Of a stretch of 64,000 nt of DNA, positions 1 to 64,000 are shown piece by piece. The stretch lies in NCBI RefSeq assembly GCF_014655295.1, contig NZ_BNBI01000001.1, forward strand, positions 1 to 64,000. The letters run 5' to 3'. Every line of letters starts with the position of its first letter. Positions within the stretch are counted from its first letter, which is position 1. This DNA comes from Streptomyces fumanus. Its GTDB lineage: Bacteria; Actinomycetota; Actinomycetes; Streptomycetales; Streptomycetaceae. The translations under genes and the position numbers were made by a program. The notes under the pieces were generated by a model, which saw nothing but the letters and a program-made list of their open reading frames with translations, searched no databases and was not told where the DNA came from.

Positions 1-685
1 GGAAGGCCAGCAGCACCAGCACACCGGTCAGCAGCACGTTCCAGGTGAAGATCGGCATCCGGAACATCGTCATGCCGGGCGCGCGCATGCAGATGATCGT
101 GGTGATGAAGTTGACCGAGCCGAGGATCGTGCCGAAGCCGGAGAAGGCCAGACCCATGATCCACATGTCGCCGCCGATGCCCGGCGAGTGCACCGCGTCC
201 GACAGCGGCGCGTAGGCGAACCAGCCGAAGTCGGCCGCGCCCTGCGGGGTCAGGAAGCCGCCCACCGCGATCAGCGAGCCGAACAGGTACAGCCAGTAGG
301 CGAACATGTTCAGCCGCGGGAACGCCACGTCGGGCGCGCCGATCTGCAGCGGCATGATCCAGTTCGCGAAACCGGCGAACAGCGGCGTCGCGAACATCAG
401 CAGCATGATCGTGCCGTGCATCGTGAACGCCTGGTTGAACTGCTCGTTCGACATGATCTGCAGACCCGGCCGGGCCAGCTCGGCGCGCATGAACAGCGCC
501 ATCACGCCACCGATGCAGAAGAACGCGAACGACGTGGCGAGATACAGCGTGCCGATCGTCTTGTGGTCGGTGGTGGTCAGCCACTTGACGACGATCTCAC
601 CACGCCTCTGGCGCCGGACCGGCAGCTCATCCTGGTAGTGGGACCCTGCTGCCGCGGCACCCTGGGGTTCGTTGAGGATGCTCAC
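1..685 (-). CDS. ctaD: cytochrome c oxidase subunit I, N-terminal part (gene runs off the window)
   Basis: Heme-copper oxidase subunit I, the catalytic core of the aa3 terminal oxidase in the cytoplasmic membrane. Only the first 228 codons are inside the window; the 3' end lies beyond base 1. The frame starts VSILNEPQG and shows the family signatures [11 protein letters not shown], then [10 protein letters not shown], whose histidine is a predicted heme a ligand, then [21 protein letters not shown]. Several hydrophobic helices alternate with these. The GTG start at 683-685 shares the bases GTGA with the ctaC stop, so the two are translationally coupled, and a GGGAG lies about 11 bases upstream inside ctaC. 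Identification is by motif and by pairing with ctaC. Confidence 0.95.
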
Positions 686-1641
686 AGGATGTTCGACTCC
701 CGGTTCTTCTCGTGCTCGGCCTGCGCGATGCCGGCGGGCACGTAACCGGTCTGCCCCTTCTTCACGAGGTCCTTGAGGTGCTGCTCGTAGCGCTCCGGGG
801 AGACGACCTTGACGTTGAACAGCATCCGGGAGTGGTCGACGCCGCACAGTTCGGCGCACTTGCCCAGGAAGGTGCCCTCCTTGTTGGGGGTCACCTCGAA
901 GGCGTTGGTGTGGCCCGGGATGACGTCCTGCTTCATCAGGAACGGCACCACCCAGAAGGAGTGGATGACGTCACGCGAGGTCAGCACGAACCGCACGCGC
1001 TTGCCCTCGGGCAGCCACAGGGTCGGGCCCGGGTTGTCGGTCTGCGGGTTCCGGGTGGCCGGGGTGCCGCAGTCGTAGACGCCGCCGGCGTCGGCCGGGA
1101 AGTCGTCCTTGTAGCGGTTCGGAATCGCGTCGAGTTCCTTGGCCGTCTTGGCGTCACCGGTGGAACCACCGACACTCTCGACGTAGTTGAAGCACCAGCT
1201 CCACTGGAAGCCGACGACGTTGACCGTCACATCGGGCTTCTTCTCCAGCTTGAGCACTTCGGACTCGTCGCGGGCGGTGAAGTAGAAGAGCACCGAGACG
1301 ATGATGAGCGGAACCACGGTGTACAGCGCCTCGATGGGCATGTTGTACCGGGTCTGCGGAGGAACCTCGACCTTGGTGCGGCTGCGCCGGTGGAAGAAAG
1401 CACTCCACAGGATCAGGCCCCACACCAGCACGCCGACGGCGAGCGCGGCAGCCCAGGATCCCTGCCACAGGGAGAGGATCCGCGGAGCCTCTTCCGTGGT
1501 GGGGGTGGGCATACCAAGGCGGGGGAAGTCCTCCCATGTGCAACCGGTGGCGGTCGCCAGGACCAGGCCCGCGGTCAGTGCCTGCAGCAGCTTCCGCCGC
1601 ATCGGGCGCCGCGGCGAGCGGTCGGAGCCGTTGGGACTCAC
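682..1641 (-). CDS. ctaC: cytochrome c oxidase subunit II (CuA-binding, lipoprotein-type precursor)
   Basis: Subunit II of the aa3 oxidase, which accepts electrons from cytochrome c (in actinobacteria, from the bcc complex) at its CuA centre outside the membrane. The 319-residue protein has a positively charged N-terminus, a hydrophobic stretch ending in TATGC that looks like a lipobox, two more membrane helices at about residues 60-80 and 105-125, and a cupredoxin domain. CuA ligands are visible: the His of VIHSFWV, then [12 protein letters not shown] with the C-x3-C-x3-H-x2-M spacing. It is first in an operon with ctaD and overlaps it by four bases. An inverted repeat sits about 80-110 bases upstream of the start. 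Confidence 0.96.
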
Positions 1642-1720
1642 GTAGCGCCTTCCCGAGAGTCTCGCCCGCGCGGTCGGCTGCGGCCTTCTCGCTGGTCGGT
1701 CGCCGCCCTGCGTCGGGCAG

Positions 1721-1749
1721 GGGTTTGGATGTTTATGCGGACCAAACCC
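1721..1749. promoter_or_regulatory. perfect 8-bp inverted repeat upstream of ctaC
   Basis: GGGTTTGG at 1721-1728 and CCAAACCC at 1742-1749 are exact reverse complements separated by 13 bases. The element lies in a locally AT-rich patch between the divergent ctaC (start 1641) and the cysteine desulfurase (start 1901), 80-108 bases before ctaC. It could be an operator for ctaC; no matching regulator is recognised. Confidence 0.4.
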
Positions 1750-1816
1750 TAGCCGACGCCCTCCGGGGGTTCGCGGGGAGGGGTGCCTAGTGAGGGGGGT
1801 GGTTCGCTGGTTTGGC

Positions 1817-1866
1817 GGGTGCGGGTCTCGTCGTGGTTGCTCGCGCAGTTCCCCGCGCCCCTTTCC
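1817..1866 (+). repeat. dispersed intergenic repeat, copy A
   Basis: The 20 bases at 1843-1862 (GCGCAGTTCCCCGCGCCCCT) recur exactly at 28079-28098, and the flanking bases also align (GCGGGTGCGGG...GTCGTGG). Only one arm is present here, so this copy cannot form the hairpin seen at 28079-28120. The rest of the 1642-1900 gap holds the inverted repeat above and nothing else I recognise. Confidence 0.7.
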
Positions 1867-1900
1867 GGCGTTCGGGTGAGCCTGGGGCTAGCGTTGCCGT

Positions 1901-3277
1901 ATGTCCTACTTCGATGCTGCCTCTGCCGCTCCTCTTCATCCTGTGGCGCGTCAGGCGCTGTTGGCCTCGTTGGACGAGGGGTGGGCCGATCCTTCGCGGT
2001 TGTACCGGGAGGGGCGGCGGGCCCGGATGCTGCTGGACGCGGCGCGGGAGGCGGCGGCGGAGGCGGTGGGGTGCCGGCCGGACGAGCTGGTCTTCACCTC
2101 GTCCGGGACCCACGCCGTGCACACCGGCGTCGCGGGGGCGCTGGCCGGGCGGCGGCGGGTCGGGCGTCATCTGATCGTGTCCGCCGTCGAACACTCGTCG
2201 GTACTCCACGCGGGTGAGGCGCACGAGGCGGAGGGCGGGACGGTCACCCGGGTCGGCGTGGACCGGACCGGCGCGGTCGATCCGGCGGCGTACGCCGGGG
2301 CGCTGCGCGCGGACACCGCGCTGGCCTGTCTGCAGTCGGCCAACCACGAGGTGGGCACCGAACAGCCGGTCGAGCGGGTGGCCGAGGCGTGCCGGGCGGC
2401 GGGGGTGCCGCTGCTGGTGGACGCGGCCCAGTCGCTCCCCTGGGGGCCGGTGCCGGGCGGCTGGTCGCTGCTGACCGGGAGCGCGCACAAGTGGGGCGGG
2501 CCGTCGGGGGTCGGGCTGCTGGTGGTGCGCAAGGGCGTGCGGTTCGCCGCCCGGGGGCCGGCCGACGAGCGGGAGTCGGGCCGGGCGGCCGGGTTCGAGA
2601 ACATCCCGGCGATCGTGGCCGCGGCGGCGTCGCTGCGGGCGGTGCGGGCCGAGGCCGCCCAGGAGGCGGCGCGGCTCAGGGAACTGACGGACCGGATCCG
2701 GGCCCGGGTCCCCGCGCTCGTCCCCGATGTGGAGGTGGTCGGCGACCCGGAGCGGCGGCTGCCCGGGATCGTCACCTTCTCCTGTCTCTATGTCGACGGG
2801 GAGACCCTGCTGCACGAGCTGGACCGGGCCGGCTTCTCGGTCTCCTCCGGCTCCTCCTGCACCAGCAGCACCCTGACGCCCAGCCATGTGCTGCGCGCGA
2901 TGGGCGTCCTCAGCGAGGGGAACGTACGGGTCTCGCTGCCGCCGGGGACGGCGGCGGCCGAGGTCGACCGGTTCCTGGAGGTGCTGCCGGGGGCGGTGGC
3001 GGGGGTCCGGGAGAAGCTGGGCGCCCCCGCGCCGGTCACCGCCGTCGAGGGCGACGCGCTGGTGGTCGACGCCCTGGGCAAGCTCTGCCCGCTGCCGGTC
3101 ATCGAACTCGCCAAGGTCATCGGCACCGTCCCGGTCGGCGGCACCGTCCGGGTGCTGGCCGACGACGAGGCGGCCCAACTGGACATCCCGGCGTGGTGCG
3201 AGATGCGGGGGCAGGAGTACGTGGGCGAGGAGGCGGCGGAGCGGGGGGCGGCGTACGTGGTCCGCCGGACGAGGTAG
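1901..3277 (+). CDS. cysteine desulfurase fused to a C-terminal TusA-type sulfur carrier domain
   Basis: A PLP enzyme that takes sulfur from L-cysteine and can pass it on as persulfide. Residues 1 to about 365 form a NifS/IscS fold: SGTHAVH near residue 68, VEHSSV, the PLP-lysine motif GSAHKWGG near residue 190, and the mobile-loop cysteine in SGSSCTSS near residue 315. After a short linker, residues about 383-458 form a TusA/SirA domain beginning VDALGKLCPLPV, containing the CPxP persulfide motif. The length of 458 residues fits desulfurase plus TusA. It stands alone between ctaC and a divergent kinase. A cis sulfur relay from the SSC loop to CPLP is an inference; the client (Fe-S, tRNA or cofactor) is not shown by the sequence. 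Confidence 0.93.
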   Translation: MSYFDAASAAPLHPVARQALLASLDEGWADPSRLYREGRRARMLLDAAREAAAEAVGCRPDELVFTSSGTHAVHTGVAGALAGRRRVGRHLIVSAVEHSSVLHAGEAHEAEGGTVTRVGVDRTGAVDPAAYAGALRADTALACLQSANHEVGTEQPVERVAEACRAAGVPLLVDAAQSLPWGPVPGGWSLLTGSAHKWGGPSGVGLLVVRKGVRFAARGPADERESGRAAGFENIPAIVAAAASLRAVRAEAAQEAARLRELTDRIRARVPALVPDVEVVGDPERRLPGIVTFSCLYVDGETLLHELDRAGFSVSSGSSCTSSTLTPSHVLRAMGVLSEGNVRVSLPPGTAAAEVDRFLEVLPGAVAGVREKLGAPAPVTAVEGDALVVDALGKLCPLPVIELAKVIGTVPVGGTVRVLADDEAAQLDIPAWCEMRGQEYVGEEAAERGAAYVVRRTR

Positions 3278-3307
3278 CGCCCGTCCCGGGCGCGGGGCGG
3301 CAGCGGT

Positions 3308-3329
3308 CCGCGGCTCCGCCGCGTGGGCG
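3308..3329 (-). repeat. intergenic repeat fragment, 22 bp
   Basis: These 22 bases are the exact reverse complement of 23647-23668. Each copy contains the self-complementary core around GCGGCTCCGCC. It sits between the stops of the desulfurase (3277) and the kinase (3362) and may serve as a transcription stop. Confidence 0.55.
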
Positions 3330-3361
3330 CGGCCGGCCCCGCGCACCCGTACCCGGCGGCC

Positions 3362-4336
3362 TCACCCCAGGTGCGTCCGCACCTCCGCGGCGGCGGCGTC
3401 CCCGTACGCCTTGGTGAAGCGCTCCATGAAGTGGCCCCGCCGCAACTGGTACTCCTGGGTGCCCACCGTCTCGATGACCAGGGTGGCCAGCATGCAGCCG
3501 ACCTGCGCGGCCCGCTCCAGGGAGACGCCCCACGCCAGCCCGGACAGGAACCCGGCCCGGAAGGCGTCGCCGACGCCGGTCGGGTCGGCCTTGCGCTCCT
3601 CGTCGGGGACGCCGACCTCGACGGTCTCCTCGCCGGCCCGCTCGATCCGCACCCCGCGGGCGCCGAGGGTGGTGACCCGGTGGCCGACCCGGCCGAGGAT
3701 CTCCTCGTCGCTCCAGCCGGTCTTGGACTCGATGAGCCCCTTCTCGTACTCGTTGGAGAACAGGTACGTCGCCCCGTCCAGCAGGATCCGGATCTCGTCG
3801 CCGTTCATCCGGGCGATCTGCTGGGAGAAGTCGGCGGCGAACGGGATGTTCCGGGCCCGGCACTCCTCGGTGTGGCGGAGCATCGCCTCGGGGTCGTCGG
3901 CGCCGATGGAAACCAGGTCCAGACCGCCGACGCGGTCGGCGACGGTCTTCAGCTCGATCAGGCGGGCCTCGCTCATGGCGCCGGTGTAGAAGGAGCCGAT
4001 CTGGTTGTGGTCGGCGTCGGTGGTGCACACGAAACGGGCGGTGTGCAGCGTCTCGGAGATCCGTACGGAGTCGGTGTCGACGCCGTGCCGCTCCAGCCAG
4101 GCGCGGTACTCGTCGAAGTCCGCGCCCGCCGCGCCGACCAGGATGGGCCGGGTGCCGAGCTGGCCCATGCCGAAGGCGATGTTCGCGGCGACGCCGCCCC
4201 GGCGGACGTCGAGCTTGTCGACCAGGAAGGAGAGCGAGACCGTGTGCAGTTGGTCCGCGACGAGCTGGTCGGCGAAGCGGCCGGGGAAGGTCATGAGGTG
4301 GTCGGTGGCGATGGAGCCGGTGACTGCGATGCGCAC
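3362..4336 (-). CDS. PfkB-family carbohydrate (adenosine kinase-like) kinase
   Basis: A ribokinase/PfkB kinase of 324 residues that would phosphorylate a sugar or nucleoside with ATP in the cytoplasm. The N-terminus has the strand MRIAVTGSIATDH; the first family signature is near GGVAANIAFGMGQLG; and the C-terminal signature DPTGVGDAFRAGF near residue 240 carries the catalytic aspartate and anion hole. The frame is open and the ATG start at 4336 is preceded by GGAGAG. The substrate cannot be read from sequence; adenosine kinase-like members are the nearest general match. It converges with the cysteine desulfurase. Confidence 0.9.
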   Translation of the reverse strand: MRIAVTGSIATDHLMTFPGRFADQLVADQLHTVSLSFLVDKLDVRRGGVAANIAFGMGQLGTRPILVGAAGADFDEYRAWLERHGVDTDSVRISETLHTARFVCTTDADHNQIGSFYTGAMSEARLIELKTVADRVGGLDLVSIGADDPEAMLRHTEECRARNIPFAADFSQQIARMNGDEIRILLDGATYLFSNEYEKGLIESKTGWSDEEILGRVGHRVTTLGARGVRIERAGEETVEVGVPDEERKADPTGVGDAFRAGFLSGLAWGVSLERAAQVGCMLATLVIETVGTQEYQLRRGHFMERFTKAYGDAAAAEVRTHLG

Positions 4337-4467
4337 GGCGTGGACTCTCTCCTGAGGGAGCGGGTTGACAGCTCACGCTACCCGGTCGGCCCCGCGCCGC
4401 TGAAGGCGCCGAAACTACCCGATAGTAGATCTTTCTTCGCGGGCCCGGACGTGCCTACGGTGCCGTC

Positions 4468-4677
4468 ATGACGAACCCCGAGTCCCACCCGTCCGCCCCG
4501 GCCGACCGCGACGAGTCCCTGGCGGCGCTGCGCGGCGACTGCGCCCGGATGGCCCCGCACTGGCCGGCCGGTGCCCGGGCCGCCGCCCGGCCGGTCCCGC
4601 CGTCGCTGATCCACGGGGTGCGGGTGCCGCCGGCGTCGGCCGAGCTGCTGGACGCGACGGCGGAGTACGGCGACTGA
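4468..4677 (+). CDS. small hypothetical protein, 69 aa
   Basis: A short open frame of 69 codons (MTNPESHPSAP... ending DATAEYGD) rich in Ala, Pro and charged residues, with no membrane segment or known motif. Codon use looks like its neighbours. There is no good Shine-Dalgarno, but the upstream 100 bases are the least GC-rich nearby and hold CTAC...GTAG at about 4413-4426, so a promoter is plausible. It precedes the membrane protein at 4751 by 73 bases and may be cotranscribed with it. Function unknown. Confidence 0.55.
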   Translation: MTNPESHPSAPADRDESLAALRGDCARMAPHWPAGARAAARPVPPSLIHGVRVPPASAELLDATAEYGD

Positions 4678-4750
4678 GTCCGCCGCCGGGAACCGGATGC
4701 CCGTCCGTCGCGTCCCATCGCCGTCCCCGTGCAGGTGAAGGAGCGATGCG

Positions 4751-6178
4751 GTGAACAGCGAGCGAGCCGACCACGACGGCACGGACGCCGGTGACGGGCG
4801 CGCGGCCCGCCGGCCGCACCGGGGCGCGCTGACCGCCTCGGTCGCGGCGGCCGTGCTGCTGGCCGGGGGCGGCGGGGCGTATCTGGCGGCGACCGCGTCG
4901 GACGGCTCCGGCGGTTCCGGCGCCTCCGGCGGGGGTACGGCGTCGGCGGCGCCGGGCGACGACGGCGGCACTCCCCCGCCGCTCGCCCTCGACGGCTACC
5001 CGGCGCCCTCCGGCGGCGCCGTCGCCTACCGGGCCCGGGGCGCGCTGCCGGACGGGCCGGACGCGGCGCCGGTGTACCGGGCGGCCGGCGAGGTGACGAA
5101 GGAGGAGGTCGCGAGGCTGGCGCGGGCGCTCGGCCTGGACGGGGCGCCGGTGGCGCGCGGCACGGCGTGGACGGTGGGGGCGGTCAAGGACGGCTCGGGC
5201 CCGGTCCTGCGGGTGGCCCGGCAGGCGCCGGGGACCTGGTCGTTCCAGCGGTACGCGCCGGGCACCGACGACTGCGCCAAGGGGCCCGTCTGCGCGACCT
5301 TGCCGACGGCCGCCGACCCGGTCGGCGAGGCCACCGCGAAGAAGGCGGCGGCGCCGGTGCTGGCGGCGGTGGGGCAGGGCGACGCCGACCTGGACGCCGG
5401 GCAGGTGATCGGCGCGCACCGGGTGGTGAACGCCGATCCCGAGGTCGGCGGGCTGCCCACGGACAACTGGACGACCGGGGTGACGGTCGGCGCCGGGGGC
5501 GAGGTGGTGGCCGGCAGCGGACGGGTGAAGGCGCCGGTGAAGGGGGACACGTACCCCGTTCTGAGCGCGGCGAAGACCCTCGCCCTGATGAACACGGGGG
5601 ACGCGGGGGCGGCGCCGGGAGCCGGCATCGGCGGCTGCGCCAGTCCGGTGCCGCTCGACGGCCGCCCGGGGACGGGGTGCGGGCCGGCCGGGGCGCGGAA
5701 GGAGACCGTGACGGTGGAGCGGGCGGAGTTCGGGCTGGCCGCGCACACGGTGCGGGGGCGGCCGGTGCTGGTGCCGTCCTGGCTGTTCCAGACGCGGGCG
5801 CCGGGCGCGCGGGCCGGGTCCACCGTGACCCACCCGGCCGTCGACCCGGAGTACCTGCCCTCCCCCGCCGCCCGGCCGTCCGAGCAGCGCGAGGTGAAGG
5901 CGACCGGGTACACCGCCGCCGGCCGGGAGCTGACCGTGACCTTCACCGGCGGGGTCTGCGCCCGGTACGACGTGACGGCGGACGAGGGCGCCGACGAGGT
6001 GACGGTCACCGTCACCGAGACCTCCGACCCGGGGAAGGTCTGCGTCCTGATCGCCGAGGAGCAGGAGCTGACCGTGCGCCTGGCGAAGCCGCTGGGCGAC
6101 CGGGCGGTGGTGGGCCCCGACGGCGAGCGCATCCCGCTCGCCGGACGGGGCGCGCGGCTGCCGGAGCCCGGCCGGTGA
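4751..6178 (+). CDS. membrane-anchored extracytoplasmic protein of unknown function
   Basis: A 475-residue protein with a short charged cytoplasmic tail, one membrane helix at about residues 28-52, a Ser/Gly-rich linker (GGSGASGGG) and a large outside domain. Paired cysteines occur at DDCAKGPVC, GGCASPV/GTGCG and GVCARYD/GKVCVLI, suggesting disulfides. No enzymatic motif is visible. The start is GTG with GAAGGAG about 8 bases upstream. A perfect 18-bp hairpin terminator follows directly. It resembles the many streptomycete anchored proteins of unknown role; the fold is unassigned. Confidence 0.82.
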   Translation: MNSERADHDGTDAGDGRAARRPHRGALTASVAAAVLLAGGGGAYLAATASDGSGGSGASGGGTASAAPGDDGGTPPPLALDGYPAPSGGAVAYRARGALPDGPDAAPVYRAAGEVTKEEVARLARALGLDGAPVARGTAWTVGAVKDGSGPVLRVARQAPGTWSFQRYAPGTDDCAKGPVCATLPTAADPVGEATAKKAAAPVLAAVGQGDADLDAGQVIGAHRVVNADPEVGGLPTDNWTTGVTVGAGGEVVAGSGRVKAPVKGDTYPVLSAAKTLALMNTGDAGAAPGAGIGGCASPVPLDGRPGTGCGPAGARKETVTVERAEFGLAAHTVRGRPVLVPSWLFQTRAPGARAGSTVTHPAVDPEYLPSPAARPSEQREVKATGYTAAGRELTVTFTGGVCARYDVTADEGADEVTVTVTETSDPGKVCVLIAEEQELTVRLAKPLGDRAVVGPDGERIPLAGRGARLPEPGR

Positions 6179-6182
6179 CGTA

Positions 6183-6222
6183 CGAGGGCGGCGGCCCGGG
6201 AGATCCCGGGCCGCCGCCCTCG
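6183..6222. terminator. bidirectional terminator, perfect 18-bp stem
   Basis: CGAGGGCGGCGGCCCGGG at 6183-6200 pairs exactly with 6205-6222 around the loop AGAT. It separates the convergent genes ending at 6178 (+) and 6243 (-). There is no T-tract, as is common for Streptomyces terminators. Confidence 0.85.
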
Positions 6223-6242
6223 TCGGTCCGTGCGACCGCGGC

Positions 6243-6599
6243 TTAGCTGAAGGAGTCGCCGCAGGCGCAGGAGCCGGTCGCGTTCGGGTTGTCGATCGTG
6301 AAGCCCTGCTTCTCGATGGTGTCCACGAAGTCGACGGTCGCGCCGCCCAGGTACGGGGCGCTCATGCGGTCGGTGACGACCTTGACCCCGCCGAAGTCCT
6401 TCACGACGTCGCCGTCGAGGGAACGCTCGTCGAAGAAGAGCTGGTAGCGCAGGCCGGAGCAGCCGCCGGGCTGGACGGCGACGCGCAGCGACAGGTCGTC
6501 ACGGCCTTCCTGGTCGAGCAGGGCCTTGACCTTGGCCGCGGCGGCGTCGGTCAGGATGATGCCGTCGGTGACGGTGGTGGTCTCGTCCGATACGGACAT
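6243..6599 (-). CDS. erpA: iron-sulfur cluster insertion protein, A-type carrier (ErpA/HesB)
   Basis: An A-type Fe-S carrier that delivers [2Fe-2S] or [4Fe-4S] clusters to apo-proteins. The 118-residue protein has the three family cysteines: Cys in QPGGCSGLRY near residue 47, and the pair in GSCACGDSFS at the C-terminus. The start context MSVSDETTTV follows a clear ribosome site (GGGAGA) at about 6605-6610. It is divergent from nadA, whose product needs a [4Fe-4S] cluster. Given that pairing it is likely to serve NadA among other clients (inference). Confidence 0.93.
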   Translation of the reverse strand: MSVSDETTTVTDGIILTDAAAAKVKALLDQEGRDDLSLRVAVQPGGCSGLRYQLFFDERSLDGDVVKDFGGVKVVTDRMSAPYLGGATVDFVDTIEKQGFTIDNPNATGSCACGDSFS

Positions 6600-6773
6600 C
6601 TACATCTCTCCCGGGTTGTACGGAGACTGCTTGCCGACGGTTCCAACCGGCGGGGCCGCGGATTCATTCCGCGGCGGGCGGGGGTCTTCGCGCCCTCTTC
6701 TCATGCTCGCACACGCGTCGGCGTACCGGCATGGCCTCATCGGGATTCACGTCACATCGACACAATGGGCATC

Positions 6774-6841
6774 GTCAAACTGACATGAAGCGGTTATGAT
6801 ATATAGCGTCAGTTAGACGAAAACTAGAAAGGGTAGGTGTC
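6774..6841 (+). promoter_or_regulatory. nadA promoter with flanking 11-bp inverted repeat (operator)
   Basis: GTCAAACTGAC (6774-6784) and GTCAGTTAGAC (6808-6818) are reverse complements with one mismatch. Between them lies an AT-rich stretch holding -10-like hexamers, TATGAT (6795-6800) and TATATA (6800-6805); CTGACA (6780-6785) is a possible -35. The half-sites therefore bracket the core promoter just upstream of the GTG at 6842. This layout fits repression of nadA by an NAD-sensing regulator; NrtR-type repressors control NAD genes in other actinobacteria, but the assignment is inference. Confidence 0.6.
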
Positions 6842-8026
6842 GTGACCACCGCCCAAGCCCAGGAGCTCGACGTACAGCCGACGCCCCTCGCCCTGCTGCT
6901 GCTCGGCCGCGAGGCCGACCCGAGGAGCGAGCGCGGTGTGGAGTGCCCCGGCGATCTGCCCTCCCCCTCCGACCCGGACCTGGTCGCCCGCGCCCGCGCG
7001 GCCAAGGAGAAGCTCGGGGACAAGGTCTTCGTGCTCGGTCACCACTACCAGCGTGACGAGGTCATCCAGTTCGCCGATGTCACGGGCGACTCCTTCAAGC
7101 TGGCCCGGGACGCCGCCGCGCGCCCGGAGGCCGAGTACATCGTCTTCTGCGGTGTGCACTTCATGGCCGAGTCCGCCGACATCCTGACCTCGGACGACCA
7201 GAAGGTCGTGCTGCCCGACCTCGCGGCCGGCTGCTCCATGGCCGACATGGCCACCGCCGAGCAGGTCGCCGAGTGCTGGGACGTGCTGACCGAGGCGGGC
7301 GTGGCCGAGCGGGTCGTGCCCGTCTCGTACATGAACTCCTCCGCCGACATCAAGGCGTTCACCGGCAAGCACGGCGGCACCATCTGCACCTCCTCCAACG
7401 CGCGGCGCGCCCTGGAGTGGGCCTTCCAGCAGGGCGAGCAGGTGCTGTTCCTGCCCGACCAGCACCTCGGCCGCAACACCGCCGTGCGGGACCTGGGCAT
7501 GTCCCTGGAGGACTGCGTCGTCTACAACCCGCACAAGCCGAACGGCGGGCTGACGGCGGACGAGCTGCGCGCCGCGAAGATGATCCTGTGGCGCGGGCAC
7601 TGCTCGGTGCACGGCCGCTTCAGCCTCGACTCGGTGAACGACGTGCGCGAGCGCGTCCCGGGCGTCAACGTCCTGGTGCACCCCGAGTGCCGGCACGAGG
7701 TGGTCGCCGCGGCCGACTACGTGGGGTCGACGGAGTACATCATCAAGACGCTGGAGGCGGCGCCGGCCGGGTCCAAGTGGGCCATCGGGACCGAGCTGAA
7801 CCTGGTACGGCGGCTGGCGAACCGTTTCGCCGGGGAGGGCAAGGAGATCGTCTTCCTGGACCGGACGGTGTGCTTCTGCTCGACGATGAACCGGATCGAC
7901 CTGCCGCACCTGGTGTGGACGCTGGAGTCGCTGGCCGAGGGCACGCTGGTCAACCGGATCGAGGTGGACCGGGAGACGGAGGCGTTCGCGAAGCTGGCGC
8001 TGGAGCGGATGCTGGCGCTTCCGTAG
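6842..8026 (+). CDS. nadA: quinolinate synthase A
   Basis: Condenses iminoaspartate with dihydroxyacetone phosphate to quinolinate in NAD biosynthesis; uses a [4Fe-4S] cluster. The 394-residue protein shows VLGHHYQRDEV near residue 65, GDSFKLA, and the three cluster cysteines in GCSMADMA, HPECRHEV and VCFCSTMN. An N-terminal extension of about 45 residues before the first family strand is seen in actinobacterial forms. The start is GTG with GAAAGGG 8-10 bases upstream. No nadB or nadC is adjacent in the window, so it appears to be a single-gene unit between its operator and a strong terminator. Confidence 0.96.
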   Translation: MTTAQAQELDVQPTPLALLLLGREADPRSERGVECPGDLPSPSDPDLVARARAAKEKLGDKVFVLGHHYQRDEVIQFADVTGDSFKLARDAAARPEAEYIVFCGVHFMAESADILTSDDQKVVLPDLAAGCSMADMATAEQVAECWDVLTEAGVAERVVPVSYMNSSADIKAFTGKHGGTICTSSNARRALEWAFQQGEQVLFLPDQHLGRNTAVRDLGMSLEDCVVYNPHKPNGGLTADELRAAKMILWRGHCSVHGRFSLDSVNDVRERVPGVNVLVHPECRHEVVAAADYVGSTEYIIKTLEAAPAGSKWAIGTELNLVRRLANRFAGEGKEIVFLDRTVCFCSTMNRIDLPHLVWTLESLAEGTLVNRIEVDRETEAFAKLALERMLALP

Positions 8027-8070
8027 GCGGTTCGTTTCCCGCCCACCCGCCCGTGCGGGGCGTGGAAAAA

Positions 8071-8119
8071 GGCCGGGGCCCCGTCCGACCACCCTTCGGT
8101 GGCGGACGGGGCCCCGGCC
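8071..8119. terminator. bidirectional terminator, 17-bp stem
   Basis: GGCCGGGGCCCCGTCCG (8071-8087) pairs perfectly with 8103-8119; the 15-base middle can form a second small hairpin (CCACC/GGTGG around CTTC). It is preceded by AAAAA and separates nadA from the convergent RND gene. Confidence 0.88.
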
Positions 8120-8130
8120 TTCGTCACGTA

Positions 8131-11100
8131 CTAGACCTCGGCCGGTTCCCTCGTGGGCTCCGGCTGGGGCGGGACGCCGCCGTTCCGCTTCGCCTCGCGC
8201 TTCTTCGCGCGGCGCTCCTTGCGCAGTTCCAGCATCGCGTAGAGCGTCGGGACCAGGAGCAGCGTGAGCAGCGTGGAGGTGATCAGACCGCCGATCACCA
8301 CGACCGCCAGCGGCTGGGCGATGAAGCCGCCCTCGCCGGTGACGCCCAGGGCCATCGGGAGCAGGGCGAAGATGGTCGCCAGGGCCGTCATCAGGATGGG
8401 CCGCAGCCGGTGCCGGCCGCCCTCGACGACCGCCTCGACCACTCCGTAGCCCTGCGCGCGGTACTGGTTGATCAGGTCGATCAGCACGATCGCGTTGGTG
8501 ACGACGATGCCGATCAGCATCAGCATGCCGATCATGGCCGGGACGCCCATCGGGGTGCCGGTGGCGATCAGCAGGCCGAGGGCGCCGGTCGCCGCGAACG
8601 GGATGGAGACCAGCAGGATCAGCGGCTGGGCCAGCGAGCGGAACGTGCCGACCAGCAGCATGAACACGATCGCGATCGCCGCCAGCATGGCCAGGCCCAG
8701 GTTGGCGAAGGCGTCGTCCTGGTCGGCGGTGACGCCGCCGATCTCGGCGCTGGCGCCGGTCGGCAGGTCCAGGGCGTCGATCTTCGACTGGAGCGCGGCG
8801 CCGACCGCGCCGGTGTTGTCGCCGGTCGGCCTGGCGGTGACGGTGGCCGCGCGCTGGCCGTCGATCCGGGTCATCGACACCGGGCCGTCCACCTGCTCGA
8901 CGGTGGCGATGTCGCCGAGCCTGACCGGGCCGAGGCGCAGCGCCTTGAGTTCGGCGAGGGTGTCGGCGGGCTTCGCGGAGGTGATGACGATGTCCCGCTC
9001 GGTGTCGTCCAGGACCGCCTTGCCGGCGGTGGTGCCGCGTACCGCCTGGGTGACGGCCGCGCCGAGCGTCTGGTCGGTGAAGCCGGCCTCGGCGGCCCGG
9101 GCGTTGGCCTTGACGGAGATACGGGGCACGCTCTGCGCCAGGTCGCTGGTGACGTCGGTGACGTCGTCCAGGCCGGCGACGGTCTTGCGGACCTGCTCGG
9201 CGGCCGTGCGCAGCGCCTTGGGGTCGGACGCCTTGACGACGACGCTGAGGTCCTGGCTGCTGAAACCGTCCCCGGCGGCGACGGTGGTGGTGCCGATGCC
9301 GTCGAGCTTTTCGAGCCCGGCCTCGATGTGGTCCTGGACGTCCTCGAAGGACGCCGAGTCCTCCAGCATGACCTGGTACGACGCCTGGTTGGTGTCGGTG
9401 CCGCCGCCGAAGGCCGCCATCCAGCCGGAGGAGCCGACGGTGACCTGGTAGTCCTTGACGCCGTCGGTGCCGGCGAGCAGCTTCTCGACCTTCCTGGCCT
9501 GGGCGTCGGTAGCCGCCAGGCTGGTGCCGGGCGCCAGTTCCTGCTTGACGTTGAGGACCTTCTGCTCGCCCTGGTCGAAGAAGTTGGTCTTCAGCAGCGG
9601 GGCCATGCCGAAGGTGCCGACCAGGACGACGACCGCGATGGCCACGCTGGTCAGGCGGCGCCGGGTGGCGAACCGCAGGACGGGGACGTAGAGGCGCTGG
9701 AGCCTGCTCCTGGCCTCCTTCTCCTCGGCCAGCCTGCGGGCCTCCTCGGCGTCCTCCGGGGTGCCCTTGGGGGCGCGCAGGAACCAGTACGACAGGACCG
9801 GCACGACCGTCAGCGACACCAGCAGGGAGGCGATCAGCGCGGCGGTCACGGTGAGGCTGAAGGAGCCGAACAGCTCGCCGACCATGCCGCCGACCAGGCC
9901 GATCGGCAGGAACACGGCGACGGTGGTGAGGGTGGAGGAGGTGACCGCGCCGGCCACCTCGCGGACCGCCTTGAGGATGGCCTCCTGGCGTTCCTCGCCG
10001 TAGCCGAGGTGGCGCTTGATGTTCTCCAGGACCACGATCGAGTCGTCGACGACCCGGCCGATGGCGATGGTCAGCGCGCCGAGGGTGAGCATGTTCAGGG
10101 ACAGGTCGCGGGTCCACAGCACGATCAGCGCCAGCACCACCGACAGCGGGATGGAGACGGCGGTGACCAGGGTGGAGCGGACCGAGGCCAGGAAGACCAG
10201 GATGACGACGACCGCGAAGAGCAGGCCGAGGGCGCCCTCGGTGGTCAGGCCCTCGATGGCCTTGGACACCGCCGGGCCCTGGTCGCTGACGACGGTGAGG
10301 GTCGCGCCGGAGCCGAGGTCCTCGCGCAGGCCGGGCAGCTTGTCCTCGACCGCTTCGGAGATGGCGACCGCGCTGCCGTCGTGGTCCATGGTGACGGCGA
10401 CGGCGAGGCTGGGCTTGCCGTTGGTGCGGGTCAGGGAGTCGGCCCGGGCCTCCTTCTCCGTCACGGTGGCGAGGTCGCCGAGCCGGACCGGCTTCTTCAC
10501 GCCCTCGCCGGTGACCATCAGGTCCTCGATCTGCCGTACGGAGGTGAAGGCGCCGCCGACCTGGACGGTGCGGTTGGCGCCGCCCTCGTCGAAGGAGCCC
10601 GCCGGGACGCTCGCGCCGCCGGTCTGCAGGGCCTGGACGAGGGTCTGGGGGGTGACGCCGGCCCGGGCCAGCTCCGCCTCGTCCGGGGTGACGGCGACCT
10701 GGAGGTCGCGGACGCCGTCGACGGTGACCTGGGCGACGCCCTCGATGTCCTCCAGCGCGGGCACGACCGTCCGGTCGAGGCGGTCGGCGAGGGCCTGCTG
10801 GTCCTCGCCGGAGGACGCGGAGAGCACGACGGTGGGGATGTCGTCGGTGGAGCCCGCGACGACCTGCGGGTCGACGTCGTCCGGCAACTGGGCGCGGGCC
10901 CGGTTGACGGCCTGCTGGACATCGGCGACGAGCTGCTGGGTGTCCGGGCCGTAGTCGAAGGACGCCATGAGCACGGCGTTGCCCTCGCTGGCGGTGGAGG
11001 TGACGCCCGAGAGGCCGTCGACCGCTTCGAGGTTGTTCTCGATGGGCTCGACGATCTGCTTCTCCACCACGTCCGGCGAGGCCCCCTGGTAGGGGGCGAT

Positions 11101-11244
11101 CACGGACACCATGGGCAGTTCGATGGTGGGCAGCAACTGCTGCTTGAGCTGGGGGATCGCGATCGCCCCGAAGACGAGCGCGACGATCGACATCAGCCCT
11201 ATGAGGGCCCGTTGCGCGAGGCTGAATCTCGACAGCCAGGACAT
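8131..11244 (-). CDS. RND-superfamily efflux permease (AcrB/SwrC type)
   Basis: A proton-driven efflux pump of 1037 residues in the cytoplasmic membrane. It has the standard RND plan: TM1 near residues 12-30, an outside loop to about 330 beginning LPTIELPMVSV, a cluster of helices to about 560, a second helix near 500-560 followed by a second loop, and a final cluster to about 1010. Family signatures such as GRVVDDSIVVLENI near residue 400 and IGIVVTNAIVLID near 905 are present. No membrane-fusion protein is adjacent, as in Gram-positive SwrC-like pumps. It is the last gene of the minus-strand set with a two-component pair and pspA, 153 bases after the regulator. Substrate unknown. Confidence 0.93.
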   Translation of the reverse strand: MSWLSRFSLAQRALIGLMSIVALVFGAIAIPQLKQQLLPTIELPMVSVIAPYQGASPDVVEKQIVEPIENNLEAVDGLSGVTSTASEGNAVLMASFDYGPDTQQLVADVQQAVNRARAQLPDDVDPQVVAGSTDDIPTVVLSASSGEDQQALADRLDRTVVPALEDIEGVAQVTVDGVRDLQVAVTPDEAELARAGVTPQTLVQALQTGGASVPAGSFDEGGANRTVQVGGAFTSVRQIEDLMVTGEGVKKPVRLGDLATVTEKEARADSLTRTNGKPSLAVAVTMDHDGSAVAISEAVEDKLPGLREDLGSGATLTVVSDQGPAVSKAIEGLTTEGALGLLFAVVVILVFLASVRSTLVTAVSIPLSVVLALIVLWTRDLSLNMLTLGALTIAIGRVVDDSIVVLENIKRHLGYGEERQEAILKAVREVAGAVTSSTLTTVAVFLPIGLVGGMVGELFGSFSLTVTAALIASLLVSLTVVPVLSYWFLRAPKGTPEDAEEARRLAEEKEARSRLQRLYVPVLRFATRRRLTSVAIAVVVLVGTFGMAPLLKTNFFDQGEQKVLNVKQELAPGTSLAATDAQARKVEKLLAGTDGVKDYQVTVGSSGWMAAFGGGTDTNQASYQVMLEDSASFEDVQDHIEAGLEKLDGIGTTTVAAGDGFSSQDLSVVVKASDPKALRTAAEQVRKTVAGLDDVTDVTSDLAQSVPRISVKANARAAEAGFTDQTLGAAVTQAVRGTTAGKAVLDDTERDIVITSAKPADTLAELKALRLGPVRLGDIATVEQVDGPVSMTRIDGQRAATVTARPTGDNTGAVGAALQSKIDALDLPTGASAEIGGVTADQDDAFANLGLAMLAAIAIVFMLLVGTFRSLAQPLILLVSIPFAATGALGLLIATGTPMGVPAMIGMLMLIGIVVTNAIVLIDLINQYRAQGYGVVEAVVEGGRHRLRPILMTALATIFALLPMALGVTGEGGFIAQPLAVVVIGGLITSTLLTLLLVPTLYAMLELRKERRAKKREAKRNGGVPPQPEPTREPAEV

Positions 11245-11397
11245 GGGTCAGGGTCTCTCTTCTGTGGCCTGAGCGGAGGACGGGCACATGACGGGCGCCC
11301 ACCCCACACCCTGGCCCATCACCGGGCCCCGTTCCCTAGACCCCAGGTCCATTTCCGGACGGGCGCGTACTCCCTGCGCAGTACACGGGGGCCGCGC

Positions 11398-12081
11398 TCA
11401 CTCCACCCTCGGACGGACCAGCCCCGACTCGTAGGCGATGACCACCAACTGGGCCCGGTCGCGGGCGCCCAGCTTGGCCATCGCCCGGTTGACGTGCGTC
11501 TTCACGGTGAGCGGGCTGACCTCCAGCTTCTCGGCTATCTCGTCGTTGGAGTGCCCGCCGGCGACCTGGACCAGCACCTCCCGCTCCCGTCCGGTCAGCG
11601 ACTGCAGGCGTTCGGCGCGGGCGGGGTCGCGGTCCTCGTCGGCGGTGCCGCCCTGGGCGAGGAAGCGGGCGATCAGGCCCTTGGTGGCGGCCGGCGACAG
11701 CAGCGCCTCGCCGCCGGCCGCGACCCGGATGGCGTTGAGCAGTTCCTCCGGTTCGGAGCCCTTGCCGAGGAAGCCGGAGGCGCCCGCGCGCAGCGAGCGC
11801 ACCACGTAGTCGTCGACCTCGAAGGTGGTCAGGATGACCACCCGGACCCGGGCGAGGGCGGGGTCGGCGCTGATCATGCGGGTGGCGGCGAGGCCGTCGG
11901 TGCCGGGCATCCGGATGTCCATCAGGACGACGTCGGCCCGCCGCTCCTTCGCCAGGCGCACCGCCTCGGCGCCGTCGGACGCCTCGCCGACCACCTCCAT
12001 GTCGGGTTCGGAGTCGACCAGGACCCGGAAGGCGCTGCGCAGCAGGGCCTGGTCGTCGGCGAGCAGGACCCGGATCGTCAT
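11398..12081 (-). CDS. NarL/FixJ-family response regulator
   Basis: A 227-residue two-component regulator. The receiver domain has the acidic pair in VLLADDQ, the phospho-acceptor Asp in VVLMDIRMPG near residue 54 and the conserved Lys region in GFLGKGSEP. A LuxR-type helix-turn-helix occupies about residues 150-215 (LTGREREVLVQVAGGHSNDEIAE). Its ATG overlaps the kinase stop by four bases (ATGA), so kinase and regulator are coupled. Targets are probably within this cluster (inference). Confidence 0.94.
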   Translation of the reverse strand: MTIRVLLADDQALLRSAFRVLVDSEPDMEVVGEASDGAEAVRLAKERRADVVLMDIRMPGTDGLAATRMISADPALARVRVVILTTFEVDDYVVRSLRAGASGFLGKGSEPEELLNAIRVAAGGEALLSPAATKGLIARFLAQGGTADEDRDPARAERLQSLTGREREVLVQVAGGHSNDEIAEKLEVSPLTVKTHVNRAMAKLGARDRAQLVVIAYESGLVRPRVE

Positions 12082-13298
12082 ACGTCGTTCCCCCGCGCGG
12101 TCGTTCCACTGGTGACCGGCAGGATCGCATGGACCCGGAAGCCGCCCCCGTAGCGGGGGCCGGTGGTGAGGGTGCCGCGCACGGCGGCGACCCGCTCGCG
12201 CATCCCGAGCAGTCCGTGGCCGCCGCCGGCCGCGGGGGCCGGGTCCTCGCCGGTGCCGTCGTCGAGGACGGTGATCTCTATGTTCGGGCCCACCCGGACG
12301 ACGCTGACCTCGGCCTTGGCGCCGGGTCCGGCGTGCTTCTGCACATTGGTGAGGGCTTCCTGGACGACCCGGTAGGCGGCGAGGCCGACGGCGGTGGGCA
12401 GGGTGGTGCCCTGGTCGGCGCGGGCGACCTCGACCTGGAGTCCGGCGTTGCGGAAGGTGCCGGCGAGTTCGTCGAGGCGGTCCAGGCCGGGGGCGGGTTC
12501 GGTCGGGGCCTCGGGGTCGCCGGACTGGCGGAGCAGGCCGACGGTGGCGCGCAGTTCGTCCAGGGCGGAGCGGCTGGCCTCGCGGACGTGCGCGAGGGCC
12601 TCCTTGGCCTGGTCGGGCCGCTTGTCCATGACGTGCGCGGCGACCCCGGCCTGCACATTGACCAGCGCGATGTGGTGGGCGACGACGTCGTGCAGGTCGC
12701 GGGCGATGCGCAGCCGTTCCTCGGCGACCCGGCGGCGGGCCTCCTCCTCACGGGTGCGTTCGGCCTTCTCGGCGCGTTCCCGGATCGCCCGCACGAAGGC
12801 GCGGCGGCTGCGGACGGCGTCCCCGGCGGTGGCGCCGATGCCGGTCCAGGCGAGGACGGCGAGGTTCTCCTGCGCGTACCAGGGCAAGGGCCCGGCCAGC
12901 ATGGCGGCGCCGGTGAGGACGCCCATGCTGAGCAGACCGGCCCGCCAGGTGGTGGGGCGGTCGGTGGCGGCGGCGACGGTGTAGAGGGCGACCACGGCGG
13001 ACATCACGACCGGGGCGCGGGGGTCGCCGGTGACGGACTCCACGACGGAGACGGCGCCCGTCCAGGCGAGCACCGCGATCGGGGCGCGGCGGCGGAAGAC
13101 CAGGGCGGCGGCGCCGAGCGTCATCAGCACCAGGCTGAGCGGGTCGGGGGTGCGCACGCCCCAGGTGACGCCGTCGGGGCCGTGCGGTTCGACGAAGGAG
13201 CCGGCCACCATGCAGACCAGGACCCCGGCCGCGAGGGCCGTGTCCAGGGCCGAGGGATGGGCGGCCAGTCGACACCGGGCGCGGCTGAGGGTGCTCAC
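12078..13298 (-). CDS. two-component sensor histidine kinase (HisKA_3 type)
   Basis: A membrane sensor kinase with several hydrophobic helices in the first 170 residues, a dimerisation/phospho-acceptor region (IARDLHDVVAHH) and an ATPase domain ending GGGHGLLGMRERV. I prefer the GTG at 13296-13298 because GTGGAGCG lies about 7 bases upstream. An in-frame ATG at 13421 would add 41 Pro-rich residues and shorten the gap to pspAA from 160 to 37 bases; I cannot exclude it. The type resembles LiaS/DesK kinases that sense the envelope, consistent with the adjacent pspA. Confidence 0.9.
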   Translation of the reverse strand: MSTLSRARCRLAAHPSALDTALAAGVLVCMVAGSFVEPHGPDGVTWGVRTPDPLSLVLMTLGAAALVFRRRAPIAVLAWTGAVSVVESVTGDPRAPVVMSAVVALYTVAAATDRPTTWRAGLLSMGVLTGAAMLAGPLPWYAQENLAVLAWTGIGATAGDAVRSRRAFVRAIRERAEKAERTREEEARRRVAEERLRIARDLHDVVAHHIALVNVQAGVAAHVMDKRPDQAKEALAHVREASRSALDELRATVGLLRQSGDPEAPTEPAPGLDRLDELAGTFRNAGLQVEVARADQGTTLPTAVGLAAYRVVQEALTNVQKHAGPGAKAEVSVVRVGPNIEITVLDDGTGEDPAPAAGGGHGLLGMRERVAAVRGTLTTGPRYGGGFRVHAILPVTSGTTARGNDV

Positions 13299-13458
13299 GG
13301 CGCTCCACGGTAGCGCCGCGTCCGGCGGTGCCGGTGGCCTCCGGCCCGGGGGGATGCGGCCGGGTGGGGCGGGAGCGGGGGATACAGGGGCCGGGGGTAC
13401 GCGGTCAGAGGGGTCCGGCATGGCCCGGTCCCGGGGCGGGCGGCCGGGCGCCGGGGCG

Positions 13459-13743
13459 TCAGGTGCCGCCCGGGATCAGGCCGTCGTCGCTGAGGAGTTC
13501 CCGTACGTCCTCCAGGGTCGCGTCCTCGGCGGGGAGGATCAGTTCCGACGGTTCCAGGGAGTCGTCGGGGAGCGGGGTGCCCAGTTCGCGGACCTTGGCG
13601 AGCAGGGCCGTGAGGGTGCGGCGGAAGCCGGGGCCGTCGCCGTTCTCCATCTCGGCCTGGAGTTCGTCGTCGAGCCTGTCCAGCTCGGTGAGGTGGCTGT
13701 CGGCCAGCCTCACCTGCCCCTCCCCCATGATCCGTACGATCAT
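13459..13743 (-). CDS. pspAA: PspA-associated protein PspAA
   Basis: A 94-residue cytoplasmic protein beginning MIVRIMGEGQ, characteristic of the PspAA partner family, followed by a helical region (SHLTELDRLDDELQ) and an acidic C-terminus. The ATG at 13743 has GAGGAGGG about 6 bases upstream; upstream codons in the same frame are shadow sequence. It starts 31 bases after the pspA stop, so the two form an operon. The family is known to accompany PspA in actinobacteria and other phyla; its biochemical role is not established. Confidence 0.86.
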   Translation of the reverse strand: MIVRIMGEGQVRLADSHLTELDRLDDELQAEMENGDGPGFRRTLTALLAKVRELGTPLPDDSLEPSELILPAEDATLEDVRELLSDDGLIPGGT

Positions 13744-13774
13744 GTCGCCCTCCTCGGCGTGCGCCCTGCGCGGG

Positions 13775-14572
13775 CTACTGCTTGTCGAACCGCGGGGTGT
13801 CCTGCGGCTGCTGCTGCGCCTGCCGGGTCTGGTCGCCGCCCTCGATGGCCTGCTGGCCACCGCTGGTGCCGCCGGCCAGCTCCGCCTTCATGCGCTGCAG
13901 TTCCAGCTCTACATCCGTACCACCGGAGAGCCGGTCCAGCTCGGCCTGGATGTCGTCCTTGTGCATCCCGGAGGGGTCGTCCAGGGCGCCGGAGGCGAGC
14001 AGTTCGTCGATGGCGCCGGCCCGCGCCTGGAGCTGGGCGGTCTTGTCCTCGGCCCGCTGGATCGCCAGGCCCACGTCGCCCATCTCCTCGGAGATGCCGG
14101 AGAACGCCTCGCCGATCCGGGTCTGTGCCTGGGCGGCGGTGTACGTCGCCTTGATCGTCTCCTTCTTGGTGCGGAAGGCGTCGACCTTGGCCTGGAGGCG
14201 CTGGGCCGCCAGGGTGAGCTTCTCCTCCTCGCCCTGGAGGGTGGCGTGCTGGGTCTCCAGGTCGGTCACCTGCTGCTGGAGGGCGGCGCGGCGCGAGAGC
14301 GCCTCGCGGGCGAGGTCCTCGCGGCCCAGCGCGAGCGCCTTGCGGCCCTGGTCCTCCAGCTTGGACGACTGCGACTGGAGCTGGTTGAGCTGGAGCTCCA
14401 GGCGCTTGCGGCTGGTCGCCACGTCGGCGACGCCGCGCCGCACCTTCTGGAGCAGCTCCAACTGCTTCTGGTAGGAGTAATCGAGGGTCTCGCGCGGGTC
14501 CTCGGCCCGGTCAAGGGCCTTGTTCGCCTTCGCGCGGAAGATCATCCCCATACGCTTCATCACACCGCTCAT
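13775..14572 (-). CDS. pspA: phage-shock protein A (PspA/IM30 family)
   Basis: An ESCRT-III-like membrane-stabilising protein. The 265 residues are mostly long helices: the N-terminal amphipathic helix MKRMGMIFRAKANKALD, then coiled-coil with EDPRETLDYSYQKQ and repeated Gln/Glu/Lys/Ala-rich segments to about residue 220. The C-terminal tail is Gln-rich (GGQQAIEGG...QQQPQD). The ATG at 14572 (MSGVMKRMG) follows a GGGGG about 12 bases upstream; a later ATG at 14560 is possible but lacks a ribosome site. It is first in the minus-strand set that runs into pspAA, the kinase and the regulator. Confidence 0.95.
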   Translation of the reverse strand: MSGVMKRMGMIFRAKANKALDRAEDPRETLDYSYQKQLELLQKVRRGVADVATSRKRLELQLNQLQSQSSKLEDQGRKALALGREDLAREALSRRAALQQQVTDLETQHATLQGEEEKLTLAAQRLQAKVDAFRTKKETIKATYTAAQAQTRIGEAFSGISEEMGDVGLAIQRAEDKTAQLQARAGAIDELLASGALDDPSGMHKDDIQAELDRLSGGTDVELELQRMKAELAGGTSGGQQAIEGGDQTRQAQQQPQDTPRFDKQ

Positions 14573-14842
14573 GGGCTTCGCGCGCCCCCTTCTGACGGAC
14601 TTCGGCTCCAGCACCTGCGACAGAACCCACAGTACGGGCCCTGCATCCATTACCGCACTGTTCGGGGACGGATGCGCTCATCCCCAAGGACGACTGCGTA
14701 CGCTCCCGGTCCGGCGTAGGGAGTAGGTGACGATCAGGGTGTACGCAACGTCCCCTCTGTCCCCTTAGGGACGACCGGCGTTGCGGGATCGTTCCCCGCC
14801 GGGCTGTGGTCCATGCGGGTCAAGCGCTTACCCTTGGGTTTT

Positions 14843-15439
14843 GTGTTCCGTAGCCGTGTCAAGGAAGAGAAGGCCGTGAGCGTCGTCAAGACGCCGGCCG
14901 ACTCCAAGCAGCCCCGCGACCCGCAGGCCCCCAAGGGTCGCCCGACGCCCAAGCGCAGCCAGGCCCAGAGCCAGCGCCGCAGCGTCGCGAATACGTCGAT
15001 GACGCGCAAGGAGGCCGCCAAGCGGCAGCGGGAGGAGCGCCGTGCCGCGATGGAGCGGCAGCGGCAGGCGCTCGCCAGCGGCGACGAGCGGTATCTGCCG
15101 GCCCGGGACAAGGGTCCGGTCCGCAAGTTCGCCCGGGACTTCGTCGACTCGCGGTTCAACATCGCGGAGTGGTTCCTGCCGATGGCCGTGGTCATCCTGG
15201 TGCTGAGCATGGTCCAGGTGGCCCAACTGCAGAACGTGGCGCTGCTGCTGTGGCTGGTCGTGATCGTGCTGATCGTGCTCGACTCGGTCGTCACCGCCGT
15301 CCGGCTGAAGAAGGCCCTGCGGGAGCGCTTCGCCGACGAGCCCAAGCGCGGCGCGGTCGCCTACGCGCTGATGCGCTCCCTCCAGATGCGCCGGCTCCGG
15401 CTGCCCAAGCCGCGGGTGAAGCGCGGGGAGCGGCCCTGA
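14843..15439 (+). CDS. DUF3043 membrane protein
   Basis: A 198-residue protein with a basic, Arg/Gln-rich cytoplasmic N-terminal half (about residues 1-100), followed by two membrane helices at about residues 117-135 and 140-160 and a basic C-terminal tail. The pattern (SMTRKEAAKRQREERRA, then FNIAEWFLP) is that of DUF3043. The GTG at 14843 gives VFRSRVKEEK, the start I recall for relatives; GTG codons at other places in frame are possible. It is divergent from pspA across 270 bases. Function unknown. Confidence 0.85.
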   Translation: MFRSRVKEEKAVSVVKTPADSKQPRDPQAPKGRPTPKRSQAQSQRRSVANTSMTRKEAAKRQREERRAAMERQRQALASGDERYLPARDKGPVRKFARDFVDSRFNIAEWFLPMAVVILVLSMVQVAQLQNVALLLWLVVIVLIVLDSVVTAVRLKKALRERFADEPKRGAVAYALMRSLQMRRLRLPKPRVKRGERP

Positions 15440-15495
15440 CCGGGACGCCGTCCGCCGGGGACGCGGCACACCGCTGGCTCGGTGGGACGGGCGGT

Positions 15496-16224
15496 GTGCG
15501 CGATGTCGTACGGCAGGAGCTGGTGGCCCGGCAGCTCGACGAGCAGATAGCCGGGCGGTTCCCGGTCGGGCGGCGGCTGCGGGTGCTGGACGTCGGCATG
15601 GGGCGGGGCACGCAGGCGCTGCGGCTGGCCAGGGCCGGGCACGAGGTCACCGGCCTGGAACGGGACCCGGAGATGATCGAGGCCGCCCGGCGGACGCTCG
15701 CCGGGGAGCCGGAGGGCATCCGGGAGCGGATGCGGATCATGGAGGGCGACGGCCGGGACACCGGCGTGCACTTCCGGCCGGGCAGCTTCGACGTGGTGCT
15801 CTGCCACGGTGTGCTGATGTACGTCGCGGAGCCCGACCCCGTCCTGGCGGGGCTGGCGCGGATGCTCGCCCAGGGCGGGCTGCTGTCGCTGGTGGTCCGC
15901 AACGGCGACGCGCTCGCGATGCGGCCGGGCCTGTACGGCGACTGGGCCGGCGCGCTCGCCGCCTTCGAGACCACCGCCTACCGCAACCGGTCGGGCTCGG
16001 ACGTCCGCGCGGACCGGCGGGCGGCGCTGACCGCGACCCTCGCGGGGATCGGCGCCCCGCTGCACACCTGGTACGGCGTGGGGATCTTCACGGACACCGC
16101 CCCCGAGGGCGCGGCGCTGCCCGCCGACATGGAGACGCTGCTGGCGGTGGAGGAGCGCGCGGGGCGCACGGACCCGTACCGCGGCATCGCCGCCCTGCTG
16201 CACCTGTGCGGCGTACGGGGCTGA
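15496..16224 (+). CDS. class I SAM-dependent methyltransferase
   Basis: A Rossmann-fold methyltransferase: motif I LDVGMGRGTQAL near residue 30, acidic motif II in GLERDPEM, then SFDVVLCHGVLMY and GGLLSLVVRNGDAL. Ends PYRGIAALLHLCGVRG. The first usable standard start is GTG at 15496, giving 242 residues. However, a CTG at 15436-15438 is in frame, overlaps the DUF3043 stop as CTGA and has GGGGAG 6 bases upstream; it would add 20 residues. Substrate unknown. It is tightly linked to the DUF3043 gene. Confidence 0.85.
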   Translation: MRDVVRQELVARQLDEQIAGRFPVGRRLRVLDVGMGRGTQALRLARAGHEVTGLERDPEMIEAARRTLAGEPEGIRERMRIMEGDGRDTGVHFRPGSFDVVLCHGVLMYVAEPDPVLAGLARMLAQGGLLSLVVRNGDALAMRPGLYGDWAGALAAFETTAYRNRSGSDVRADRRAALTATLAGIGAPLHTWYGVGIFTDTAPEGAALPADMETLLAVEERAGRTDPYRGIAALLHLCGVRG

Positions 16225-16287
16225 GCGGGGCGCCCGTTCGGGTGCTCACCGCGCGCCGCGGGGGCGCCGCCTGGCCAGACTGCGGGC

Positions 16288-17364
16288 ATGGACCTCTCCC
16301 GCCGCCGTGCCGCCGCCCGGCTCGCCCGCGCCGCCGGTCTGCTCTGCCCCGTCCTGCTGGCCGCCGGCTGCACCGGCCCCGGCGCCGCCGGTGAGCGGGC
16401 GGAGGGGACCGCGGCCCGGGCGGCGGCCGTGCCGCGCGCCGCGGCCGACCTGCAGAGCGACTACCTGAGGGTCATCGACGACGTGCTGCCCTCGGTGGTG
16501 CAGATCCAGGGCCGCGACGACCTGGGCTCCGGGGTGGTCTTCGACGACCGGGGGCACATCGTCACCAACGCGCACGTCGTCGGGGACGAGCGGACCTTCC
16601 GGGTGACCACCGCCCACAGCGAGGACCCGCTGCGCGCCACGCTGGTGTACTCCTACCCCGAGCAGGATCTCGCCGTGGTCAAGCTGGACCGGGTGCCGGA
16701 CGGCGTCGAGGCGGCGCGGTTCGGGGACTCCGCCAAGGTCCGGGTCGGGCAGATCGTGCTGGCGATGGGCTCGCCGCTGGGGCTGTCGTCCAGCGTGACG
16801 CAGGGCATCGTCTCGGCGACCGGCCGGACCGTCACCGAGGGCAGTTCCGGGGGCGGTACGGGCGCCACGATCGGGGACATGGTGCAGACCTCGGCGGCCA
16901 TCAACCCGGGCAACAGCGGCGGGGCCCTGGTCGACCTGGACGGGCGGGTGATCGGCATCCCGACGCTCGCCGCGACCGACCCGGGCCTCGGGGACAGCGC
17001 GGCGCCCGGCATCGGGTTCGCGATCCCGGCGTCGATGGTGCGCACGGTCGCCGGGCAGATCGTCCGGGACGGGAAGGTGACCGACTCGGGCCGGGCCGCG
17101 CTGGGCATCACCGGCCGCACGGTCGTCGACGGCGACTACCGGGCCGCCGGGGTGGCCGTCGTGGAGGTGCGCGAGGGCGGCGCGGCGGCCGGCGCCGGGC
17201 TGCGGGAGGGGGACGTCATCACCCGGGTGGGCGGCAGCGAGGTCACCACGATCACCTCGCTCACCGAGGCACTGGCGGCCCGGAAGCCGGGCGAGCGGAC
17301 GAAGGTGACGTTCACCCGGGACGGCGACGAGCGGACCGTCGAGGTGACCCTGGGCGAGCAGTGA
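16288..17364 (+). CDS. HtrA/DegP-like serine protease with PDZ domain, lipoprotein
   Basis: An extracytoplasmic quality-control protease of family S1C. The signal sequence ends in LLAAGC (lipobox), so it is probably anchored by a lipid. The trypsin-like triad is complete: His in TNAHVV near residue 95, Asp in EQDLAVVKL near residue 125, Ser in NPGNSGGAL near residue 210. One PDZ domain covers about residues 265-355 (AAGAGLREGDVITRVGG). The length of 358 is normal. A single ATG at 16288 begins MDLSRRR. It sits 63 bases after the methyltransferase gene. Confidence 0.94.
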   Translation: MDLSRRRAAARLARAAGLLCPVLLAAGCTGPGAAGERAEGTAARAAAVPRAAADLQSDYLRVIDDVLPSVVQIQGRDDLGSGVVFDDRGHIVTNAHVVGDERTFRVTTAHSEDPLRATLVYSYPEQDLAVVKLDRVPDGVEAARFGDSAKVRVGQIVLAMGSPLGLSSSVTQGIVSATGRTVTEGSSGGGTGATIGDMVQTSAAINPGNSGGALVDLDGRVIGIPTLAATDPGLGDSAAPGIGFAIPASMVRTVAGQIVRDGKVTDSGRAALGITGRTVVDGDYRAAGVAVVEVREGGAAAGAGLREGDVITRVGGSEVTTITSLTEALAARKPGERTKVTFTRDGDERTVEVTLGEQ

Positions 17365-17460
17365 CGGCCGCGGTGCCACCGGACCGGTGGGCGGGCCGGG
17401 CCGGGTGACGCGGCGGGACCCCCGGGGCGGCCAGGGGGTGACCGTCCCGGGGGCGGGCCG

Positions 17461-17673
17461 TCAGGCGTCCTCGGCGTGCAGGCTCATCGGGCCGTAGATC
17501 TCGGTGGCGTCCTCGAACAGCCGTACCTGGTCCGTGCCGCCCTCCTTCAGGTCCTTCCAGTGCTCCCCGATCCACGACTCGGCGTCCCCTTGCGTCGTGA
17601 ACTCCTCGGGCTGCACCGCGGGCTGCACCTCCGTCCCGTCGGCCGTCTCGAACCGCCACGTCCATGCCGCCAT
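17461..17673 (-). CDS. small conserved Trp-rich protein, 70 aa
   Basis: A 70-residue acidic protein (MAAWTWRFETADG... ending MSLHAEDA) with Trp at positions 4, 6, 34 and 39, no signal or membrane segment. The ATG at 17673 has GGAGG 5 bases upstream. Longer upstream extension in this frame is shadow sequence. I recall similar short proteins in other streptomycetes but no known function. Converges with the HtrA-like gene. Confidence 0.75.
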   Translation of the reverse strand: MAAWTWRFETADGTEVQPAVQPEEFTTQGDAESWIGEHWKDLKEGGTDQVRLFEDATEIYGPMSLHAEDA

Positions 17674-17812
17674 GTACGCCTCCAAGATGTGAGCCCCTGC
17701 GGAGCGGAAGCCGGATCTTGGTCCGGCTCCCGGTCGCAGCCTATGTGCTGGGACCGGTACCCCACAGGGCGGCTCCCGCTCCTGGAAGGACCTCGGACGC
17801 GCAGGTCCCGCG

Positions 17813-19033
17813 GTGACCGGCGAAAATCGGGGCGTGGACGTGACTCTGCTCGGCACCGGTGCCCCCGCGGGACTCCCCCGCCCCGACTGCCCCTGCGCGG
17901 CCTGTGCCGCCGCCCAGGGAACCGACGCGCGTGCCGCGACGGCGCTGCTCGTCGACGGGGCGCTGCTGCTCGACCTGACACCGGGGGTGGCGTTCGCCGC
18001 CGCGCGGGCCGGGCACTCGCTGGGCGGCGTGGGGCAGGTGCTGCTCTCGCACCCGCACGACGGGCCCGCGGTGGAGGTGCCGGCCGGGCTGCCGCACCCC
18101 GGGCGGGTGCCGGACGGGCGGGAACTGGCGCTGCTGACCGGGCACCGGGTGCGGGCGGTGGCGCTGGACGCGCCGGGCACCGGGTACGCGGTGACCGGCC
18201 CGGACGGGGAACGGCTGCTGTACCTGCCGCCGGGCGGGGCGCCGGCCGGAACGAAGGAGCCCGCCGGCGCCTACGACCTGGTCCTCGCGGACCTCGTGGG
18301 CCGGCCGGACGCGCTGGCGAAGCTGCGGGCGGTGGGCGCGGCGGGCCCGACCACCGACGTCGTCGCCGTCCACCTCGACCACGACGTGCCGCCCGGCCCC
18401 GAGCTGCGGCGGCGGCTCGCGGCGGCGGGCGCGCGGGCGGTGCCGGACGGCACGAGGCTGACCGTCGGCTCGTACGAGGACGTGCCCGACGTACCGCGCC
18501 GGACGCTGGTGCTGGGCGGGGCCCGGTCGGGCAAGTCGGTGGAGGCGGAACGGCGGCTGGAGTCCTTTCCCGACGTGCTGTACGTGGCGACCGGCGGCAC
18601 CCGGGGCGGGGACGGCGAGTGGGCGGCGCGGGTCTCGGCGCACCGGGAGCGGCGCCCCGGGTCCTGGCGGACGGCGGAGACCTGCGACCTCGTACCGCTG
18701 CTGGCCGCGGACGGGCCGCCGCTGCTGATCGACTGCCTGTCGCTGTGGCTGACGGACGCGATGGACGCGGTCGGGGCGTGGGACGACGCCGAGTGGGCGG
18801 GCGGCGGGGAGCGGGCGCTGCGGCGGCGCACCCGGGAGCTGACCGACGCGGTGCGCGCCACCCGGCGCACGGTGGTCGCCGTCTCCAACGAGGTCGGCTC
18901 GGGCATCGTCCCGGCCACCGCCTCGGGCCGCCGCTACCGCGACGAACTCGGCCGCCTCAACGCGGCGTTCGCCGCGGAGTGCGAACACGTCCTGCTGGTG
19001 GTGGCGGGCCAGGCGCTGGTGCTGCGGGGCTAG
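17813..19033 (+). CDS. cobU: adenosylcobinamide kinase / guanylyltransferase (CobU) with N-terminal metallo-beta-lactamase-like domain
   Basis: Bifunctional CobU phosphorylates and guanylylates adenosylcobinamide in the nucleotide-loop assembly of cobalamin. The C-terminal part (about residues 225-406) has the P-loop LVLGGARSGKS, VATGGTRGGDGEW, the second motif LLIDCLSLWL and SNEVGSGIVP. The N-terminal 215 residues look like a PhnP-type metallo-beta-lactamase fold: LLGTGAP, a CPCAAC knuckle, SHPHDG in place of HxHxDH, and HLDHD. The altered motif suggests lost or changed metal binding. The GTG at 17813 is chosen; GTG at 17834 is an alternative. Stop codons are shared with the convergent gene at 19030. 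Confidence 0.9.
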   Translation: MTGENRGVDVTLLGTGAPAGLPRPDCPCAACAAAQGTDARAATALLVDGALLLDLTPGVAFAAARAGHSLGGVGQVLLSHPHDGPAVEVPAGLPHPGRVPDGRELALLTGHRVRAVALDAPGTGYAVTGPDGERLLYLPPGGAPAGTKEPAGAYDLVLADLVGRPDALAKLRAVGAAGPTTDVVAVHLDHDVPPGPELRRRLAAAGARAVPDGTRLTVGSYEDVPDVPRRTLVLGGARSGKSVEAERRLESFPDVLYVATGGTRGGDGEWAARVSAHRERRPGSWRTAETCDLVPLLAADGPPLLIDCLSLWLTDAMDAVGAWDDAEWAGGGERALRRRTRELTDAVRATRRTVVAVSNEVGSGIVPATASGRRYRDELGRLNAAFAAECEHVLLVVAGQALVLRG

Positions 19034-19746
19034 CGGCGAGCGAGGACGCGGTGGCCGGTGGGGGTGGTGAGGAGGGTGCAGCCGGCGGCGGTGAGTTCGG
19101 TGCGCAGGCGGGTGGCGGGGCGGGCCGTGGGCGCGGTGAGGAGCAGGGCGCGGGGGTCGGCGGTGTCGACGAGCAGGTGGCCGCCGGGGCGCAGGACGTG
19201 CAGGGCGGCGCGGAGTTCGGCGCGCGGATCGGGGCTGCGGTCCAGGTGCAGCAGGCTGACCACGTCGTAGCGGGCGCGCAGCCGGGCGGTGATGTGCGGG
19301 TCCGTCAGCCGGCCGACGTACGCCTCCTCGACGTGTCCGGCGGCGCGGGCGCGCAGCACGCGGTGGGTGAGGTCGAGGCCGTCGAAGGCGGTGTACGGCA
19401 GGAACCGGCGGGCCGTGCGCGGCAGTTCGGCGTCGCCGGTGCCCACGTCGAGCCAGCTCTCGGGCTCGCCGCAGTGCCGCAGCACCGCGCGGACCGCCAG
19501 CCGGTGCCGGAACCGGACGGGGCGGCCCTCGGGGCGTTGCAGGCCGGGGCTGGGCGGCGGGTTGCGGAAGGCGTGGCGGCAGTCCCGGCAGACCACCAGG
19601 GCCGGCCGGCCGGGCACGGGTCCGCGGCGCGGCGAGGAGCGCAGCCTGCGGGAGCCGCACCAGGGGCAGTCCTCGCGGTGCGGGGCGTGCGGCGGTGGGG
19701 GCGGGGGCGCGGCCGGCGGGACGGCGGAGGACGGCGGTGCGGTCAT
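19030..19746 (-). CDS. SAM-dependent methyltransferase with N-terminal zinc-ribbon-like motif
   Basis: A 238-residue protein. The first 20 residues are Pro/Ala-rich, then a CPWCGS...CRDC pair resembles a zinc ribbon (about residues 28-60), followed by a Rossmann methyltransferase: WLDVGTGDAEL, FDGLDLTHRV, YDVVSLLHLDRS and LRPGGHLLVDT. The ATG at 19746 has GGGAGCC 6 bases upstream. It lies between cobU and cobT on the opposite strand, its stop overlapping that of cobU as CTAG. A role in cobalamin assembly is not implied by motifs; the substrate is unknown. Confidence 0.85.
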   Translation of the reverse strand: MTAPPSSAVPPAAPPPPPPHAPHREDCPWCGSRRLRSSPRRGPVPGRPALVVCRDCRHAFRNPPPSPGLQRPEGRPVRFRHRLAVRAVLRHCGEPESWLDVGTGDAELPRTARRFLPYTAFDGLDLTHRVLRARAAGHVEEAYVGRLTDPHITARLRARYDVVSLLHLDRSPDPRAELRAALHVLRPGGHLLVDTADPRALLLTAPTARPATRLRTELTAAGCTLLTTPTGHRVLARR

Positions 19747-19887
19747 GGACGGCTCCCGGACGGACGTACGACATTCCCTGTCAAAACGGAACGTATGGGA
19801 TACCGGTGGTGGGTGCAACGACGGCGCTCGGGGGCGGCCGGGACGGGTCCTCGGCCGGGTCCGGCGACGGCCGGTACTGTTCGGCGA

Positions 19888-21009
19888 ATGAGCTCGCTGA
19901 ATCTCGACGACTTCACCGATCTGATCGAGCGCCCGGACGGCGGGGTCCGCCGCGCCGCCGAGGCGCGCCGGGAGCGTCAGGTCGTGCCGCCCGGGTCGCT
20001 GGGCCGGCTGGACGACCTGGGTGAGTGGCTGGCGGCGGCCCAGGCCGCCGTGCCGGTGCGGCCGGTCGAACGGCCGCGGGTGGTGCTCTTCGCCGGTGAC
20101 CACAAGGTCGCCGAGCTGGGCGTCTCGGCCCGTCCGGCGGGCAGCGCCGGGGAGCTGGTGCGCGCGGTGCTGGAGGGCGGGCGGCCGGTGTCCGTGCTGG
20201 CCCGGCAACTGGGCGTGCCGGTGCGGGTCGTCGACATGGCGCTGGACTGCGACCCGGGCACGCTCCCCGCCGAGGTGGTACGGCACCGGGTGCGGCGCGG
20301 CGGCGGGCGGATCGACGTCGAGGACGCGCTGACCCTGGAGGAGGCCGAGGCGGCCTTCCGGGCGGGGGTCGCGGTCGCCGACGAGGAGGCCGACTCCGGC
20401 ACCGACCTGGTGGTCCTCGGCGATGTGAGCGTCGGCGGCACCACGGCGGCGGGCGTGCTGGTGGCGGCGCTGTGCGGGACCGACGCGTCGGTGGTCACCG
20501 GGCGCGGCGGGCTGGCCATCGACGACCTGGCCTGGATGCGCAAGTGCGCGGCGATCCGGGACGCGCTGCGCCGGGCCCGTCCGGTCCTCGGCGACCAGCT
20601 CCGGCTGCTGGCGACGGTGGGCGGCGCCGACCTCACGGCGATGACCGGCTTCCTGCTGCAGAGCGCGGTGCGGAAGATGCCGGTGATCCTGGACGGGGTG
20701 GTGACGGCCGCCTGCGCGCTGGTCGGCCAGCGGATCGCGTTCCGCGCCCCGGACTGGTGGCTCGCGGCCCACGACAGCGGGGAGCCCGGCCAGGCCAAGG
20801 CCCTGGACCGGATGGCCCTGGAGCCCCTGCTCGCCCAGGGCGTACGCGTCGGCGAGGGCACCGGCGGTCTGCTCGCCCTCCCCCTGGTCCAGGCGGCGGC
20901 GTCCCTGGCGGCGGACCTCCCGGCCCGCCCGGAGGACCCGGAGAACCCGGAGAACGCCGAGGCCGCCGAGGGCGCGGAGCAGCCGGCCGGCTCCGGCGAG
21001 GGGGCGTAG
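19888..21009 (+). CDS. cobT: nicotinate-nucleotide--dimethylbenzimidazole phosphoribosyltransferase
   Basis: CobT makes alpha-ribazole phosphate, the lower ligand of cobalamin. The 373-residue protein has the substrate motif PPGSLGRLDDLG near residue 35, FAGDHKVAELG, GDVSVGGTT and the catalytic Glu in GVRVGEGTGG near residue 325. The C-terminal tail (PEDPENPENAEAAEGAEQ) is an acidic low-complexity extension. The ATG at 19888 follows an AT-poor leader; the huge upstream frame is a shadow. cobS follows 41 bases later. Confidence 0.95.
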   Translation: MSSLNLDDFTDLIERPDGGVRRAAEARRERQVVPPGSLGRLDDLGEWLAAAQAAVPVRPVERPRVVLFAGDHKVAELGVSARPAGSAGELVRAVLEGGRPVSVLARQLGVPVRVVDMALDCDPGTLPAEVVRHRVRRGGGRIDVEDALTLEEAEAAFRAGVAVADEEADSGTDLVVLGDVSVGGTTAAGVLVAALCGTDASVVTGRGGLAIDDLAWMRKCAAIRDALRRARPVLGDQLRLLATVGGADLTAMTGFLLQSAVRKMPVILDGVVTAACALVGQRIAFRAPDWWLAAHDSGEPGQAKALDRMALEPLLAQGVRVGEGTGGLLALPLVQAAASLAADLPARPEDPENPENAEAAEGAEQPAGSGEGA

Positions 21010-21050
21010 GCGGCGCCGTCCGGGAAACGGCCGGCGGGTAGTCTGCGCCG

Positions 21051-21827
21051 GTGTTCAGGTCTGTTTCCGACGGTCTCCGTTTCGCGTTCGGCACGCTCAC
21101 CGTGTTCCCCGTCCGGGTGACCCGCTGGGACCGGGCGGCCGCCCGCGCTGGCATGGTGTGCGCGCCGCTCGCCGGGCTGGCCGTCGGCGCCTGCGCCGCG
21201 GTCGTCGGGGCGCCGCTGCTGCTCGGCGCGGGCCCGCTGCTCGCCGCCGTCGCCACCGTCGCCGTACCGGCGGTGCTCACCCGGGGGCTGCACCTGGACG
21301 GGCTGGCCGACACCGCGGACGGCCTGGGCAGCGGCAAGCCGGCCGGGGACGCGCTGCGGATCATGAAGCAGTCGGACATCGGGCCGTTCGGCGTGCTCGC
21401 CCTCGTGCTGGTGCTGCTCGCCCAGGTGGCCGCGCTGGCCCGGGCGTACGAGGACTCCTGGGCCCGGGGCGCGGTGGCCGCCGTGGTGTCGGCCGCCGCC
21501 GCCCGCCTCGCGCTCACTCTCGCCGCCCGCACCGGTGTGCCGGCCGCCCGCCCGGAGGGGCTCGGCGCGGCGGTCGCCGGGACCGTCCCGGTCCGGGCGG
21601 CACTGGCCGTCGCCGCCGCCGTCACCGCGCTCGCCGCGGCGGCGGGCGCGCTCCTCGGCCCGTCCGCCGCCGCCCGTGCCGCCCTGGCCGTGCTCTGCGC
21701 CCTGGCCGGCGCCGAACTGCTGCTCCGGCACTGCCGGCGCCGTCTCGGCGGCGTCACCGGCGATGTCTTCGGCGGACTCGCGGAGACGGCGGCCACGGCG
21801 GCGCTGGTGGTCCTCGCCCTCGGCTGA
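21051..21827 (+). CDS. cobS: adenosylcobinamide-GDP ribazoletransferase (cobalamin synthase)
   Basis: The final step: joins adenosylcobinamide-GDP with alpha-ribazole in the membrane. The 258-residue protein is mostly hydrophobic helices, with the metal/substrate motif RGLHLDGLADTADGLGSGK near residue 80 and DIGPFGVLALV. The start is GTG at 21051 (VFRSVSDGLRFAF). It is the last gene of the cobT-cobS unit. Confidence 0.95.
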   Translation: MFRSVSDGLRFAFGTLTVFPVRVTRWDRAAARAGMVCAPLAGLAVGACAAVVGAPLLLGAGPLLAAVATVAVPAVLTRGLHLDGLADTADGLGSGKPAGDALRIMKQSDIGPFGVLALVLVLLAQVAALARAYEDSWARGAVAAVVSAAAARLALTLAARTGVPAARPEGLGAAVAGTVPVRAALAVAAAVTALAAAAGALLGPSAAARAALAVLCALAGAELLLRHCRRRLGGVTGDVFGGLAETAATAALVVLALG

Positions 21828-21976
21828 CCGGCCGGTCCCCGTGCGCGGGCATGAGGGACGGGGCCCGGCGAGCGTAGGCTCGTGCCGGGCTTTCGCCCGC
21901 CCAGGTGGAGACCGCATCGCAGGAGGGATCTAGGGTCGGTTGTCGGGCCCGGTCGACCCACCGCATTCGGCCACAC

Positions 21977-22016
21977 ACCGGCACTTCACCGGAACACAAC
22001 CGGCACTTCACCGGAA
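21977..22016 (+). repeat. 18-bp direct repeat upstream of pepA
   Basis: ACCGGCACTTCACCGGAA occurs exactly at 21977-21994 and 21999-22016, 22 bases apart, two helical turns. It ends 27 bases before the pepA start, in the leader. It may be an operator with two sites for one regulator on one face of the helix. Confidence 0.6.
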
Positions 22017-22043
22017 TTCATACGGAAGCGAGATTTCACCACC

Positions 22044-23585
22044 GTGACTGCTCTCACTCTCAGCACCTCCGCGGCGCCCGGCCTGCGGGCCGACGCGATC
22101 GTGATCGGGGTCGCCAAGGGCACCGCGTCCCGCGCCAAGGACGGCCTGGTCCTCGCGCCCGGCGCCGAGGCCGTGGACAAGGCGTACGACGGCGGGCTGG
22201 CCGGCGTCCTGGAGACCCTCGGCGCGTCCGGTGCCGAGGGCGAGGTGACGAAGCTGCCGGCCCCGGCCGGTTTCAAGGCGCCGCTCGTGGTGGCGGTGGG
22301 CCTGGGCACCGCGCCCGAGAAGGACGCCGGGTACGACGGCGAGGCGCTGCGCAAGGCCGCCGGTGCCGCCGCCCGCGTGCTGACCGGGGCCAAGAAGGCC
22401 GGGTTCGCGCTGCCGCTGGCCGACGCCGCCGACGCCGGTGCCGTGGGCGAGGGCGTGCTGCTGGGCGCGTACGTCTTCGACGCCTACAAGGAGACCGGCA
22501 AGGACGCCAAGGCCAGGAACGGCAAGGCGCCGCTGGCCGAGGCCGTGCTGCTCGGCGGCAAGCCCCGCGACAAGGCGTACAAGGCCGCGGTCGAGCGTGC
22601 CGTGGCCGTCGCCGAGGAGCTGAACCGGGCCCGCGACCTGGTCAACACCCCGCCGAACGACCTCGACCCCGAGGCGTTCGCGGCGATCGCGCAGGCCGCC
22701 GCCAAGGAGCACGGCATCAAGGTGCAGGTGCTCGACGAGAAGGCGCTCACCAAGGGCGGCTACGGCGGCATCCTCGGCGTCGGCGCCGGTTCGGCGTCCG
22801 GGCCGCGGCTGGTGAAGCTGTCGTACACCTCGTCCAAGGCGAAGAAGTCCCTGGCCTTCGTCGGCAAGGGCATCACCTACGACTCGGGCGGCATCTCGCT
22901 CAAGCCCGCCGGGCACAACGAGACGATGAAGTGCGACATGGCCGGCGCCGCCGCCGTGTTCGCCGCGGTGGTCGCCGCCGCGCGGCTCGGCCTGGAGGTC
23001 AACGTCACCGGCTGGCTGGCGCTGGCCGAGAACATGCCCTCCGGTTCCGCCACCCGTCCGGGTGATGTGCTGCGCATGTACAGCGGCAAGACGGTGGAGG
23101 TCCTCAACACCGACGCCGAGGGCCGTCTCGTCCTCGCCGACGCGCTGTGGGCGGCCTCGCAGGAGCAGCCGGACGCGATCGTGGACGTGGCCACGCTGAC
23201 CGGCGCGATGATGCTGGCGCTGGGCAGCCGGACGTTCGGGATCATGGCCAACGACGACGCGTTCCGCACCGCGGTGCACGAGGCGGCCGAGGAGGTCGGC
23301 GAGCCGGCCTGGCCGATGCCGCTGCCGGAGCACCTGCGCAAGGGCATGGACTCCCCGGTCGCCGACATCGCCAACATGGGCGAGCGGATGGGCGGCGGGC
23401 TGGTGGCCGGCCTGTTCCTGCGGGAGTTCGTGGGCGAGGGCATCGCCTGGGCGCACCTGGACATCGCGGGGCCGGCGTTCAACGAGAGCGGGCCGTTCGG
23501 GTACACGCCGAAGGGCGGCACGGGGACGGCGGTGCGGACGCTGGTGCGGCTGGCCGAGTTGACGGCCGCGGGTGATCTCGGCTAG
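22044..23585 (+). CDS. pepA: leucyl aminopeptidase (M17)
   Basis: A cytoplasmic metallo-aminopeptidase of 513 residues. The C-terminal catalytic domain carries the dinuclear metal ligands and catalytic residues in GKGITYDSGGISLK, MKCDMAGAAAV and NTDAEGRLVLADAL. The N-terminal half is the usual macro-like domain. The start is GTG (VTALTLSTSAAPGL) at 22044; longer frames upstream are shadow. A GGAAG lies about 20 bases upstream, so the ribosome site is weak. It stands alone between cobS and lpdA. Confidence 0.94.
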   Translation: MTALTLSTSAAPGLRADAIVIGVAKGTASRAKDGLVLAPGAEAVDKAYDGGLAGVLETLGASGAEGEVTKLPAPAGFKAPLVVAVGLGTAPEKDAGYDGEALRKAAGAAARVLTGAKKAGFALPLADAADAGAVGEGVLLGAYVFDAYKETGKDAKARNGKAPLAEAVLLGGKPRDKAYKAAVERAVAVAEELNRARDLVNTPPNDLDPEAFAAIAQAAAKEHGIKVQVLDEKALTKGGYGGILGVGAGSASGPRLVKLSYTSSKAKKSLAFVGKGITYDSGGISLKPAGHNETMKCDMAGAAAVFAAVVAAARLGLEVNVTGWLALAENMPSGSATRPGDVLRMYSGKTVEVLNTDAEGRLVLADALWAASQEQPDAIVDVATLTGAMMLALGSRTFGIMANDDAFRTAVHEAAEEVGEPAWPMPLPEHLRKGMDSPVADIANMGERMGGGLVAGLFLREFVGEGIAWAHLDIAGPAFNESGPFGYTPKGGTGTAVRTLVRLAELTAAGDLG

Positions 23586-23628
23586 GACGCCCGAGGGGCC
23601 GGGGGTGCGGGTGATCGGGCGAGTGCGG

Positions 23629-23694
23629 GTCCGCTGTGGCTCGTCGCGCCCACGCGGCGGAGCCGCGGATCGGACACAGCCCCGCGCCCCTGAA
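23629..23694 (+). repeat. dispersed intergenic repeat, copy C (with GCGGAGCCGC core)
   Basis: This stretch combines two shared blocks: 23647-23668 is the reverse complement of 3308-3329, and the end CCCCGCGCCCCT matches the end of the block at 1843-1862 and 28079-28098. The 298-base gap between pepA and lpdA holds this copy and otherwise only GC-rich sequence and the lpdA leader. Confidence 0.6.
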
Positions 23695-23883
23695 GGCCCC
23701 GGGGGGCGGGAACGTGCTGCGTCTCACACACCGGCCCGGCGTCTCGTCGGGGGTCCGCAGGTGCGAAGATGGGGCTCGGCAGGACAGGGCCCCACCTAAG
23801 GGCCGAAGAACGAGCGGCCGGACACCAGCCGCCTGCCGGTCAGCGAAGACCGGCGTACGGCGCACATGCATGGAGGACGTGAC

Positions 23884-25272
23884 GTGGCGAACGACGCCAG
23901 CACCGTTTTCGACCTAGTGATCCTCGGCGGTGGTAGCGGTGGTTACGCCGCGGCCCTGCGCGGGGCGCAGCTTGGTCTGGACGTCGCCCTGATCGAGAAG
24001 GGCAAGGTCGGCGGCACCTGCCTGCACAACGGCTGCATCCCCACCAAGGCGCTGCTGCACGCCGGTGAGATCGCCGACCAGGCCCGCGAGAGCGAGCAGT
24101 TCGGTGTCAAGGCCACCTTCGAGGGCATCGACATCGCGGCGGTCCACAAGTACAAGGACGATGTGATCTCCGGGCTCTACAAGGGCCTGCAGGGTCTGAT
24201 CGCCTCCCGCAAGGTGACGTACATCGAGGGTGAGGGCAAGCTGTCCTCGCCCACCTCGGTCGACGTGAACGGCCAGCGCGTCCAGGGCCGCCACGTCCTG
24301 CTGGCGACCGGCTCGGTGCCGAAGTCGCTGCCCGGTCTGGAGATCGACGGCAACCGCATCCTCTCCTCCGACCACGCTCTCACCCTGGACCGCGTGCCGA
24401 AGTCCGCGATCGTCCTGGGCGGCGGTGTCATCGGCGTCGAGTTCGCCTCCGCGTGGAAGTCCTTCGGCACCGACGTCACCGTCATCGAGGGCATGAAGCA
24501 CCTGGTGCCGGTGGAGGACGAGAACAGCTCCAAGCTGCTGGAGCGCGCCTTCCGCAAGCGCGGCATCAAGTTCAACCTGGGCACCTTCTTCCAGAAGGCC
24601 GAGTACACCCAGGACGGTGTCAAGGTCACCCTCGCCGACGGCAAGGAGTTCGAGGCGGAGATCCTCCTCGTCGCCGTCGGCCGCGGCCCGGTCTCGCAGG
24701 GCCTGGGCTACGAGGAGGCCGGGGTCGCCATGGACCGCGGTTACGTCCTGGTCGACGAGTACATGCGGACCAACGTGCCGACCATCTCCGCCGTCGGCGA
24801 CCTGGTCCCCACGCTCCAGCTCGCGCACGTCGGCTTCGCCGAGGGCATCCTGGTGGCGGAGCGGCTGGCCGGTCTGAAGGTCGTCCCGATCGACTACGAC
24901 GGCGTCCCCCGGGTGACGTACTGCCACCCCGAGGTCGCCTCCGTCGGCATCACCGAGGCCAAGGCCAAGGAGGTGTACGGCGCGGACAAGGTCGTCTCCA
25001 TCAAGTTCCCGCTCGGCGGCAACGGCAAGAGCCGCATCCTGAAGACCGCGGGCGAGATCAAGCTGGTCCAGGTCAAGGACGGCGCCGTGGTCGGCGTGCA
25101 CATGGTGGGCGACCGCATGGGCGAGCAGGTCGGCGAGGCCCAGCTCATCTACAACTGGGAGGCGCTGCCCGCCGAGGTCGCCCAGCTCATCCACGCCCAC
25201 CCGACGCAGAACGAGGCGCTCGGCGAGGCCCACCTGGCCCTGGCCGGCAAGCCCCTGCACATGCACGACTGA
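23884..25272 (+). CDS. lpdA: dihydrolipoyl dehydrogenase (E3)
   Basis: The flavoprotein E3 that reoxidises dihydrolipoyl groups of 2-oxoacid dehydrogenase complexes. Of 462 residues, the FAD site [14 protein letters not shown], the redox disulfide [13 protein letters not shown], the NAD site [13 protein letters not shown] and the C-terminal catalytic His-Glu in [10 protein letters not shown] are all visible. The GTG start has GGAGG 6-8 bases upstream. It is 62 bases ahead of the E2 gene, so an operon is likely. Confidence 0.96.
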
Positions 25273-25334
25273 CGCCTTCGGTCATCGGGCGCGACGACAC
25301 AGACTTCCGCAATTCGTTAGGAGCAACCGAAACC

Positions 25335-27182
25335 ATGGCGGTTTCCGTAACCCTTCCGGCGCTCGGCGAGAGCGTCACCGAGGGCACCGTCACCCGCTGG
25401 CTGAAGGCCGAGGGTGAGCGCGTCGAGGCCGACGAGCCGCTGCTCGAGGTCTCGACCGACAAGGTCGACACCGAGATCCCGGCCCCCGCCTCCGGCGTGC
25501 TGTCCTCCATCAAGGTCGCCGAGGACGAGACGGTCGAGGTCGGTGCCGAGCTGGCGCTGATCGACGACGGTTCCGGCGCCCCGGCGGCGGAGCAGGCCCC
25601 GCAGGCCGAGCAGGTCGCCGAGCCGGCCCCCGAGCCGGCGCCGGCCGCCCCCTCCACCGAGCAGGCCGCCCCGGCGCCCGCTCCCACCGCCGAGGCCAGC
25701 TCCGGCGGCGGCTCCGCCGAGGGCACGGACGTGGTCCTGCCCGCGCTCGGCGAGTCCGTCACCGAGGGCACCGTCACCCGCTGGCTGAAGTCGGTCGGTG
25801 ACACCGTCGAGGCCGACGAGCCGCTGCTGGAGGTCTCCACCGACAAGGTCGACACCGAGATCCCGGCGCCCGCCTCGGGCACGCTGCTGGAGATCGTGGT
25901 CGGCGAGGACGAGACCGCCGAGGTCGGCGCCAAGCTCGCCGTCATCGGCGAGGCGGGTGCCGCCCAGGCCGCCGCCCCGGCCGCCCCCGCGGCCCCGGCC
26001 CAGCCCGAGCCCGCCCCGGCCCCGGCCGCCCCCGCGCAGCCCGAGCCGGCCCCGGCCCCGCAGGCCCAGGCCCCGGCCCAGCCGGCGCCCGCCCCGCAGC
26101 AGCAGGCCGCCCCGCAGGCGCCGACGGCTCCGGCCCCGCAGCAGCAGGAGACCCCGGCTCCCGAGCCGGTCCCCTCCGCTCCGGCGCCCGCCCCGGCTCC
26201 GGCGCCGGCCGCCCAGGCTCCGGCCCCGGCCGCCGCCAAGCCGGCCGACGACGGTGCCTACGTCACCCCGCTGGTACGCAAGCTCGCCGCCGAGAACGGC
26301 GTCGACCTGTCCACCGTCTCGGGCACCGGCGTCGGCGGCCGGATCCGCAAGCAGGACGTCATCGCCGCCGCCGAGGCCGCGAAGGCCGCCACCGCCGCCC
26401 CGGCGCCGGCCGCCGCCGCTGCCCCGGCCGCCAAGAAGGCGCCGGCGCTGGAGGCGTCGCCGCTGCGCGGCCAGACCGTGAAGATGCCGCGCATCCGCAA
26501 GGTCATCGGCGACAACATGGTCAAGGCGCTGCACGAGCAGGCGCAGTTGTCCTCGGTCGTCGAGGTCGACGTCACCCGGCTGATGAAGCTGCGCGCCCGG
26601 GCCAAGGACGCGTTCGCGGCCCGCGAGGGCGTCAAGCTCTCCCCGATGCCGTTCTTCGTCAAGGCCGCGGCCCAGGCGCTGAAGGCCCACCCGGCCATCA
26701 ACGCCAAGATCAACGAGGCCGAGGGGACCATCACCTACTTCGACACCGAGAACATCGGTATCGCGGTGGACTCCGAGAAGGGCCTGATGACCCCGGTCAT
26801 CAAGCACGCCGGTGACCTGAACCTCGCCGGTATCGCCAAGGCCACGGCCGAGCTGGCGGGCAAGGTCCGGGCCAGCAAGATCACCCCGGACGAGCTGTCC
26901 GGCGCGACCTTCACCATCTCCAACACCGGTTCGCGCGGCGCGCTGTTCGACACGATCATCGTGCCGCCGGGCCAGGTCGCGATCCTCGGCATCGGCGCCA
27001 CGGTCAAGCGCCCCGCCGTGATCGAGACGGAGGAGGGCACGGCCATCGGCGTCCGCGACATGACGTACCTGACCCTGTCCTACGACCACCGCCTGGTGGA
27101 CGGTGCCGACGCCGCGCGTTACCTGACCGCGGTCAAGGCCATCCTGGAGGCGGGCGAGTTCGAGGTCGAGCTGGGCCTCTGA
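25335..27182 (+). CDS. sucB: 2-oxoacid dehydrogenase E2, dihydrolipoamide acyltransferase (annotated succinyltransferase; could be E2p)
   Basis: Core E2 of 615 residues. Two lipoyl domains (about residues 3-78 and 130-210) each carry [12 protein letters not shown] with the lipoylated Lys. A long Ala/Pro linker (about 215-300) leads to a peripheral-subunit-binding domain ([15 protein letters not shown]) and the acyltransferase domain (about 380-615) with the catalytic motif [15 protein letters not shown]. The first two domains match closely at DNA level. Name is by tradition; in actinobacteria the 2-oxoglutarate E1 often has its own fused transferase, and the E2 next to lpdA and aceE is likely the pyruvate E2 or shared (inference). 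Confidence 0.9.
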
Positions 27183-27198
27183 CCGTCACGGTCCCCGC

Positions 27199-27234
27199 GG
27201 CGCCCCCGTCCGGAGCTTTCCGGGCGGGGGCGCC
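27199..27234 (+). terminator. terminator after the E2 gene
   Basis: A 15-bp stem (27199-27213 with 27220-27234, one G-T pair) around the loop AGCTTT, 16 bases after the E2 stop. Confidence 0.8.
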
Positions 27235-27322
27235 GTCGTCGGTCGCCGTGCCCGCGTGTAAGCCTCGTCTCACCTGCGCGAAAGCCCCCGTATGCGCCCT
27301 TCCGCCGGAGGCCGGCAGCCGT

Positions 27323-27336
27323 ATTGTCTAAACGTC
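27323..27336. promoter_or_regulatory. candidate GntR/FCD operator before the regulator gene
   Basis: ATTGTCTAAAC at 27323-27333 matches the left side of a palindrome of the form ATTGTCTAGACAAT typical of FadR-type GntR regulators; the right side is degenerate. It lies 46-59 bases upstream of the ATG at 27382, consistent with autoregulation. Confidence 0.4.
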
Positions 27337-27381
27337 AACGCCCCAGGGGGCCGGAACGGGCCCCTCCCTAAGGAGCCCTTC

Positions 27382-28005
27382 ATGACCGCGCCCGTCGTCC
27401 ACTCGCTGCGCGAGCAGATCCGCGAGCACATCCTGGAGGGGATCATCAGCGGGCGCTGGCAGCCGGGCGAGCGGATCGTGGAGCGGCGGATCGCCACCGA
27501 GCTGGAGGTCAGCCAGACGCCGGTACGGGAGGCGCTGCGCGAGCTGGAGTCGCTGCGGCTGATCGAGTCGGCGCCGAACAAGGGCGTACGGGTGCGGAAT
27601 CTGACCGCCGCGGACCTGGAGGAGAGCTATCCGGTCCGGGCCGGTCTGGAGGCGATCGCGGCGGAGCTGGCGGCGGCGAAGCTGGCCGAGGACTGCTCGG
27701 CCCTGGAGCCGCACGTCGGGGCGCTGTACGAGGCCGACCGGATGGCCGACGGGACGGCGCAGGTCCGGCACACGGTCGGGTTCCACCGGGAGCTGGTGCG
27801 GGCGGCGGGCAACTCGGTGTTGCTGCACACGTGGGAGGGGCTAGGGATCGAGGTTTTCACGGCGCTGTCGATCCGGTGGCTGGGGACGGTGCAGCAGTCG
27901 TACGCGGAGGAGCACGAGGAGCTGGTCGCCGCGTTCAAGCGGCGCGATCCTCGGATCGCCGACCTGGTCAAGTCGCATGTCCTCGGGTGCGCGCCCCGGG
28001 CCTGA
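27382..28005 (+). CDS. GntR-family regulator with FCD ligand domain
   Basis: A 207-residue regulator. The N-terminal winged helix (about residues 6-70: SLREQIREHILEG, GERIVERRIATELEVSQTPVREAL) is followed by an all-helical FCD domain whose metal/ligand pocket probably uses His of VGFHRELV and related residues. The ATG at 27382 has AAGGAG 7 bases upstream; codons before it are not conserved in form. It is between the E2 gene and aceE, so control of the pyruvate dehydrogenase genes by a carboxylate effector is plausible (inference). Confidence 0.9.
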   Translation: MTAPVVHSLREQIREHILEGIISGRWQPGERIVERRIATELEVSQTPVREALRELESLRLIESAPNKGVRVRNLTAADLEESYPVRAGLEAIAAELAAAKLAEDCSALEPHVGALYEADRMADGTAQVRHTVGFHRELVRAAGNSVLLHTWEGLGIEVFTALSIRWLGTVQQSYAEEHEELVAAFKRRDPRIADLVKSHVLGCAPRA

Positions 28006-28045
28006 CGGGAGTTTCTCGCCCCCGCCGCCCCTACCCTTCCCGTCC

Positions 28046-28078
28046 CTGGGGGCTGCGCCCCCAGACCCCCCTTTTTTT
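28046..28078 (+). terminator. intrinsic terminator of the GntR gene with T-tract
   Basis: An 8-bp stem CTGGGGGC/GCCCCCAG around TGC (28046-28064) is followed by ACCCCCC and seven T (28072-28078). It is one of the few T-tract terminators in the window. Confidence 0.8.
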
Positions 28079-28147
28079 GCGCAGTTCCCCGCGCCCCTGG
28101 AGGGGCGCGGGGAACTGCGCGACCAGCCACGACGCGCCCGCACCCGA
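28079..28147. repeat. dispersed intergenic repeat, copy B, with perfect 19-bp hairpin
   Basis: The arms 28079-28097 and 28102-28120 are exact reverse complements around TGGA. The minus-strand reading of 28079-28147 aligns with copy A at 1817-1866. It probably acts as a second terminator behind 28046-28078. Confidence 0.75.
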
Positions 28148-28244
28148 AACGTCGGCTCACCTGGGCAAACCGTCACCCCGTGCCACCGTCGGAGACACCC
28201 CGTGCCGACTTTCTCGTGATCAAGGGATTTTCCCTCTCCACCCT

Positions 28245-28274
28245 TTGATCGATCATCGATCAGCGAGTTACAGT
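28245..28274 (+). promoter_or_regulatory. aceE promoter with 17-bp perfect palindrome
   Basis: TGATCGATCATCGATCA at 28246-28262 is an 8-1-8 perfect palindrome. It overlaps a possible -35 TTGATC (28245-28250) and the spacer; TACAGT (28269-28274) follows after 18 bases as a -10. The start of aceE is 86 bases downstream of the -10. The rest of the 28006-28359 gap holds the two terminators above and nothing else seen. Confidence 0.6.
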
Positions 28275-28359
28275 CACCGACGGGCTCCCACCGGGGCCCC
28301 ACGCCCTGTCCTGCCAAAGACACAAGGGCACCCCCCCTTCGACTGAGGAAGGCGGCGAC

Positions 28360-31071
28360 ATGACCGACCCCTACGCCATCCAGCCGAGCGCGCTCGACCA
28401 GCTCCCCGACCGGGACCCGGAGGAGACCGCCGAGTGGCAGGCTTCCCTGGACGCCGTCGCCAAGGCGGCCGGGCCGCACCGTGCCGCGTACCTGATGCGG
28501 CGCACGCTGGAGCGTGCCGAGGGAGCCGGCGTCGCACTGCCGAAGCTCCTCGAGACGGACTACGTCAACACCATCCCCACCTCCGCCGAGCCGGCCATCG
28601 ACGGCGACGAGGAGCTGGAGGCCCGGATCACCGCCTGGAACCGCTGGAACGCGGCGGCGATGGTGACCCGCGGCAGCAAATACGGCGTCGGCGGCCACAT
28701 CGCCACCTTCGCCTCCGCGGCCTGGCTCTACGAGACCGGCTTCAACCACTTCTTCAAGGGCAAGGAATCCCCGGAGGCCGCCGGCTCCGGCGACCAGCTC
28801 TACATCCAGGGCCACGCCTCCCCCGGCATCTACGCCCGCGCCTTCCTCGACGGCCGGCTGACCGAGGACCACCTCGACAACTTCCGCCGCGAGTCCGGCG
28901 GCAACGGCCTGCCCTCCTACCCGCACCCCCGGCGGCTGCCCTGGCTGTGGGAGTTCCCCACCGTCTCCATGGGCCTGGGCCCGCTCTCCGCGATCTACCA
29001 GGCGCGGTTCAACCGCTACCTGACCGCCCGCGGCATCAAGGACACCTCCGCCTCGCACGTGTGGGCGTTCCTCGGCGACGGCGAGATGGACGAGCCGGAG
29101 TCGACGGCGGCGCTCGCGCTCGCCTCCCGCGAGGGCCTGGACAACCTGACCTTCGTCATCAACTGCAACCTGCAGCGCCTGGACGGCCCGGTCCGCGCCA
29201 ACTTCAAGATCGTGCAGGAGCTGGAGGCCCAGTTCCGCGGCGCCGGCTGGAACGTCGTCAAGACGCTGTGGGGCACCGCCTGGGACGAGCTGTTCCAGCT
29301 CGACACCACGGGCGCGCTGGTACGCCGGCTGCGCGAGGTACCCGACGCGCAGGTCCAGACGTACCAGACCCGCGACGCGGCCTACATCCGCCAGGACTTC
29401 TTCGGCGCCGACCCGGCGCTGGTGGAGATGGCGAAGCTGATCGGCGACGACAAGATCCTCGAGTGTTTCCACACCTCGCGCGGCGGCCACGAGGCCCGCA
29501 AGGTGTACGCCGCGTACCGCGCGGCGCTCGCCCACAAGGGCGCGCCGACGGTGATCCTGGCGCAGACCGTCAAGGGCCACACCCTCGGTGAGGGCTTCGC
29601 CTCGAAGAACGCCAACCACCAGATGAAGAAGCTGACGGTGGACGAGTTCAAGGCGATGCGCGACCGCCTCGACCTGCCCATCAAGGACAGCGACTTCGTC
29701 GACGGCGTGGTCCCCTACGGCCACCCGGGCGCCGACTCCCCCGAGGTCCGCTACCTCCAGGAGCGCCGCGCCGCCCTCGGCGGTCCGGCCCCGGCCCGCC
29801 GTACCCACCCGCTGCCCGCGCTGCCCGCCCCGGCCGAGAAGGCGTTCACCGCCTTCGACAAGGGCTCCGGCTCGCAGAACGTGGCGACCACCATGGCCTT
29901 CGTCCGCCTGGTCAAGGACCTGGTCCGGGACAAGGAGACCGGCAGGCGCTGGGTGCCGATCGTCCCCGACGAGGCGCGCACCTTCGGCATGGAGAGCCTC
30001 TTCCCGTCCCTGGGGATCTACTCCCCCAAGGGCCAGACGTACGAGCCGGTCGACCGTGACCAGCTCATGTACTACAAGGAAGCCGAGAACGGCCAGATCC
30101 TCAACGAGGGGATCACCGAGGCCGGTTCGATGGCCGACTTCATCGCCGCCTCCACGTCGTACGCGACGCACGGCGAGGCGATGATCCCGTTCTACATCTT
30201 CTACTCGATGTTCGGCTGGCAGCGCACGGCCGACCAGATGTGGCAGCTCGGCGACCAGCTCGGCCGCGGCTTCCTCATCGGCGCCACCGCCGGCCGCACC
30301 ACGCTGACCGGCGAGGGCCTCCAGCACGCCGACGGCCACACCCCGGTGATCGCCGCGACCAACCCGGCGGCGCTGACGTACGACCCGGCGTTCGCCTACG
30401 AGATCGCCGTCATCGTCAAGGAGGGCCTGCGCCGGATGTACGGCGAGGCCAAGCCGGGCGAGGACCAGAACGTCTTCTACTACCTGACGGTCTACAACGA
30501 GCCGCTGCCGCAGCCCGCCAAGCCGGCCGGCCTCGGCATCGACGAGGGCATCGTCAAGGGCCTGTATCGCTTCAACACCGCGGAGTCCGCGGGCCTGACC
30601 CCGGCGGCGAACGCCCCGCGGATCCAGCTCATGGGTTCGGGTACGGCGATCCACTGGGCGCTGAAGGCGCAGAAGCTGCTCGCCGAGGAGTGGGGCGTGG
30701 CCGCCGACGTGTGGTCCGCGACCTCCTGGACCGAGCTGCGCCGGGACGCGATGGAGGCCGACGCGGCGCTGCTGCGCGGCGAGGACCGGGTGCCGTACGT
30801 GCGGCAGGCGCTGCAGGGCGCCGAGGGCCCGGTGCTGGCGGTCTCCGACTACATGCGCCAGGTCCCGGACCAGATCGCGCAGTGGGTGGAGCAGGACTGG
30901 TCCTCGCTGGGCGCCGACGGCTTCGGCCTGTCGGACACCCGTGAGGACGCCCGCCGCCACTTCGGTGTCGACGCCGAGTCCGTGGTCGTCGCGGCGCTGG
31001 CCGCACTGGCCCGGCGCGGCGAGGTGAAGGCGACCGCCGTGAAGGAGGCGCGCGAGCGCTACGGCCTGTGA
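28360..31071 (+). CDS. aceE: pyruvate dehydrogenase E1 component, homodimeric type
   Basis: Thiamine-diphosphate enzyme that decarboxylates pyruvate and transfers acetyl to the lipoyl E2. The 903-residue single-chain form is normal length. The thiamine motif runs from AFLGDGEMDEP to INCNLQRLDGP near residues 237-270; earlier, SKYGVGGHIATF and IYIQGHASPG-like LYIQGHASPG segments match AceE. The ATG at 28360 follows GGAAGG 8 bases upstream. Its promoter carries a palindrome and a GntR gene is upstream. E2 and E3 are the genes at 25335 and 23884. Confidence 0.96.
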   Translation: MTDPYAIQPSALDQLPDRDPEETAEWQASLDAVAKAAGPHRAAYLMRRTLERAEGAGVALPKLLETDYVNTIPTSAEPAIDGDEELEARITAWNRWNAAAMVTRGSKYGVGGHIATFASAAWLYETGFNHFFKGKESPEAAGSGDQLYIQGHASPGIYARAFLDGRLTEDHLDNFRRESGGNGLPSYPHPRRLPWLWEFPTVSMGLGPLSAIYQARFNRYLTARGIKDTSASHVWAFLGDGEMDEPESTAALALASREGLDNLTFVINCNLQRLDGPVRANFKIVQELEAQFRGAGWNVVKTLWGTAWDELFQLDTTGALVRRLREVPDAQVQTYQTRDAAYIRQDFFGADPALVEMAKLIGDDKILECFHTSRGGHEARKVYAAYRAALAHKGAPTVILAQTVKGHTLGEGFASKNANHQMKKLTVDEFKAMRDRLDLPIKDSDFVDGVVPYGHPGADSPEVRYLQERRAALGGPAPARRTHPLPALPAPAEKAFTAFDKGSGSQNVATTMAFVRLVKDLVRDKETGRRWVPIVPDEARTFGMESLFPSLGIYSPKGQTYEPVDRDQLMYYKEAENGQILNEGITEAGSMADFIAASTSYATHGEAMIPFYIFYSMFGWQRTADQMWQLGDQLGRGFLIGATAGRTTLTGEGLQHADGHTPVIAATNPAALTYDPAFAYEIAVIVKEGLRRMYGEAKPGEDQNVFYYLTVYNEPLPQPAKPAGLGIDEGIVKGLYRFNTAESAGLTPAANAPRIQLMGSGTAIHWALKAQKLLAEEWGVAADVWSATSWTELRRDAMEADAALLRGEDRVPYVRQALQGAEGPVLAVSDYMRQVPDQIAQWVEQDWSSLGADGFGLSDTREDARRHFGVDAESVVVAALAALARRGEVKATAVKEARERYGL

Positions 31072-31089
31072 CCGCCGGTTCGTTAAGGA

Positions 31090-31113
31090 GGCCCCCGTCG
31101 TCCGGCGGGGGCC
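31090..31113 (+). terminator. terminator after aceE
   Basis: GGCCCCCG (31090-31097) and CGGGGGCC (31106-31113) form an 8-bp stem, extended by imperfect AAGG/CCTT pairing, 19 bases after the stop. Confidence 0.65.
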
Positions 31114-31140
31114 TTCCGCGTTTCCTGCATGATGTGGGCC

Positions 31141-32124
31141 ATGCGTGCTGCCCGCCTCATCAAGATGGTGCTGTTGCTCCAGTCCCGGCCCTCGATGACC
31201 GCCGCCGAGCTGGCCCGGGAGCTGGAGGTGTCCGAGCGGACCGTCACCCGGGACGCGCAGGCCCTGTCGGAGGCGGGTGTGCCGGTGTACGCGGACCGGG
31301 GCCGGGCCGGCGGGTACCGGCTGATCGGCGGGTACCGGACCCGGCTGACGGGGCTGGCGCGCGGCGAGGCGGAGGCGCTGTTCCTGTCGGGGGTGCCGGG
31401 GGCGCTGCGCGACATGGGCCTGGCGGACGCGGCGTCGGCGGCCCGGCTGAAGGTGTCGGCGGCGCTGCTGCCGTCCCTGCGGGACGCCTCCCGGACGGCG
31501 GCGCAGCGGTTCCACCTGGACGCGCCGGGCTGGTTCACCGAGCCGGAGACGCCCGAGCTGCTGCCGGCGGTGGCGGAGGCGGTCTGGGACGACCGGCGGA
31601 TCACCGCCCGCTACCGGCGCGGCGAGCGCGAGGTCGAGCGGGAGCTGGAGCCGTACGGGCTGGTGCTGAAGGCGGGGGTCTGGTACCTGTGCGCGCGGGT
31701 CGCGCGGGCCGCGGGCGAGGGGGCCTTCCGGGTCTACCGGATCGACCGGTTCCGCTCGGTGGCGGCGGACGGGGAGCGGTTCGCCCGGGACGAGGAGTTC
31801 GACCTGCCCGGGTTCTGGGCGGAGCGGGCGGAGCAGTTCGCGCTGTCGATCCTGCGCGCCGAGGTGGTCCTGCGGCTCTCCCCCGAGGGCGTACGGCTCC
31901 TGCCGTACGCCGTGGATCCGCCGGCGGCGCGGCGGGCGCTGGACGCGGCGGGCCCGCCCGGCCCGGACGGGTGGCTGACGGTGACGCTGCCGGTGGAGTC
32001 GGCGGAGGTCGCCCACAGCCAGCTCCGCGCGCTCGGCCCGGAGGCGGAGGTGCTGGCCCCGGAGGAACTGCGCACCCGGTTCGCGGCGGACGCGCGGAAC
32101 CTGGCCGCGCTGTACGAGAGGTGA
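31141..32124 (+). CDS. WYL-domain transcriptional regulator (YafY type)
   Basis: A 327-residue regulator: an N-terminal winged helix of HTH_11 type (TAAELARELEVSERTVTRDAQAL, about residues 18-45, then GGYRLIGGYRT) and a C-terminal WYL sensing domain (LEPYGLVLKAGVWYLCAR) followed by a WCX region. Such proteins often bind small ligands or nucleic acid. An upstream start at 31129 (MMWAM) is possible, but neither ATG has a strong ribosome site. It follows aceE by about 70 bases, beyond a terminator, so it is probably separate. Confidence 0.88.
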   Translation: MRAARLIKMVLLLQSRPSMTAAELARELEVSERTVTRDAQALSEAGVPVYADRGRAGGYRLIGGYRTRLTGLARGEAEALFLSGVPGALRDMGLADAASAARLKVSAALLPSLRDASRTAAQRFHLDAPGWFTEPETPELLPAVAEAVWDDRRITARYRRGEREVERELEPYGLVLKAGVWYLCARVARAAGEGAFRVYRIDRFRSVAADGERFARDEEFDLPGFWAERAEQFALSILRAEVVLRLSPEGVRLLPYAVDPPAARRALDAAGPPGPDGWLTVTLPVESAEVAHSQLRALGPEAEVLAPEELRTRFAADARNLAALYER

Positions 32125-32220
32125 CGCGCGCCGGGGCGTGCGAGTGGTCCGGCGCCGTGAGATAACGATCTGTGGGCTCCGCGTGCGCCCCACCCCTCCA
32201 GGGCCGATGCTGGACCCGTG

Positions 32221-32739
32221 ATGGACGAGACGGAGTTCTGGGAGCTGATCGACTCCTCCCGCCGGGGCGCGGAGGGCGACCCCGAGGAGCAGGCCGACCT
32301 GCTGGTGGAGCGGCTCTGCCGACTGGACCCGGAGGCGGTCCTGGACTTCGCCCGCCACTTCGAGGCGCGGTACCAGCGCGCGTACACCTGGGATCTGTGG
32401 GGTGCCGCCTGGATCCTGCTCGGCGGCGCCGGGGACGACGCCTTCGACTTCTTCCGCTGCTGGCTGATCGGCCAGGGCCGCGAGGTCTACGAGGGCGCGG
32501 TGCACGAGCCGGACGCGCTGGCGGAGCTGCTGGACGACTTCGACGAGGAGCTCGACGGCGACGCCGAGGACCTCGGCTACGCGGCTGACGAGGCGTACGA
32601 GCAGCTCACCGGCACGGTCGCCCCCGACCTGGGGCTCGCGCCCGCGCCACCGGAGCCGGTGGGCACGCCGATCGACCTGGAGGACGACCGGGCACTGGCC
32701 GAGCGCCTTCCGCGGCTGTGGGAGCGGTTCGGGGACTGA
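32221..32739 (+). CDS. DUF4240 protein
   Basis: A 172-residue acidic cytoplasmic protein. The N-terminus MDETEFWELIDSSR followed by FEARYQRAYTWDLWGAAWILLGG is the DUF4240 pattern; the C-terminal part is Pro/Glu/Leu-rich (PIDLEDDRALAERLPRLW). A GTG three bases earlier is an alternative. Function unknown; relatives are scattered in actinomycetes. Confidence 0.85.
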   Translation: MDETEFWELIDSSRRGAEGDPEEQADLLVERLCRLDPEAVLDFARHFEARYQRAYTWDLWGAAWILLGGAGDDAFDFFRCWLIGQGREVYEGAVHEPDALAELLDDFDEELDGDAEDLGYAADEAYEQLTGTVAPDLGLAPAPPEPVGTPIDLEDDRALAERLPRLWERFGD

Positions 32740-32816
32740 GCCCTCCGGGGGTGGCTCGGGCGGTGGGGGGTCCTACCGTGGGTCAGTGCGGGCGGGGTGC
32801 GCGCGGTGGGGGCGTC

Positions 32817-33089
32817 TCACGCCGTGCTGCGGCGGGTCGGGGCCGTCGGCGGGCGGTCCTTCCGCGGGTCGGTGCGCGCGGAGTGGTACGGCGGGGTCGC
32901 GCCGGCCTCACGCGGCGAGGCCGCGTCGGACCCGTGCGGTGGGGCCGCGTTGGCGCGGTCCAGGGTGGACGCGGTGGCGGCGGCCGGGCCCAGTACCACC
33001 GCCACGGCGGCGGCCAGGGCCGTCCAGGCCCGGCGCGGTGCCCCGCCCCGGGCACGGGCGCGGGCGCGGGTGTCGCGATCGGTCGTCAT
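32817..33089 (-). CDS. small secreted protein, 90 aa, coupled to the PGRP amidase
   Basis: A 90-residue protein with an Arg-rich N-terminus, a hydrophobic stretch (AWTALAAAVAVVLGPAAATAS) that could be a signal peptide cleaved near ATA/TAS or a membrane helix, and a short Ser/Pro/Arg-rich remainder. Its ATG overlaps the stop of the amidase gene as ATGA, showing translational coupling. Other streptomycete copies are not known to me. Function unknown; joint action with the amidase is inference. Confidence 0.6.
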   Translation of the reverse strand: MTTDRDTRARARARGGAPRRAWTALAAAVAVVLGPAAATASTLDRANAAPPHGSDAASPREAGATPPYHSARTDPRKDRPPTAPTRRSTA

Positions 33090-33976
33090 GGTCCCCACCT
33101 CCGGTCGGCTGCCGGCAGCGACCGTAGGGGGCCCGCATCGGAGGAGGCTGCGCGGTCGCTGTGCCGGGCCTGTGGGCGGAGCCCGCGGTGCTGGAGGCGG
33201 GCCGCGCGCTGCCGGATCCCGGGCAGCCGGGCGCGCAGCGCGGCTCCGGGGCAGTCGGTCTGGTACCCCGCGTCGTGACCGGCGACGGCGGGCAGCGTGA
33301 CGGTGGCGCCGGCGTCGTACCGGCTCAGGTCGTTGCTGGAGACCAGCCGGACCCGGCCGCGCGGGTCGGTGCCGGAGGGGCCGAGTTTCCAGGCGGCCAG
33401 CGCGGCGATCGCGTCGGTGAGCGCGTCGGGCACGGGGACGCCCGCGGTGAAGGTGCCGAGGGCGGCGATGCCGGTGGTGCGGTGGTTGAAGCCCTGGGTA
33501 TGGGCGCCGGTGACGGCGCGGTCGATGCCGCCGGCCCGGCCCTCGTAGATGGTGCCGCAGCGGTCGACGACGAAGTTGTAGCCAAGGTCGTCCCAGTCCC
33601 GGGCGCCGGTCTGGCCGGTGTAGATGCCGCGCAGGATGCGGGGCACGTCGGCGCAGTCGTAGCCGTTCGGCGTGTCGGTGTGGTGGACGAAGACGGCGAC
33701 GACCTCGTCGTCGTAGCGCGGGGGCGGCTGCTCGCGGCCGGCGTCGCCCAGCCAGGCGGACCGGGGGACGACGGGCGGCCGGGGGGCGGTGTGGCCGCCG
33801 GTCTCCTGGGCGGAACGGGGCCGTCCGGCGGTAGTGCGCTCGGCGCCGCCCGCGTACAGCAGCAGCCCGGCCACGGCGGCCAGCCCGGGCAGGGCGCCCA
33901 GCAGCACCAGCACGGGGACCGGCAGGCGTGCCGCACGCCGTCCCCGCGGCCCGCGCCGCCTTCGCTCCGCACCCAT
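33086..33976 (-). CDS. peptidoglycan-recognition/N-acetylmuramoyl-L-alanine amidase-type secreted protein
   Basis: A 296-residue protein with a basic N-terminus, a membrane helix or signal (LPVPVLVLLGALPGLAAVAGLLLYAGG) and a T7-lysozyme-like PGRP domain (about residues 95-250). Zinc-ligand motifs are visible: VFVHHTDTPNG, GAHTQGFNH and GHDAGYQTDCPG; DDLGYNFVVDRCGTIYEGRAGG is the family core. It may cleave or bind peptidoglycan outside the cell. The C-terminal tail (LQHRGLRPQAR...) is basic. The ATG at 33976 follows GGGGGACATG context. It is coupled with the small gene at 32817. Confidence 0.88.
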   Translation of the reverse strand: MGAERRRRGPRGRRAARLPVPVLVLLGALPGLAAVAGLLLYAGGAERTTAGRPRSAQETGGHTAPRPPVVPRSAWLGDAGREQPPPRYDDEVVAVFVHHTDTPNGYDCADVPRILRGIYTGQTGARDWDDLGYNFVVDRCGTIYEGRAGGIDRAVTGAHTQGFNHRTTGIAALGTFTAGVPVPDALTDAIAALAAWKLGPSGTDPRGRVRLVSSNDLSRYDAGATVTLPAVAGHDAGYQTDCPGAALRARLPGIRQRAARLQHRGLRPQARHSDRAASSDAGPLRSLPAADRRWGP

Positions 33977-34129
33977 GTCCCCCACTCTCCGGCGGTTGCG
34001 GTCCGCCCGCGACGTGTGGGGTGCCAGCCGGTGGAACCATCGTCCCGGTCCGCGACGTTTATCCGGACGACCGCACTTCGGGGCCGCCCGCCGGGCCCGT
34101 CGCGCGGCACCGGGAGAGAGGCGGCTCGT

Positions 34130-35314
34130 GTGGACCTGCTCGACATCCTGCTGGCGCTGCTGGTCCTGGCCTACGCGGCGTCGGGGTACCGGCGCGGACT
34201 GGTGGCCGGCGGTGTCTCGCTCGCCGGGTTCGTGGGCGGCGCGGTGGTCGGCGTGTGGCTGCTGCCGTGGGTGATGGACCTGGTGACGCCGGGGACGACC
34301 GCGGCGACGGTGACGGCGGTGCTCACGGTGCTGGGCCCGGCGGCGCTGGGCCACGAGCTGGCGGGGCGGCTGGCGCTGAGGCTGCGGCGGGAGCTGGACG
34401 CCGGGCCGCTCAGGGTGGCCGACGGCATCGGCGGGGCGGCGGCGAACGCGGTGGCGGTGCTGGTCGTGGCGTGGGTGGCGGCGAGCGTGCTGGCGGCCTC
34501 CTCGTCGCCGCTGGTCACCTCGGCGATCCGGGACTCCCGGTTGCTGGGCGCGGTGCAGCGGGCGATGCCGGACACCACCCCGGGCTGGTTCTCGCGGGCC
34601 ACCTCGGCACTGGCGGAGGCGGGGTTCCCGCAGGTCTTCAACCCCTTCGAGACGGAGTCGACGGCCGAGGTCGCCGAGCCCTCCGGGGACAGCGTCACGG
34701 CGGCGGCCGAGCGCGCGGCCACGTCGAGCACGGTCAAGGTGGAGGGCGTGGCGGGCACCCAGGGACGCGAGGGCAGCGGCTTCGTGTACGCCCGCGAGCA
34801 CGTGATGACCAACGCCCATGTGGTCGCCGGGATCGACGAGCCGACCGTACGGGTGGGCGGCGTGGGGCCGGTGCGCGACGCCCGGGTGGTGCTGTTCGAC
34901 CCGGAGAAGGACGTGGCCGTGCTGTACGTGCCGGGGCTGCGGGCGCCGGTCCTGCCGTTCGCCGGCGACGCCCGGCGCGGCACGGCGGCGGTGGTCGCGG
35001 GCTATCCGCAGGACGGCGACCTGGACCTCAGGGCGGCGACGGTGGCCGGCCGGGTGCGGGCCACCGGGCAGAACATCTACAGCGACGGGACGGTCACCCG
35101 GGAGATCTACTCCATACGGTCCACGGTCCGGCCGGGCAACTCCGGCGGACCGCTGTTGACCACCGACGGCCGGGTGTTCGGCGTGGTGTTCGCCCGCTCC
35201 ACCTCCGACGCCGAGACGGGGTACGTACTCACGGCGGCGGAGGTCGCCCCGCAGGCGCGGCGGGCGGCCGGGGCGACGGCCCCGGTGGACACCGGCGGGC
35301 CGGTGACGGACTGA
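34130..35314 (+). CDS. MarP-type membrane serine protease (CvpA-like TM domain plus trypsin fold)
   Basis: A 394-residue protein with four hydrophobic helices in the first 130 residues (CvpA/colicin V production-like: VDLLDILLALLVLAYAASG), a linker, and a trypsin-like domain with His in TNAHVVAG, Asp in PEKDVAVLYV and Ser in PGNSGGPLL. This plan matches MarP of Mycobacterium, a periplasmic protease needed for acid and stress tolerance. The GTG at 34130 has GGGAGAGAGG 9-12 bases upstream. The long upstream frame is shadow. It converges with the GNAT gene. Confidence 0.92.
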   Translation: MDLLDILLALLVLAYAASGYRRGLVAGGVSLAGFVGGAVVGVWLLPWVMDLVTPGTTAATVTAVLTVLGPAALGHELAGRLALRLRRELDAGPLRVADGIGGAAANAVAVLVVAWVAASVLAASSSPLVTSAIRDSRLLGAVQRAMPDTTPGWFSRATSALAEAGFPQVFNPFETESTAEVAEPSGDSVTAAAERAATSSTVKVEGVAGTQGREGSGFVYAREHVMTNAHVVAGIDEPTVRVGGVGPVRDARVVLFDPEKDVAVLYVPGLRAPVLPFAGDARRGTAAVVAGYPQDGDLDLRAATVAGRVRATGQNIYSDGTVTREIYSIRSTVRPGNSGGPLLTTDGRVFGVVFARSTSDAETGYVLTAAEVAPQARRAAGATAPVDTGGPVTD

Positions 35315-35321
35315 CGGCGGC

Positions 35322-35810
35322 TCAGATCAGGGAGCGGCCCATCAGGACGTCGTCGACGTAGGTGCCGTCGAGGAGGAACTCCTCGGGCTGGACGCCCTCG
35401 ACGACGAAGCCCTCGGACTCGTAGAGCTTGCGGGCGGCGGTGTTGTGGCCGAGGACGCGCAGGGTGAGGCGGCGGGCGCCCAGCTTCCGGGCCTCCTCGA
35501 CGGCGGCGCGCAGCAGGGCCCGGCCGGCGCCCCGGCCGCGGGCGGCGCCGGCGACGGCGAGGCCCTGGATCTGCCGTACGTGCGCGTTGGAGGCGAGGGG
35601 GGTGGGGAAGCCGAGGCGGAGGTAGCCGACGACGGTGCCGTCCAGTTCGGCGACGAGGTGGGCCCCGGGCCCGGACCGCTCGCTGAAGAACGGGGCGTCC
35701 GGCTCCGGCTTCGGGGAGACGGCGTGCAGGTACGACCAGGTGTCGCGGTCGAGGCGGGCGAGCGCCGGCTCGTCGTCGGGCCGGGCGTGACGTATGTACG
35801 GGTCAGGCAT
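35322..35810 (-). CDS. GNAT-family N-acetyltransferase
   Basis: A 162-residue acetyltransferase: RHARPDDEPALARL at the start, the acetyl-CoA loop AGAARGRGAGRALLRA near residue 95, then TLRVLGHNTAARKLYESEGF and VDDVLMGRSLI. I place the start at ATG 35810 (MPDPYIRHA); GTG at 35819 adds three residues. Substrate unknown. The stop codons of this gene and the MarP-like gene are only eight bases apart. Confidence 0.88.
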   Translation of the reverse strand: MPDPYIRHARPDDEPALARLDRDTWSYLHAVSPKPEPDAPFFSERSGPGAHLVAELDGTVVGYLRLGFPTPLASNAHVRQIQGLAVAGAARGRGAGRALLRAAVEEARKLGARRLTLRVLGHNTAARKLYESEGFVVEGVQPEEFLLDGTYVDDVLMGRSLI

Positions 35811-35881
35811 GACGGTCACTGTACGGCGCGGCCGGCGCGGACCGGCCGGGGTTTTCCCCGCCCTCGCGGCAGGATGGGCGC

Positions 35882-36790
35882 ATGGCTCCTTCTGCTCCTC
35901 CCTCCCGTATCGCGGTGGCCGGCGCGTCCGGTCTGATCGGCAGCGCGCTGGCGCGTTCCCTGGCGGCCGACGGACACGAGGTGGTGCGCCTGGTGCGGCG
36001 CGCGCCCCGGGAGGCGGGCGAGGTGCGGTGGGACCCCGAGCGGGGGCGGGTGGACGCGGCCGGGCTCGCGGGCTGCGCGGCGGTGGTCAACCTGGCGGGG
36101 GCCGGGATCGGGAACCGGCGCTGGACGGCGGCGTACAAGACCCGCCTGCGGGACAGCCGGATCAACGGCACGGCGGCGCTGGCCCGGGCGGTGGCCGCCC
36201 TCGACGACCCGCCGCGGGTCTTCGTCAACGGCAGCGCGATCGCCTATTACGGGGAGACCGGCGACCGCGCGGTCGACGAGCGGGCCCCGGCGGGCGAGGG
36301 GTTCCTGTCGGAGCTGTGCGTGGAGTGGGAGGCCGCGGCGGCTCCGGCCCGGGAGGCGGGCGTACGGACGGTGTTCGCCCGCACCGGGCTGGTCGTCGCC
36401 CGGGGCGGCGGGGCCTGGGGGCGGCTGTTCCCGCTGTTCCGGGCGGGGCTCGGGGGGCAACTGGGCAACGGGCGGCAGTACTGGTCGTTCATCGCGCTGC
36501 ACGACGAGGTCGCGGCGCTGCGGCACCTGCTGGACCACGAGGACCTGTCCGGCCCGGTCAACCTGACCGCCCCGCACCCGCTGACCAACCGGGAGATCAC
36601 CGTGGCCATGGGGCGCGTACTGCACCGCCCGGCGCCCTTCGCGGTCCCCGCGCCGGTACTGCGCGCGGTCCTGGGCGAGCTGGCCGGGGACGTGCTGGGC
36701 AGCGCCCGGATCCTGCCGACGAGGCTGCTGGAGTCCGGCTTCCGGTTCGCGTTCCCGGAGATCGACGGGGCGATCCGCGCGGCGGTCTGA
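35882..36790 (+). CDS. TIGR01777-family (SDR39U1-like) NAD(P)-dependent epimerase
   Basis: A 302-residue protein with the Rossmann motif IAVAGASGLIGSAL, NLAGAGIGNRRW and a Tyr/Ser pair in NGSAIAYYG, then WSFIALHDEVAAL and a C-terminal DUF1731-like tail. Members are atypical SDR proteins; the reaction is not established and cell-division or wall links are only suggested. The ATG has no strong ribosome site nearby. A 588-bp gene-free stretch follows. Confidence 0.88.
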   Translation: MAPSAPPSRIAVAGASGLIGSALARSLAADGHEVVRLVRRAPREAGEVRWDPERGRVDAAGLAGCAAVVNLAGAGIGNRRWTAAYKTRLRDSRINGTAALARAVAALDDPPRVFVNGSAIAYYGETGDRAVDERAPAGEGFLSELCVEWEAAAAPAREAGVRTVFARTGLVVARGGGAWGRLFPLFRAGLGGQLGNGRQYWSFIALHDEVAALRHLLDHEDLSGPVNLTAPHPLTNREITVAMGRVLHRPAPFAVPAPVLRAVLGELAGDVLGSARILPTRLLESGFRFAFPEIDGAIRAAV

Positions 36791-37378
36791 CCGCCGCGCG
36801 GTGTGATCACGGGCCTCGGCCGACCGGCCCCGTCCGCGACGAGGGGGTCGGCCCGCCAGCCCGCCCGCGACGAGGGCGCCCGGACCGCCCGGCCCTCCGC
36901 GGCGGCGAGGGGTCCCGAGCCGTCCGCCCGTGCTCGGGCCGCCCGCCCGCCCGCGAAAAGAGGTCTCGGCCGGCCCGCGGCGACAAGCTCCGGCCGTCCG
37001 CTTCCGGGCGGCGCTCCGGCCGTCGGCCGGGCGGCCGGCCGCGACGAGGGCCCCGGCCGGCCGCCTCGACGCGCCTCCGCCGTCCGCGACGAAGCGCTGC
37101 GGCGGCCCCCGCAAGACGCCGCGGCCGTCCCCCGCAAGGCGCCGCGCCCCGCCCGCGCAGGACGCCCCGCCCCGCCGCGGGGAGGCGCGCGGTGCGGGCG
37201 CCCGCCTCTCCCGCGCGCTCGGGGCGGGGCGTATGCGACCGCCGTGCGACCGTGCCCTGTCTCTGCGCGACTCCTCCGGACCGATCACGTCCCCCTACGC
37301 TCGGTCCGAACTCGGGTATTCCGGATGCCGGTTGGGACATGCCGTCTCCAGCGGCCGCGCAACCTCGAGGAGGGGCAC
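36791..37378. other. gene-free 588-bp GC-rich stretch with decayed short repeats
   Basis: The stretch has no frame with a credible start and homologue-like protein; all frames are open only because of composition. Related words of the type CCGCGACGAGGG recur at about 36835, 36867, 37040 and with changes near 36908, 36977 and 37086. The last 110 bases are less GC-rich and hold the promoter region and GAGGAGGGG ribosome site of the FAD oxidoreductase. Confidence 0.6.
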
Positions 37379-38827
37379 GTGCTTGAGCCCACGCACCAGG
37401 CGGACGTCGTCGTGGTGGGAGCCGGGGTCGCCGGGCTCTCCGCGGCCCACCGGCTGACCGGCCAGGGGGTGTCGACGGTGGTCCTGGAGGCCGCCCCCAC
37501 GGTGGGCGGCCGGATGGCGACCGAGAAGGTCGACGGCTTCCACCTCGACCTGATCGGGCCGCTGCTCCCGGTGTCCTGGCCGGAACTGCGCGACGCGCCC
37601 GGTCTCGACGGCCTCGCGCTCAGGACGTTCGCGCCGGGGGTGCTGCTGCACAGCGAGGGGCGCCACCACCGGGCGGGCGCCCCGGCGGGCGCCGGGGGCA
37701 CACGGGGCGCATCGCACGTGGTACGCGCCCTGGCAAGCGCCCCCAGGGGAGTGCCGGGCCCCTGGCGTCCGGTGCCGCTGCCCGGTCGGCCCGGGGGCCC
37801 GGCCGGCGGGCTCCCCGGCCCGTTCGCCCGGGGTGCCGGGAGGCAGGCGGCGGCGTACCGGGGCCGGGTGGGGACCCCGCTGGGCACCGCCGTCGACCAG
37901 GCCCGGCTGAGCGCCGCCCTGGCCCGGTTGGCGGCGACGCCGGTCACCCGGCTGCTGGCCCGCCCGGAACTGCCCGCGGCCCGGGCGCTGACCCTGCGCG
38001 GGCTGCCCGCCCGGACGGTCGACGGCTTCCTGCGCCCGCTGCTCGCCGCCCTGCTCTGCGACCCGGACCTGATCACCTCCAGCCGGTGCGCCGACCTGGC
38101 CCTGCGGGCCTTCGCGACCGGGCAACTGGCCGTGCCGGAGGGCGGCGCGGAGGCGCTGCCGGAGCTGCTGGCGCGGACCCTGCCGCCGGGCACGGTGCGG
38201 ACCGGCGTACGGGCCACGGCGGTGGCGACCAACGCGGTGACCACGGCCGAGCACGGCGTCTTCCGCTGCCGCGCGGTGCTGGTGGCCACCGGCGCGCGGG
38301 CCGCCGCCGCCCTGCTGCCGGGCCTGCGGGTGCCGGACTTCCACCCGGTGACGGTGGTCCACCACGCCGTGGACGAGCCGCCGGCCACCGGGGCGGGGCT
38401 GCTGCTCGACGCCGACCGCGGCGGCCCGGTCGCCCACACGGCGGTGGTCAGCCAGGTCGACCCGAGCCGCGCCCCGGCCGGCCGCGCGCTGGTCTCCTCC
38501 ACCGTCCTCGGCCCGCCCCCGCCGGACGTCGACACCGCCGTACGGGCCCATCTGGCCCGGCTGTACGGCGCCCCGACCACACGCTGGGAGACCCTCGCGG
38601 TGCACCACACCGCCGAGGCGGTCCCGGTGATGCGCCCGCCGCACGATCCGCGCCGCCCGGTACGGCTGCTGGCGGGCCTGTACGTGTGCGGCGACCACCG
38701 GGACACCAGCACCGTCCAGGGCGCCCTGCGCTCGGCGCACCGGGCCGCGAGCGCCATCCTGGCCGACCTGGGCACCAACGGCTCGATGCACCGCGCGGAC
38801 CCGCTGCCCACACCCCGCGCGGCCTGA
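37379..38827 (+). CDS. FAD-dependent oxidoreductase (amine oxidase/phytoene desaturase-like fold)
   Basis: A 482-residue flavoprotein. The dinucleotide motif VVVVGAGVAGLSAAHRL is at residues 10-27 and the second motif GGRMATEKVDGFHLDLIG follows, as in protoporphyrinogen/amine oxidases. Residues about 100-165 are Gly/Pro/Ala-rich low complexity, an insert where relatives have an ordered segment. The FAD C-terminal motif is LYVCGDHRDTSTVQGAL near residue 440. The GTG at 37379 has GAGGAGGGG 6 bases upstream. Substrate unknown. Confidence 0.85.
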   Translation: MLEPTHQADVVVVGAGVAGLSAAHRLTGQGVSTVVLEAAPTVGGRMATEKVDGFHLDLIGPLLPVSWPELRDAPGLDGLALRTFAPGVLLHSEGRHHRAGAPAGAGGTRGASHVVRALASAPRGVPGPWRPVPLPGRPGGPAGGLPGPFARGAGRQAAAYRGRVGTPLGTAVDQARLSAALARLAATPVTRLLARPELPAARALTLRGLPARTVDGFLRPLLAALLCDPDLITSSRCADLALRAFATGQLAVPEGGAEALPELLARTLPPGTVRTGVRATAVATNAVTTAEHGVFRCRAVLVATGARAAAALLPGLRVPDFHPVTVVHHAVDEPPATGAGLLLDADRGGPVAHTAVVSQVDPSRAPAGRALVSSTVLGPPPPDVDTAVRAHLARLYGAPTTRWETLAVHHTAEAVPVMRPPHDPRRPVRLLAGLYVCGDHRDTSTVQGALRSAHRAASAILADLGTNGSMHRADPLPTPRAA

Positions 38828-38887
38828 GCCCGGCGGGGGTCCGCGGCTCCCTGAACGCGACCGGCCCCGGAACCGCACCGGGCCCGC

Positions 38888-40351
38888 TCACCCCAACGCG
38901 GCCACCTTGTCCCGGTAGGACCGGACCGGCGCGGCGTCCCGGTACGGCTCCAGCTTCCGCTCGAAGTCCCGTACGTACTCCACCGCCCGCACCGACCGCA
39001 TGTCCGCGGCCTGCGCCGCCGCCTCCGCGCCGAGCTGGCAGGCCGCGTCCAGCTCCCCGAGCCCGAGCCGGGCCGTGGCGAGCACCACCCGGGTGAACAG
39101 CCTGCTGCGGGCGTAGCCGGCCGCCCGCAGTTGCAGGGAGCGCTCGGCGTGCTGGGCGGCGGCGCGGTACTGCTGGAGGTCGCGGTGGCAGTGCCCGAAC
39201 TCGTCGGCCAGTTGCGCCTCGTCGAAGAAGCGCGCCCAGTGCGGGACCTCGTCCCCGGGGCGGGCGGTCTCCATGGTCCGCTCGGCCCGGATGAGCGCGG
39301 CGGTGCAGGCCCGCACCTCGGCGAGGACGGCGTGCCCGCGCGCCTCGCAGGCGTGCAGCAGCGTCTGCACCACGGGGGGCGCGCTGCCGCCGACCCCCTG
39401 CTGGGCGACCCGGGCGAGCTGCACCGCCTCGCGTCCGTGCCCGAGGTAGACGGCCTGCCGGCTCATGGTGGCCAGCACGTACGAGCCGTAGGCCCGGTCC
39501 CCGGCGGCCTGGGCGAGCCGCAGCGCCTGGACGAAGTAGCGCTGGGCGAGCCCGTGCGCGGCGATGTCGAAGGAGGTCCAGCCGGCCAGCCGGGTGAGGT
39601 CGGCGGCGGCGCCGAACAGGCGGCGGCCGGTCTGCTCGCCGTAGCTGCCGCGCAGCATCGGCTCCAGTTCGTGTTCGAGGTAGCGGACGAGGGCCTGGCG
39701 GGCGTGTCCGCCGCCGTACCGGTCGTCCAGGGAGCGGAACAGCTCGCCCACCGAGCGCAGCGCCGCGAGGTCGCCGGCGCTGACCCGGACGCCGGGGCCG
39801 CGTTCGACGGGTGTCCGGCGGCGGGCGGGGTCGGCGGGGGCCGGGAAGCGGGGCGCCCCGGGGCGGCCCTGCGCGGGGACGCGGGCCGGGGCCTCGATCC
39901 GGGCCACCTTGTCGTCGGGGCGGCCGATCAGCCAGTCCCGGCTGGGCACGACCAGCCCGGCCGGGGTGAAGGCGATCTTGCGCAGTTCGGCGTGGCTGCC
40001 GGAGTCCTTGCGCCACAGGCCGCTGACGATGTCGACGGCCTCCTCGGGGGTGGCGGCGAACTCCAGCCCGGCGTAGACGGGGGCGCAGGCGTCCAGGCCG
40101 AGGTCCTGAGCGGTGAGGCGGCGGCCCAGGCGCCGGGTGAAGACCTCGGCGATGAGGGCGGGGGTGGTGCCGCGGGGCTGCTGACCGCGCAGCCACCGGG
40201 TGACGGACGTCTTGTCGTATCTGAGGTCCAGGCCGTGTTCGAGACCGAGCTGGTCGACGCGACGCGCTAGACCCGCGTTGGAGAACCCGGCCTCGGCGAT
40301 GAGCGCGGCGAGCTGGCGGTTGGGGGTGCGCTGCGCGGGTCGTTCCGTCAT
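38888..40351 (-). CDS. XRE-type regulator with TPR-like repeats (NsdA-like)
   Basis: A 487-residue protein: N-terminal helix-turn-helix (about residues 10-75: NRQLAALIAEAGFSNAGLARRVDQLG, SVTRWLRGQQP) and a long all-helical region of TPR-like repeats (LAQRYFVQALRLAQAAGDRAYGSY, HAERSLQLRAAGYARSR). The layout is that of streptomycete NsdA-like regulators, which affect development and antibiotic output, but I cannot tell it from paralogues. The ATG at 40351 is followed by the conserved ERPAQRTPNRQL. It is divergent from lipB across 253 bases. Confidence 0.87.
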   Translation of the reverse strand: MTERPAQRTPNRQLAALIAEAGFSNAGLARRVDQLGLEHGLDLRYDKTSVTRWLRGQQPRGTTPALIAEVFTRRLGRRLTAQDLGLDACAPVYAGLEFAATPEEAVDIVSGLWRKDSGSHAELRKIAFTPAGLVVPSRDWLIGRPDDKVARIEAPARVPAQGRPGAPRFPAPADPARRRTPVERGPGVRVSAGDLAALRSVGELFRSLDDRYGGGHARQALVRYLEHELEPMLRGSYGEQTGRRLFGAAADLTRLAGWTSFDIAAHGLAQRYFVQALRLAQAAGDRAYGSYVLATMSRQAVYLGHGREAVQLARVAQQGVGGSAPPVVQTLLHACEARGHAVLAEVRACTAALIRAERTMETARPGDEVPHWARFFDEAQLADEFGHCHRDLQQYRAAAQHAERSLQLRAAGYARSRLFTRVVLATARLGLGELDAACQLGAEAAAQAADMRSVRAVEYVRDFERKLEPYRDAAPVRSYRDKVAALG

Positions 40352-40604
40352 GGTGCGGTGCGGTCTCCTGCCTTCCGGGTGTTCGAACTGCCCGGATTGC
40401 CTGTGAGCAGCCCTTATGGCCGCATCGACGGCGCGAATGTAGCGGAGAGTAAGCAACCCATCACACACTTTCGACCCCATTCATCCGATCGTGTGAGGAT
40501 TGCGTGCGGGCTGACGGGACGGCCGCCCGGCCGGGTCCGCGGGCCCGGTCGTACAGTGGCGTAGGCATGATTCGTGCCTTACGACGTCCAGGGAGGCGCT
40601 TGCC

Positions 40605-41423
40605 GTGGGTGAGTTGCGGTTCGTCCGTATGGGATTCGGTGCGGAGGCGGTCGAGTACCGGCAGGCGTGGGACGAGCAGCGCCGGGTGCACGCGGCCCGC
40701 TTCGCCGACGAGATCCCCGACACCGTGCTGCTCCTCGAACACCCGCCGGTCTACACCGCCGGCCGGCGCACGGCGGACAGCGAGCGCCCCCTCGACGGCA
40801 CTCCGGTGATCGACGTGGACCGCGGCGGCAAGATCACCTGGCACGGCCCCGGCCAGCTCGTCGGCTACCCCATCCAGAAGCTCCCCCGCCCGGTGGACGT
40901 CGTCGCCCATGTGCGGCGCCTGGAGGAGGCCCTGATCCGCACCTGCGCGGAGTTCGGCCTGGAGACCACCCGGGTCGAGGGCCGCAGCGGCGTCTGGGTG
41001 CTCGGCGACCCGGTCGAGCAACGCCCCGCCCTCGGCGGCCTCTCCCTCGACTTCGACCCCCGTCTGACCGACGAGGAGTTCGACCCCCGGCTCAACGGTC
41101 CGGAGTACGCCCCCTCCAACGCGGGCCAGCGCCGCGAGGACCGCAAGATCGCCGCGATCGGCATCCGGGTCGCCAAGGGCGTGACGATGCACGGCTTCGC
41201 GCTCAACGTGAACCCGGACAACAAGTGGTTCGACCGGATCATCCCGTGCGGCATCCGGGACGCGGGCGTCGCCTCCCTGGCCGGCGAGCTCGGCCGTGAC
41301 GTGACCGTCGAGGAGGTCCTGCCGGTGGTCGAGCGCCACCTGCGGGACGTCCTGGGCAACGCGGAGCCGAAGCCGCGGGAGATCGACCGCGCGCCGGTCG
41401 CCGCCGCCCCCTCCGGCGCCTGA
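40605..41423 (+). CDS. lipB: lipoyl(octanoyl) transferase
   Basis: Moves octanoate from acyl carrier protein to the Lys of lipoyl domains. The 272-residue protein shows [29 protein letters not shown], the catalytic Lys in RKIAAIGIR and the catalytic Cys in [12 protein letters not shown] short insertion ([17 protein letters not shown]) sits between motifs. The GTG start has GGGAGG 9 bases upstream. lipA follows by 119 bases; the targets are the two lipoyl domains of the E2 at 25335. Confidence 0.95.
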
Positions 41424-41467
41424 GGGAAGGGCCCCGCGGGACCCGCGGCCGGCAGCCGCCGGCCAGG

Positions 41468-41490
41468 CCGATGCCCACGCCGGGCATCGG
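41468..41490 (+). terminator. hairpin between lipB and lipA
   Basis: CCGATGCCC (41468-41476) and GGGCATCGG (41482-41490) form a perfect 9-bp stem around ACGCC, 52 bases before lipA. It could attenuate or stabilise the transcript; no T-tract. Confidence 0.5.
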
Positions 41491-41542
41491 ATCGACGGGC
41501 GTACCCTTGAGGACGCCGAGGAATCAACGCTAGGGAGCCGAT

Positions 41543-42508
41543 GTGTCCGCAGTCGCACCCGACGGACGCAAGATGCTGCGCCTGGAGGTCCGCAACAGCC
41601 AGACCCCCATCGAGCGCAAGCCCGAGTGGATCAAGACCCGGGCGAAAATGGGCCCCGAGTACACCAAGATGCAGAACCTGGTGAAGGGCGAGGGCCTGCA
41701 CACGGTCTGCCAGGAGGCCGGCTGCCCCAACATCTACGAGTGCTGGGAGGACCGCGAGGCGACCTTCCTCATCGGCGGTGACCAGTGCACCCGGCGCTGC
41801 GACTTCTGCCAGATCGACACCGGCAAGCCCGAGGCGCTCGACCGCGACGAGCCGCGCCGCGTGGGCGAGTCCGTGGTCACCATGGACCTGAACTACGCCA
41901 CCATCACCGGCGTCGCCCGCGACGACCTGCCGGACGGCGGCGCCTGGCTGTACGCCGAGACCGTGCGCCAGATCCACCAGCAGACCGCGGACCGCGCCGA
42001 GGGCCGGACCAAGGTCGAGCTGCTGGCCCCCGACTTCAACGCGGTGCCCGAGCAGCTCGCCGAGGTCTTCGCCTCCCGCCCCGAGGTCTTCGCGCACAAC
42101 GTCGAGACGGTGCCGCGGATCTTCAAGCGGATCCGCCCCGGCTTCCGCTACGAGCGCTCCCTGAAGGTCCTCACCGAGGCCCGCGACTACGGCCTGGTCA
42201 CCAAGTCCAACCTGATCCTGGGCATGGGCGAGACCCGCGAGGAGGTCAGCGAGGCGCTCAAGCAGTTGCACGACGCGGGCTGCGAGCTGGTGACCATCAC
42301 GCAGTACCTGCGCCCGTCGGTGCGTCACCACCCGGTGGAGCGCTGGGTGAAGCCGCACGAGTTCGTCGAGCTGAAGGAGGAGGCCGAGCAGATCGGCTTC
42401 TCCGGCGTCATGTCCGGTCCGCTGGTCCGCTCCTCCTACCGGGCCGGCCGGCTCTACCAGATGGCCGTGGAGAAGCGCGGCGCGTTCGTCGCCGCCCAGG
42501 CCGTCTGA
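41543..42508 (+). CDS. lipA: lipoyl synthase (radical SAM)
   Basis: Inserts sulfur at C6 and C8 of the octanoyl group on lipoyl domains, with two [4Fe-4S] clusters. The 321-residue protein has the auxiliary cluster motif [12 protein letters not shown] and the radical SAM motif CTRRCDFCQ, then a TIM-barrel including [13 protein letters not shown] and a C-terminal serine region [11 protein letters not shown]. The GTG start ([10 protein letters not shown]) has AGGGAG 5 bases upstream. A strong terminator follows. Confidence 0.96.
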
Positions 42509-42511
42509 GCC

Positions 42512-42536
42512 GGGGGCGCCGGCACCCGGCGCCCCC
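42512..42536 (+). terminator. terminator after lipA, 11-bp stem
   Basis: GGGGGCGCCGG (42512-42522) pairs perfectly with 42526-42536 around CAC, four bases after the lipA stop. Confidence 0.85.
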
Positions 42537-42541
42537 CGCGT

Positions 42542-42583
42542 GTGAATTCACGCACAAGAACCTACCGGCCGGTACCGGCCGGT
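42542..42583. promoter_or_regulatory. two palindromes downstream of lipA
   Basis: GTGAATTCAC at 42542-42551 is a perfect 10-bp palindrome. ACCGGCCGGT is repeated head to tail at 42564-42573 and 42574-42583, making a perfect 20-bp palindrome. They lie upstream of the small gene at 42774 and may be operators or simply structured DNA. Confidence 0.4.
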
Positions 42584-42773
42584 TCGCCGCGGTCCCGACC
42601 GTCCTCGCAGATGAGGAGCCCGGTCGGGGCCGCGCCGCCGTTCCGCGCCCCGGTTCCGGGGCTTCATGGGCGTTTGACCGGTGGGTCACGTCCTGGTAAC
42701 ACCCTTGAGTGACGCTGGCCTCACGCCACGTACACCCTTACCCAATGCCGCTGTCCCGAGGGGGGACCTCGCC

Positions 42774-42974
42774 ATGCAGGCCGCGCCCGTCCGCGCCACC
42801 GCCATCCCGTCGATCACCGGCGCCCTGCGCGCCGTCGAGTCGCTGCTGCTGAGCGGCGGCCAGCGCACCGCCCGCCGCAACGCCTGGACCTCCGTCCTGG
42901 AGGACCGCCGCCGGGCCAAGGACCGGGTCGAGGCCGAGCGCGTCCTGGGCCAGACCCTCTCCGCCCGCTCCTGA
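42774..42974 (+). CDS. small conserved hypothetical protein, 66 aa
   Basis: A 66-residue basic, helical protein (MQAAPVRATAIPSITGALRAVESLL... ending VLGQTLSARS) with no membrane or signal segment. The ATG at 42774 follows GAGGGGGG 9 bases upstream. The Arg-rich middle (QRTARRNAWTSVLEDRRRAKDRVEAERV) suggests a helical, perhaps nucleic-acid- or protein-binding peptide. I recall a similar short gene in this neighbourhood of other streptomycetes. Function unknown. Confidence 0.7.
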   Translation: MQAAPVRATAIPSITGALRAVESLLLSGGQRTARRNAWTSVLEDRRRAKDRVEAERVLGQTLSARS

Positions 42975-43044
42975 GCCCCCCGGGGGCCGCCGCCGACGGG
43001 CACTGCCGTCGTGGGCGCCGCGGTGGCCACGTAGACTTCACCGC

Positions 43045-43749
43045 ATGGCGAGGAAGGACAACGCGGCGGACGCCGCGAACCCCGGGCGACTGAAGCAGAT
43101 CGCTCTGACCTACAAGATGACCCGCAAGGTCGACAAGAAGATCGGTCTTGTACTCGCGGCTGTCGGCATCATCGTCTTCGGTGTCTTCCTCGCGATCGGT
43201 TTCTTGATCGGTCACCCCATCTATCTCGGCATCCTGGGCCTGCTGCTCGCCTTCCTCGCGACGGCGATCGTGTTCGGGCGCCGGGCCGAGCGGGCGGCCT
43301 TCGGGCAGATGGAGGGACAGCCGGGCGCCGCCGCGGCGGTCCTGGACAACATCGGCCGGGGCTGGACGACCACCCCCGCGGTGGCCATGAACCGCAACCA
43401 GGACGTGGTGCACCGCGCGGTCGGCAAGGCCGGCATCGTGCTGGTCGCGGAGGGCAACCCGAACCGGGTGAAGTCCCTGCTGGCCGCCGAGAAGCGGAAG
43501 ATGAACCGGATCGTCGCCGACGTCCCCGTGCACGACCTGATCGTGGGCACCGGCGAGGGCCAGGTCGACCTGAAGAAGCTGCGCACCACCATGCTGAAGC
43601 TCCCCCGCGTGCTGACCGGCCCGCAGGTCACCGCGACCAACGACCGGCTGCGCGCCCTCGGCGACCTGATGAGCAACATGCCGCTGCCCAAGGGCCCGAT
43701 GCCCAAGGGCATGCGGATGCCGAAGGGCGGCGGCCAGCGCCCGCGCTGA
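43045..43749 (+). CDS. DUF4191 membrane protein
   Basis: A 234-residue protein with two membrane helices (about residues 33-52 and 57-76: VLAAVGIIVFGVFLAIGF, GILGLLLAFLATAIVFG) and a cytoplasmic domain ending in a Pro/Met/Lys tail. The combination MARKD..., ARKVDKKIGLVLAAVGI-like N-terminus and AFGQMEGQPGAAAAVLDNIGRGW is DUF4191. It is often found close to lipA in actinobacteria. Function unknown. Confidence 0.87.
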   Translation: MARKDNAADAANPGRLKQIALTYKMTRKVDKKIGLVLAAVGIIVFGVFLAIGFLIGHPIYLGILGLLLAFLATAIVFGRRAERAAFGQMEGQPGAAAAVLDNIGRGWTTTPAVAMNRNQDVVHRAVGKAGIVLVAEGNPNRVKSLLAAEKRKMNRIVADVPVHDLIVGTGEGQVDLKKLRTTMLKLPRVLTGPQVTATNDRLRALGDLMSNMPLPKGPMPKGMRMPKGGGQRPR

Positions 43750-43760
43750 CCCCCCGACCC

Positions 43761-43818
43761 GATACGCCGATGGGGGCGCCCCGGACCACGAGGTCCCGGG
43801 CGCCCCCATCGGCGTATC
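43761..43818. terminator. bidirectional terminator, 21-bp plus 5-bp stem
   Basis: Bases 43761-43781 pair perfectly with 43798-43818; after one C-C mismatch, GGACC/GGTCC pair around ACGA. It separates the convergent DUF4191 and RDD genes and is the longest hairpin in the window. Confidence 0.9.
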
Positions 43819-43845
43819 CGCAGGTGTATACGAGGGGTACGAGCC

Positions 43846-44313
43846 TCAGATCCGCACCTCGACCGTGCGGGCCAGCCGGTCGTGCAGGCCCCGGCCGTCC
43901 CGGTCCCAGATCAGCGCGGGGACCGCGAGGCACAGCAGCGCCGACCGCAGCAGGGCGCGCGGCGGGCTGACCCGGCCGGTGCCCAGCTCGACCACGCGCA
44001 GCCCGAGCAGCCGCTTGCCCGGGGTGAAGCCGACGGTGCCGACGGTCAGGACGCTCAGCACGAAGAAGATGAGCAGCGCCCAATTGGAGGTCGCCTGGCC
44101 GTAGCCGTCGGTGATCAGGCCGTATGCGATCAGCAGGCACAGCGCCCAGTCGACGGCCAGGGCGCCCAGCTTCCGGCCCGGACCGGCGATCGACCCCGGC
44201 CCCTCCTCCGGCAGGCCGAGGCCCTTGCCCCGGTACCCGAAGTCCGCGCCGGCGTCCTCCATGGCCGCCCGGGGCCCGGAGAGCCACGATCCGATTGCTT
44301 GCCTCTTGTCCAC
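43846..44313 (-). CDS. RDD-family membrane protein
   Basis: A 155-residue protein with membrane helices at about residues 55-75 and 85-105 and a third near 130. The RDD core is visible as KLGALAVDWALCLLIAYG and FTPGKRLLGLRVV, then IWDRDGRGLHDRLARTVEV. The GTG at 44313 gives VDKRQAIGSWLSGPR, which I prefer; an ATG at 44370 would add 19 residues without family resemblance. Transport or ion-related role is suspected for the family but not shown. Confidence 0.85.
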   Translation of the reverse strand: MDKRQAIGSWLSGPRAAMEDAGADFGYRGKGLGLPEEGPGSIAGPGRKLGALAVDWALCLLIAYGLITDGYGQATSNWALLIFFVLSVLTVGTVGFTPGKRLLGLRVVELGTGRVSPPRALLRSALLCLAVPALIWDRDGRGLHDRLARTVEVRI

Positions 44314-44387
44314 CCGTACACGGTACTGCGCCCGTTTCGGCCCGGTGTCGACCGGGGTGGCGCGGGGCAACCGGGGAAAGAGCCCGG

Positions 44388-44425
44388 TTAACTTCTGCGA
44401 AACAAATGGGTCACGCCCGAGAAAT
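44388..44425 (+). promoter_or_regulatory. GlnR boxes upstream of glnA
   Basis: Four 5-base half-sites sit at exact 11-base intervals: TTAAC (44388-44392), GAAAC (44399-44403), GTCAC (44410-44414) and GAAAT (44421-44425). This matches the consensus gTnAc-n6-GaAAc twice. GlnR is the known activator of glnA in Streptomyces. Confidence 0.85.
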
Positions 44426-44522
44426 CACGCGTCCCTAGGGTCGGGGACAGCGTGGGCCACCCGCACTGGTCGCACGAACGATCTACCACCCCGGCGGGAC
44501 GGTCGGGAGTAGGAGGAGCTGG

Positions 44523-45932
44523 ATGTTCCAGAACGCCGACGAGGCCAAGAAGTTCATCGCGGACGAGGACGTCAAGTTCATCGACGTCCGCTTCTGTGAC
44601 CTGCCGGGCGTCATGCAGCACTTCACGGTGCCCGCCGAGGCGTTCGACCCGGACGAGGAGCTGGCGTTCGACGGCTCGTCGATCCGCGGTTTCCAGGCCA
44701 TCCACGAGTCCGACATGGCGCTGCGCGCGGACCTGTCGACCGCCCGGGTCGACCCCTTCCGCCGTGACAAGACGCTGAACGTGAACTTCTTCATCCACGA
44801 CCCGATCACCGGTGAGCAGTACTCCCGTGACCCGCGGAACGTGGCGAAGAAGGCCGAGGCGTACCTGGCGTCGACCGGCATCGCGGACACCGCGTACTTC
44901 GGTCCCGAGGCGGAGTTCTACGTCTTCGACTCGGTGCGCTTCGCCACCACCGCCAACGAGTCCTTCTACCACATCGACTCCGAGGCCGGCGCCTGGAACA
45001 CCGGCGCGGTGGAGGACAACCGCGGTTACAAGGTCCGCTACAAGGGCGGCTACTTCCCGGTCCCGCCGGTCGACCACTTCGCCGACCTGCGCGCGGAGAT
45101 CTCCCTGGAGCTGGAGCGGTCCGGCCTGAAGGTCGAGCGCCAGCACCACGAGGTCGGCACGGCCGGCCAGGCGGAGATCAACTACCGCTTCAACACGCTG
45201 CTCGCCGCCGCCGACGACCTCCAGCTCTTCAAGTACATCGTGAAGAACGTGGCGTGGAAGAACGGCAAGACGGCCACCTTCATGCCGAAGCCGATCTTCG
45301 GTGACAACGGCTCGGGCATGCACGTCCACCAGTCGCTGTGGAGCAACGGCGACCCGCTGTTCTACGACGAGCAGGGCTACGCCGGCCTGTCCGACACCGC
45401 CCGCTACTACATCGGCGGCATCCTCAAGCACGCCCCGTCGCTGCTGGCCTTCACCAACCCGACGGTGAACTCCTACCACCGCCTGGTGCCGGGCTTCGAG
45501 GCGCCGATCAACCTGGTGTACTCGCAGCGCAACCGCTCCGCCGCGATGCGCATCCCGATCACCGGCTCGAACCCGAAGGCCAAGCGCGTGGAGTTCCGCG
45601 CGCCCGACTCCTCCGGCAACCCGTACCTGGCCTTCTCGGCGCTGCTGCTGGCCGGCCTGGACGGCATCAAGAACAAGATCGAGCCGGCCGAGCCGATCGA
45701 CAAGGACCTCTACGAGCTGGCCCCCGAGGAGCACGCGAACGTCGCGCAGGTCCCGACCTCCCTGGGCGCGGTCCTCGACGCGCTGGAGGCCGACCACGAG
45801 TTCCTGCTCCAGGGCGACGTCTTCACGTCCGACCTGATCGAGACGTGGATCGACTTCAAGCGCACCAACGAGATCGCCCCGCTCCAGCTCCGCCCGCACC
45901 CGCACGAGTTCGAGCTGTACTTCGACGTGTGA
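44523..45932 (+). CDS. glnA: glutamine synthetase type I
   Basis: Makes glutamine from glutamate, ammonia and ATP. The 469-residue protein is normal for GSI. Motifs: [50 protein letters not shown], and the adenylylation region [13 protein letters not shown] with Tyr near residue 397. The ATG at 44523 has AGGAGG 8 bases upstream. GlnR boxes lie 97-135 bases upstream. A hairpin follows at about 45953-45989. Confidence 0.97.
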
Positions 45933-45952
45933 CCGGACCCTGAGCCGGACCC

Positions 45953-45989
45953 GCGGCCTCCGCTTCCCCGCACGGGGAGCGGGGGCCGC
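45953..45989 (+). terminator. terminator after glnA
   Basis: GCGGCCTCCGCTTCCCC (45953-45969) pairs imperfectly with 45974-45989 around GCAC, 20 bases after the stop. Confidence 0.65.
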
Positions 45990-46067
45990 TGTCGTCCGTA
46001 CGCGCGTCCGGGTTTCCTGGTTTACTGGCACGGTTGTTCGACCAGAGGACGGGGGAAGGGACCGGAC

Positions 46068-46325
46068 ATGTCCGAACGGGACGACCAGGAGCGGGAGTTC
46101 GACCTGAGGTGGGCCGAGGAGGCCGCGCACAAGGAACCCTCCGCCCGCGCCCGGATGCTCGCCGCCCGCTGGAAGGAGAACCCGCCCGCGCCCGTCCCCT
46201 TCCGCGCCGACCCCGACCCGGTCCGCCCGCGCCGCTCCTCCTGGGTCTCGACCGCCGTGGTCCTCGGCTGCGTGGCCGGCGTGATCGTCCTGCTGGGGTA
46301 TCTGGAGTTCCGGGCGCCGTACTGA
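46068..46325 (+). CDS. small membrane protein, 85 aa
   Basis: An 85-residue protein with a charged N-terminal half (MSERDDQEREFDLRWAEEAAHK...) and one C-terminal membrane helix (STAVVLGCVAGVIVLLGYLEF, about residues 61-80), so probably a tail-anchored cytoplasmic protein. AAGGGA lies about 8 bases before the ATG. It follows glnA on the same strand and a terminator. Function unknown. Confidence 0.7.
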   Translation: MSERDDQEREFDLRWAEEAAHKEPSARARMLAARWKENPPAPVPFRADPDPVRPRRSSWVSTAVVLGCVAGVIVLLGYLEFRAPY

Positions 46326-46367
46326 GCGGGAAGGGGGCGCCCGGTCCGGGACCGGGCGCCCCTCTGC

Positions 46368-46652
46368 TCACTTGATCTTCTGCCGCTCCTGGCGGCGGGC
46401 CTCGAACGGGCGCTCCCGGCGGTAGCGGCGCTCCCAGCGGGCCTGCTGGTCGCGGCGCTCGCGGTAGGCCCGGTACGAGGTCGGCGTACCGCCGCCGGCC
46501 GGTGTCCCGGTCGTCGGGGAGGACCCGGCCGAGCGGTCCCGGCCCAGGCGGACGTAGAGGCCGAGCAGCGCGGCGGCGGCGAGCCACCAGATCGGGTCCC
46601 CGAACCCCAGGACCACCAGGACGACGGCCCCGGACAGCACGATCGTGACCAT
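46368..46652 (-). CDS. small membrane protein, 94 aa
   Basis: A 94-residue protein with two adjoining membrane helices in the first 32 residues (VTIVLSGAVVLVVLGF, IWWLAAAALLGLYVRL), and a strongly basic Arg-rich tail from residue 60 (SYRAYRERRDQQARWERRYRRERPFEARRQ) that may contact nucleic acid or lipid heads. No ribosome site stands out: GGAAGG is 14 bases upstream. It converges with the previous gene. Function unknown. Confidence 0.7.
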   Translation of the reverse strand: MVTIVLSGAVVLVVLGFGDPIWWLAAAALLGLYVRLGRDRSAGSSPTTGTPAGGGTPTSYRAYRERRDQQARWERRYRRERPFEARRQERQKIK

Positions 46653-46840
46653 GTGACCATCACCTGCCTTCCCTGGACGGTGCGGACAAGGACGCCGGGC
46701 CCGGCCCGTTCAGCGTAGGGACGCGCACCGGCGTGACGCACCCGTATTTCCGGGGCGGGGCGGGCGCCCGGGGCCCGTTGTCGGTGCCGTCCGGCACGAT
46801 GGGCGCACAGGGACGGTCCGACGACGGGACGGAGGCCGGT

Positions 46841-48025
46841 GTGGGCGGCGGGCAGCGGTACATCGACGTGGCGGAGCGGCGGGCCCGGCTGGGGCTCAGA
46901 CACCTGCTGGCGCCGGGGGCGCGGGCGGCGCGGCCCGAGCAGGTCGCGGACGCCCTGACGGCGCTGCACGGCACCGACCCGGCCACCGTGCACCTGGCCA
47001 TAGGCGCCCGGCTGGCGGACCCGGCGGAGACGGTGCGGGCCACCGAGCGCGCGCTGTACGAGGACCGCTCGCTGGTCCGGATGCACGGGATGCGGCACAC
47101 CGTCTTCGTCTTCCCCGCCGGGCTGACCGCGGTGGTGCACGCCTCCACCGGCCTCGCGGTGGCCGCCCGGGAGCGGGCCGCGCTGCTCAAGGACATGGCG
47201 GCGGCCGGGGCGCCGGACGCGGCCTGGCTGAAGGAGGTCGAGGAGTCGGCGCTGGCCGCGCTGGCCCGGCGCGGCCAGGCGACGGCGGCCGAACTGGCCG
47301 AGGACGAGCCCCGGTTGCGGGAGCGGTTCGCCTATGCGGCCGGCAAGCGCTACGAGGGCGTGCACACCGTCTCCACCCGGCTGCTGAAGGTGCTCGGCGT
47401 GGAGGGCAGGGTGGTGCGCGGCCGGCCGCTGGGATCGTGGACGTCGAGCCAGTTCCGCTGGGCGCTCGCCCCCGCGCACGCCCCGCTGGAACCGGCGGCG
47501 GCGCAGGCGGAGTTGCTGCGCCGCTGGCTGACCGCGTGCGGCCCGGCGACCGAGGCCGACCTGAAGTGGTGGACCGGGTGGCGGGTCACCGAGGTGCGGC
47601 GGGCGCTCGGCGCGATCGGCGCGCGCCCGGTGACGCTGGACGAGGGCCCGGGGTACGTCGTCGCCGGTGACGACGGCCCGGTCGCGGGGTCCGGGGAGCC
47701 CTGGGCGGCGCTGCTGCCGGCCCTGGACCCGACGGCGATGGGCTGGCAGCGGCGGGACTGGTACCTGGCCCCGGAGCTGCGCCCCGCGCTGTTCGACCGC
47801 AGCGGCAACGTGGGACCGACGGTGTGGTGGGACGGCCGGGTGATCGGCGGCTGGGCGCAGCGGCCCGGCGGGGAGATCGTCTGGCGGGTCCTGGACCGGA
47901 CCGGCGTGGGCCGCGAGGCCGAGGCCGCGATCGCCGCGGCGGCGGAGCGGCTGCGGGGCTGGGTGGGCACGGCCCGGGTGACCCCGAGATTCCGGACACC
48001 GCTGGAGAAGGAGCTGTCCGCGTAG
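46841..48025 (+). CDS. winged-helix DNA-binding-domain protein (HTH_42 type)
   Basis: A 394-residue protein of the family formerly DUF1006, with winged-helix repeats: YIDVAERRARLGLRHLL, then MRHTVFVFPAGL, RGQATAAELAED, TSSQFRWALAP and WQRRDWYLAPE. Some family members protect DNA from alkylation or crosslinks, but the sequence does not show which role applies here. The GTG at 46841 has GGAGG 6 bases upstream; an earlier ATG at 46799 has no ribosome site. A perfect 18-bp hairpin follows. Confidence 0.86.
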   Translation: MGGGQRYIDVAERRARLGLRHLLAPGARAARPEQVADALTALHGTDPATVHLAIGARLADPAETVRATERALYEDRSLVRMHGMRHTVFVFPAGLTAVVHASTGLAVAARERAALLKDMAAAGAPDAAWLKEVEESALAALARRGQATAAELAEDEPRLRERFAYAAGKRYEGVHTVSTRLLKVLGVEGRVVRGRPLGSWTSSQFRWALAPAHAPLEPAAAQAELLRRWLTACGPATEADLKWWTGWRVTEVRRALGAIGARPVTLDEGPGYVVAGDDGPVAGSGEPWAALLPALDPTAMGWQRRDWYLAPELRPALFDRSGNVGPTVWWDGRVIGGWAQRPGGEIVWRVLDRTGVGREAEAAIAAAAERLRGWVGTARVTPRFRTPLEKELSA

Positions 48026-48067
48026 CGCCGGGTGCCCCCGCGCGCTCGTGCGCGGGGGCACCCGGCG
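48026..48067. terminator. bidirectional terminator, perfect 18-bp stem
   Basis: Bases 48026-48043 pair exactly with 48050-48067 around GCTCGT. It separates the winged-helix gene from the convergent gene at 48087. Confidence 0.88.
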
Positions 48068-48086
48068 GCCCGGGGCTGACGCCGGT

Positions 48087-48413
48087 TCAGCGGGAGTAGC
48101 GCATCAGCGCGCGCACCATGTGGCAGGTGGTGTCCGACGGGGGATGCACGCCGATGGTCTGCGCGGTGCTGCGGATCGTCTCGTTGCGGGCCTGGCCCGG
48201 CAGATAGACACCGGAGTCCAGCAGGGCGATGGCCAGGCGCATGGCCTTGAGCCGGCGGTTGTGCGAGACGTACCACTCGCGGGGGCGGCCCGCGGGCAGC
48301 GGGCGCTTCTCCACGGGCGCGTACGGCAGGTCGAGCAGGACGGGCCGCTTGGCGGTGGACTGGGTGGGCGACGGCTTGCGGTTCGGCTTCGGCCGGAGTG
48401 CGGCAGCGGGCAC
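48087..48413 (-). CDS. conserved hypothetical protein, 108 aa
   Basis: A basic cytoplasmic protein with a Pro/Lys-rich N-terminus and a helical C-terminal part (REWYVSHNRRLKAMRLAIALLDSGVYLP, TTCHMVRALMRYSR). AGGAGG lies only immediately before the ATG at 48419 but 6 bases before the GTG at 48413, so I choose the GTG. The pattern is one I associate with streptomycete conserved proteins without known function; possibly a regulatory or nucleic-acid-associated protein (weak). Confidence 0.7.
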   Translation of the reverse strand: MPAAALRPKPNRKPSPTQSTAKRPVLLDLPYAPVEKRPLPAGRPREWYVSHNRRLKAMRLAIALLDSGVYLPGQARNETIRSTAQTIGVHPPSDTTCHMVRALMRYSR

Positions 48414-48586
48414 GGGCATCCTCCTGTCGCGGTCAGGGCGTCGGCCGGCGACCCCGGCGACACCCTCGAACACTGCTTCTATTTTACTGCCGGGCACTGA
48501 CAAAAGCCCCTGGCCAGCAGGGCCCTAGGGGGTACCGGGGCGCAGGGGGAGAACGAGTCGCGCGGGTTCCCGGATAGCGTGACGGC

Positions 48587-48946
48587 ATGGAGATCTGGAT
48601 CAACCCGGCCTGTTCGAAGTGCCGCAGCGCGATCAGCCTGCTCGACGCCGAGGGCGCCGACTACACCGTCCGCCGCTATCTGGAGGACGTGCCCAGCGAG
48701 GACGAGATCCGTGCCGTCCTGGACCGGCTCGGCCTGGAACCGTGGGACATCACCCGCACCCAGGAACCGGCCGCGAAGGAACTCGGGCTGAAGGACTGGC
48801 CCCGGGACGCCGCGGCGCGCGACCACTGGGTCACCGCGCTCGCCGAGCACCCGAAGCTGATCCAGCGTCCGATCATCACCGCGGACGACGGCACGGCGGT
48901 GGTCGCCCGCACCGAGGAGGCGGTCCGGGACGCGCTGTCCCGGTAG
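48587..48946 (+). CDS. ArsC-family (arsenate reductase/Spx-like) protein
   Basis: A 119-residue thioredoxin-fold protein with the CxxC-type motif PACSKCRS near residue 10 and the family tail LIQRPIITADDGTAVVART, whose Arg-Pro positions the substrate in ArsC enzymes. True ArsC needs an acceptor Cys and Arg; this could be an arsenate reductase or a redox regulator. It begins MEIWINPACSKC. No ars genes are nearby. Confidence 0.85.
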   Translation: MEIWINPACSKCRSAISLLDAEGADYTVRRYLEDVPSEDEIRAVLDRLGLEPWDITRTQEPAAKELGLKDWPRDAAARDHWVTALAEHPKLIQRPIITADDGTAVVARTEEAVRDALSR

Positions 48947-48949
48947 CGG

Positions 48950-48993
48950 CACGGCGGGGGCACGGCGGGGGCACGGCGGGGGCACGGCGGGGG
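48950..48993 (+). repeat. four tandem 11-bp repeats
   Basis: CACGGCGGGGG occurs four times in a row at 48950-48960, 48961-48971, 48972-48982 and 48983-48993, starting 4 bases after the ArsC-family stop. Likely slippage repeat. The 324-base gap to glnII holds this, GC-rich sequence and the GlnR box. Confidence 0.8.
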
Positions 48994-49132
48994 CCCGCTT
49001 CCGCATCGCATACGAGACCCCGGCGGGCCCCCCGCCTCCGGAGACGGGGCCGTGCTCCCCGCCTTCGAAGACCGGGCCGTGCTCCCCGCTCCCACCGCCC
49101 TCACACCATGTCGTGGGCCACATCATCACCAG

Positions 49133-49170
49133 GTAACACCGGGTTCACACCTGGGCAATGGCCGGGAAAC
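49133..49170 (+). promoter_or_regulatory. GlnR box upstream of glnII
   Basis: Half-sites lie at exact 11-base intervals: GTAAC (49133-49137), TTCAC (49144-49148), GCAAT (49155-49159), GAAAC (49166-49170). The first two look like gTnAc and the last two like GaAAc halves, so the phase fits GlnR although the a/b order differs from glnA. Confidence 0.65.
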
Positions 49171-49270
49171 CGCCTGTTGACAGGCTGCCGGGTATCGAGG
49201 CGGTGCTCCGGTGCCGCAGCGCCGCCGCACCCGTGAGCGCGCCCCGACCCACCCCCGAAGGATGTGGCCC

Positions 49271-50302
49271 GTGACCTTCAAGGCTGAGTACATCTGGATC
49301 GACGGCACCGCGCCGACGGCCAAGCTCCGCTCCAAGACCAGGATCATCGCGGGCGCGCCCGCCGGTCTGGACGCGCTGCCGATCTGGGGCTTCGACGGGT
49401 CCTCCACCAACCAGGCCGAGGGCCACGCCTCGGACTGCGTGCTCAAGCCGGTCTTCACCTGCCCGGACCCGATCCGCGGCGGCGACGACGTGCTGGTGCT
49501 CTGCGAGGTCCTCACCACGGACATGGCCCCGCACCCGACCAACACCCGGGCCGCGCTGGCCGAGGTCGCCGAGCGGTTCGCCGCCCAGGAGCCGATCTTC
49601 GGCATCGAGCAGGAGTACACGTTCTTCAAGGACGGCTACCCGCTCGGCTTCCCCAAGGGCGGCTTCCCGGCCCCGCAGGGCGGCTACTACTGCGGTGTCG
49701 GCGCCGACGAGATCTTCGGCCGCGAGGTCGTCGAGGCGCACCTCGACAACTGCCTCGCCGCGGGCCTGGCCATCTCCGGCATCAACGCCGAGGTCATGCC
49801 CGGCCAGTGGGAGTTCCAGGTCGGCCCCGTGCCCCCGCTGGAGGTCGCCGACCACCTGTGGGTGGCCCGCTGGCTGCTCTACCGCACCGCCGAGGACCAC
49901 GACATCGCCGCCACCCTCGACCCCAAGCCGGTCAAGGGCGACTGGAACGGCGCGGGCGCGCACACCAACTTCTCCACCAAGGCGATGCGCGAGAGCTACG
50001 AGGCGATCATCACCGCCGCCGAGGCGCTCGGCGAGGGCTCCAAGCCGCTGGATCACGTGAAGAACTACGGCGCCGGCATCGACGACCGCCTCACCGGCCT
50101 GCACGAGACCGCCCCGTGGAACGAGTACTCCTACGGTGTCTCCGACCGCGGCGCCTCGGTCCGCATCCCCTGGCAGGTCGAGAAGGACGGCAAGGGCTAC
50201 ATCGAGGACCGCCGCCCCAACGCCAACGTCGACCCGTACGTGGTGACGCGGCTGCTCGTCGACACCTGCTGCACCGCGCTGGAGAAGGCCGGCCAGGTCT
50301 GA
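49271..50302 (+). CDS. glnII: glutamine synthetase type II (eukaryote-like)
   Basis: A second glutamine synthetase, 343 residues, of the GSII class found in Streptomyces, Rhizobium and eukaryotes. Motifs: IWIDGTAPTAKLRSKT, WGFDGSSTNQA, QEPIFGIEQEYTFF, GQWEFQVGP, GAGAHTNFSTKAMR and NVDPYVVTRLL. No adenylylation site is expected in this class. The GTG at 49271 has GAAGGATG 9 bases upstream. A GlnR box lies about 100-140 bases upstream. Confidence 0.96.
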   Translation: MTFKAEYIWIDGTAPTAKLRSKTRIIAGAPAGLDALPIWGFDGSSTNQAEGHASDCVLKPVFTCPDPIRGGDDVLVLCEVLTTDMAPHPTNTRAALAEVAERFAAQEPIFGIEQEYTFFKDGYPLGFPKGGFPAPQGGYYCGVGADEIFGREVVEAHLDNCLAAGLAISGINAEVMPGQWEFQVGPVPPLEVADHLWVARWLLYRTAEDHDIAATLDPKPVKGDWNGAGAHTNFSTKAMRESYEAIITAAEALGEGSKPLDHVKNYGAGIDDRLTGLHETAPWNEYSYGVSDRGASVRIPWQVEKDGKGYIEDRRPNANVDPYVVTRLLVDTCCTALEKAGQV

Positions 50303-50323
50303 GCCTCCCCGCCACCCGGACAC

Positions 50324-50356
50324 AAGGGGCGTCCACCACCGCGGTGGACGCCCCTT
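50324..50356 (+). terminator. terminator after glnII, 14-bp stem
   Basis: AAGGGGCGTCCACC (50324-50337) pairs perfectly with 50343-50356 around ACCGC. Confidence 0.88.
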
Positions 50357-50438
50357 CGCGCGTCCCCCGGGCCTGTCCGGGCGTCCACGCAGTGAGAGGA
50401 GGCTGCTGCCGGAGGCCGGTGTCTGTTCTAATGGACGC

Positions 50439-50561
50439 ATGGCCGGCATCCAGAAGCACACCGCGACAGGTCGCCACGACCTTCAGCCGTTCTGGCCGTC
50501 CCGTCAGCACCACGACTTCGACCGGGTGTGTTGCCGCGCGCTGACCGCGCGGGCCCGCTGA
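50439..50561 (+). CDS. possible 40-aa leader peptide
   Basis: A 40-codon frame starting MAGIQKHTATGRHDL and ending DRVCCRALTARAR. Its end (HHDFDRVCCRAL) resembles actinomycete leader peptides with an H-x-D-L/F-x-R-V pattern and cysteines. It lies in the 376-base gap between glnII and the OmpR-type gene, about 120 bases ahead of the latter. A competing frame from ATG 50431 overlaps it. The rest of the gap holds a GC-rich stretch and a glnII terminator. Expression unproven. Confidence 0.35.
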   Translation: MAGIQKHTATGRHDLQPFWPSRQHHDFDRVCCRALTARAR

Positions 50562-50678
50562 AGCCGTACCCCGGCCTCCGGGCAGCGCGCACGACGTACG
50601 TCCCGCGACGCGCCCGACCACGAACTCGCGCACGTCGCCTTCCCCGACGAACCTCTCGCGCGAAAGAGCTGACCTCTC

Positions 50679-51257
50679 ATGGCGACCACCCGTTCCCTGT
50701 CCTCCGCCCCGTCCCTGACCACCTCCCCCGCCGCGCACGGCGCCCGGCACCGGCTCCGGGCCGTCGACCGCGACGAGGTCGTGGACGTGGCGGACCTCCT
50801 GCCCCCGGGCGCCACCTGGCTGCCCGCCCCGCAGCACGCCCTGCCCGTCCTGCCGGGGCAGCCGCCGATGATCGGCTACCTGGTGCTGGTCCCCGCCGAC
50901 CAGCAGTCGCCGTTCCCGCCGGTGGCGGTGGCCGACCACCCGGCGGACCGGGCCGACGCCGGTGACGCGCTGGTGCGGGTGGACACCGTCCGGCGCACCG
51001 CCTCGGTCGACGGGCGGCAACTGGATCTGACGTACCTGGAGTTCGAGCTGCTCGCCCATCTCGTCGCCCATCCGCACCGGGTGCACACCCGCGACCAGTT
51101 GGTCACCACGGTGTGGGGCTACGGGCACGTGGGCGACGGCCGCACCGTCGACGTGCACATCGCCCGGCTCCGCCGCAAGCTGGGCGCCGAGCACCGGGGT
51201 GCCATCCAGACCGTGCGCCGCGTCGGCTACAAGTACACGCCGCCCACCGGGCGTTGA
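50679..51257 (+). CDS. winged-helix regulator of OmpR/PhoB type without receiver domain
   Basis: A 192-residue protein. Residues about 100-190 form an OmpR-type winged helix (LDLTYLEFELLAHLVAHPHRVHTRDQLVTTVWGYG, GRTVDVHIARLRRKLG, VRRVGYKY). The N-terminal 95 residues have no phospho-acceptor Asp or DD pair at receiver positions and instead a Pro-rich VDVADLLPPGA...PMIGYLVLVPAD segment. It is therefore an orphan or ligand-sensing regulator. The ATG at 50679 has GAGCTGAC before it. No kinase is directly linked. Confidence 0.88.
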   Translation: MATTRSLSSAPSLTTSPAAHGARHRLRAVDRDEVVDVADLLPPGATWLPAPQHALPVLPGQPPMIGYLVLVPADQQSPFPPVAVADHPADRADAGDALVRVDTVRRTASVDGRQLDLTYLEFELLAHLVAHPHRVHTRDQLVTTVWGYGHVGDGRTVDVHIARLRRKLGAEHRGAIQTVRRVGYKYTPPTGR

Positions 51258-51349
51258 GCCGCGCCCCGGCCGGGGGGTGTACCTGACACCACCCCCGGCC
51301 GGGGGCCCGGCCCCGTGACCCGCGCCCGGCGTCCGGCCAGACTGGGCCC

Positions 51350-52615
51350 ATGAGCATCGACGAACGCGACGGCGACCGCGGCCCACGCACCCGGACCGTG
51401 GCGGTGGCGGGCGTACGGGGACTGGCGCTGGCCCTGATCAGCCTGCCGGGGGCGGTGGTGTGCTTCGTCCTGGCCGCGGTGTCCATCGCGCTGATCCCGA
51501 TCGGGGTCGGCCTGGTCACCACCCCCTATGTGCTGACCGGCGTACGGGCCTTCGCGGACCGGCGGCGGGTGCTCGCCGCCGAGTGGGGCGGGGTGCGCAT
51601 CCCGCGGGCGTACCGGCCGCTGCCGCAGGGCGCCAACCCCTGGGCCCGCACCTTCGGGATGCTCGGCGACCCGGCGACCTGGCGGGATCTGTGCTGGCTG
51701 GTGGTGGACATGACGGCGGGCTTCGGCACCGCGCTGCTGCCCGCCGCGCTGCTGCTCTACCCGCTGGAGGGCTTCGCCATCGCCGCCGGACTGTGGCGGG
51801 TGCTGCCGGACAGCTACTGGTACGGGTTCGTACGGGTCACCGGGCAGGCGGCCGCGCTGGGCGCCGCCGCGCTGGCGGCCGCGCTGCTGGTGGCGGCGTA
51901 CCTGCTGGTACCGGCGCTGCTGCGCGGCCACTTCCTGCTCACCCGGGCCGTGCTCGGCTCCGGATCGGGCGAACTCGCCGAGCGGGTCCGGGTGCTGACC
52001 GAGACCCGGCGGGACGCGGTGGACACCTCCGCGGCCGAACTGCGCCGGATCGAACGGGACCTGCACGACGGGGCGCAGGCCCGGCTGATCGCCATGGGCA
52101 TGGACCTGGGCACCGCCGAGGCGCTGCTCGACAAGGACCCGGAGCAGGCCCGGCAGGTGCTGGCGCGGGCCCGCCGGTCCTCCGCCGACGCCCTGGACGA
52201 ACTGCGGGACCTGGTGCGCGGCATCCACCCGCCGGTCCTCGCCGAACGCGGCCTGGGCGACGCCGTGCGGGCCCTCGCCCTGCGCCTGCCGGTCACCACC
52301 GAGGTCACCGTGGAACTGCCCGGCCGGGCCGGAGCGCCGGTGGAGTCGGCCGCGTACTTCGCGGTCAGCGAGGTCCTCACCAACGCCGTGAAGCACTCCG
52401 GCGCCGACCGGATCTGGGTCGACCTGCACCACACCGACGGGTTCCTGCGGATCGCGGTCACCGACAACGGCCGGGGCGGGGCGGTGATCGGCGCCGGGTC
52501 GGGGCTGTCCGGGGTCGAACGCCGGCTCGGTACATTCGACGGCGTCCTCGCCGTCGGCTCCCCCGCGGGCGGCCCCACCATGGTCACCATGGAGATCCCT
52601 TGCGCGTTGTCCTAG
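51350..52615 (+). CDS. two-component sensor histidine kinase (HisKA_3 type)
   Basis: A 421-residue sensor kinase with membrane helices at about residues 23-45, 47-70, 125-150 and 160-195, a phospho-acceptor region RRIERDLHDGAQARLIAMG, an ATPase site NAVKHSGADR and DNGRGGAVIGAGSGLSGVERR. No outside sensor loop of size, so membrane or cytoplasmic sensing is likely. It overlaps the regulator by 16 bases. Confidence 0.92.
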   Translation: MSIDERDGDRGPRTRTVAVAGVRGLALALISLPGAVVCFVLAAVSIALIPIGVGLVTTPYVLTGVRAFADRRRVLAAEWGGVRIPRAYRPLPQGANPWARTFGMLGDPATWRDLCWLVVDMTAGFGTALLPAALLLYPLEGFAIAAGLWRVLPDSYWYGFVRVTGQAAALGAAALAAALLVAAYLLVPALLRGHFLLTRAVLGSGSGELAERVRVLTETRRDAVDTSAAELRRIERDLHDGAQARLIAMGMDLGTAEALLDKDPEQARQVLARARRSSADALDELRDLVRGIHPPVLAERGLGDAVRALALRLPVTTEVTVELPGRAGAPVESAAYFAVSEVLTNAVKHSGADRIWVDLHHTDGFLRIAVTDNGRGGAVIGAGSGLSGVERRLGTFDGVLAVGSPAGGPTMVTMEIPCALS

Positions 52616-53256
52616 CCGAAGACCTCTTCCTGCTGCGCGACGGGCTGGCCCGGCTGCTGGAGGCGCACGGCTTCCAGATCGCCGCGGCCGTCGAGTCCGG
52701 CCCCGAGCTGACCCGGGCGCTGGCCGAACTCGACCCGGACGTCGCCGTGGTCGACGTCCGCCTGCCGCCCACGCACACCGACGAGGGCCTGCAGTGCGCG
52801 CTGCGGGCCCGCCAGGAGCGGCCCGGGATGCCGGTGCTGGTGCTCTCCCAGCACGTGGAGCAGCTCTACGCGCGGGAACTGCTGGCCGACGGCGGCGGCG
52901 GGGTCGGGTACCTGCTGAAGGACCGGGTCTTCGACGCGGACCAGTTCGTGGACGCCGTACGCCGGGTCGCGGCGGGCGGTACGGCGATGGATCCGCAGGT
53001 CATCCAGCAGTTGCTAAGCCGGCGCGGGGCGGAGAGCCGGCCGCTGGCGCGGCTGACGCCCCGGGAGCGGGAGGTGCTGGAGCTGATGGCGCAGGGCCGG
53101 ACCAACGCGGCGATCGCCGGGCGGCTGGTCGTCACCGAGCGCGCGGTCGCCAAGCACACCGCGAACATCTTCGCCAAGCTCGGCCTGGAGGTCTCGGACG
53201 ACGACAACCGGCGGGTCCTGGCGGTCCTGGCCTACCTCGACCACGGCCGGGAGTGA
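52600..53256 (+). CDS. NarL-family response regulator (TTG start)
   Basis: A 218-residue regulator: receiver with VLAEDLFLLRDGL, phospho-acceptor Asp in VAVVDVRLPPTH near residue 50, Lys in YLLKDRVF, then a LuxR-type helix-turn-helix (LTPREREVLELMAQGRTNAAIAGRL). The only start with a ribosome site is TTG at 52600, with GGAG 7 bases upstream, inside the end of the kinase gene, so the two are coupled. The pair lacks an adjacent obvious target. Confidence 0.92.
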   Translation: MRVVLAEDLFLLRDGLARLLEAHGFQIAAAVESGPELTRALAELDPDVAVVDVRLPPTHTDEGLQCALRARQERPGMPVLVLSQHVEQLYARELLADGGGGVGYLLKDRVFDADQFVDAVRRVAAGGTAMDPQVIQQLLSRRGAESRPLARLTPREREVLELMAQGRTNAAIAGRLVVTERAVAKHTANIFAKLGLEVSDDDNRRVLAVLAYLDHGRE

Positions 53257-53373
53257 CGCCCCGGCGGCGATCGCCGTGACGGCTGAACACCCGTGGGGCG
53301 CCCCGCGTATGGAAGGGCGCCGCTTCACTCCTGTCGGGCGCCTCGCTGCCCGCAAGGAAGTCAGAGGAGTTCC

Positions 53374-54858
53374 ATGGGACGCAACACACGGAAACGCCGT
53401 ACGTCACCGGTCACCAAGGCCCTGGCCGGGGCGGCGGCCCTGGCGCTCGGCGGGGGCGGGCTGGTCTGGGCCAACTTCTACGCGTCGGCCCATGAGCCGG
53501 GCCCGTCGCAGCACCGGACCCGGGCGGCCGGCGCTCAGATCGCCACGATCAAGTGCCCGGACGTCGGCCAGAGACTGCGGAACGTGCCCCGGGGGGCGCG
53601 CGCCGGCGTGGACCGGGAGCTGGCGCGACTGGACCAGCAGATCACCGAGGCGTACGCCAGGCTGGCGTCGACCCGCCAGGCGCAGTCCGGCGACCCGGAC
53701 TTCGTGCGCAACGCGATCCTCGGGCCGCTGAAATCCCAGCGCAGCGCGGCCCTGGAGCGGATCGGGACCGACATCCGCCGGGTGGGCGGCACCGCCCCGA
53801 AGGGCCTGGGCCGGTTCGCCGGGTGCAAGGGCATGGGCGCCGGCCGGCCGGACGGCAACGGCGGCGGCCAGAACGGCGGCGGGCAGAACGGCGGCGGGCA
53901 GAACCCCGGTGACAACGGAAACGGCAACGGGGCCGCGGGCCCGGTCGCCGGTGACTTCGTCGACATCACCACCGTCGAACCCGGCGCCGGGGGCCTGCCG
54001 AACGGGCTGGCCGCCGACGGCGACAGCGGGTCCACGGGCTCGTTCACCACCCGGTGCGGGGTCAACGAGAACAACCTGTTCAACAGCGACAACATCATCG
54101 TCGCCCCCGGTGTCGACAACGGCGCCCACCACACCCACGACTACGTCGGCAACCAGGGCAACACCGCCTTCGCCAGCGACCAGGACCTCGCGGGCGCCGC
54201 CACCTCCTGCCGGAACCAGGGCGACCGGTCGACGTACTACTGGCCGGTGCTGCGGCTCCAGGACGGCACCGCGGAGTTCGACGCCGGTGACCTCGGCGGC
54301 GGTGCCGAGGGCAACGTCGGCAAGATCCTCAAGGCCCGGGAGGCCGAGATCAGGTTCGTCGGGAACAAGCGGGGCGATGTCGTCGCGATGCCGAAGTTCC
54401 TGCGGATCATCACCGGCGACGCCAAGGCGTTCACCAACGGCCTGGCCAACGCCAACACCGCGTGGAGCTGCACCGGCTTCGAGGACCGCCGGCTCACCGA
54501 CAAGTACCCGATCTGCCCGGACGGCAGCCAGGTGGTGCGCACGGCCAACTTCCAGAGCTGCTGGGACGGCCGGAACATCGACAGCGCCAACCACCGCGAC
54601 CACGTCGCCTTCGTCCGGCCGGACGGGAGCTGCCCGAACGGCTTCCAGGCCATCCCGCAGTTGCAGATCCGCCTGGTGTACGACGTGCCGGCCCCGGCCG
54701 TGCGGAACGGACGGGTGCGCAACCCGTACGCGGTGGACGGCTTCCCGGAGCAGTTGCACAAGCCGGTCACCGACCACAACGACTTCATCAACGTCATGGA
54801 CGAGGAGCTGATGGACGAGGTCGTCCGGTGCGTCAACAGCGGTGCGGACTGCGACTAG
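53374..54858 (+). CDS. secreted DUF1996 protein
   Basis: A 494-residue secreted protein. A signal or anchor lies at about residues 12-35 ([23 protein letters not shown]), then a helical N-domain ([23 protein letters not shown]), a Gly/Asn-rich linker with GGGQN repeats near residue 155, and DUF1996 from about residue 210 to the end ([39 protein letters not shown]). DUF1996 is found in fungal and actinobacterial secreted proteins of unknown role. Several cysteines suggest disulfides. The ATG has GAGGAG 7 bases upstream. Confidence 0.87.
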
Positions 54859-54883
54859 TCCGCACCGGCCGTCCCCCCACCCC

Positions 54884-54917
54884 GGGGCCGGTGGCGGGAG
54901 CTTCCGCCACCGGCCCC
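54884..54917. terminator. bidirectional terminator, 14-bp stem
   Basis: GGGGCCGGTGGCGG (54884-54897) pairs exactly with 54904-54917 around GAGCTT, between convergent genes. Confidence 0.85.
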
Positions 54918-54926
54918 GCGGGGTCG

Positions 54927-55331
54927 TCAGCCCTGGTGCCCGGCGTGGTCCGTCCCGTGCCGGGTGCCCTCCTCCAGCGTGCCGCCGAGCCGGTCGCGCA
55001 GGCCGGCCACCACGTCCCGGTGGCCGACCGCGACCCACTTGCGGCCGACCAGGTAGTAACCGCCGTAGTCCTTGGCGGTGTCGATCCACTCGCGCTGGCC
55101 GCGGTCGGTGGCGAAGGTGGCGAGGACGTACGTCTCCTCGCCGTCGGCGCAGATCGCCTGGCGGATCTCGTCGGCGTCGGTCCGCAGGTCCGGCTCGCAC
55201 CGCGCCTCGGCGGCCAGGTGCTCCAGGCTGCCCGTGGCCGTCTCCGGCCCGGCCGTCCCGCCGTCCGCGCCGGCCGAGCAGCCTGCCACCAGCACCAGCC
55301 CCGCCATGAGCATCGCTCGGGTCACCCTCAT
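54927..55331 (-). CDS. secreted lipoprotein, unknown function
   Basis: A 134-residue lipoprotein precursor: a short basic N-terminus, hydrophobic segment and lipobox VLVAGCSAG, then an acidic domain with two more Cys (EARCEPD, QAICADG) and YYLVGRKWVAVG. The ATG at 55331 has GGAGGAGCGG upstream. It may be an outside binding or immunity-like lipoprotein; nothing specific is recognised. Confidence 0.8.
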   Translation of the reverse strand: MRVTRAMLMAGLVLVAGCSAGADGGTAGPETATGSLEHLAAEARCEPDLRTDADEIRQAICADGEETYVLATFATDRGQREWIDTAKDYGGYYLVGRKWVAVGHRDVVAGLRDRLGGTLEEGTRHGTDHAGHQG

Positions 55332-55600
55332 CCGCTCCTCCACTCCCCTTCCGGCGGCACACCCCGCCCGGCCCCCGGCAGGGGCCCGCACATGTCGATA
55401 CGTCCGACGGGCCGCGCGTACTCAAGGGAGGGAAATCGGACGGACAAAAGCGACCGACCGTTCACCGAACGTTCATGCTAGGATCCCCGCTGATGGTCGC
55501 AGTAGTTGGGGAATGTTGGACTGTATCCATGCGACTGCCAACACGTTGATTCCGCCTCTGCTCCGTCGCGACTTCTCGTCCACGTCAAGCAGAGGATCAC

Positions 55601-57040
55601 ATGAAACGCATCCTGATCCAGGCCGGCAACAACCCGTTCGACGTGCCCTCGGTGGAAAGCACCCTGGTACGCAACAGCATTCGGGGCAACGTCGGAAACC
55701 TGATGTACACCAACGCGGCCTACAAGCACCTTTCGGTGCCGGGCCGCACCGAGATACAGGTGGACACCAAGCATTTCCGGGACCTCACCGTCGAGGACGC
55801 GGACCGGATCAACGACTCCTGTGACGTGTTCGTCATCCCGATGGCGAACGCCTTCAAGAAGAAGTTCGTACCGCACCTGAACATCCTGGCCGACGTGGTC
55901 GGCAGGCTGAAGGTGCCGGTGGTCGTCCTCGGCGTCGGCGCCCAGGCGACCCTGGACAACGACACCTCCTACCTCAGCCCCGTCAACGACGCCGTCAAGC
56001 GGTTCATCGGCGCGGTCCTGGACCGCTCCGCCTCCATCGGCGTCCGCGGCGAGTTCACCCAGCGCTACCTCAACGAGCTGGGCTTCCAGGGCGTCGACGT
56101 CATCGGCTGCCCCTCCACCTTCCTGCGCGGCCCCGGCTTCCGGATCGACCACACGGCGGGCCGGTCGCTGCCGGACAACCCCCGGATCGCCCTGTCCACC
56201 GCGCTGCGGCTGGCCAACTCCGGGCTCGCCTCCAAGCTGAACGCCGCCATCCTGCGGCAGTTCCCGGACCTGACGTACTTCGCGCAGGAGGGCCGGGACC
56301 TCCAGACGCTGTTCTGGGGCGACACCTCGATCGCGGCCGGGCAGAGCATGCCGATGCCCGACCTCGCCTCGCACCCGCTGATCCGCTCCGCCGACGTGTG
56401 CGTGCCGCTGGAGCCGCACAGTTGGATCGACACGCTGGCCGGCTACGACTTCGCGCTCGGCACCCGCATCCACGGCAACATCGCCGCGCTGGTGGCCGGC
56501 ACCCCGGCGTTCGTCTTCGCCCACGACTCCCGGACGCTGGAACTCTCCCGCTACCACCACATCCCGCACCGGCCGCTGACCGAGCTGCGCCCGGACACCG
56601 AGGTCGCCGACCTCTACGCGGAGACCGATTACACGGCATTCAACGAGCACTACGACGAGGGTTTCCGGCGCCTGCTCGACTTCATGACGAGGAACGGCCT
56701 GGAAAACACCTACGAGCACGGTGACGGCGGCGAGGCGTACGACAAGAAGGTCGCCGCCACCGAATTCACCGCGCCCTACCGGCGTCCGGAAACCGTGGAC
56801 CAGGACGACCTGCTGTTCCGCATCACCCTGCTCCGCGAGCAGAACAAGGACGTCGCCGCGCATGCCGCGCGGGTCGAGAAGAAGGCCGCCGCGCAGGCCG
56901 GCCGGATCAGGAAACTGGAAGCGGAACTCGCCGCGGTGAAGAAGGCCACGGAAAAGCGGCTGGCCGCCCTCGAGGCGCGGGCGGCGGACAACCGCCCCGG
57001 AAAGGCCGGCCGTCTGATGAAGCGGCTCTCCGCCAAGTAG
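55601..57040 (+). CDS. polysaccharide pyruvyl transferase family protein with C-terminal coiled coil
   Basis: A 479-residue protein of the PS_pyruv_trans family, which adds pyruvyl ketals from PEP to wall sugars or related polymers. Visible segments: RILIQAGNNP, DVFVIPMANAF, VVVLGVGAQAT, SIGVRGEFTQRYLN, and the substrate-loop LGTRIHGNIAALVAGTPAFVFAHDSRT, typical of the family. The last 70 residues are a charged coiled coil (RVEKKAAAQAGRIRKLEAELAAVKKA) not found in simple members. The ATG follows CAGAGGATCACATG. It faces a wall-polymer glycosyltransferase gene, pointing to cell-surface glycopolymer modification. Confidence 0.88.
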   Translation: MKRILIQAGNNPFDVPSVESTLVRNSIRGNVGNLMYTNAAYKHLSVPGRTEIQVDTKHFRDLTVEDADRINDSCDVFVIPMANAFKKKFVPHLNILADVVGRLKVPVVVLGVGAQATLDNDTSYLSPVNDAVKRFIGAVLDRSASIGVRGEFTQRYLNELGFQGVDVIGCPSTFLRGPGFRIDHTAGRSLPDNPRIALSTALRLANSGLASKLNAAILRQFPDLTYFAQEGRDLQTLFWGDTSIAAGQSMPMPDLASHPLIRSADVCVPLEPHSWIDTLAGYDFALGTRIHGNIAALVAGTPAFVFAHDSRTLELSRYHHIPHRPLTELRPDTEVADLYAETDYTAFNEHYDEGFRRLLDFMTRNGLENTYEHGDGGEAYDKKVAATEFTAPYRRPETVDQDDLLFRITLLREQNKDVAAHAARVEKKAAAQAGRIRKLEAELAAVKKATEKRLAALEARAADNRPGKAGRLMKRLSAK

Positions 57041-57060
57041 CGGACCGGCGGACGCGCTCC

Positions 57061-57097
57061 GGCCCCGCCGCACCGGTTCCTCCGGTGCGGCGGGGCC
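57061..57097. terminator. bidirectional terminator, 16-bp stem
   Basis: GGCCCCGCCGCACCGG (57061-57076) pairs exactly with 57082-57097 around TTCCT, between convergent genes. Confidence 0.88.
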
Positions 57098-57122
57098 GTT
57101 TCGCGCGGCGGGGCCGTCTGGC

Positions 57123-59276
57123 TCAGCCGGCCGGGTCCACCAGTCCGGCGAGGTCCGCCGGGTCGGTCTGCTCGGCCGGGTCGGTGCGGTCCGTCTGGTG
57201 CAGGGCCGAGACCTCGGCCGACTCGGCGATGTTGTCCGAGTCGGTGCGCTGCGAGGGGATGGTCAGCCGGGGCAGTCCCTCGCCGGCGTCCTCCGCCAGC
57301 TCCCGGGCGGCCCGCTCGGCCAGGGCGAGGGCCGCCGCGTTGAACCGCTCCATGGAGGTGGGGCGGTCCGGGCCGAGCACGTACTCCTTGAGCGTGCGGC
57401 GGTGCGGGGCCATCGGGTCGTGCCGCGGCTCGCGCACCGACCGCAGGATCTCCGGCAGCCGGGTGCAGTCGCGGTCCAGCAGATAGGCGCCGCCCGCGGT
57501 GGTGTACGCGGCCCGGAAGTCCTCGTCGGGCAGGTCGTGGGCGTTGGTCAGGACGTACGGCTTGAGGCTGGCGACGAAGTCGGCGACCACCGAGGAGACG
57601 TCGCTGATCAGCATGTCGGCCTGGTTGAAGCACTCGTACAGGCTGGGCAGGCGCTTGCGGATGATGTGGTGCCGGACGCCGCTGCGGCTCTCCCAGAAGA
57701 CGCGGTGCCACTCGTCGTTCAGGGCCTGCCACTCGGCCGCGCCGTCCCGGTCGGGGACGCGGGCGTCGCGGGTCTGCTGGGCGTCGTCGCCGTCGAGCCG
57801 GCCGGCCAGTTCGTCGAGCCGGGTCTGGATCTCCTTCAGCCGCAACTGGGCGGCGGCGATCGCGGCCTCGGCCGCGGCGCCCCCGTGCCGCTCGTTGTCG
57901 GTGCGGAGCAGTTCCCGGATCGCGGCGTCCGCCTCGGCGGCCTCGCGGGAGCGCTTGCCGGTGAGCGGGTGCGGCTTGTAGATGACCCGGACGTTCTCCG
58001 CGAGGAGCCGCTCGACCAGGGTCACGCCCATCGGGATCAGCGAGGTGTGGCAGTCGTCGTCGCTCCAGCCCTCCCAGGTCGGGGCGTACAGCACGACCGG
58101 CTCCGGGCCGGGCACGTGGTCGGCGTGCAGCCGGATCGGGGCGAGCTGCGGGCGGCCCACCTCGACGATGGCCTTGTCGCTGATGGCGTGCCGGACGCGC
58201 TGGTAGCGGTCGCGGCCGGCCCGGCCGGCCACCCAGATCTCGTCGTAGACCTTGCTGACGCGGTTGCTGCTGGCGAGCTTGTCGCTGTCGCCGTGGCCGA
58301 TGAAGACGTGCTTGGCCTCGGCGATGCGCAGCATGTGCACGTTCTTGCCGGCGTTGCCGGGGTAGAGGACCACCCGCACCTCGGACAGGTCCAGCTTGGC
58401 CACGTCGTCCGCCTTGGGCACGCAGACCACGGGTATCCAGGTGCGGCTCAGGAAGCGGAACGAGGGGCGCTCGCGCAGCACGATCAGCGGGCGCAGGTCG
58501 AGCCGCTCCAGCGTCTCGATCCACATGTTGACCTGGTACATGAAGTCCCGGGAGACCGCGGCGAAGCTGAAGTAGAGCGCCACCTGGGGCCGGTAGTCGG
58601 CCAGTTGCCCGTTGAGCGCGGCGATCACGTCGTCCGGCGTGGGCATCCGGCGCACCCGGCGCAACTGCCACAGCAGCGCCGCCAGCGCCAGCACCGACAG
58701 TCCGATGGTCAGCGCGAAACCGGCGTACGCCACCGTCCAGGTCCCGATGGCCAGCGCGGCCACCAGCGCCGCGTGGCCGGGCAGGTCGAGGTGGAGCAGC
58801 TTGCGCAGGAACCGCCGGTAGAGCAGGGCCGGCGGCTGCTTCGGGATGCCTGCGCCGCTCATGTCGAGGTTGCGCACGATGACCGGCAGGGTCCGCCGCG
58901 CCCGGATGATCCGGTGCACCGCCGAGTACAGCATCATGATCGCGAAGTGCACGGTGAACACGGCCAGCGCGGCGACCAGCAGCAGCTCCGGGGCGTTCAT
59001 CCGCTCGGCGAGGGCGAGCAGCATCGCCGTCCGGGCCGCGAACCGCATGGTGCGGGTCATCTGCAGCGAGGCGAGCCTGCGGATGAACCCGGGAGCCCGG
59101 GAGTGCAGCATCTCGTCCGTGAGATAACTCACGGCCGACGCCGCGGCGAAGCCCCAGAGCGACGGCAGCAGCGCGAACACGGGCAGTGCCGCGAAGCTGG
59201 CGCCGAACAGGAACACCAGGAGTAGGTCGGCTTTGCCACGCACGCGCAGGACAGAGCACAACCAACGGATCATCAT
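57123..59276 (-). CDS. CDP-glycerol glycerophosphotransferase-like (TagB/TagF family) membrane protein
   Basis: A 717-residue protein. The N-terminal 210 residues hold several membrane helices; about residues 215-660 form a TagB/F-type GT-B domain: GNAGKNVHM, FIGHGDSDKLASSN, VLYAPTWEGWSDDD, VIYKPHPLTGK and MLISDVSSVVADFVASLKP. A coiled-coil insert (EAAIAAAQLRLKEIQTRLDELAGRL) lies near residue 455. The C-terminal tail is acidic. The family builds teichoic acids; here the polymer is unknown. A start at 59273 is an alternative. It converges with the pyruvyl transferase. Confidence 0.87.
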   Translation of the reverse strand: MMIRWLCSVLRVRGKADLLLVFLFGASFAALPVFALLPSLWGFAAASAVSYLTDEMLHSRAPGFIRRLASLQMTRTMRFAARTAMLLALAERMNAPELLLVAALAVFTVHFAIMMLYSAVHRIIRARRTLPVIVRNLDMSGAGIPKQPPALLYRRFLRKLLHLDLPGHAALVAALAIGTWTVAYAGFALTIGLSVLALAALLWQLRRVRRMPTPDDVIAALNGQLADYRPQVALYFSFAAVSRDFMYQVNMWIETLERLDLRPLIVLRERPSFRFLSRTWIPVVCVPKADDVAKLDLSEVRVVLYPGNAGKNVHMLRIAEAKHVFIGHGDSDKLASSNRVSKVYDEIWVAGRAGRDRYQRVRHAISDKAIVEVGRPQLAPIRLHADHVPGPEPVVLYAPTWEGWSDDDCHTSLIPMGVTLVERLLAENVRVIYKPHPLTGKRSREAAEADAAIRELLRTDNERHGGAAAEAAIAAAQLRLKEIQTRLDELAGRLDGDDAQQTRDARVPDRDGAAEWQALNDEWHRVFWESRSGVRHHIIRKRLPSLYECFNQADMLISDVSSVVADFVASLKPYVLTNAHDLPDEDFRAAYTTAGGAYLLDRDCTRLPEILRSVREPRHDPMAPHRRTLKEYVLGPDRPTSMERFNAAALALAERAARELAEDAGEGLPRLTIPSQRTDSDNIAESAEVSALHQTDRTDPAEQTDPADLAGLVDPAG

Positions 59277-59459
59277 GGGCAGGATTCCTCTTCCAGTGAC
59301 GCATGCGGCCGCGCGGGAGCCGCGGTACGCCCGTTCGACTCGTAACCAGGGTAGATGGTTGTAGTACAGCGTCAGTACACGGGAAATTCACCTGGATTCG
59401 GTGGGTGACCGGTCCGTGCCGCGCGGTGACCAAGCGCCCGCCCGCTCGTTCTGCCAAGC

Positions 59460-61376
59460 GTGCAGTCACAGGATCTCGCCCCGCGCCCCGCAGCCCCCGC
59501 CGGCGACCCGGTCGTCGACGTCGAGGAGGCCGAGGCCGCGCTCGTCGAGCACTATCCGCGTCTGGTCCGGCTCGCCTACCTGGTGCTGCCGCCGGGCCTC
59601 GGCCGCAGCCGCCGGGTGCTGACCGCGCACGCCCTCACCCAGCGTGCGCTGCCCCGCAACCGCACCGCGGCCCCGGTGATCCCGGCCCAGTCCACCGGCC
59701 GTGACGGCGACCCCGGTTACGCCCTGGTCCGCCTCCGGGTGGTGCGTACGGCCCTGGAGGCGGGGCTGCCGCTGCGCCGCCCGGCGTGGCCCAAGCGGTC
59801 CCAACTGCCGCCGCTGCTGCCCCGGGTGTGGGGGCTGCGGCTGTTCCCGCGCTCGGGCGGCGCCGACGAACTGGCCCTGGACCAGGCGCTGTCCGCGCTG
59901 TCCGGCCCCGGCCGGGCGGCGTACGCGCTGCGCGGCCTGGAGCGGCTCCCCGACGGCGAGGTCCGGCGGGTGCTGGACGCCGCGGGCGCCGCCGACGCGG
60001 ACGCGGCGCTGCGCGAGGCCGGCACGGTGGCCGGGCCGTACCCGCTGCTCGACTCGCCCGAGTTCGACCCCTGCTCGCTCCAGGCCCGGCCGACCGACCT
60101 GCTGCGCCGCCGCCGGCACCTGCGGGCGGCGCTGGTCGCCGGGTGCGCGCTGGTGGTGTGCGGGGCGCTGCTCGGCCCGGACGGCGGCTGGGGCCCGGAC
60201 GGCGCCGCCGCCCCGCCCTACGCGCGCAACCCGGCGGCCGAGGCGGCCCTCGACCCGGGCAAGCTGGTCCGGGTCGCCCCCACCGCGTGGCGGACCTCGG
60301 CGCGCGCCGACTTCTCGGTGTGGCCGGCCCGCGGCGCGCTGACCGGCGACCGGGCGCTGCTCCGCCGCGCGCTGGCGGTCTGGGCCCGGCCCGGCGACCC
60401 GGTGGCCGTCTCCGCCACCCCGGGCACCCCGACCGGCGGCCCGGCCGGCCCGCCGCAACTGCTGTACGCGGGGACGGTCGACGCCGCCCGGGTGGTGCTC
60501 CTGTACGACGGGCTGCGGCTGGCCCGGTACGCCGAGCCGAAGGACGGCACGGCCGCCGCCGCCCTCGACCTCGCGCGCGCCGACGGCGCCCGGCGCTCCG
60601 AGGCGGGCGCGGTGGTGCTGGGCCGCTCCGACCGCACCGTCCGCTATCTGACCGCCCCCTGGGTGACCAAGGCGGCCGAGCGGGACCTGACCGAGCCCGG
60701 CGGCGGCGCGATGGAGCTGACGCTGGCCGACGGGGTGACCGCGCCGCTGGCCAGCCCGGTGCAGCGGTCCGGCGCCTGCACGTCCTGGAACGCGCTGGAG
60801 CTGACCGACGGCTCCACCACCCGCGTCCTGACCGACCTCGGCGAGCTGGTCCCGGCCCGGCTGACCACCGGCCGCCCCGGCTCGGCGGCGGAGGTGTCCG
60901 GCGCGAAGGCGCTGCGCGGGTGGGCGCCGTTCGCCTGCTCCCTGAACACGCTCCGCGGCGCGGGCGTCCGCTCGGTCAACGCCTGGGAGTTCGCCTCCCA
61001 GGCGCTGCCCGGCGCCGGGGGGACGGCCGCGTGGGTGTGCACCCGGGCGGAGACCTGGCGGGGCGGCGGCGCGAAGACGCTGGCCCAGTTCCACACGCCG
61101 GGCGGCACCTACGGGGCGGTCGCGGCCCGGGCCGAGAACGTACCGGCGTGCGGCGAGCGCGATCCGCACGTACTGGCCGGAGTGCTGTGGAAGTCACCGG
61201 AGGGCGACTGGTACCTGCTGGCCGCCGCCGACAAGGACACCGGCTCGATCCGGGCCACCGGCGGCATCGACGCCTCGGCGGACGGGCACACCCTGGCGGC
61301 CGAGACGAAGCAGGGCACGCGCGCCGAACTGAAGGCCACCCTGGACGACGGCCGCACGATCCGGGGCCTGCGCTGA
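59460..61376 (+). CDS. membrane-anchored protein with sigma-factor-like N-terminus
   Basis: A 638-residue protein. Residues about 20-190 resemble a degenerate ECF-type sigma factor (LVEHYPRLVRLAYLVL, then a region-4-like LSGPGRAAYALRGLERLPDGEVRRVL). A basic run RRRRHLRAALVAGCALVVCGALLG (about 216-239) is the single membrane helix; residues 245-638 are outside and include several cysteines. The GTG start at 59460 has no good ribosome site. It may couple outside sensing to transcription, or the sigma part may be only a protein-binding remnant; not resolved. Divergent from the TagB-like gene. Confidence 0.7.
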   Translation: MQSQDLAPRPAAPAGDPVVDVEEAEAALVEHYPRLVRLAYLVLPPGLGRSRRVLTAHALTQRALPRNRTAAPVIPAQSTGRDGDPGYALVRLRVVRTALEAGLPLRRPAWPKRSQLPPLLPRVWGLRLFPRSGGADELALDQALSALSGPGRAAYALRGLERLPDGEVRRVLDAAGAADADAALREAGTVAGPYPLLDSPEFDPCSLQARPTDLLRRRRHLRAALVAGCALVVCGALLGPDGGWGPDGAAAPPYARNPAAEAALDPGKLVRVAPTAWRTSARADFSVWPARGALTGDRALLRRALAVWARPGDPVAVSATPGTPTGGPAGPPQLLYAGTVDAARVVLLYDGLRLARYAEPKDGTAAAALDLARADGARRSEAGAVVLGRSDRTVRYLTAPWVTKAAERDLTEPGGGAMELTLADGVTAPLASPVQRSGACTSWNALELTDGSTTRVLTDLGELVPARLTTGRPGSAAEVSGAKALRGWAPFACSLNTLRGAGVRSVNAWEFASQALPGAGGTAAWVCTRAETWRGGGAKTLAQFHTPGGTYGAVAARAENVPACGERDPHVLAGVLWKSPEGDWYLLAAADKDTGSIRATGGIDASADGHTLAAETKQGTRAELKATLDDGRTIRGLR

Positions 61377-61446
61377 TCCCGGCACTCCGGCCGAACCCCG
61401 CCGTTCCGGACGGCTGCCTGGTGAGGGCCCCGCGGCCTCCCGTAAT

Positions 61447-61462
61447 CTGACCGACCGGTCAG
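61447..61462. promoter_or_regulatory. TetR operator, 7-2-7 palindrome
   Basis: CTGACCG (61447-61453) and CGGTCAG (61456-61462) are perfect halves around AC, 24 bases before the TetR start, as expected for autorepression. Confidence 0.7.
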
Positions 61463-61485
61463 TCCATTCGTGAGGAGGAGCCCCC

Positions 61486-62079
61486 ATGGGCGCCGCGGGC
61501 AACGCCGAGCAGACGAAGGCGCGCATTCTGGAAGCGGCCCTGGAGGAGTTCTCCGCGTACGGCATCGCGGGCGCCCGGGTGGACCGCATCGCCCGCCGCG
61601 TCGGGTGCAACAAGAACCTCCTGTACGTCTACTTCGGCAACAAGGAGGCGCTGTTCACCACGGTCCTGGAGCGGAGCCTGGCGCGGGTGTACGAGGAGAT
61701 CGAGTTCACCCCCGACGACCTGCCGGGGTACGCCACCGCCGTCTTCGACTTCGCGATGAGCCACCCGGACCTGATGCGTCTGATGCTGTGGTCGAGCCTG
61801 GAACAGGACCCCGGCCGGGCCACGGCGCGGGCCGATGCCCGTACGGGCAAGGTCCGCGCGCTGTCGTCCGGAACGGCCGGCGAGGCCGACGGCTCCGGGT
61901 TCCGGGGTGAGTTCCTGCTGACCTCGATCATGGCCCTGGCGACGGCCTGGTCTTCGCTCAGCCCGTTCGGCCCCACGCTCGACCCGGACGCGGCCCGGGA
62001 CATGGACCGGTTGCGCGAGGACGTGGGCAGGGCGGTGGCCCGCCTGGCGGCACCGGAGCCGGACCGAGAGGACCGCTAG
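61486..62079 (+). CDS. TetR-family regulator
   Basis: A 197-residue regulator: an N-terminal TetR helix-turn-helix (KARILEAALEEFSAYGIAGARVDRIARRVGCNKNLLYVYFGNKEAL), then a C-terminal ligand-binding helical domain. GAGGAGGAGC is 9 bases upstream of the ATG. A perfect palindrome lies in its promoter. It may act on itself and neighbours; the ligand is unknown. Confidence 0.92.
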   Translation: MGAAGNAEQTKARILEAALEEFSAYGIAGARVDRIARRVGCNKNLLYVYFGNKEALFTTVLERSLARVYEEIEFTPDDLPGYATAVFDFAMSHPDLMRLMLWSSLEQDPGRATARADARTGKVRALSSGTAGEADGSGFRGEFLLTSIMALATAWSSLSPFGPTLDPDAARDMDRLREDVGRAVARLAAPEPDREDR

Positions 62080-62118
62080 GGCCGGCCGGGACCGCTCTTC
62101 GCGGCGCGGGCGCGGTGT

Positions 62119-62958
62119 TCAGGCGGCCTGGCGGTCGGTGGAGAGCGCGGTCGCCTTGCCGTTCTCCAGCTCGGCGAGGCGGGCGGTGAGGGCCTGGTTC
62201 ATGAAGCGGTAGGAGTCGCTGCCCAGCGCCAGCCGGCGCGGCGCCTCGGGCCGGTCCACCGTGGCGATCATCGCGGCGACCATCTTGTCCACGTCCCCGA
62301 CGGAGGGCAGGGACGGGTCCTTGATGCGGCGGACCATGGCGGCCGGCGTGCCGTCGTAGGCGGCCAGGGGCTCGGCGACCCGGGCGCCGCCCGTGCGGAA
62401 ACCGGTGCCGGCGCTGCCGGGCTCGATGATGGTGACGCCGATGCCGAACGGGGCCAGGTCCAGCGCCGTGGCCTCCATGAAGCCCTCGATGCCCCACTTG
62501 CCGGCGCTGTAGACCGAGGCGCCGGGGTTGGTGGCCTGGCCGCCGTAGGTGGAGAGCTGGAGGATGCGTCCGCCGCCCTGGGCCCTCAGGTGCGGGACGG
62601 CGGCCCGCACCACGCGGATGGACCCGAGGAGGTTGGTGTCGATCTGGTGGACGATCTGCTCGTCGGTCAGTTCCTCGACGGCGCCGAAGAGGCCGTAACC
62701 GGCGTTGTTGACGACGACGTCGATGCGGCCCGCCGCCCCGAAGGCCGCGTCGACCACGGCTGTGATGGCCCCCGCGCCGTCGGTCAGATCGAGGCGGTGC
62801 ACGGACAGGCGGTCACCGTGGGCCTTCCGGAGCTCCCGCACGGAATCCAGGTCGCGCACGGTGCCGACGACCCGGTTCCCGTCCGCGAGCAGCATCTCGG
62901 CCATACGGCGGCCGAAGCCGCTGCTGATGCCGGTGATGAACCAGGTGCGCTGGGGCAT
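62119..62958 (-). CDS. short-chain dehydrogenase/reductase
   Basis: A classical SDR of 279 residues: cofactor motif TGISSGFGRRMAE, NNAGYG, catalytic Ser and Tyr-x3-Lys in LSTYGG...YSAGKWGIEGF, and a C-terminal tail. Substrate unknown. The ATG at 62958 has GGAAGGA 7 bases upstream. It is divergent from a TetR gene with shared operators, so it is probably induced by the ligand of that regulator. Confidence 0.93.
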   Translation of the reverse strand: MPQRTWFITGISSGFGRRMAEMLLADGNRVVGTVRDLDSVRELRKAHGDRLSVHRLDLTDGAGAITAVVDAAFGAAGRIDVVVNNAGYGLFGAVEELTDEQIVHQIDTNLLGSIRVVRAAVPHLRAQGGGRILQLSTYGGQATNPGASVYSAGKWGIEGFMEATALDLAPFGIGVTIIEPGSAGTGFRTGGARVAEPLAAYDGTPAAMVRRIKDPSLPSVGDVDKMVAAMIATVDRPEAPRRLALGSDSYRFMNQALTARLAELENGKATALSTDRQAA

Positions 62959-62979
62959 GGTGGATCCTTCCGAGGTACT

Positions 62980-63024
62980 TGACTAACTGGTTAACCACGA
63001 TATGACTGACTAACTAGTTAGTCA
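62980..63024. promoter_or_regulatory. paired TetR operators between SDR and TetR genes
   Basis: TGACTAACTAGTTAGTCA at 63007-63024 is an 18-bp perfect palindrome; a related copy with three changes lies at 62980-62997, 27 bases away. Both sit 22-67 bases upstream of the SDR start and 63-107 bases upstream of the TetR start, suiting a shared divergent promoter. Confidence 0.8.
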
Positions 63025-63086
63025 AGAGCATCGTCGGGTGTCCTCCGAGGCATGGTGCGGCCGGAATCGATCGGTAGGGTGTTCGC

Positions 63087-63776
63087 ATGACTACCGGGGC
63101 ACGTCGCAGGATGGGCGTCGAGGAGCGGCGGCAGCAGTTGATCGGGGTCGCCCTCGAACTCTTCAGCCGGCGCTCGCCCGATGAGGTGTCCATCGACGAG
63201 ATAGCGTCGGCCGCCGGTATCTCCCGCCCGCTGGTCTACCACTACTTCCCCGGCAAACTCAGCCTGTACGAGGCCGCGTTGCGGCGCGCCGCCGACGATC
63301 TCGCGGAGCGGTTCGTGGAGCCCCGGCAGGGGCCGCTCGGGTCGCGGCTGCTGCGGGTGATGCGCCGCTTCTTCGACTTCGTCGACGATCACGGCCCCGG
63401 CTTCTCCGCGCTGATGCGCGGCGGACCGGCGGTGGGCTCCTCCACCACCAACGCGCTCATCGACTCCGTACGGCAGGCCGCGTACGTCCAGATCCTGGCG
63501 CATCTGGACGTGACCGATCCGCCCGCGCGGCTGGAACTGGTCGTCCGCTCCTGGATCTCGCTCGCCGAGTCGACGGCGCTGATCTGGCTGGACGGGCGGC
63601 TCATCCCCCGGGCGGAGCTGGAGAAGCAGCTCGTGCACGACCTGGCCGCGCTGCTCGTGGTCAGCGCGGCCTACGACGAGGAGATGAGCGCCCTGCTGCG
63701 CCGCGTCCTGGCCGGCGAACCGGCCGACGGCCCCTTCGGCGACCTGGTCGGCCGGATCGTCGCGCTGGCGTCCTAG
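63087..63776 (+). CDS. TetR-family regulator (controls the divergent SDR)
   Basis: A 229-residue regulator: helix-turn-helix (QQLIGVALELFSRRSPDEVSIDEIASAAGISRPLVYHYFPGKLSLYEAAL) and a C-terminal domain with RRFFDFVDDHGPGFSALM. The operators above are its likely sites. The ATG at 63087 is clear; no strong ribosome site. Its stop overlaps the convergent isomerase-like gene as CTAG. Confidence 0.92.
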   Translation: MTTGARRRMGVEERRQQLIGVALELFSRRSPDEVSIDEIASAAGISRPLVYHYFPGKLSLYEAALRRAADDLAERFVEPRQGPLGSRLLRVMRRFFDFVDDHGPGFSALMRGGPAVGSSTTNALIDSVRQAAYVQILAHLDVTDPPARLELVVRSWISLAESTALIWLDGRLIPRAELEKQLVHDLAALLVVSAAYDEEMSALLRRVLAGEPADGPFGDLVGRIVALAS

Positions 63777-64000
63777 GCGTCGAACTTGCGGTAGGAGGCG
63801 TCCAGTTCGCGGACCTCGGCGGAGGCGTGCAGGGCGCGGTTCTCGGGCTTGATGTGTTGGCGGAGCAGGTCGAGGACGGCCTCGGTGAGCCGGGCCTTGG
63901 TCTCCTCGGTGCGGCCCGCGAGCAGCCCGATGGTGACGTGCACGACGGCGTGGCCCTCGGTGTCCGGGCCGACGGTGGTGTCCTCGGTGCGGCGGAACTG
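63773..64000 (-). CDS. 5-carboxymethyl-2-hydroxymuconate isomerase-like protein, C-terminal part
   Basis: Only the last 75 residues are in the window; the start lies beyond base 64000. The translation (VHVTIGLLAGRTEETKARL, TEAVLDLLRQHIKPEN, ending SYRKFDA) matches the C-terminal part of the CHMI family, tautomerase-fold enzymes of aromatic degradation. No partner catabolic genes are in view, so a true CHMI role is uncertain. Confidence 0.7.
   Translation of the reverse strand, partial: QFRRTEDTTVGPDTEGHAVVHVTIGLLAGRTEETKARLTEAVLDLLRQHIKPENRALHASAEVRELDASYRKFDA

Follow-up and report, generated by a model that had tools for sequence, protein, structure and literature searches.

A conserved one-chain protein of Streptomyces carries a sigma-shaped cytoplasmic domain and may be a membrane-anchored sigma mimic

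What is the role of a sigma-like domain that is tethered, in a single chain, to a large domain outside the cell? The question is raised by a gene in the window, the 64,000-nucleotide stretch of Streptomyces fumanus contig NZ_BNBI01000001.1 analysed here, whose product was taken in a preliminary description to be a worn ECF sigma factor followed by one membrane helix and an outside domain. The open reading frame is a conserved gene rather than a chance reading frame, since 188 of 199 same-genus genomes contain relatives (at E 0.001; mostly full length among the matches listed), the GTG start is aligned with that of the window in all 80 of the loci L031-L110 (in which the start codon closest to the expected place was chosen), and the median dN/dS of the N-terminal domain is 0.29. 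A genome search finds it as one copy in 8.15 Mb, and its closest named relatives are from Streptomyces, the best at 79-80% identity. The gene and its parts are as follows.

59425..59462, + strand: conserved upstream block GGTGACC...CGTTCTGC, ending at the start codon (81 Streptomyces loci)
59460..61376, + strand: whole gene, 638 amino acids, GTG start (single open reading frame)
59517..59762, + strand: sigma2-like half, residues 20-101, equivalent of regions 2.1-2.4 (AlphaFold2 helices, VIA-align, global hhalign)
59625..59651, + strand: re-written region 2.2 motif A56-H57-A58-L59-T60-Q61-R62-A63-L64, with no Asp at residue 58
59820..59849, + strand: conserved sigma2-sigma4 linker PRVWGLRLFP, residues 121-130 (entropy in the 77-row alignment)
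59862..60020, + strand: sigma4-like half, residues 135-187 (hhalign of residues 138-172, AlphaFold2 helices, net charge)
60045..60116, + strand: juxtamembrane segment, residues 196-219, with conserved EFDPC..QARPTDL and RRRR (family alignments)
60120..60173, + strand: single membrane helix, about residues 221-238, model helix 211-235 (sequence, AlphaFold2)
60174..61373, + strand: outside domain, residues 239-638, mostly beta (AlphaFold2)
60312..60506, + strand: membrane-proximal outside module, residues 285-349 (hhalign to split and other fused relatives)

The family extends beyond the genus. In a sample of the family, 108 of 150 genomes, spread over 13 of 17 genera, have a match at E 0.001, and a profile of the outside domain finds 109 of 119 genomes (two of five genera) in an order sample, 32 of 246 genomes (24 of them of the same genus; six of 95 genera) in a class sample, and 33 of 150 genomes (15 of 68 genera) in one other family, f17. 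Of 32 distinct f17 genes that were inspected, 31 have the N-terminal domain in the same reading frame (with E 1.8e-6 to 3e-26 for that domain), the exception being L232, in which it sits in another frame; the L264 stretch has a second, short match without an N-terminal domain in its reading frame. Two related plasmid copies are annotated as hypothetical, and searches of open-licence papers returned no description of the family. Three alignment sets are used below: alignments A2-A4, of 41 rows; a family set of 69 of the 178 family proteins, from which L142, L157, L160, L174 and most near-identical proteins were omitted; and a 77-row set made up of A2 with six f3 and 30 f17 rows, omitting the duplicates L250 and L267, also L271, and the frame-broken L232.

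The chain runs from a cytoplasmic domain (residues about 20-190) through a single membrane helix to about 400 outside residues, in the AlphaFold2 model much as the preliminary description had it with one helix and ~390 residues outside; from the RRRR stretch at the start of the helix we infer that it would be oriented inside-to-outside. Only one cysteine, C205, is found in residues 1-215, by the membrane on the predicted cytoplasmic side, and Asp203-Pro-Cys205 (60066-60077, residues 203-206) is near-invariant in Streptomycetaceae rows; many f17 relatives have DPT in place of DPC, and others have neither. The outside domain has four conserved cysteines (Cys 440, 493, 527 and 564), and its membrane-proximal module carries the motif WPARG...D..L..RAL..W...LLYAG...VVLL. 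A profile of the domain has no match in the PDB up to E 1. An Ig/FN3-like fold for residues 567-638 (Z up to 5.7, 70 aligned, 2.4 A) was rejected as too weak and the arrangement as too common.

Evidence for a sigma domain at the N-terminus comes from the family rather than from the single protein. Of the two sigma regions for which the preliminary description proposed an HMM search of residues 1-200, region 4 is recovered in relatives, which match Sigma70_r4_2, one of them above the cut-off, but not in the window protein, which has no match to Pfam (E 10), NCBIfam or PDB sequences. When E values up to 10 are allowed, Sigma70_r4_2 is hit by 15 of 41 relatives and PhyR_sigma-like by eight; with the limit at E 1, nine of the 41 match TIGR02983, the SigE family (best 2.3e-4). 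Among 20 members scanned singly, L176 alone passes the Sigma70_r4_2 cut-off (26.9 bits against 25.7), and the matches cover only positions 2-38 of the 54 of the profile, which presumably leaves out the last part of the DNA-reading helix. The f17 relative L264 matches TIGR02983 over residues 2-122 at E 1.2e-6, with 28.5 bits against a cut-off of 141.55.

The 69-row N-domain profile aligned by hhalign with 17 ECF sigma factors of the same genome places residues 138-172 on region 4 (P 3.5e-5), whereas the controls against this set (reversed, ten shuffled, and the outside domain) give P no better than 0.33; with the remaining 13 sigma factors of the genome P is only 0.022. With 77 rows and two split-pair sigmas (see below) added to the ECF set the match strengthens to P 4.2e-6, the best of 50 column shuffles being 0.15. 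The sigma2 half alone is not significant against the ECF profile (P 0.075), and global hhalign places AHALTQ on the AEDLTQ of region 2.2. A search of the PDB with the N-domain profile (E up to 1) returns the PhyR entry 3t0y first, at E 0.0014, and then SigE at 0.028; its ten rows include six PhyR-type response regulators, with 4g97, which we take to be PhyR, and three SigE.

Predicted structures agree. The full-length AlphaFold2 model (81 sequences, mean pLDDT 76.5, pTM 0.58) has four and then four helices in residues 20-190 and a beta-rich remainder after the membrane helix, with short strands at 128-130 and 207-209; residues 1-209 modelled alone give pLDDT 74.7 and pTM 0.75, and the helices in both models are 21-30, 32-42, 49-61 and 85-101, then 135-145, 149-159, 165-175 and 180-187. 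The sigma2-sigma4 fold is thus present, in order, in the predicted models. For the N-domain model, VIA-align lists 26 of 69 aligned chains at Z 2 or more, and all 19 PDB entries listed are sigma factors or PhyR. The best are SigG1 7qh5 (Z 9.4, 138 aligned, 4.1 A), PhyR 4qic (Z 9.3, 116 aligned, 3.6 A) and SigW 5wuq (Z 9.2, 123 aligned, 3.8 A), with RpoE (Z 8.8), CnrH (Z 7.7) and SigJ (Z 7.6) among the others, although the tool itself notes that for helical domains a Z under about 13 can reflect a common arrangement. Of these 19 rows, eleven reach at least Z 6, none of them bound to polymerase, and the other eight do not exceed Z 3.6; sigmas in complex with polymerase give poor superpositions (Z 3.1-3.6, about 29 A). 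The whole model finds RpoE 5uxx (Z 8.8, 139 aligned, 3.8 A), SigG1 7qh5 (Z 8.5, 133 aligned, 3.9 A) and two PhyR chains (Z 6.9 and 6.8) ahead of a row at Z 5.7. Foldseek returns nothing at E < 0.001 for the whole model, its rows being mainly beta-propeller and beta-sandwich chains, and only E above 1 for the N-domain model, with eight of 14 rows sigma or PhyR. With family profile and model both matching sigma factors, and with the structural matches listed for the N-domain model confined to sigma factors and PhyR, a sigma fold and ECF ancestry of the N-terminal domain are well supported, and the sigma-like fold described for the first ~190 residues of one tethered chain holds up in models, family profiles and the matches of relatives alike.

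Where did such a chain come from? In three genomes of one genus (G488, G633, G515) and one of another family (G765), the gene that immediately follows an intact ECF gene, and overlaps or abuts it, encodes a membrane protein with a related membrane-proximal outside module. The ECF genes of these split pairs match the ECF profile at E 4.8e-32 to 4.4e-54, and the two of their sigmas that were scanned against NCBIfam reach 154 and 173 bits with TIGR02983 (cut-off 141.55). The outside modules align by hhalign (A6 against A3) with P 3.7e-5 and 38% identity, the best of 30 shuffles being 0.17; the homology covers about 58 columns, and the split pairs come from two families, with three of the four genomes in one genus. 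Further one-chain forms occur in G416, G636 and G767. The N-terminal part of G416 matches the ECF profile with a whole-sequence E of 1.7e-6 (single stretches 0.004-0.006) and TIGR02983 weakly (7.7e-4); G636 and G767 have no match to sigma models, and their N-terminal parts are less surely sigma-like. The outside module also occurs in G540, at two places in G420, and in G765 C4, where the stretch examined yielded no ECF gene.

In other actinobacterial families L282, L285 and L288 are single chains with a degenerate or unrecognisable sigma-like N-terminal part and a related outside module, and L235, L236, L292 and L293 are membrane proteins with a WPARG-type outside module for which the stretch examined shows no ECF gene. 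Six weak A6 matches (G570, G640, G509, G516, G538 and G488 C219), mainly to the inside and membrane part (positions 1-95), were rejected as split or fused forms; three of them adjoin an ECF gene, and that in G516 shares its reading frame with an ECF region 2 match.

The simplest history for the split pairs and fused forms is that an ECF sigma was fused to its membrane partner, and comparison of the sequences gives good support to the window protein deriving from an ECF sigma, probably a SigE-family one, that was joined to the membrane protein of the adjacent gene. SigE-family ECFs resemble the window protein in that the split relatives pair such a sigma with an adjacent membrane partner bearing a related outside module; they differ in that the window protein is one chain and matches no TIGR02983 model, the 28.5 of 141.55 bits of L264 being well short of it. 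As an account of ancestry, then, the 'one-piece sensor' of the preliminary description fits the split ECF/membrane pairs, but a working one-piece sigma factor is not the best reading of the present protein.

The residues that would touch polymerase and promoter are changed throughout the family. In region 2.2 of ECF sigma factors the acidic contact to the beta-prime clamp is the Asp of DxxQ, within a typical A-E-D-x-x-Q-E. This column holds Asp in 18 of 19 control ECFs (the exception, L203, has Thr in this column, preceded by an Asp) and in none of 77 relatives, which have Arg (34), Ala (30) or other residues (13); Arg occupies it in 29 of 30 f17 relatives. Residues 165-190, the equivalent of the promoter helix-turn-helix, have a mean net charge of -2.3 in relatives (10th-90th percentile -5 to 0), and the 19 ECFs average +3.1. 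The nearest sigmas stand out less from the relatives, the two split-pair SigE-family sigmas being at 0 and +1, and three further control ECFs are at 0 or below (four of the 19 in all). The sigma2-polymerase contact is described as electrostatic and conserved (PMC6411747). Loss of the Asp and the change of charge would lower polymerase binding, and some of it may remain. Judged from these alignments, the N-terminal domain is probably not a sigma factor in the usual sense any more.

It is nevertheless not decaying, and 'worn' is right for the altered contacts but not for a domain that is under purifying selection and re-written. Median dN/dS is 0.29 inside and 0.39 outside, and lower inside in 88% of 3240 pairs. 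In the 77-row alignment the linker PRVWGLRLFP has the lowest mean entropy (1.23) of nine stretches, and together with the region 2.1 and 2.2 helices it is the least variable. Constraint on the linker and on sigma2.1/2.2 suggests a binding surface. In ECF sigma factors, regions 2.1 and 2.2 bind the beta-prime clamp and are also met by helix 4 of the anti-sigma factor (PMC7406223).

A self-directed promoter was sought, and only the conserved block abutting the start codon was found, with GGTGACC in 69 and CGTTCTGC in 55 of 81 Streptomyces loci. An inverted repeat GTTC-N4-GAAC stands directly before the GTG in 49 of the 81 and is not intact in the window, and none of the 81 has a Shine-Dalgarno-like tetramer (GGAG, GAGG, AGGA or AAGG, 4-16 nt upstream); the block is possibly a leaderless start or an operator. 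In 80 Streptomyces loci the neighbours are what we take to be a lipoprotein-like gene (78) and a secreted-protein gene (77) upstream and a TetR-like gene (77) downstream; the last is kept in 16 of 20 more divergent Streptomyces loci, and none of the three in 20 loci of other genera or paralogous copies, among which the most shared neighbour ORF occurs in four. Comparison of the neighbour ORFs of 40 loci, and inspection of 20 loci by eye, showed no constant partner gene within about 4 kb. Because no constant neighbour was found, any partner would in most cases have to act in trans.

Two observations on gene order are specific to single loci. Between the conserved neighbours, the window has extra genes at 55601-59276 and 61486-62958 without match at E 1e-8 in the loci of 120 relatives, presumably pyruvyl-transferase-like and CDP-glycerol-transferase-like genes upstream and TetR and short-chain dehydrogenase genes downstream. 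In one other genus (L172) the gene adjoins what we take to be a glnII-like gene, within about 2 kb of a presumed glnE-like gene, and the window gene lies about 9 kb from its own presumed glnII-like gene (49211-50302).

The fold, chain layout, conservation, changed sigma contacts and homologous split pairs are observed by computation, and the reading we prefer for them, to which we would give an even chance, is of a membrane-anchored sigma mimic, in which an ECF sigma fused to its membrane partner now serves as a sigma-mimicking output domain with PhyR-like logic. The topology, signal, partner and direction of switching that we infer would run as follows. The outside domain would sense an envelope or extracellular cue, and the signal would cross the single membrane helix and the conserved juxtamembrane segment EFDPC-QARPTDL-RRRR to the sigma-shaped cytoplasmic domain. 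That domain, having probably lost docking on RNA polymerase or promoter DNA, would expose or hide its re-written region 2.1/2.2 face. The most likely outcome would be partner switching, in which the domain sequesters either an anti-sigma factor or the remnant of one in its own juxtamembrane segment and would thereby free a separate true sigma factor, as in PhyR, here driven directly by an outside sensor.

The likeness to PhyR lies in an ECF fold with altered polymerase and promoter contacts, and PhyR is both the best PDB profile match (3t0y) and among the closest structures (4qic, Z 9.3). PhyR is an anti-anti-sigma factor of the alphaproteobacterial general stress response. Its sigma-like domain is described as built like an ECF, the promoter and RNAP regions being degenerate, and as titrating NepR (PMC8103513). 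PhyR differs in having a receiver domain switched by phosphorylation, where the window protein has a membrane helix and a beta outside domain, and no Pfam family at all is found in that protein at E 10. SigG1 (ECF56) and SigJ (ECF41), though among the closest folds (Z 9.4 and 7.6), carry an extension described as SnoaL-like (PMC8999054) in place of the membrane helix and outside domain.

That the sigma fold is kept just as a stable cytoplasmic module, for dimerisation or as a scaffold or plug and with no link to sigma regulation, while the outside domain does the main envelope work, seems to us rather unlikely. A conserved outside domain with four cysteines would suit it, as would the outside module without a detected ECF gene in G540, twice in G420 and in G765 C4, and the finding of no neighbour common to more than four of 20 loci outside the main Streptomyces group; against it, the inside domain is under tighter constraint than the outside, and the least variable parts are the linker and the sigma2.1/2.2 helices.

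Rather unlikely too, and marginally more so in our view, is a working one-piece ECF sigma that is held at the membrane and freed by proteolysis on an outside trigger. It has precedents, and the preliminary remark that one chain departs from the usual sigma/anti-sigma pairs, true in itself, has to be set beside them: ECF48, ECF52 (SCO4117), ECF53 and IutY (ECF243) are likewise single chains with the same order of sigma domain, membrane helix and outside extension (PMC8999054, PMC5826349), and proteolytic release is proposed for ECF52 and shown for IutY in the accounts given there. The N-domain model keeps the sigma2-sigma4 order and fold, L176 lies above the Sigma70_r4_2 cut-off, and cleavage could take place in the conserved juxtamembrane segment. 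These precedents, however, are described as sigma factors (PMC8999054), whereas the window family has altered sigma contacts; the region 2.2 Asp is missing in 77 of 77 relatives, the sigma4 helices are negative on average, and the window protein passes no sigma model. ECF48, ECF52 and ECF53 also carry a zinc-finger anti-sigma domain (PMC8999054), which the window protein does not; with C205 the one cysteine in its first 215 residues, such a motif is impossible there. A working one-piece sigma is not the best reading because the residues contacting polymerase and promoter DNA are altered family-wide.

An unrelated helical domain, sigma-like by chance, is highly improbable, for although the window sequence has no family match, Foldseek gives E above 1 for the N-domain and the sigma2 half by itself is not significant by profile, the collinear match holds against shuffle and reversal controls, relatives match TIGR02983 and Sigma70_r4_2 directly, split pairs have an intact ECF sigma, and PhyR and SigE are the top PDB profile matches.

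Returning to the membrane-anchored sigma mimic, we put forward tentatively, as possible rather than probable, that the protein belongs to a pseudo-sigma receptor family, in which ECFs fused to a membrane partner have lost transcription and become transmembrane anti-anti-sigma receptors, working without kinase or proteolysis. If so, an outside signal would capture or release an anti-sigma factor at the membrane, and Streptomyces would possess a core signalling family that has no name yet and is resembled by fused, degenerate proteins in other actinobacterial families (G416 and, less surely, G636 and G767). Sigma mimicry is known to us from PhyR response regulators, and the mimic reading, if true, would extend it to membrane receptors and would give a function to a gene that occurs in 188 of the 199 congeneric genomes searched and has no match in Pfam or NCBIfam. 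A regulator pair would have been turned into a single receptor whose former effector is now a pseudo-effector, comparable to the pseudokinases, and if the partner is an anti-sigma factor, an outside cue would be tied directly to sigma control in these antibiotic producers.
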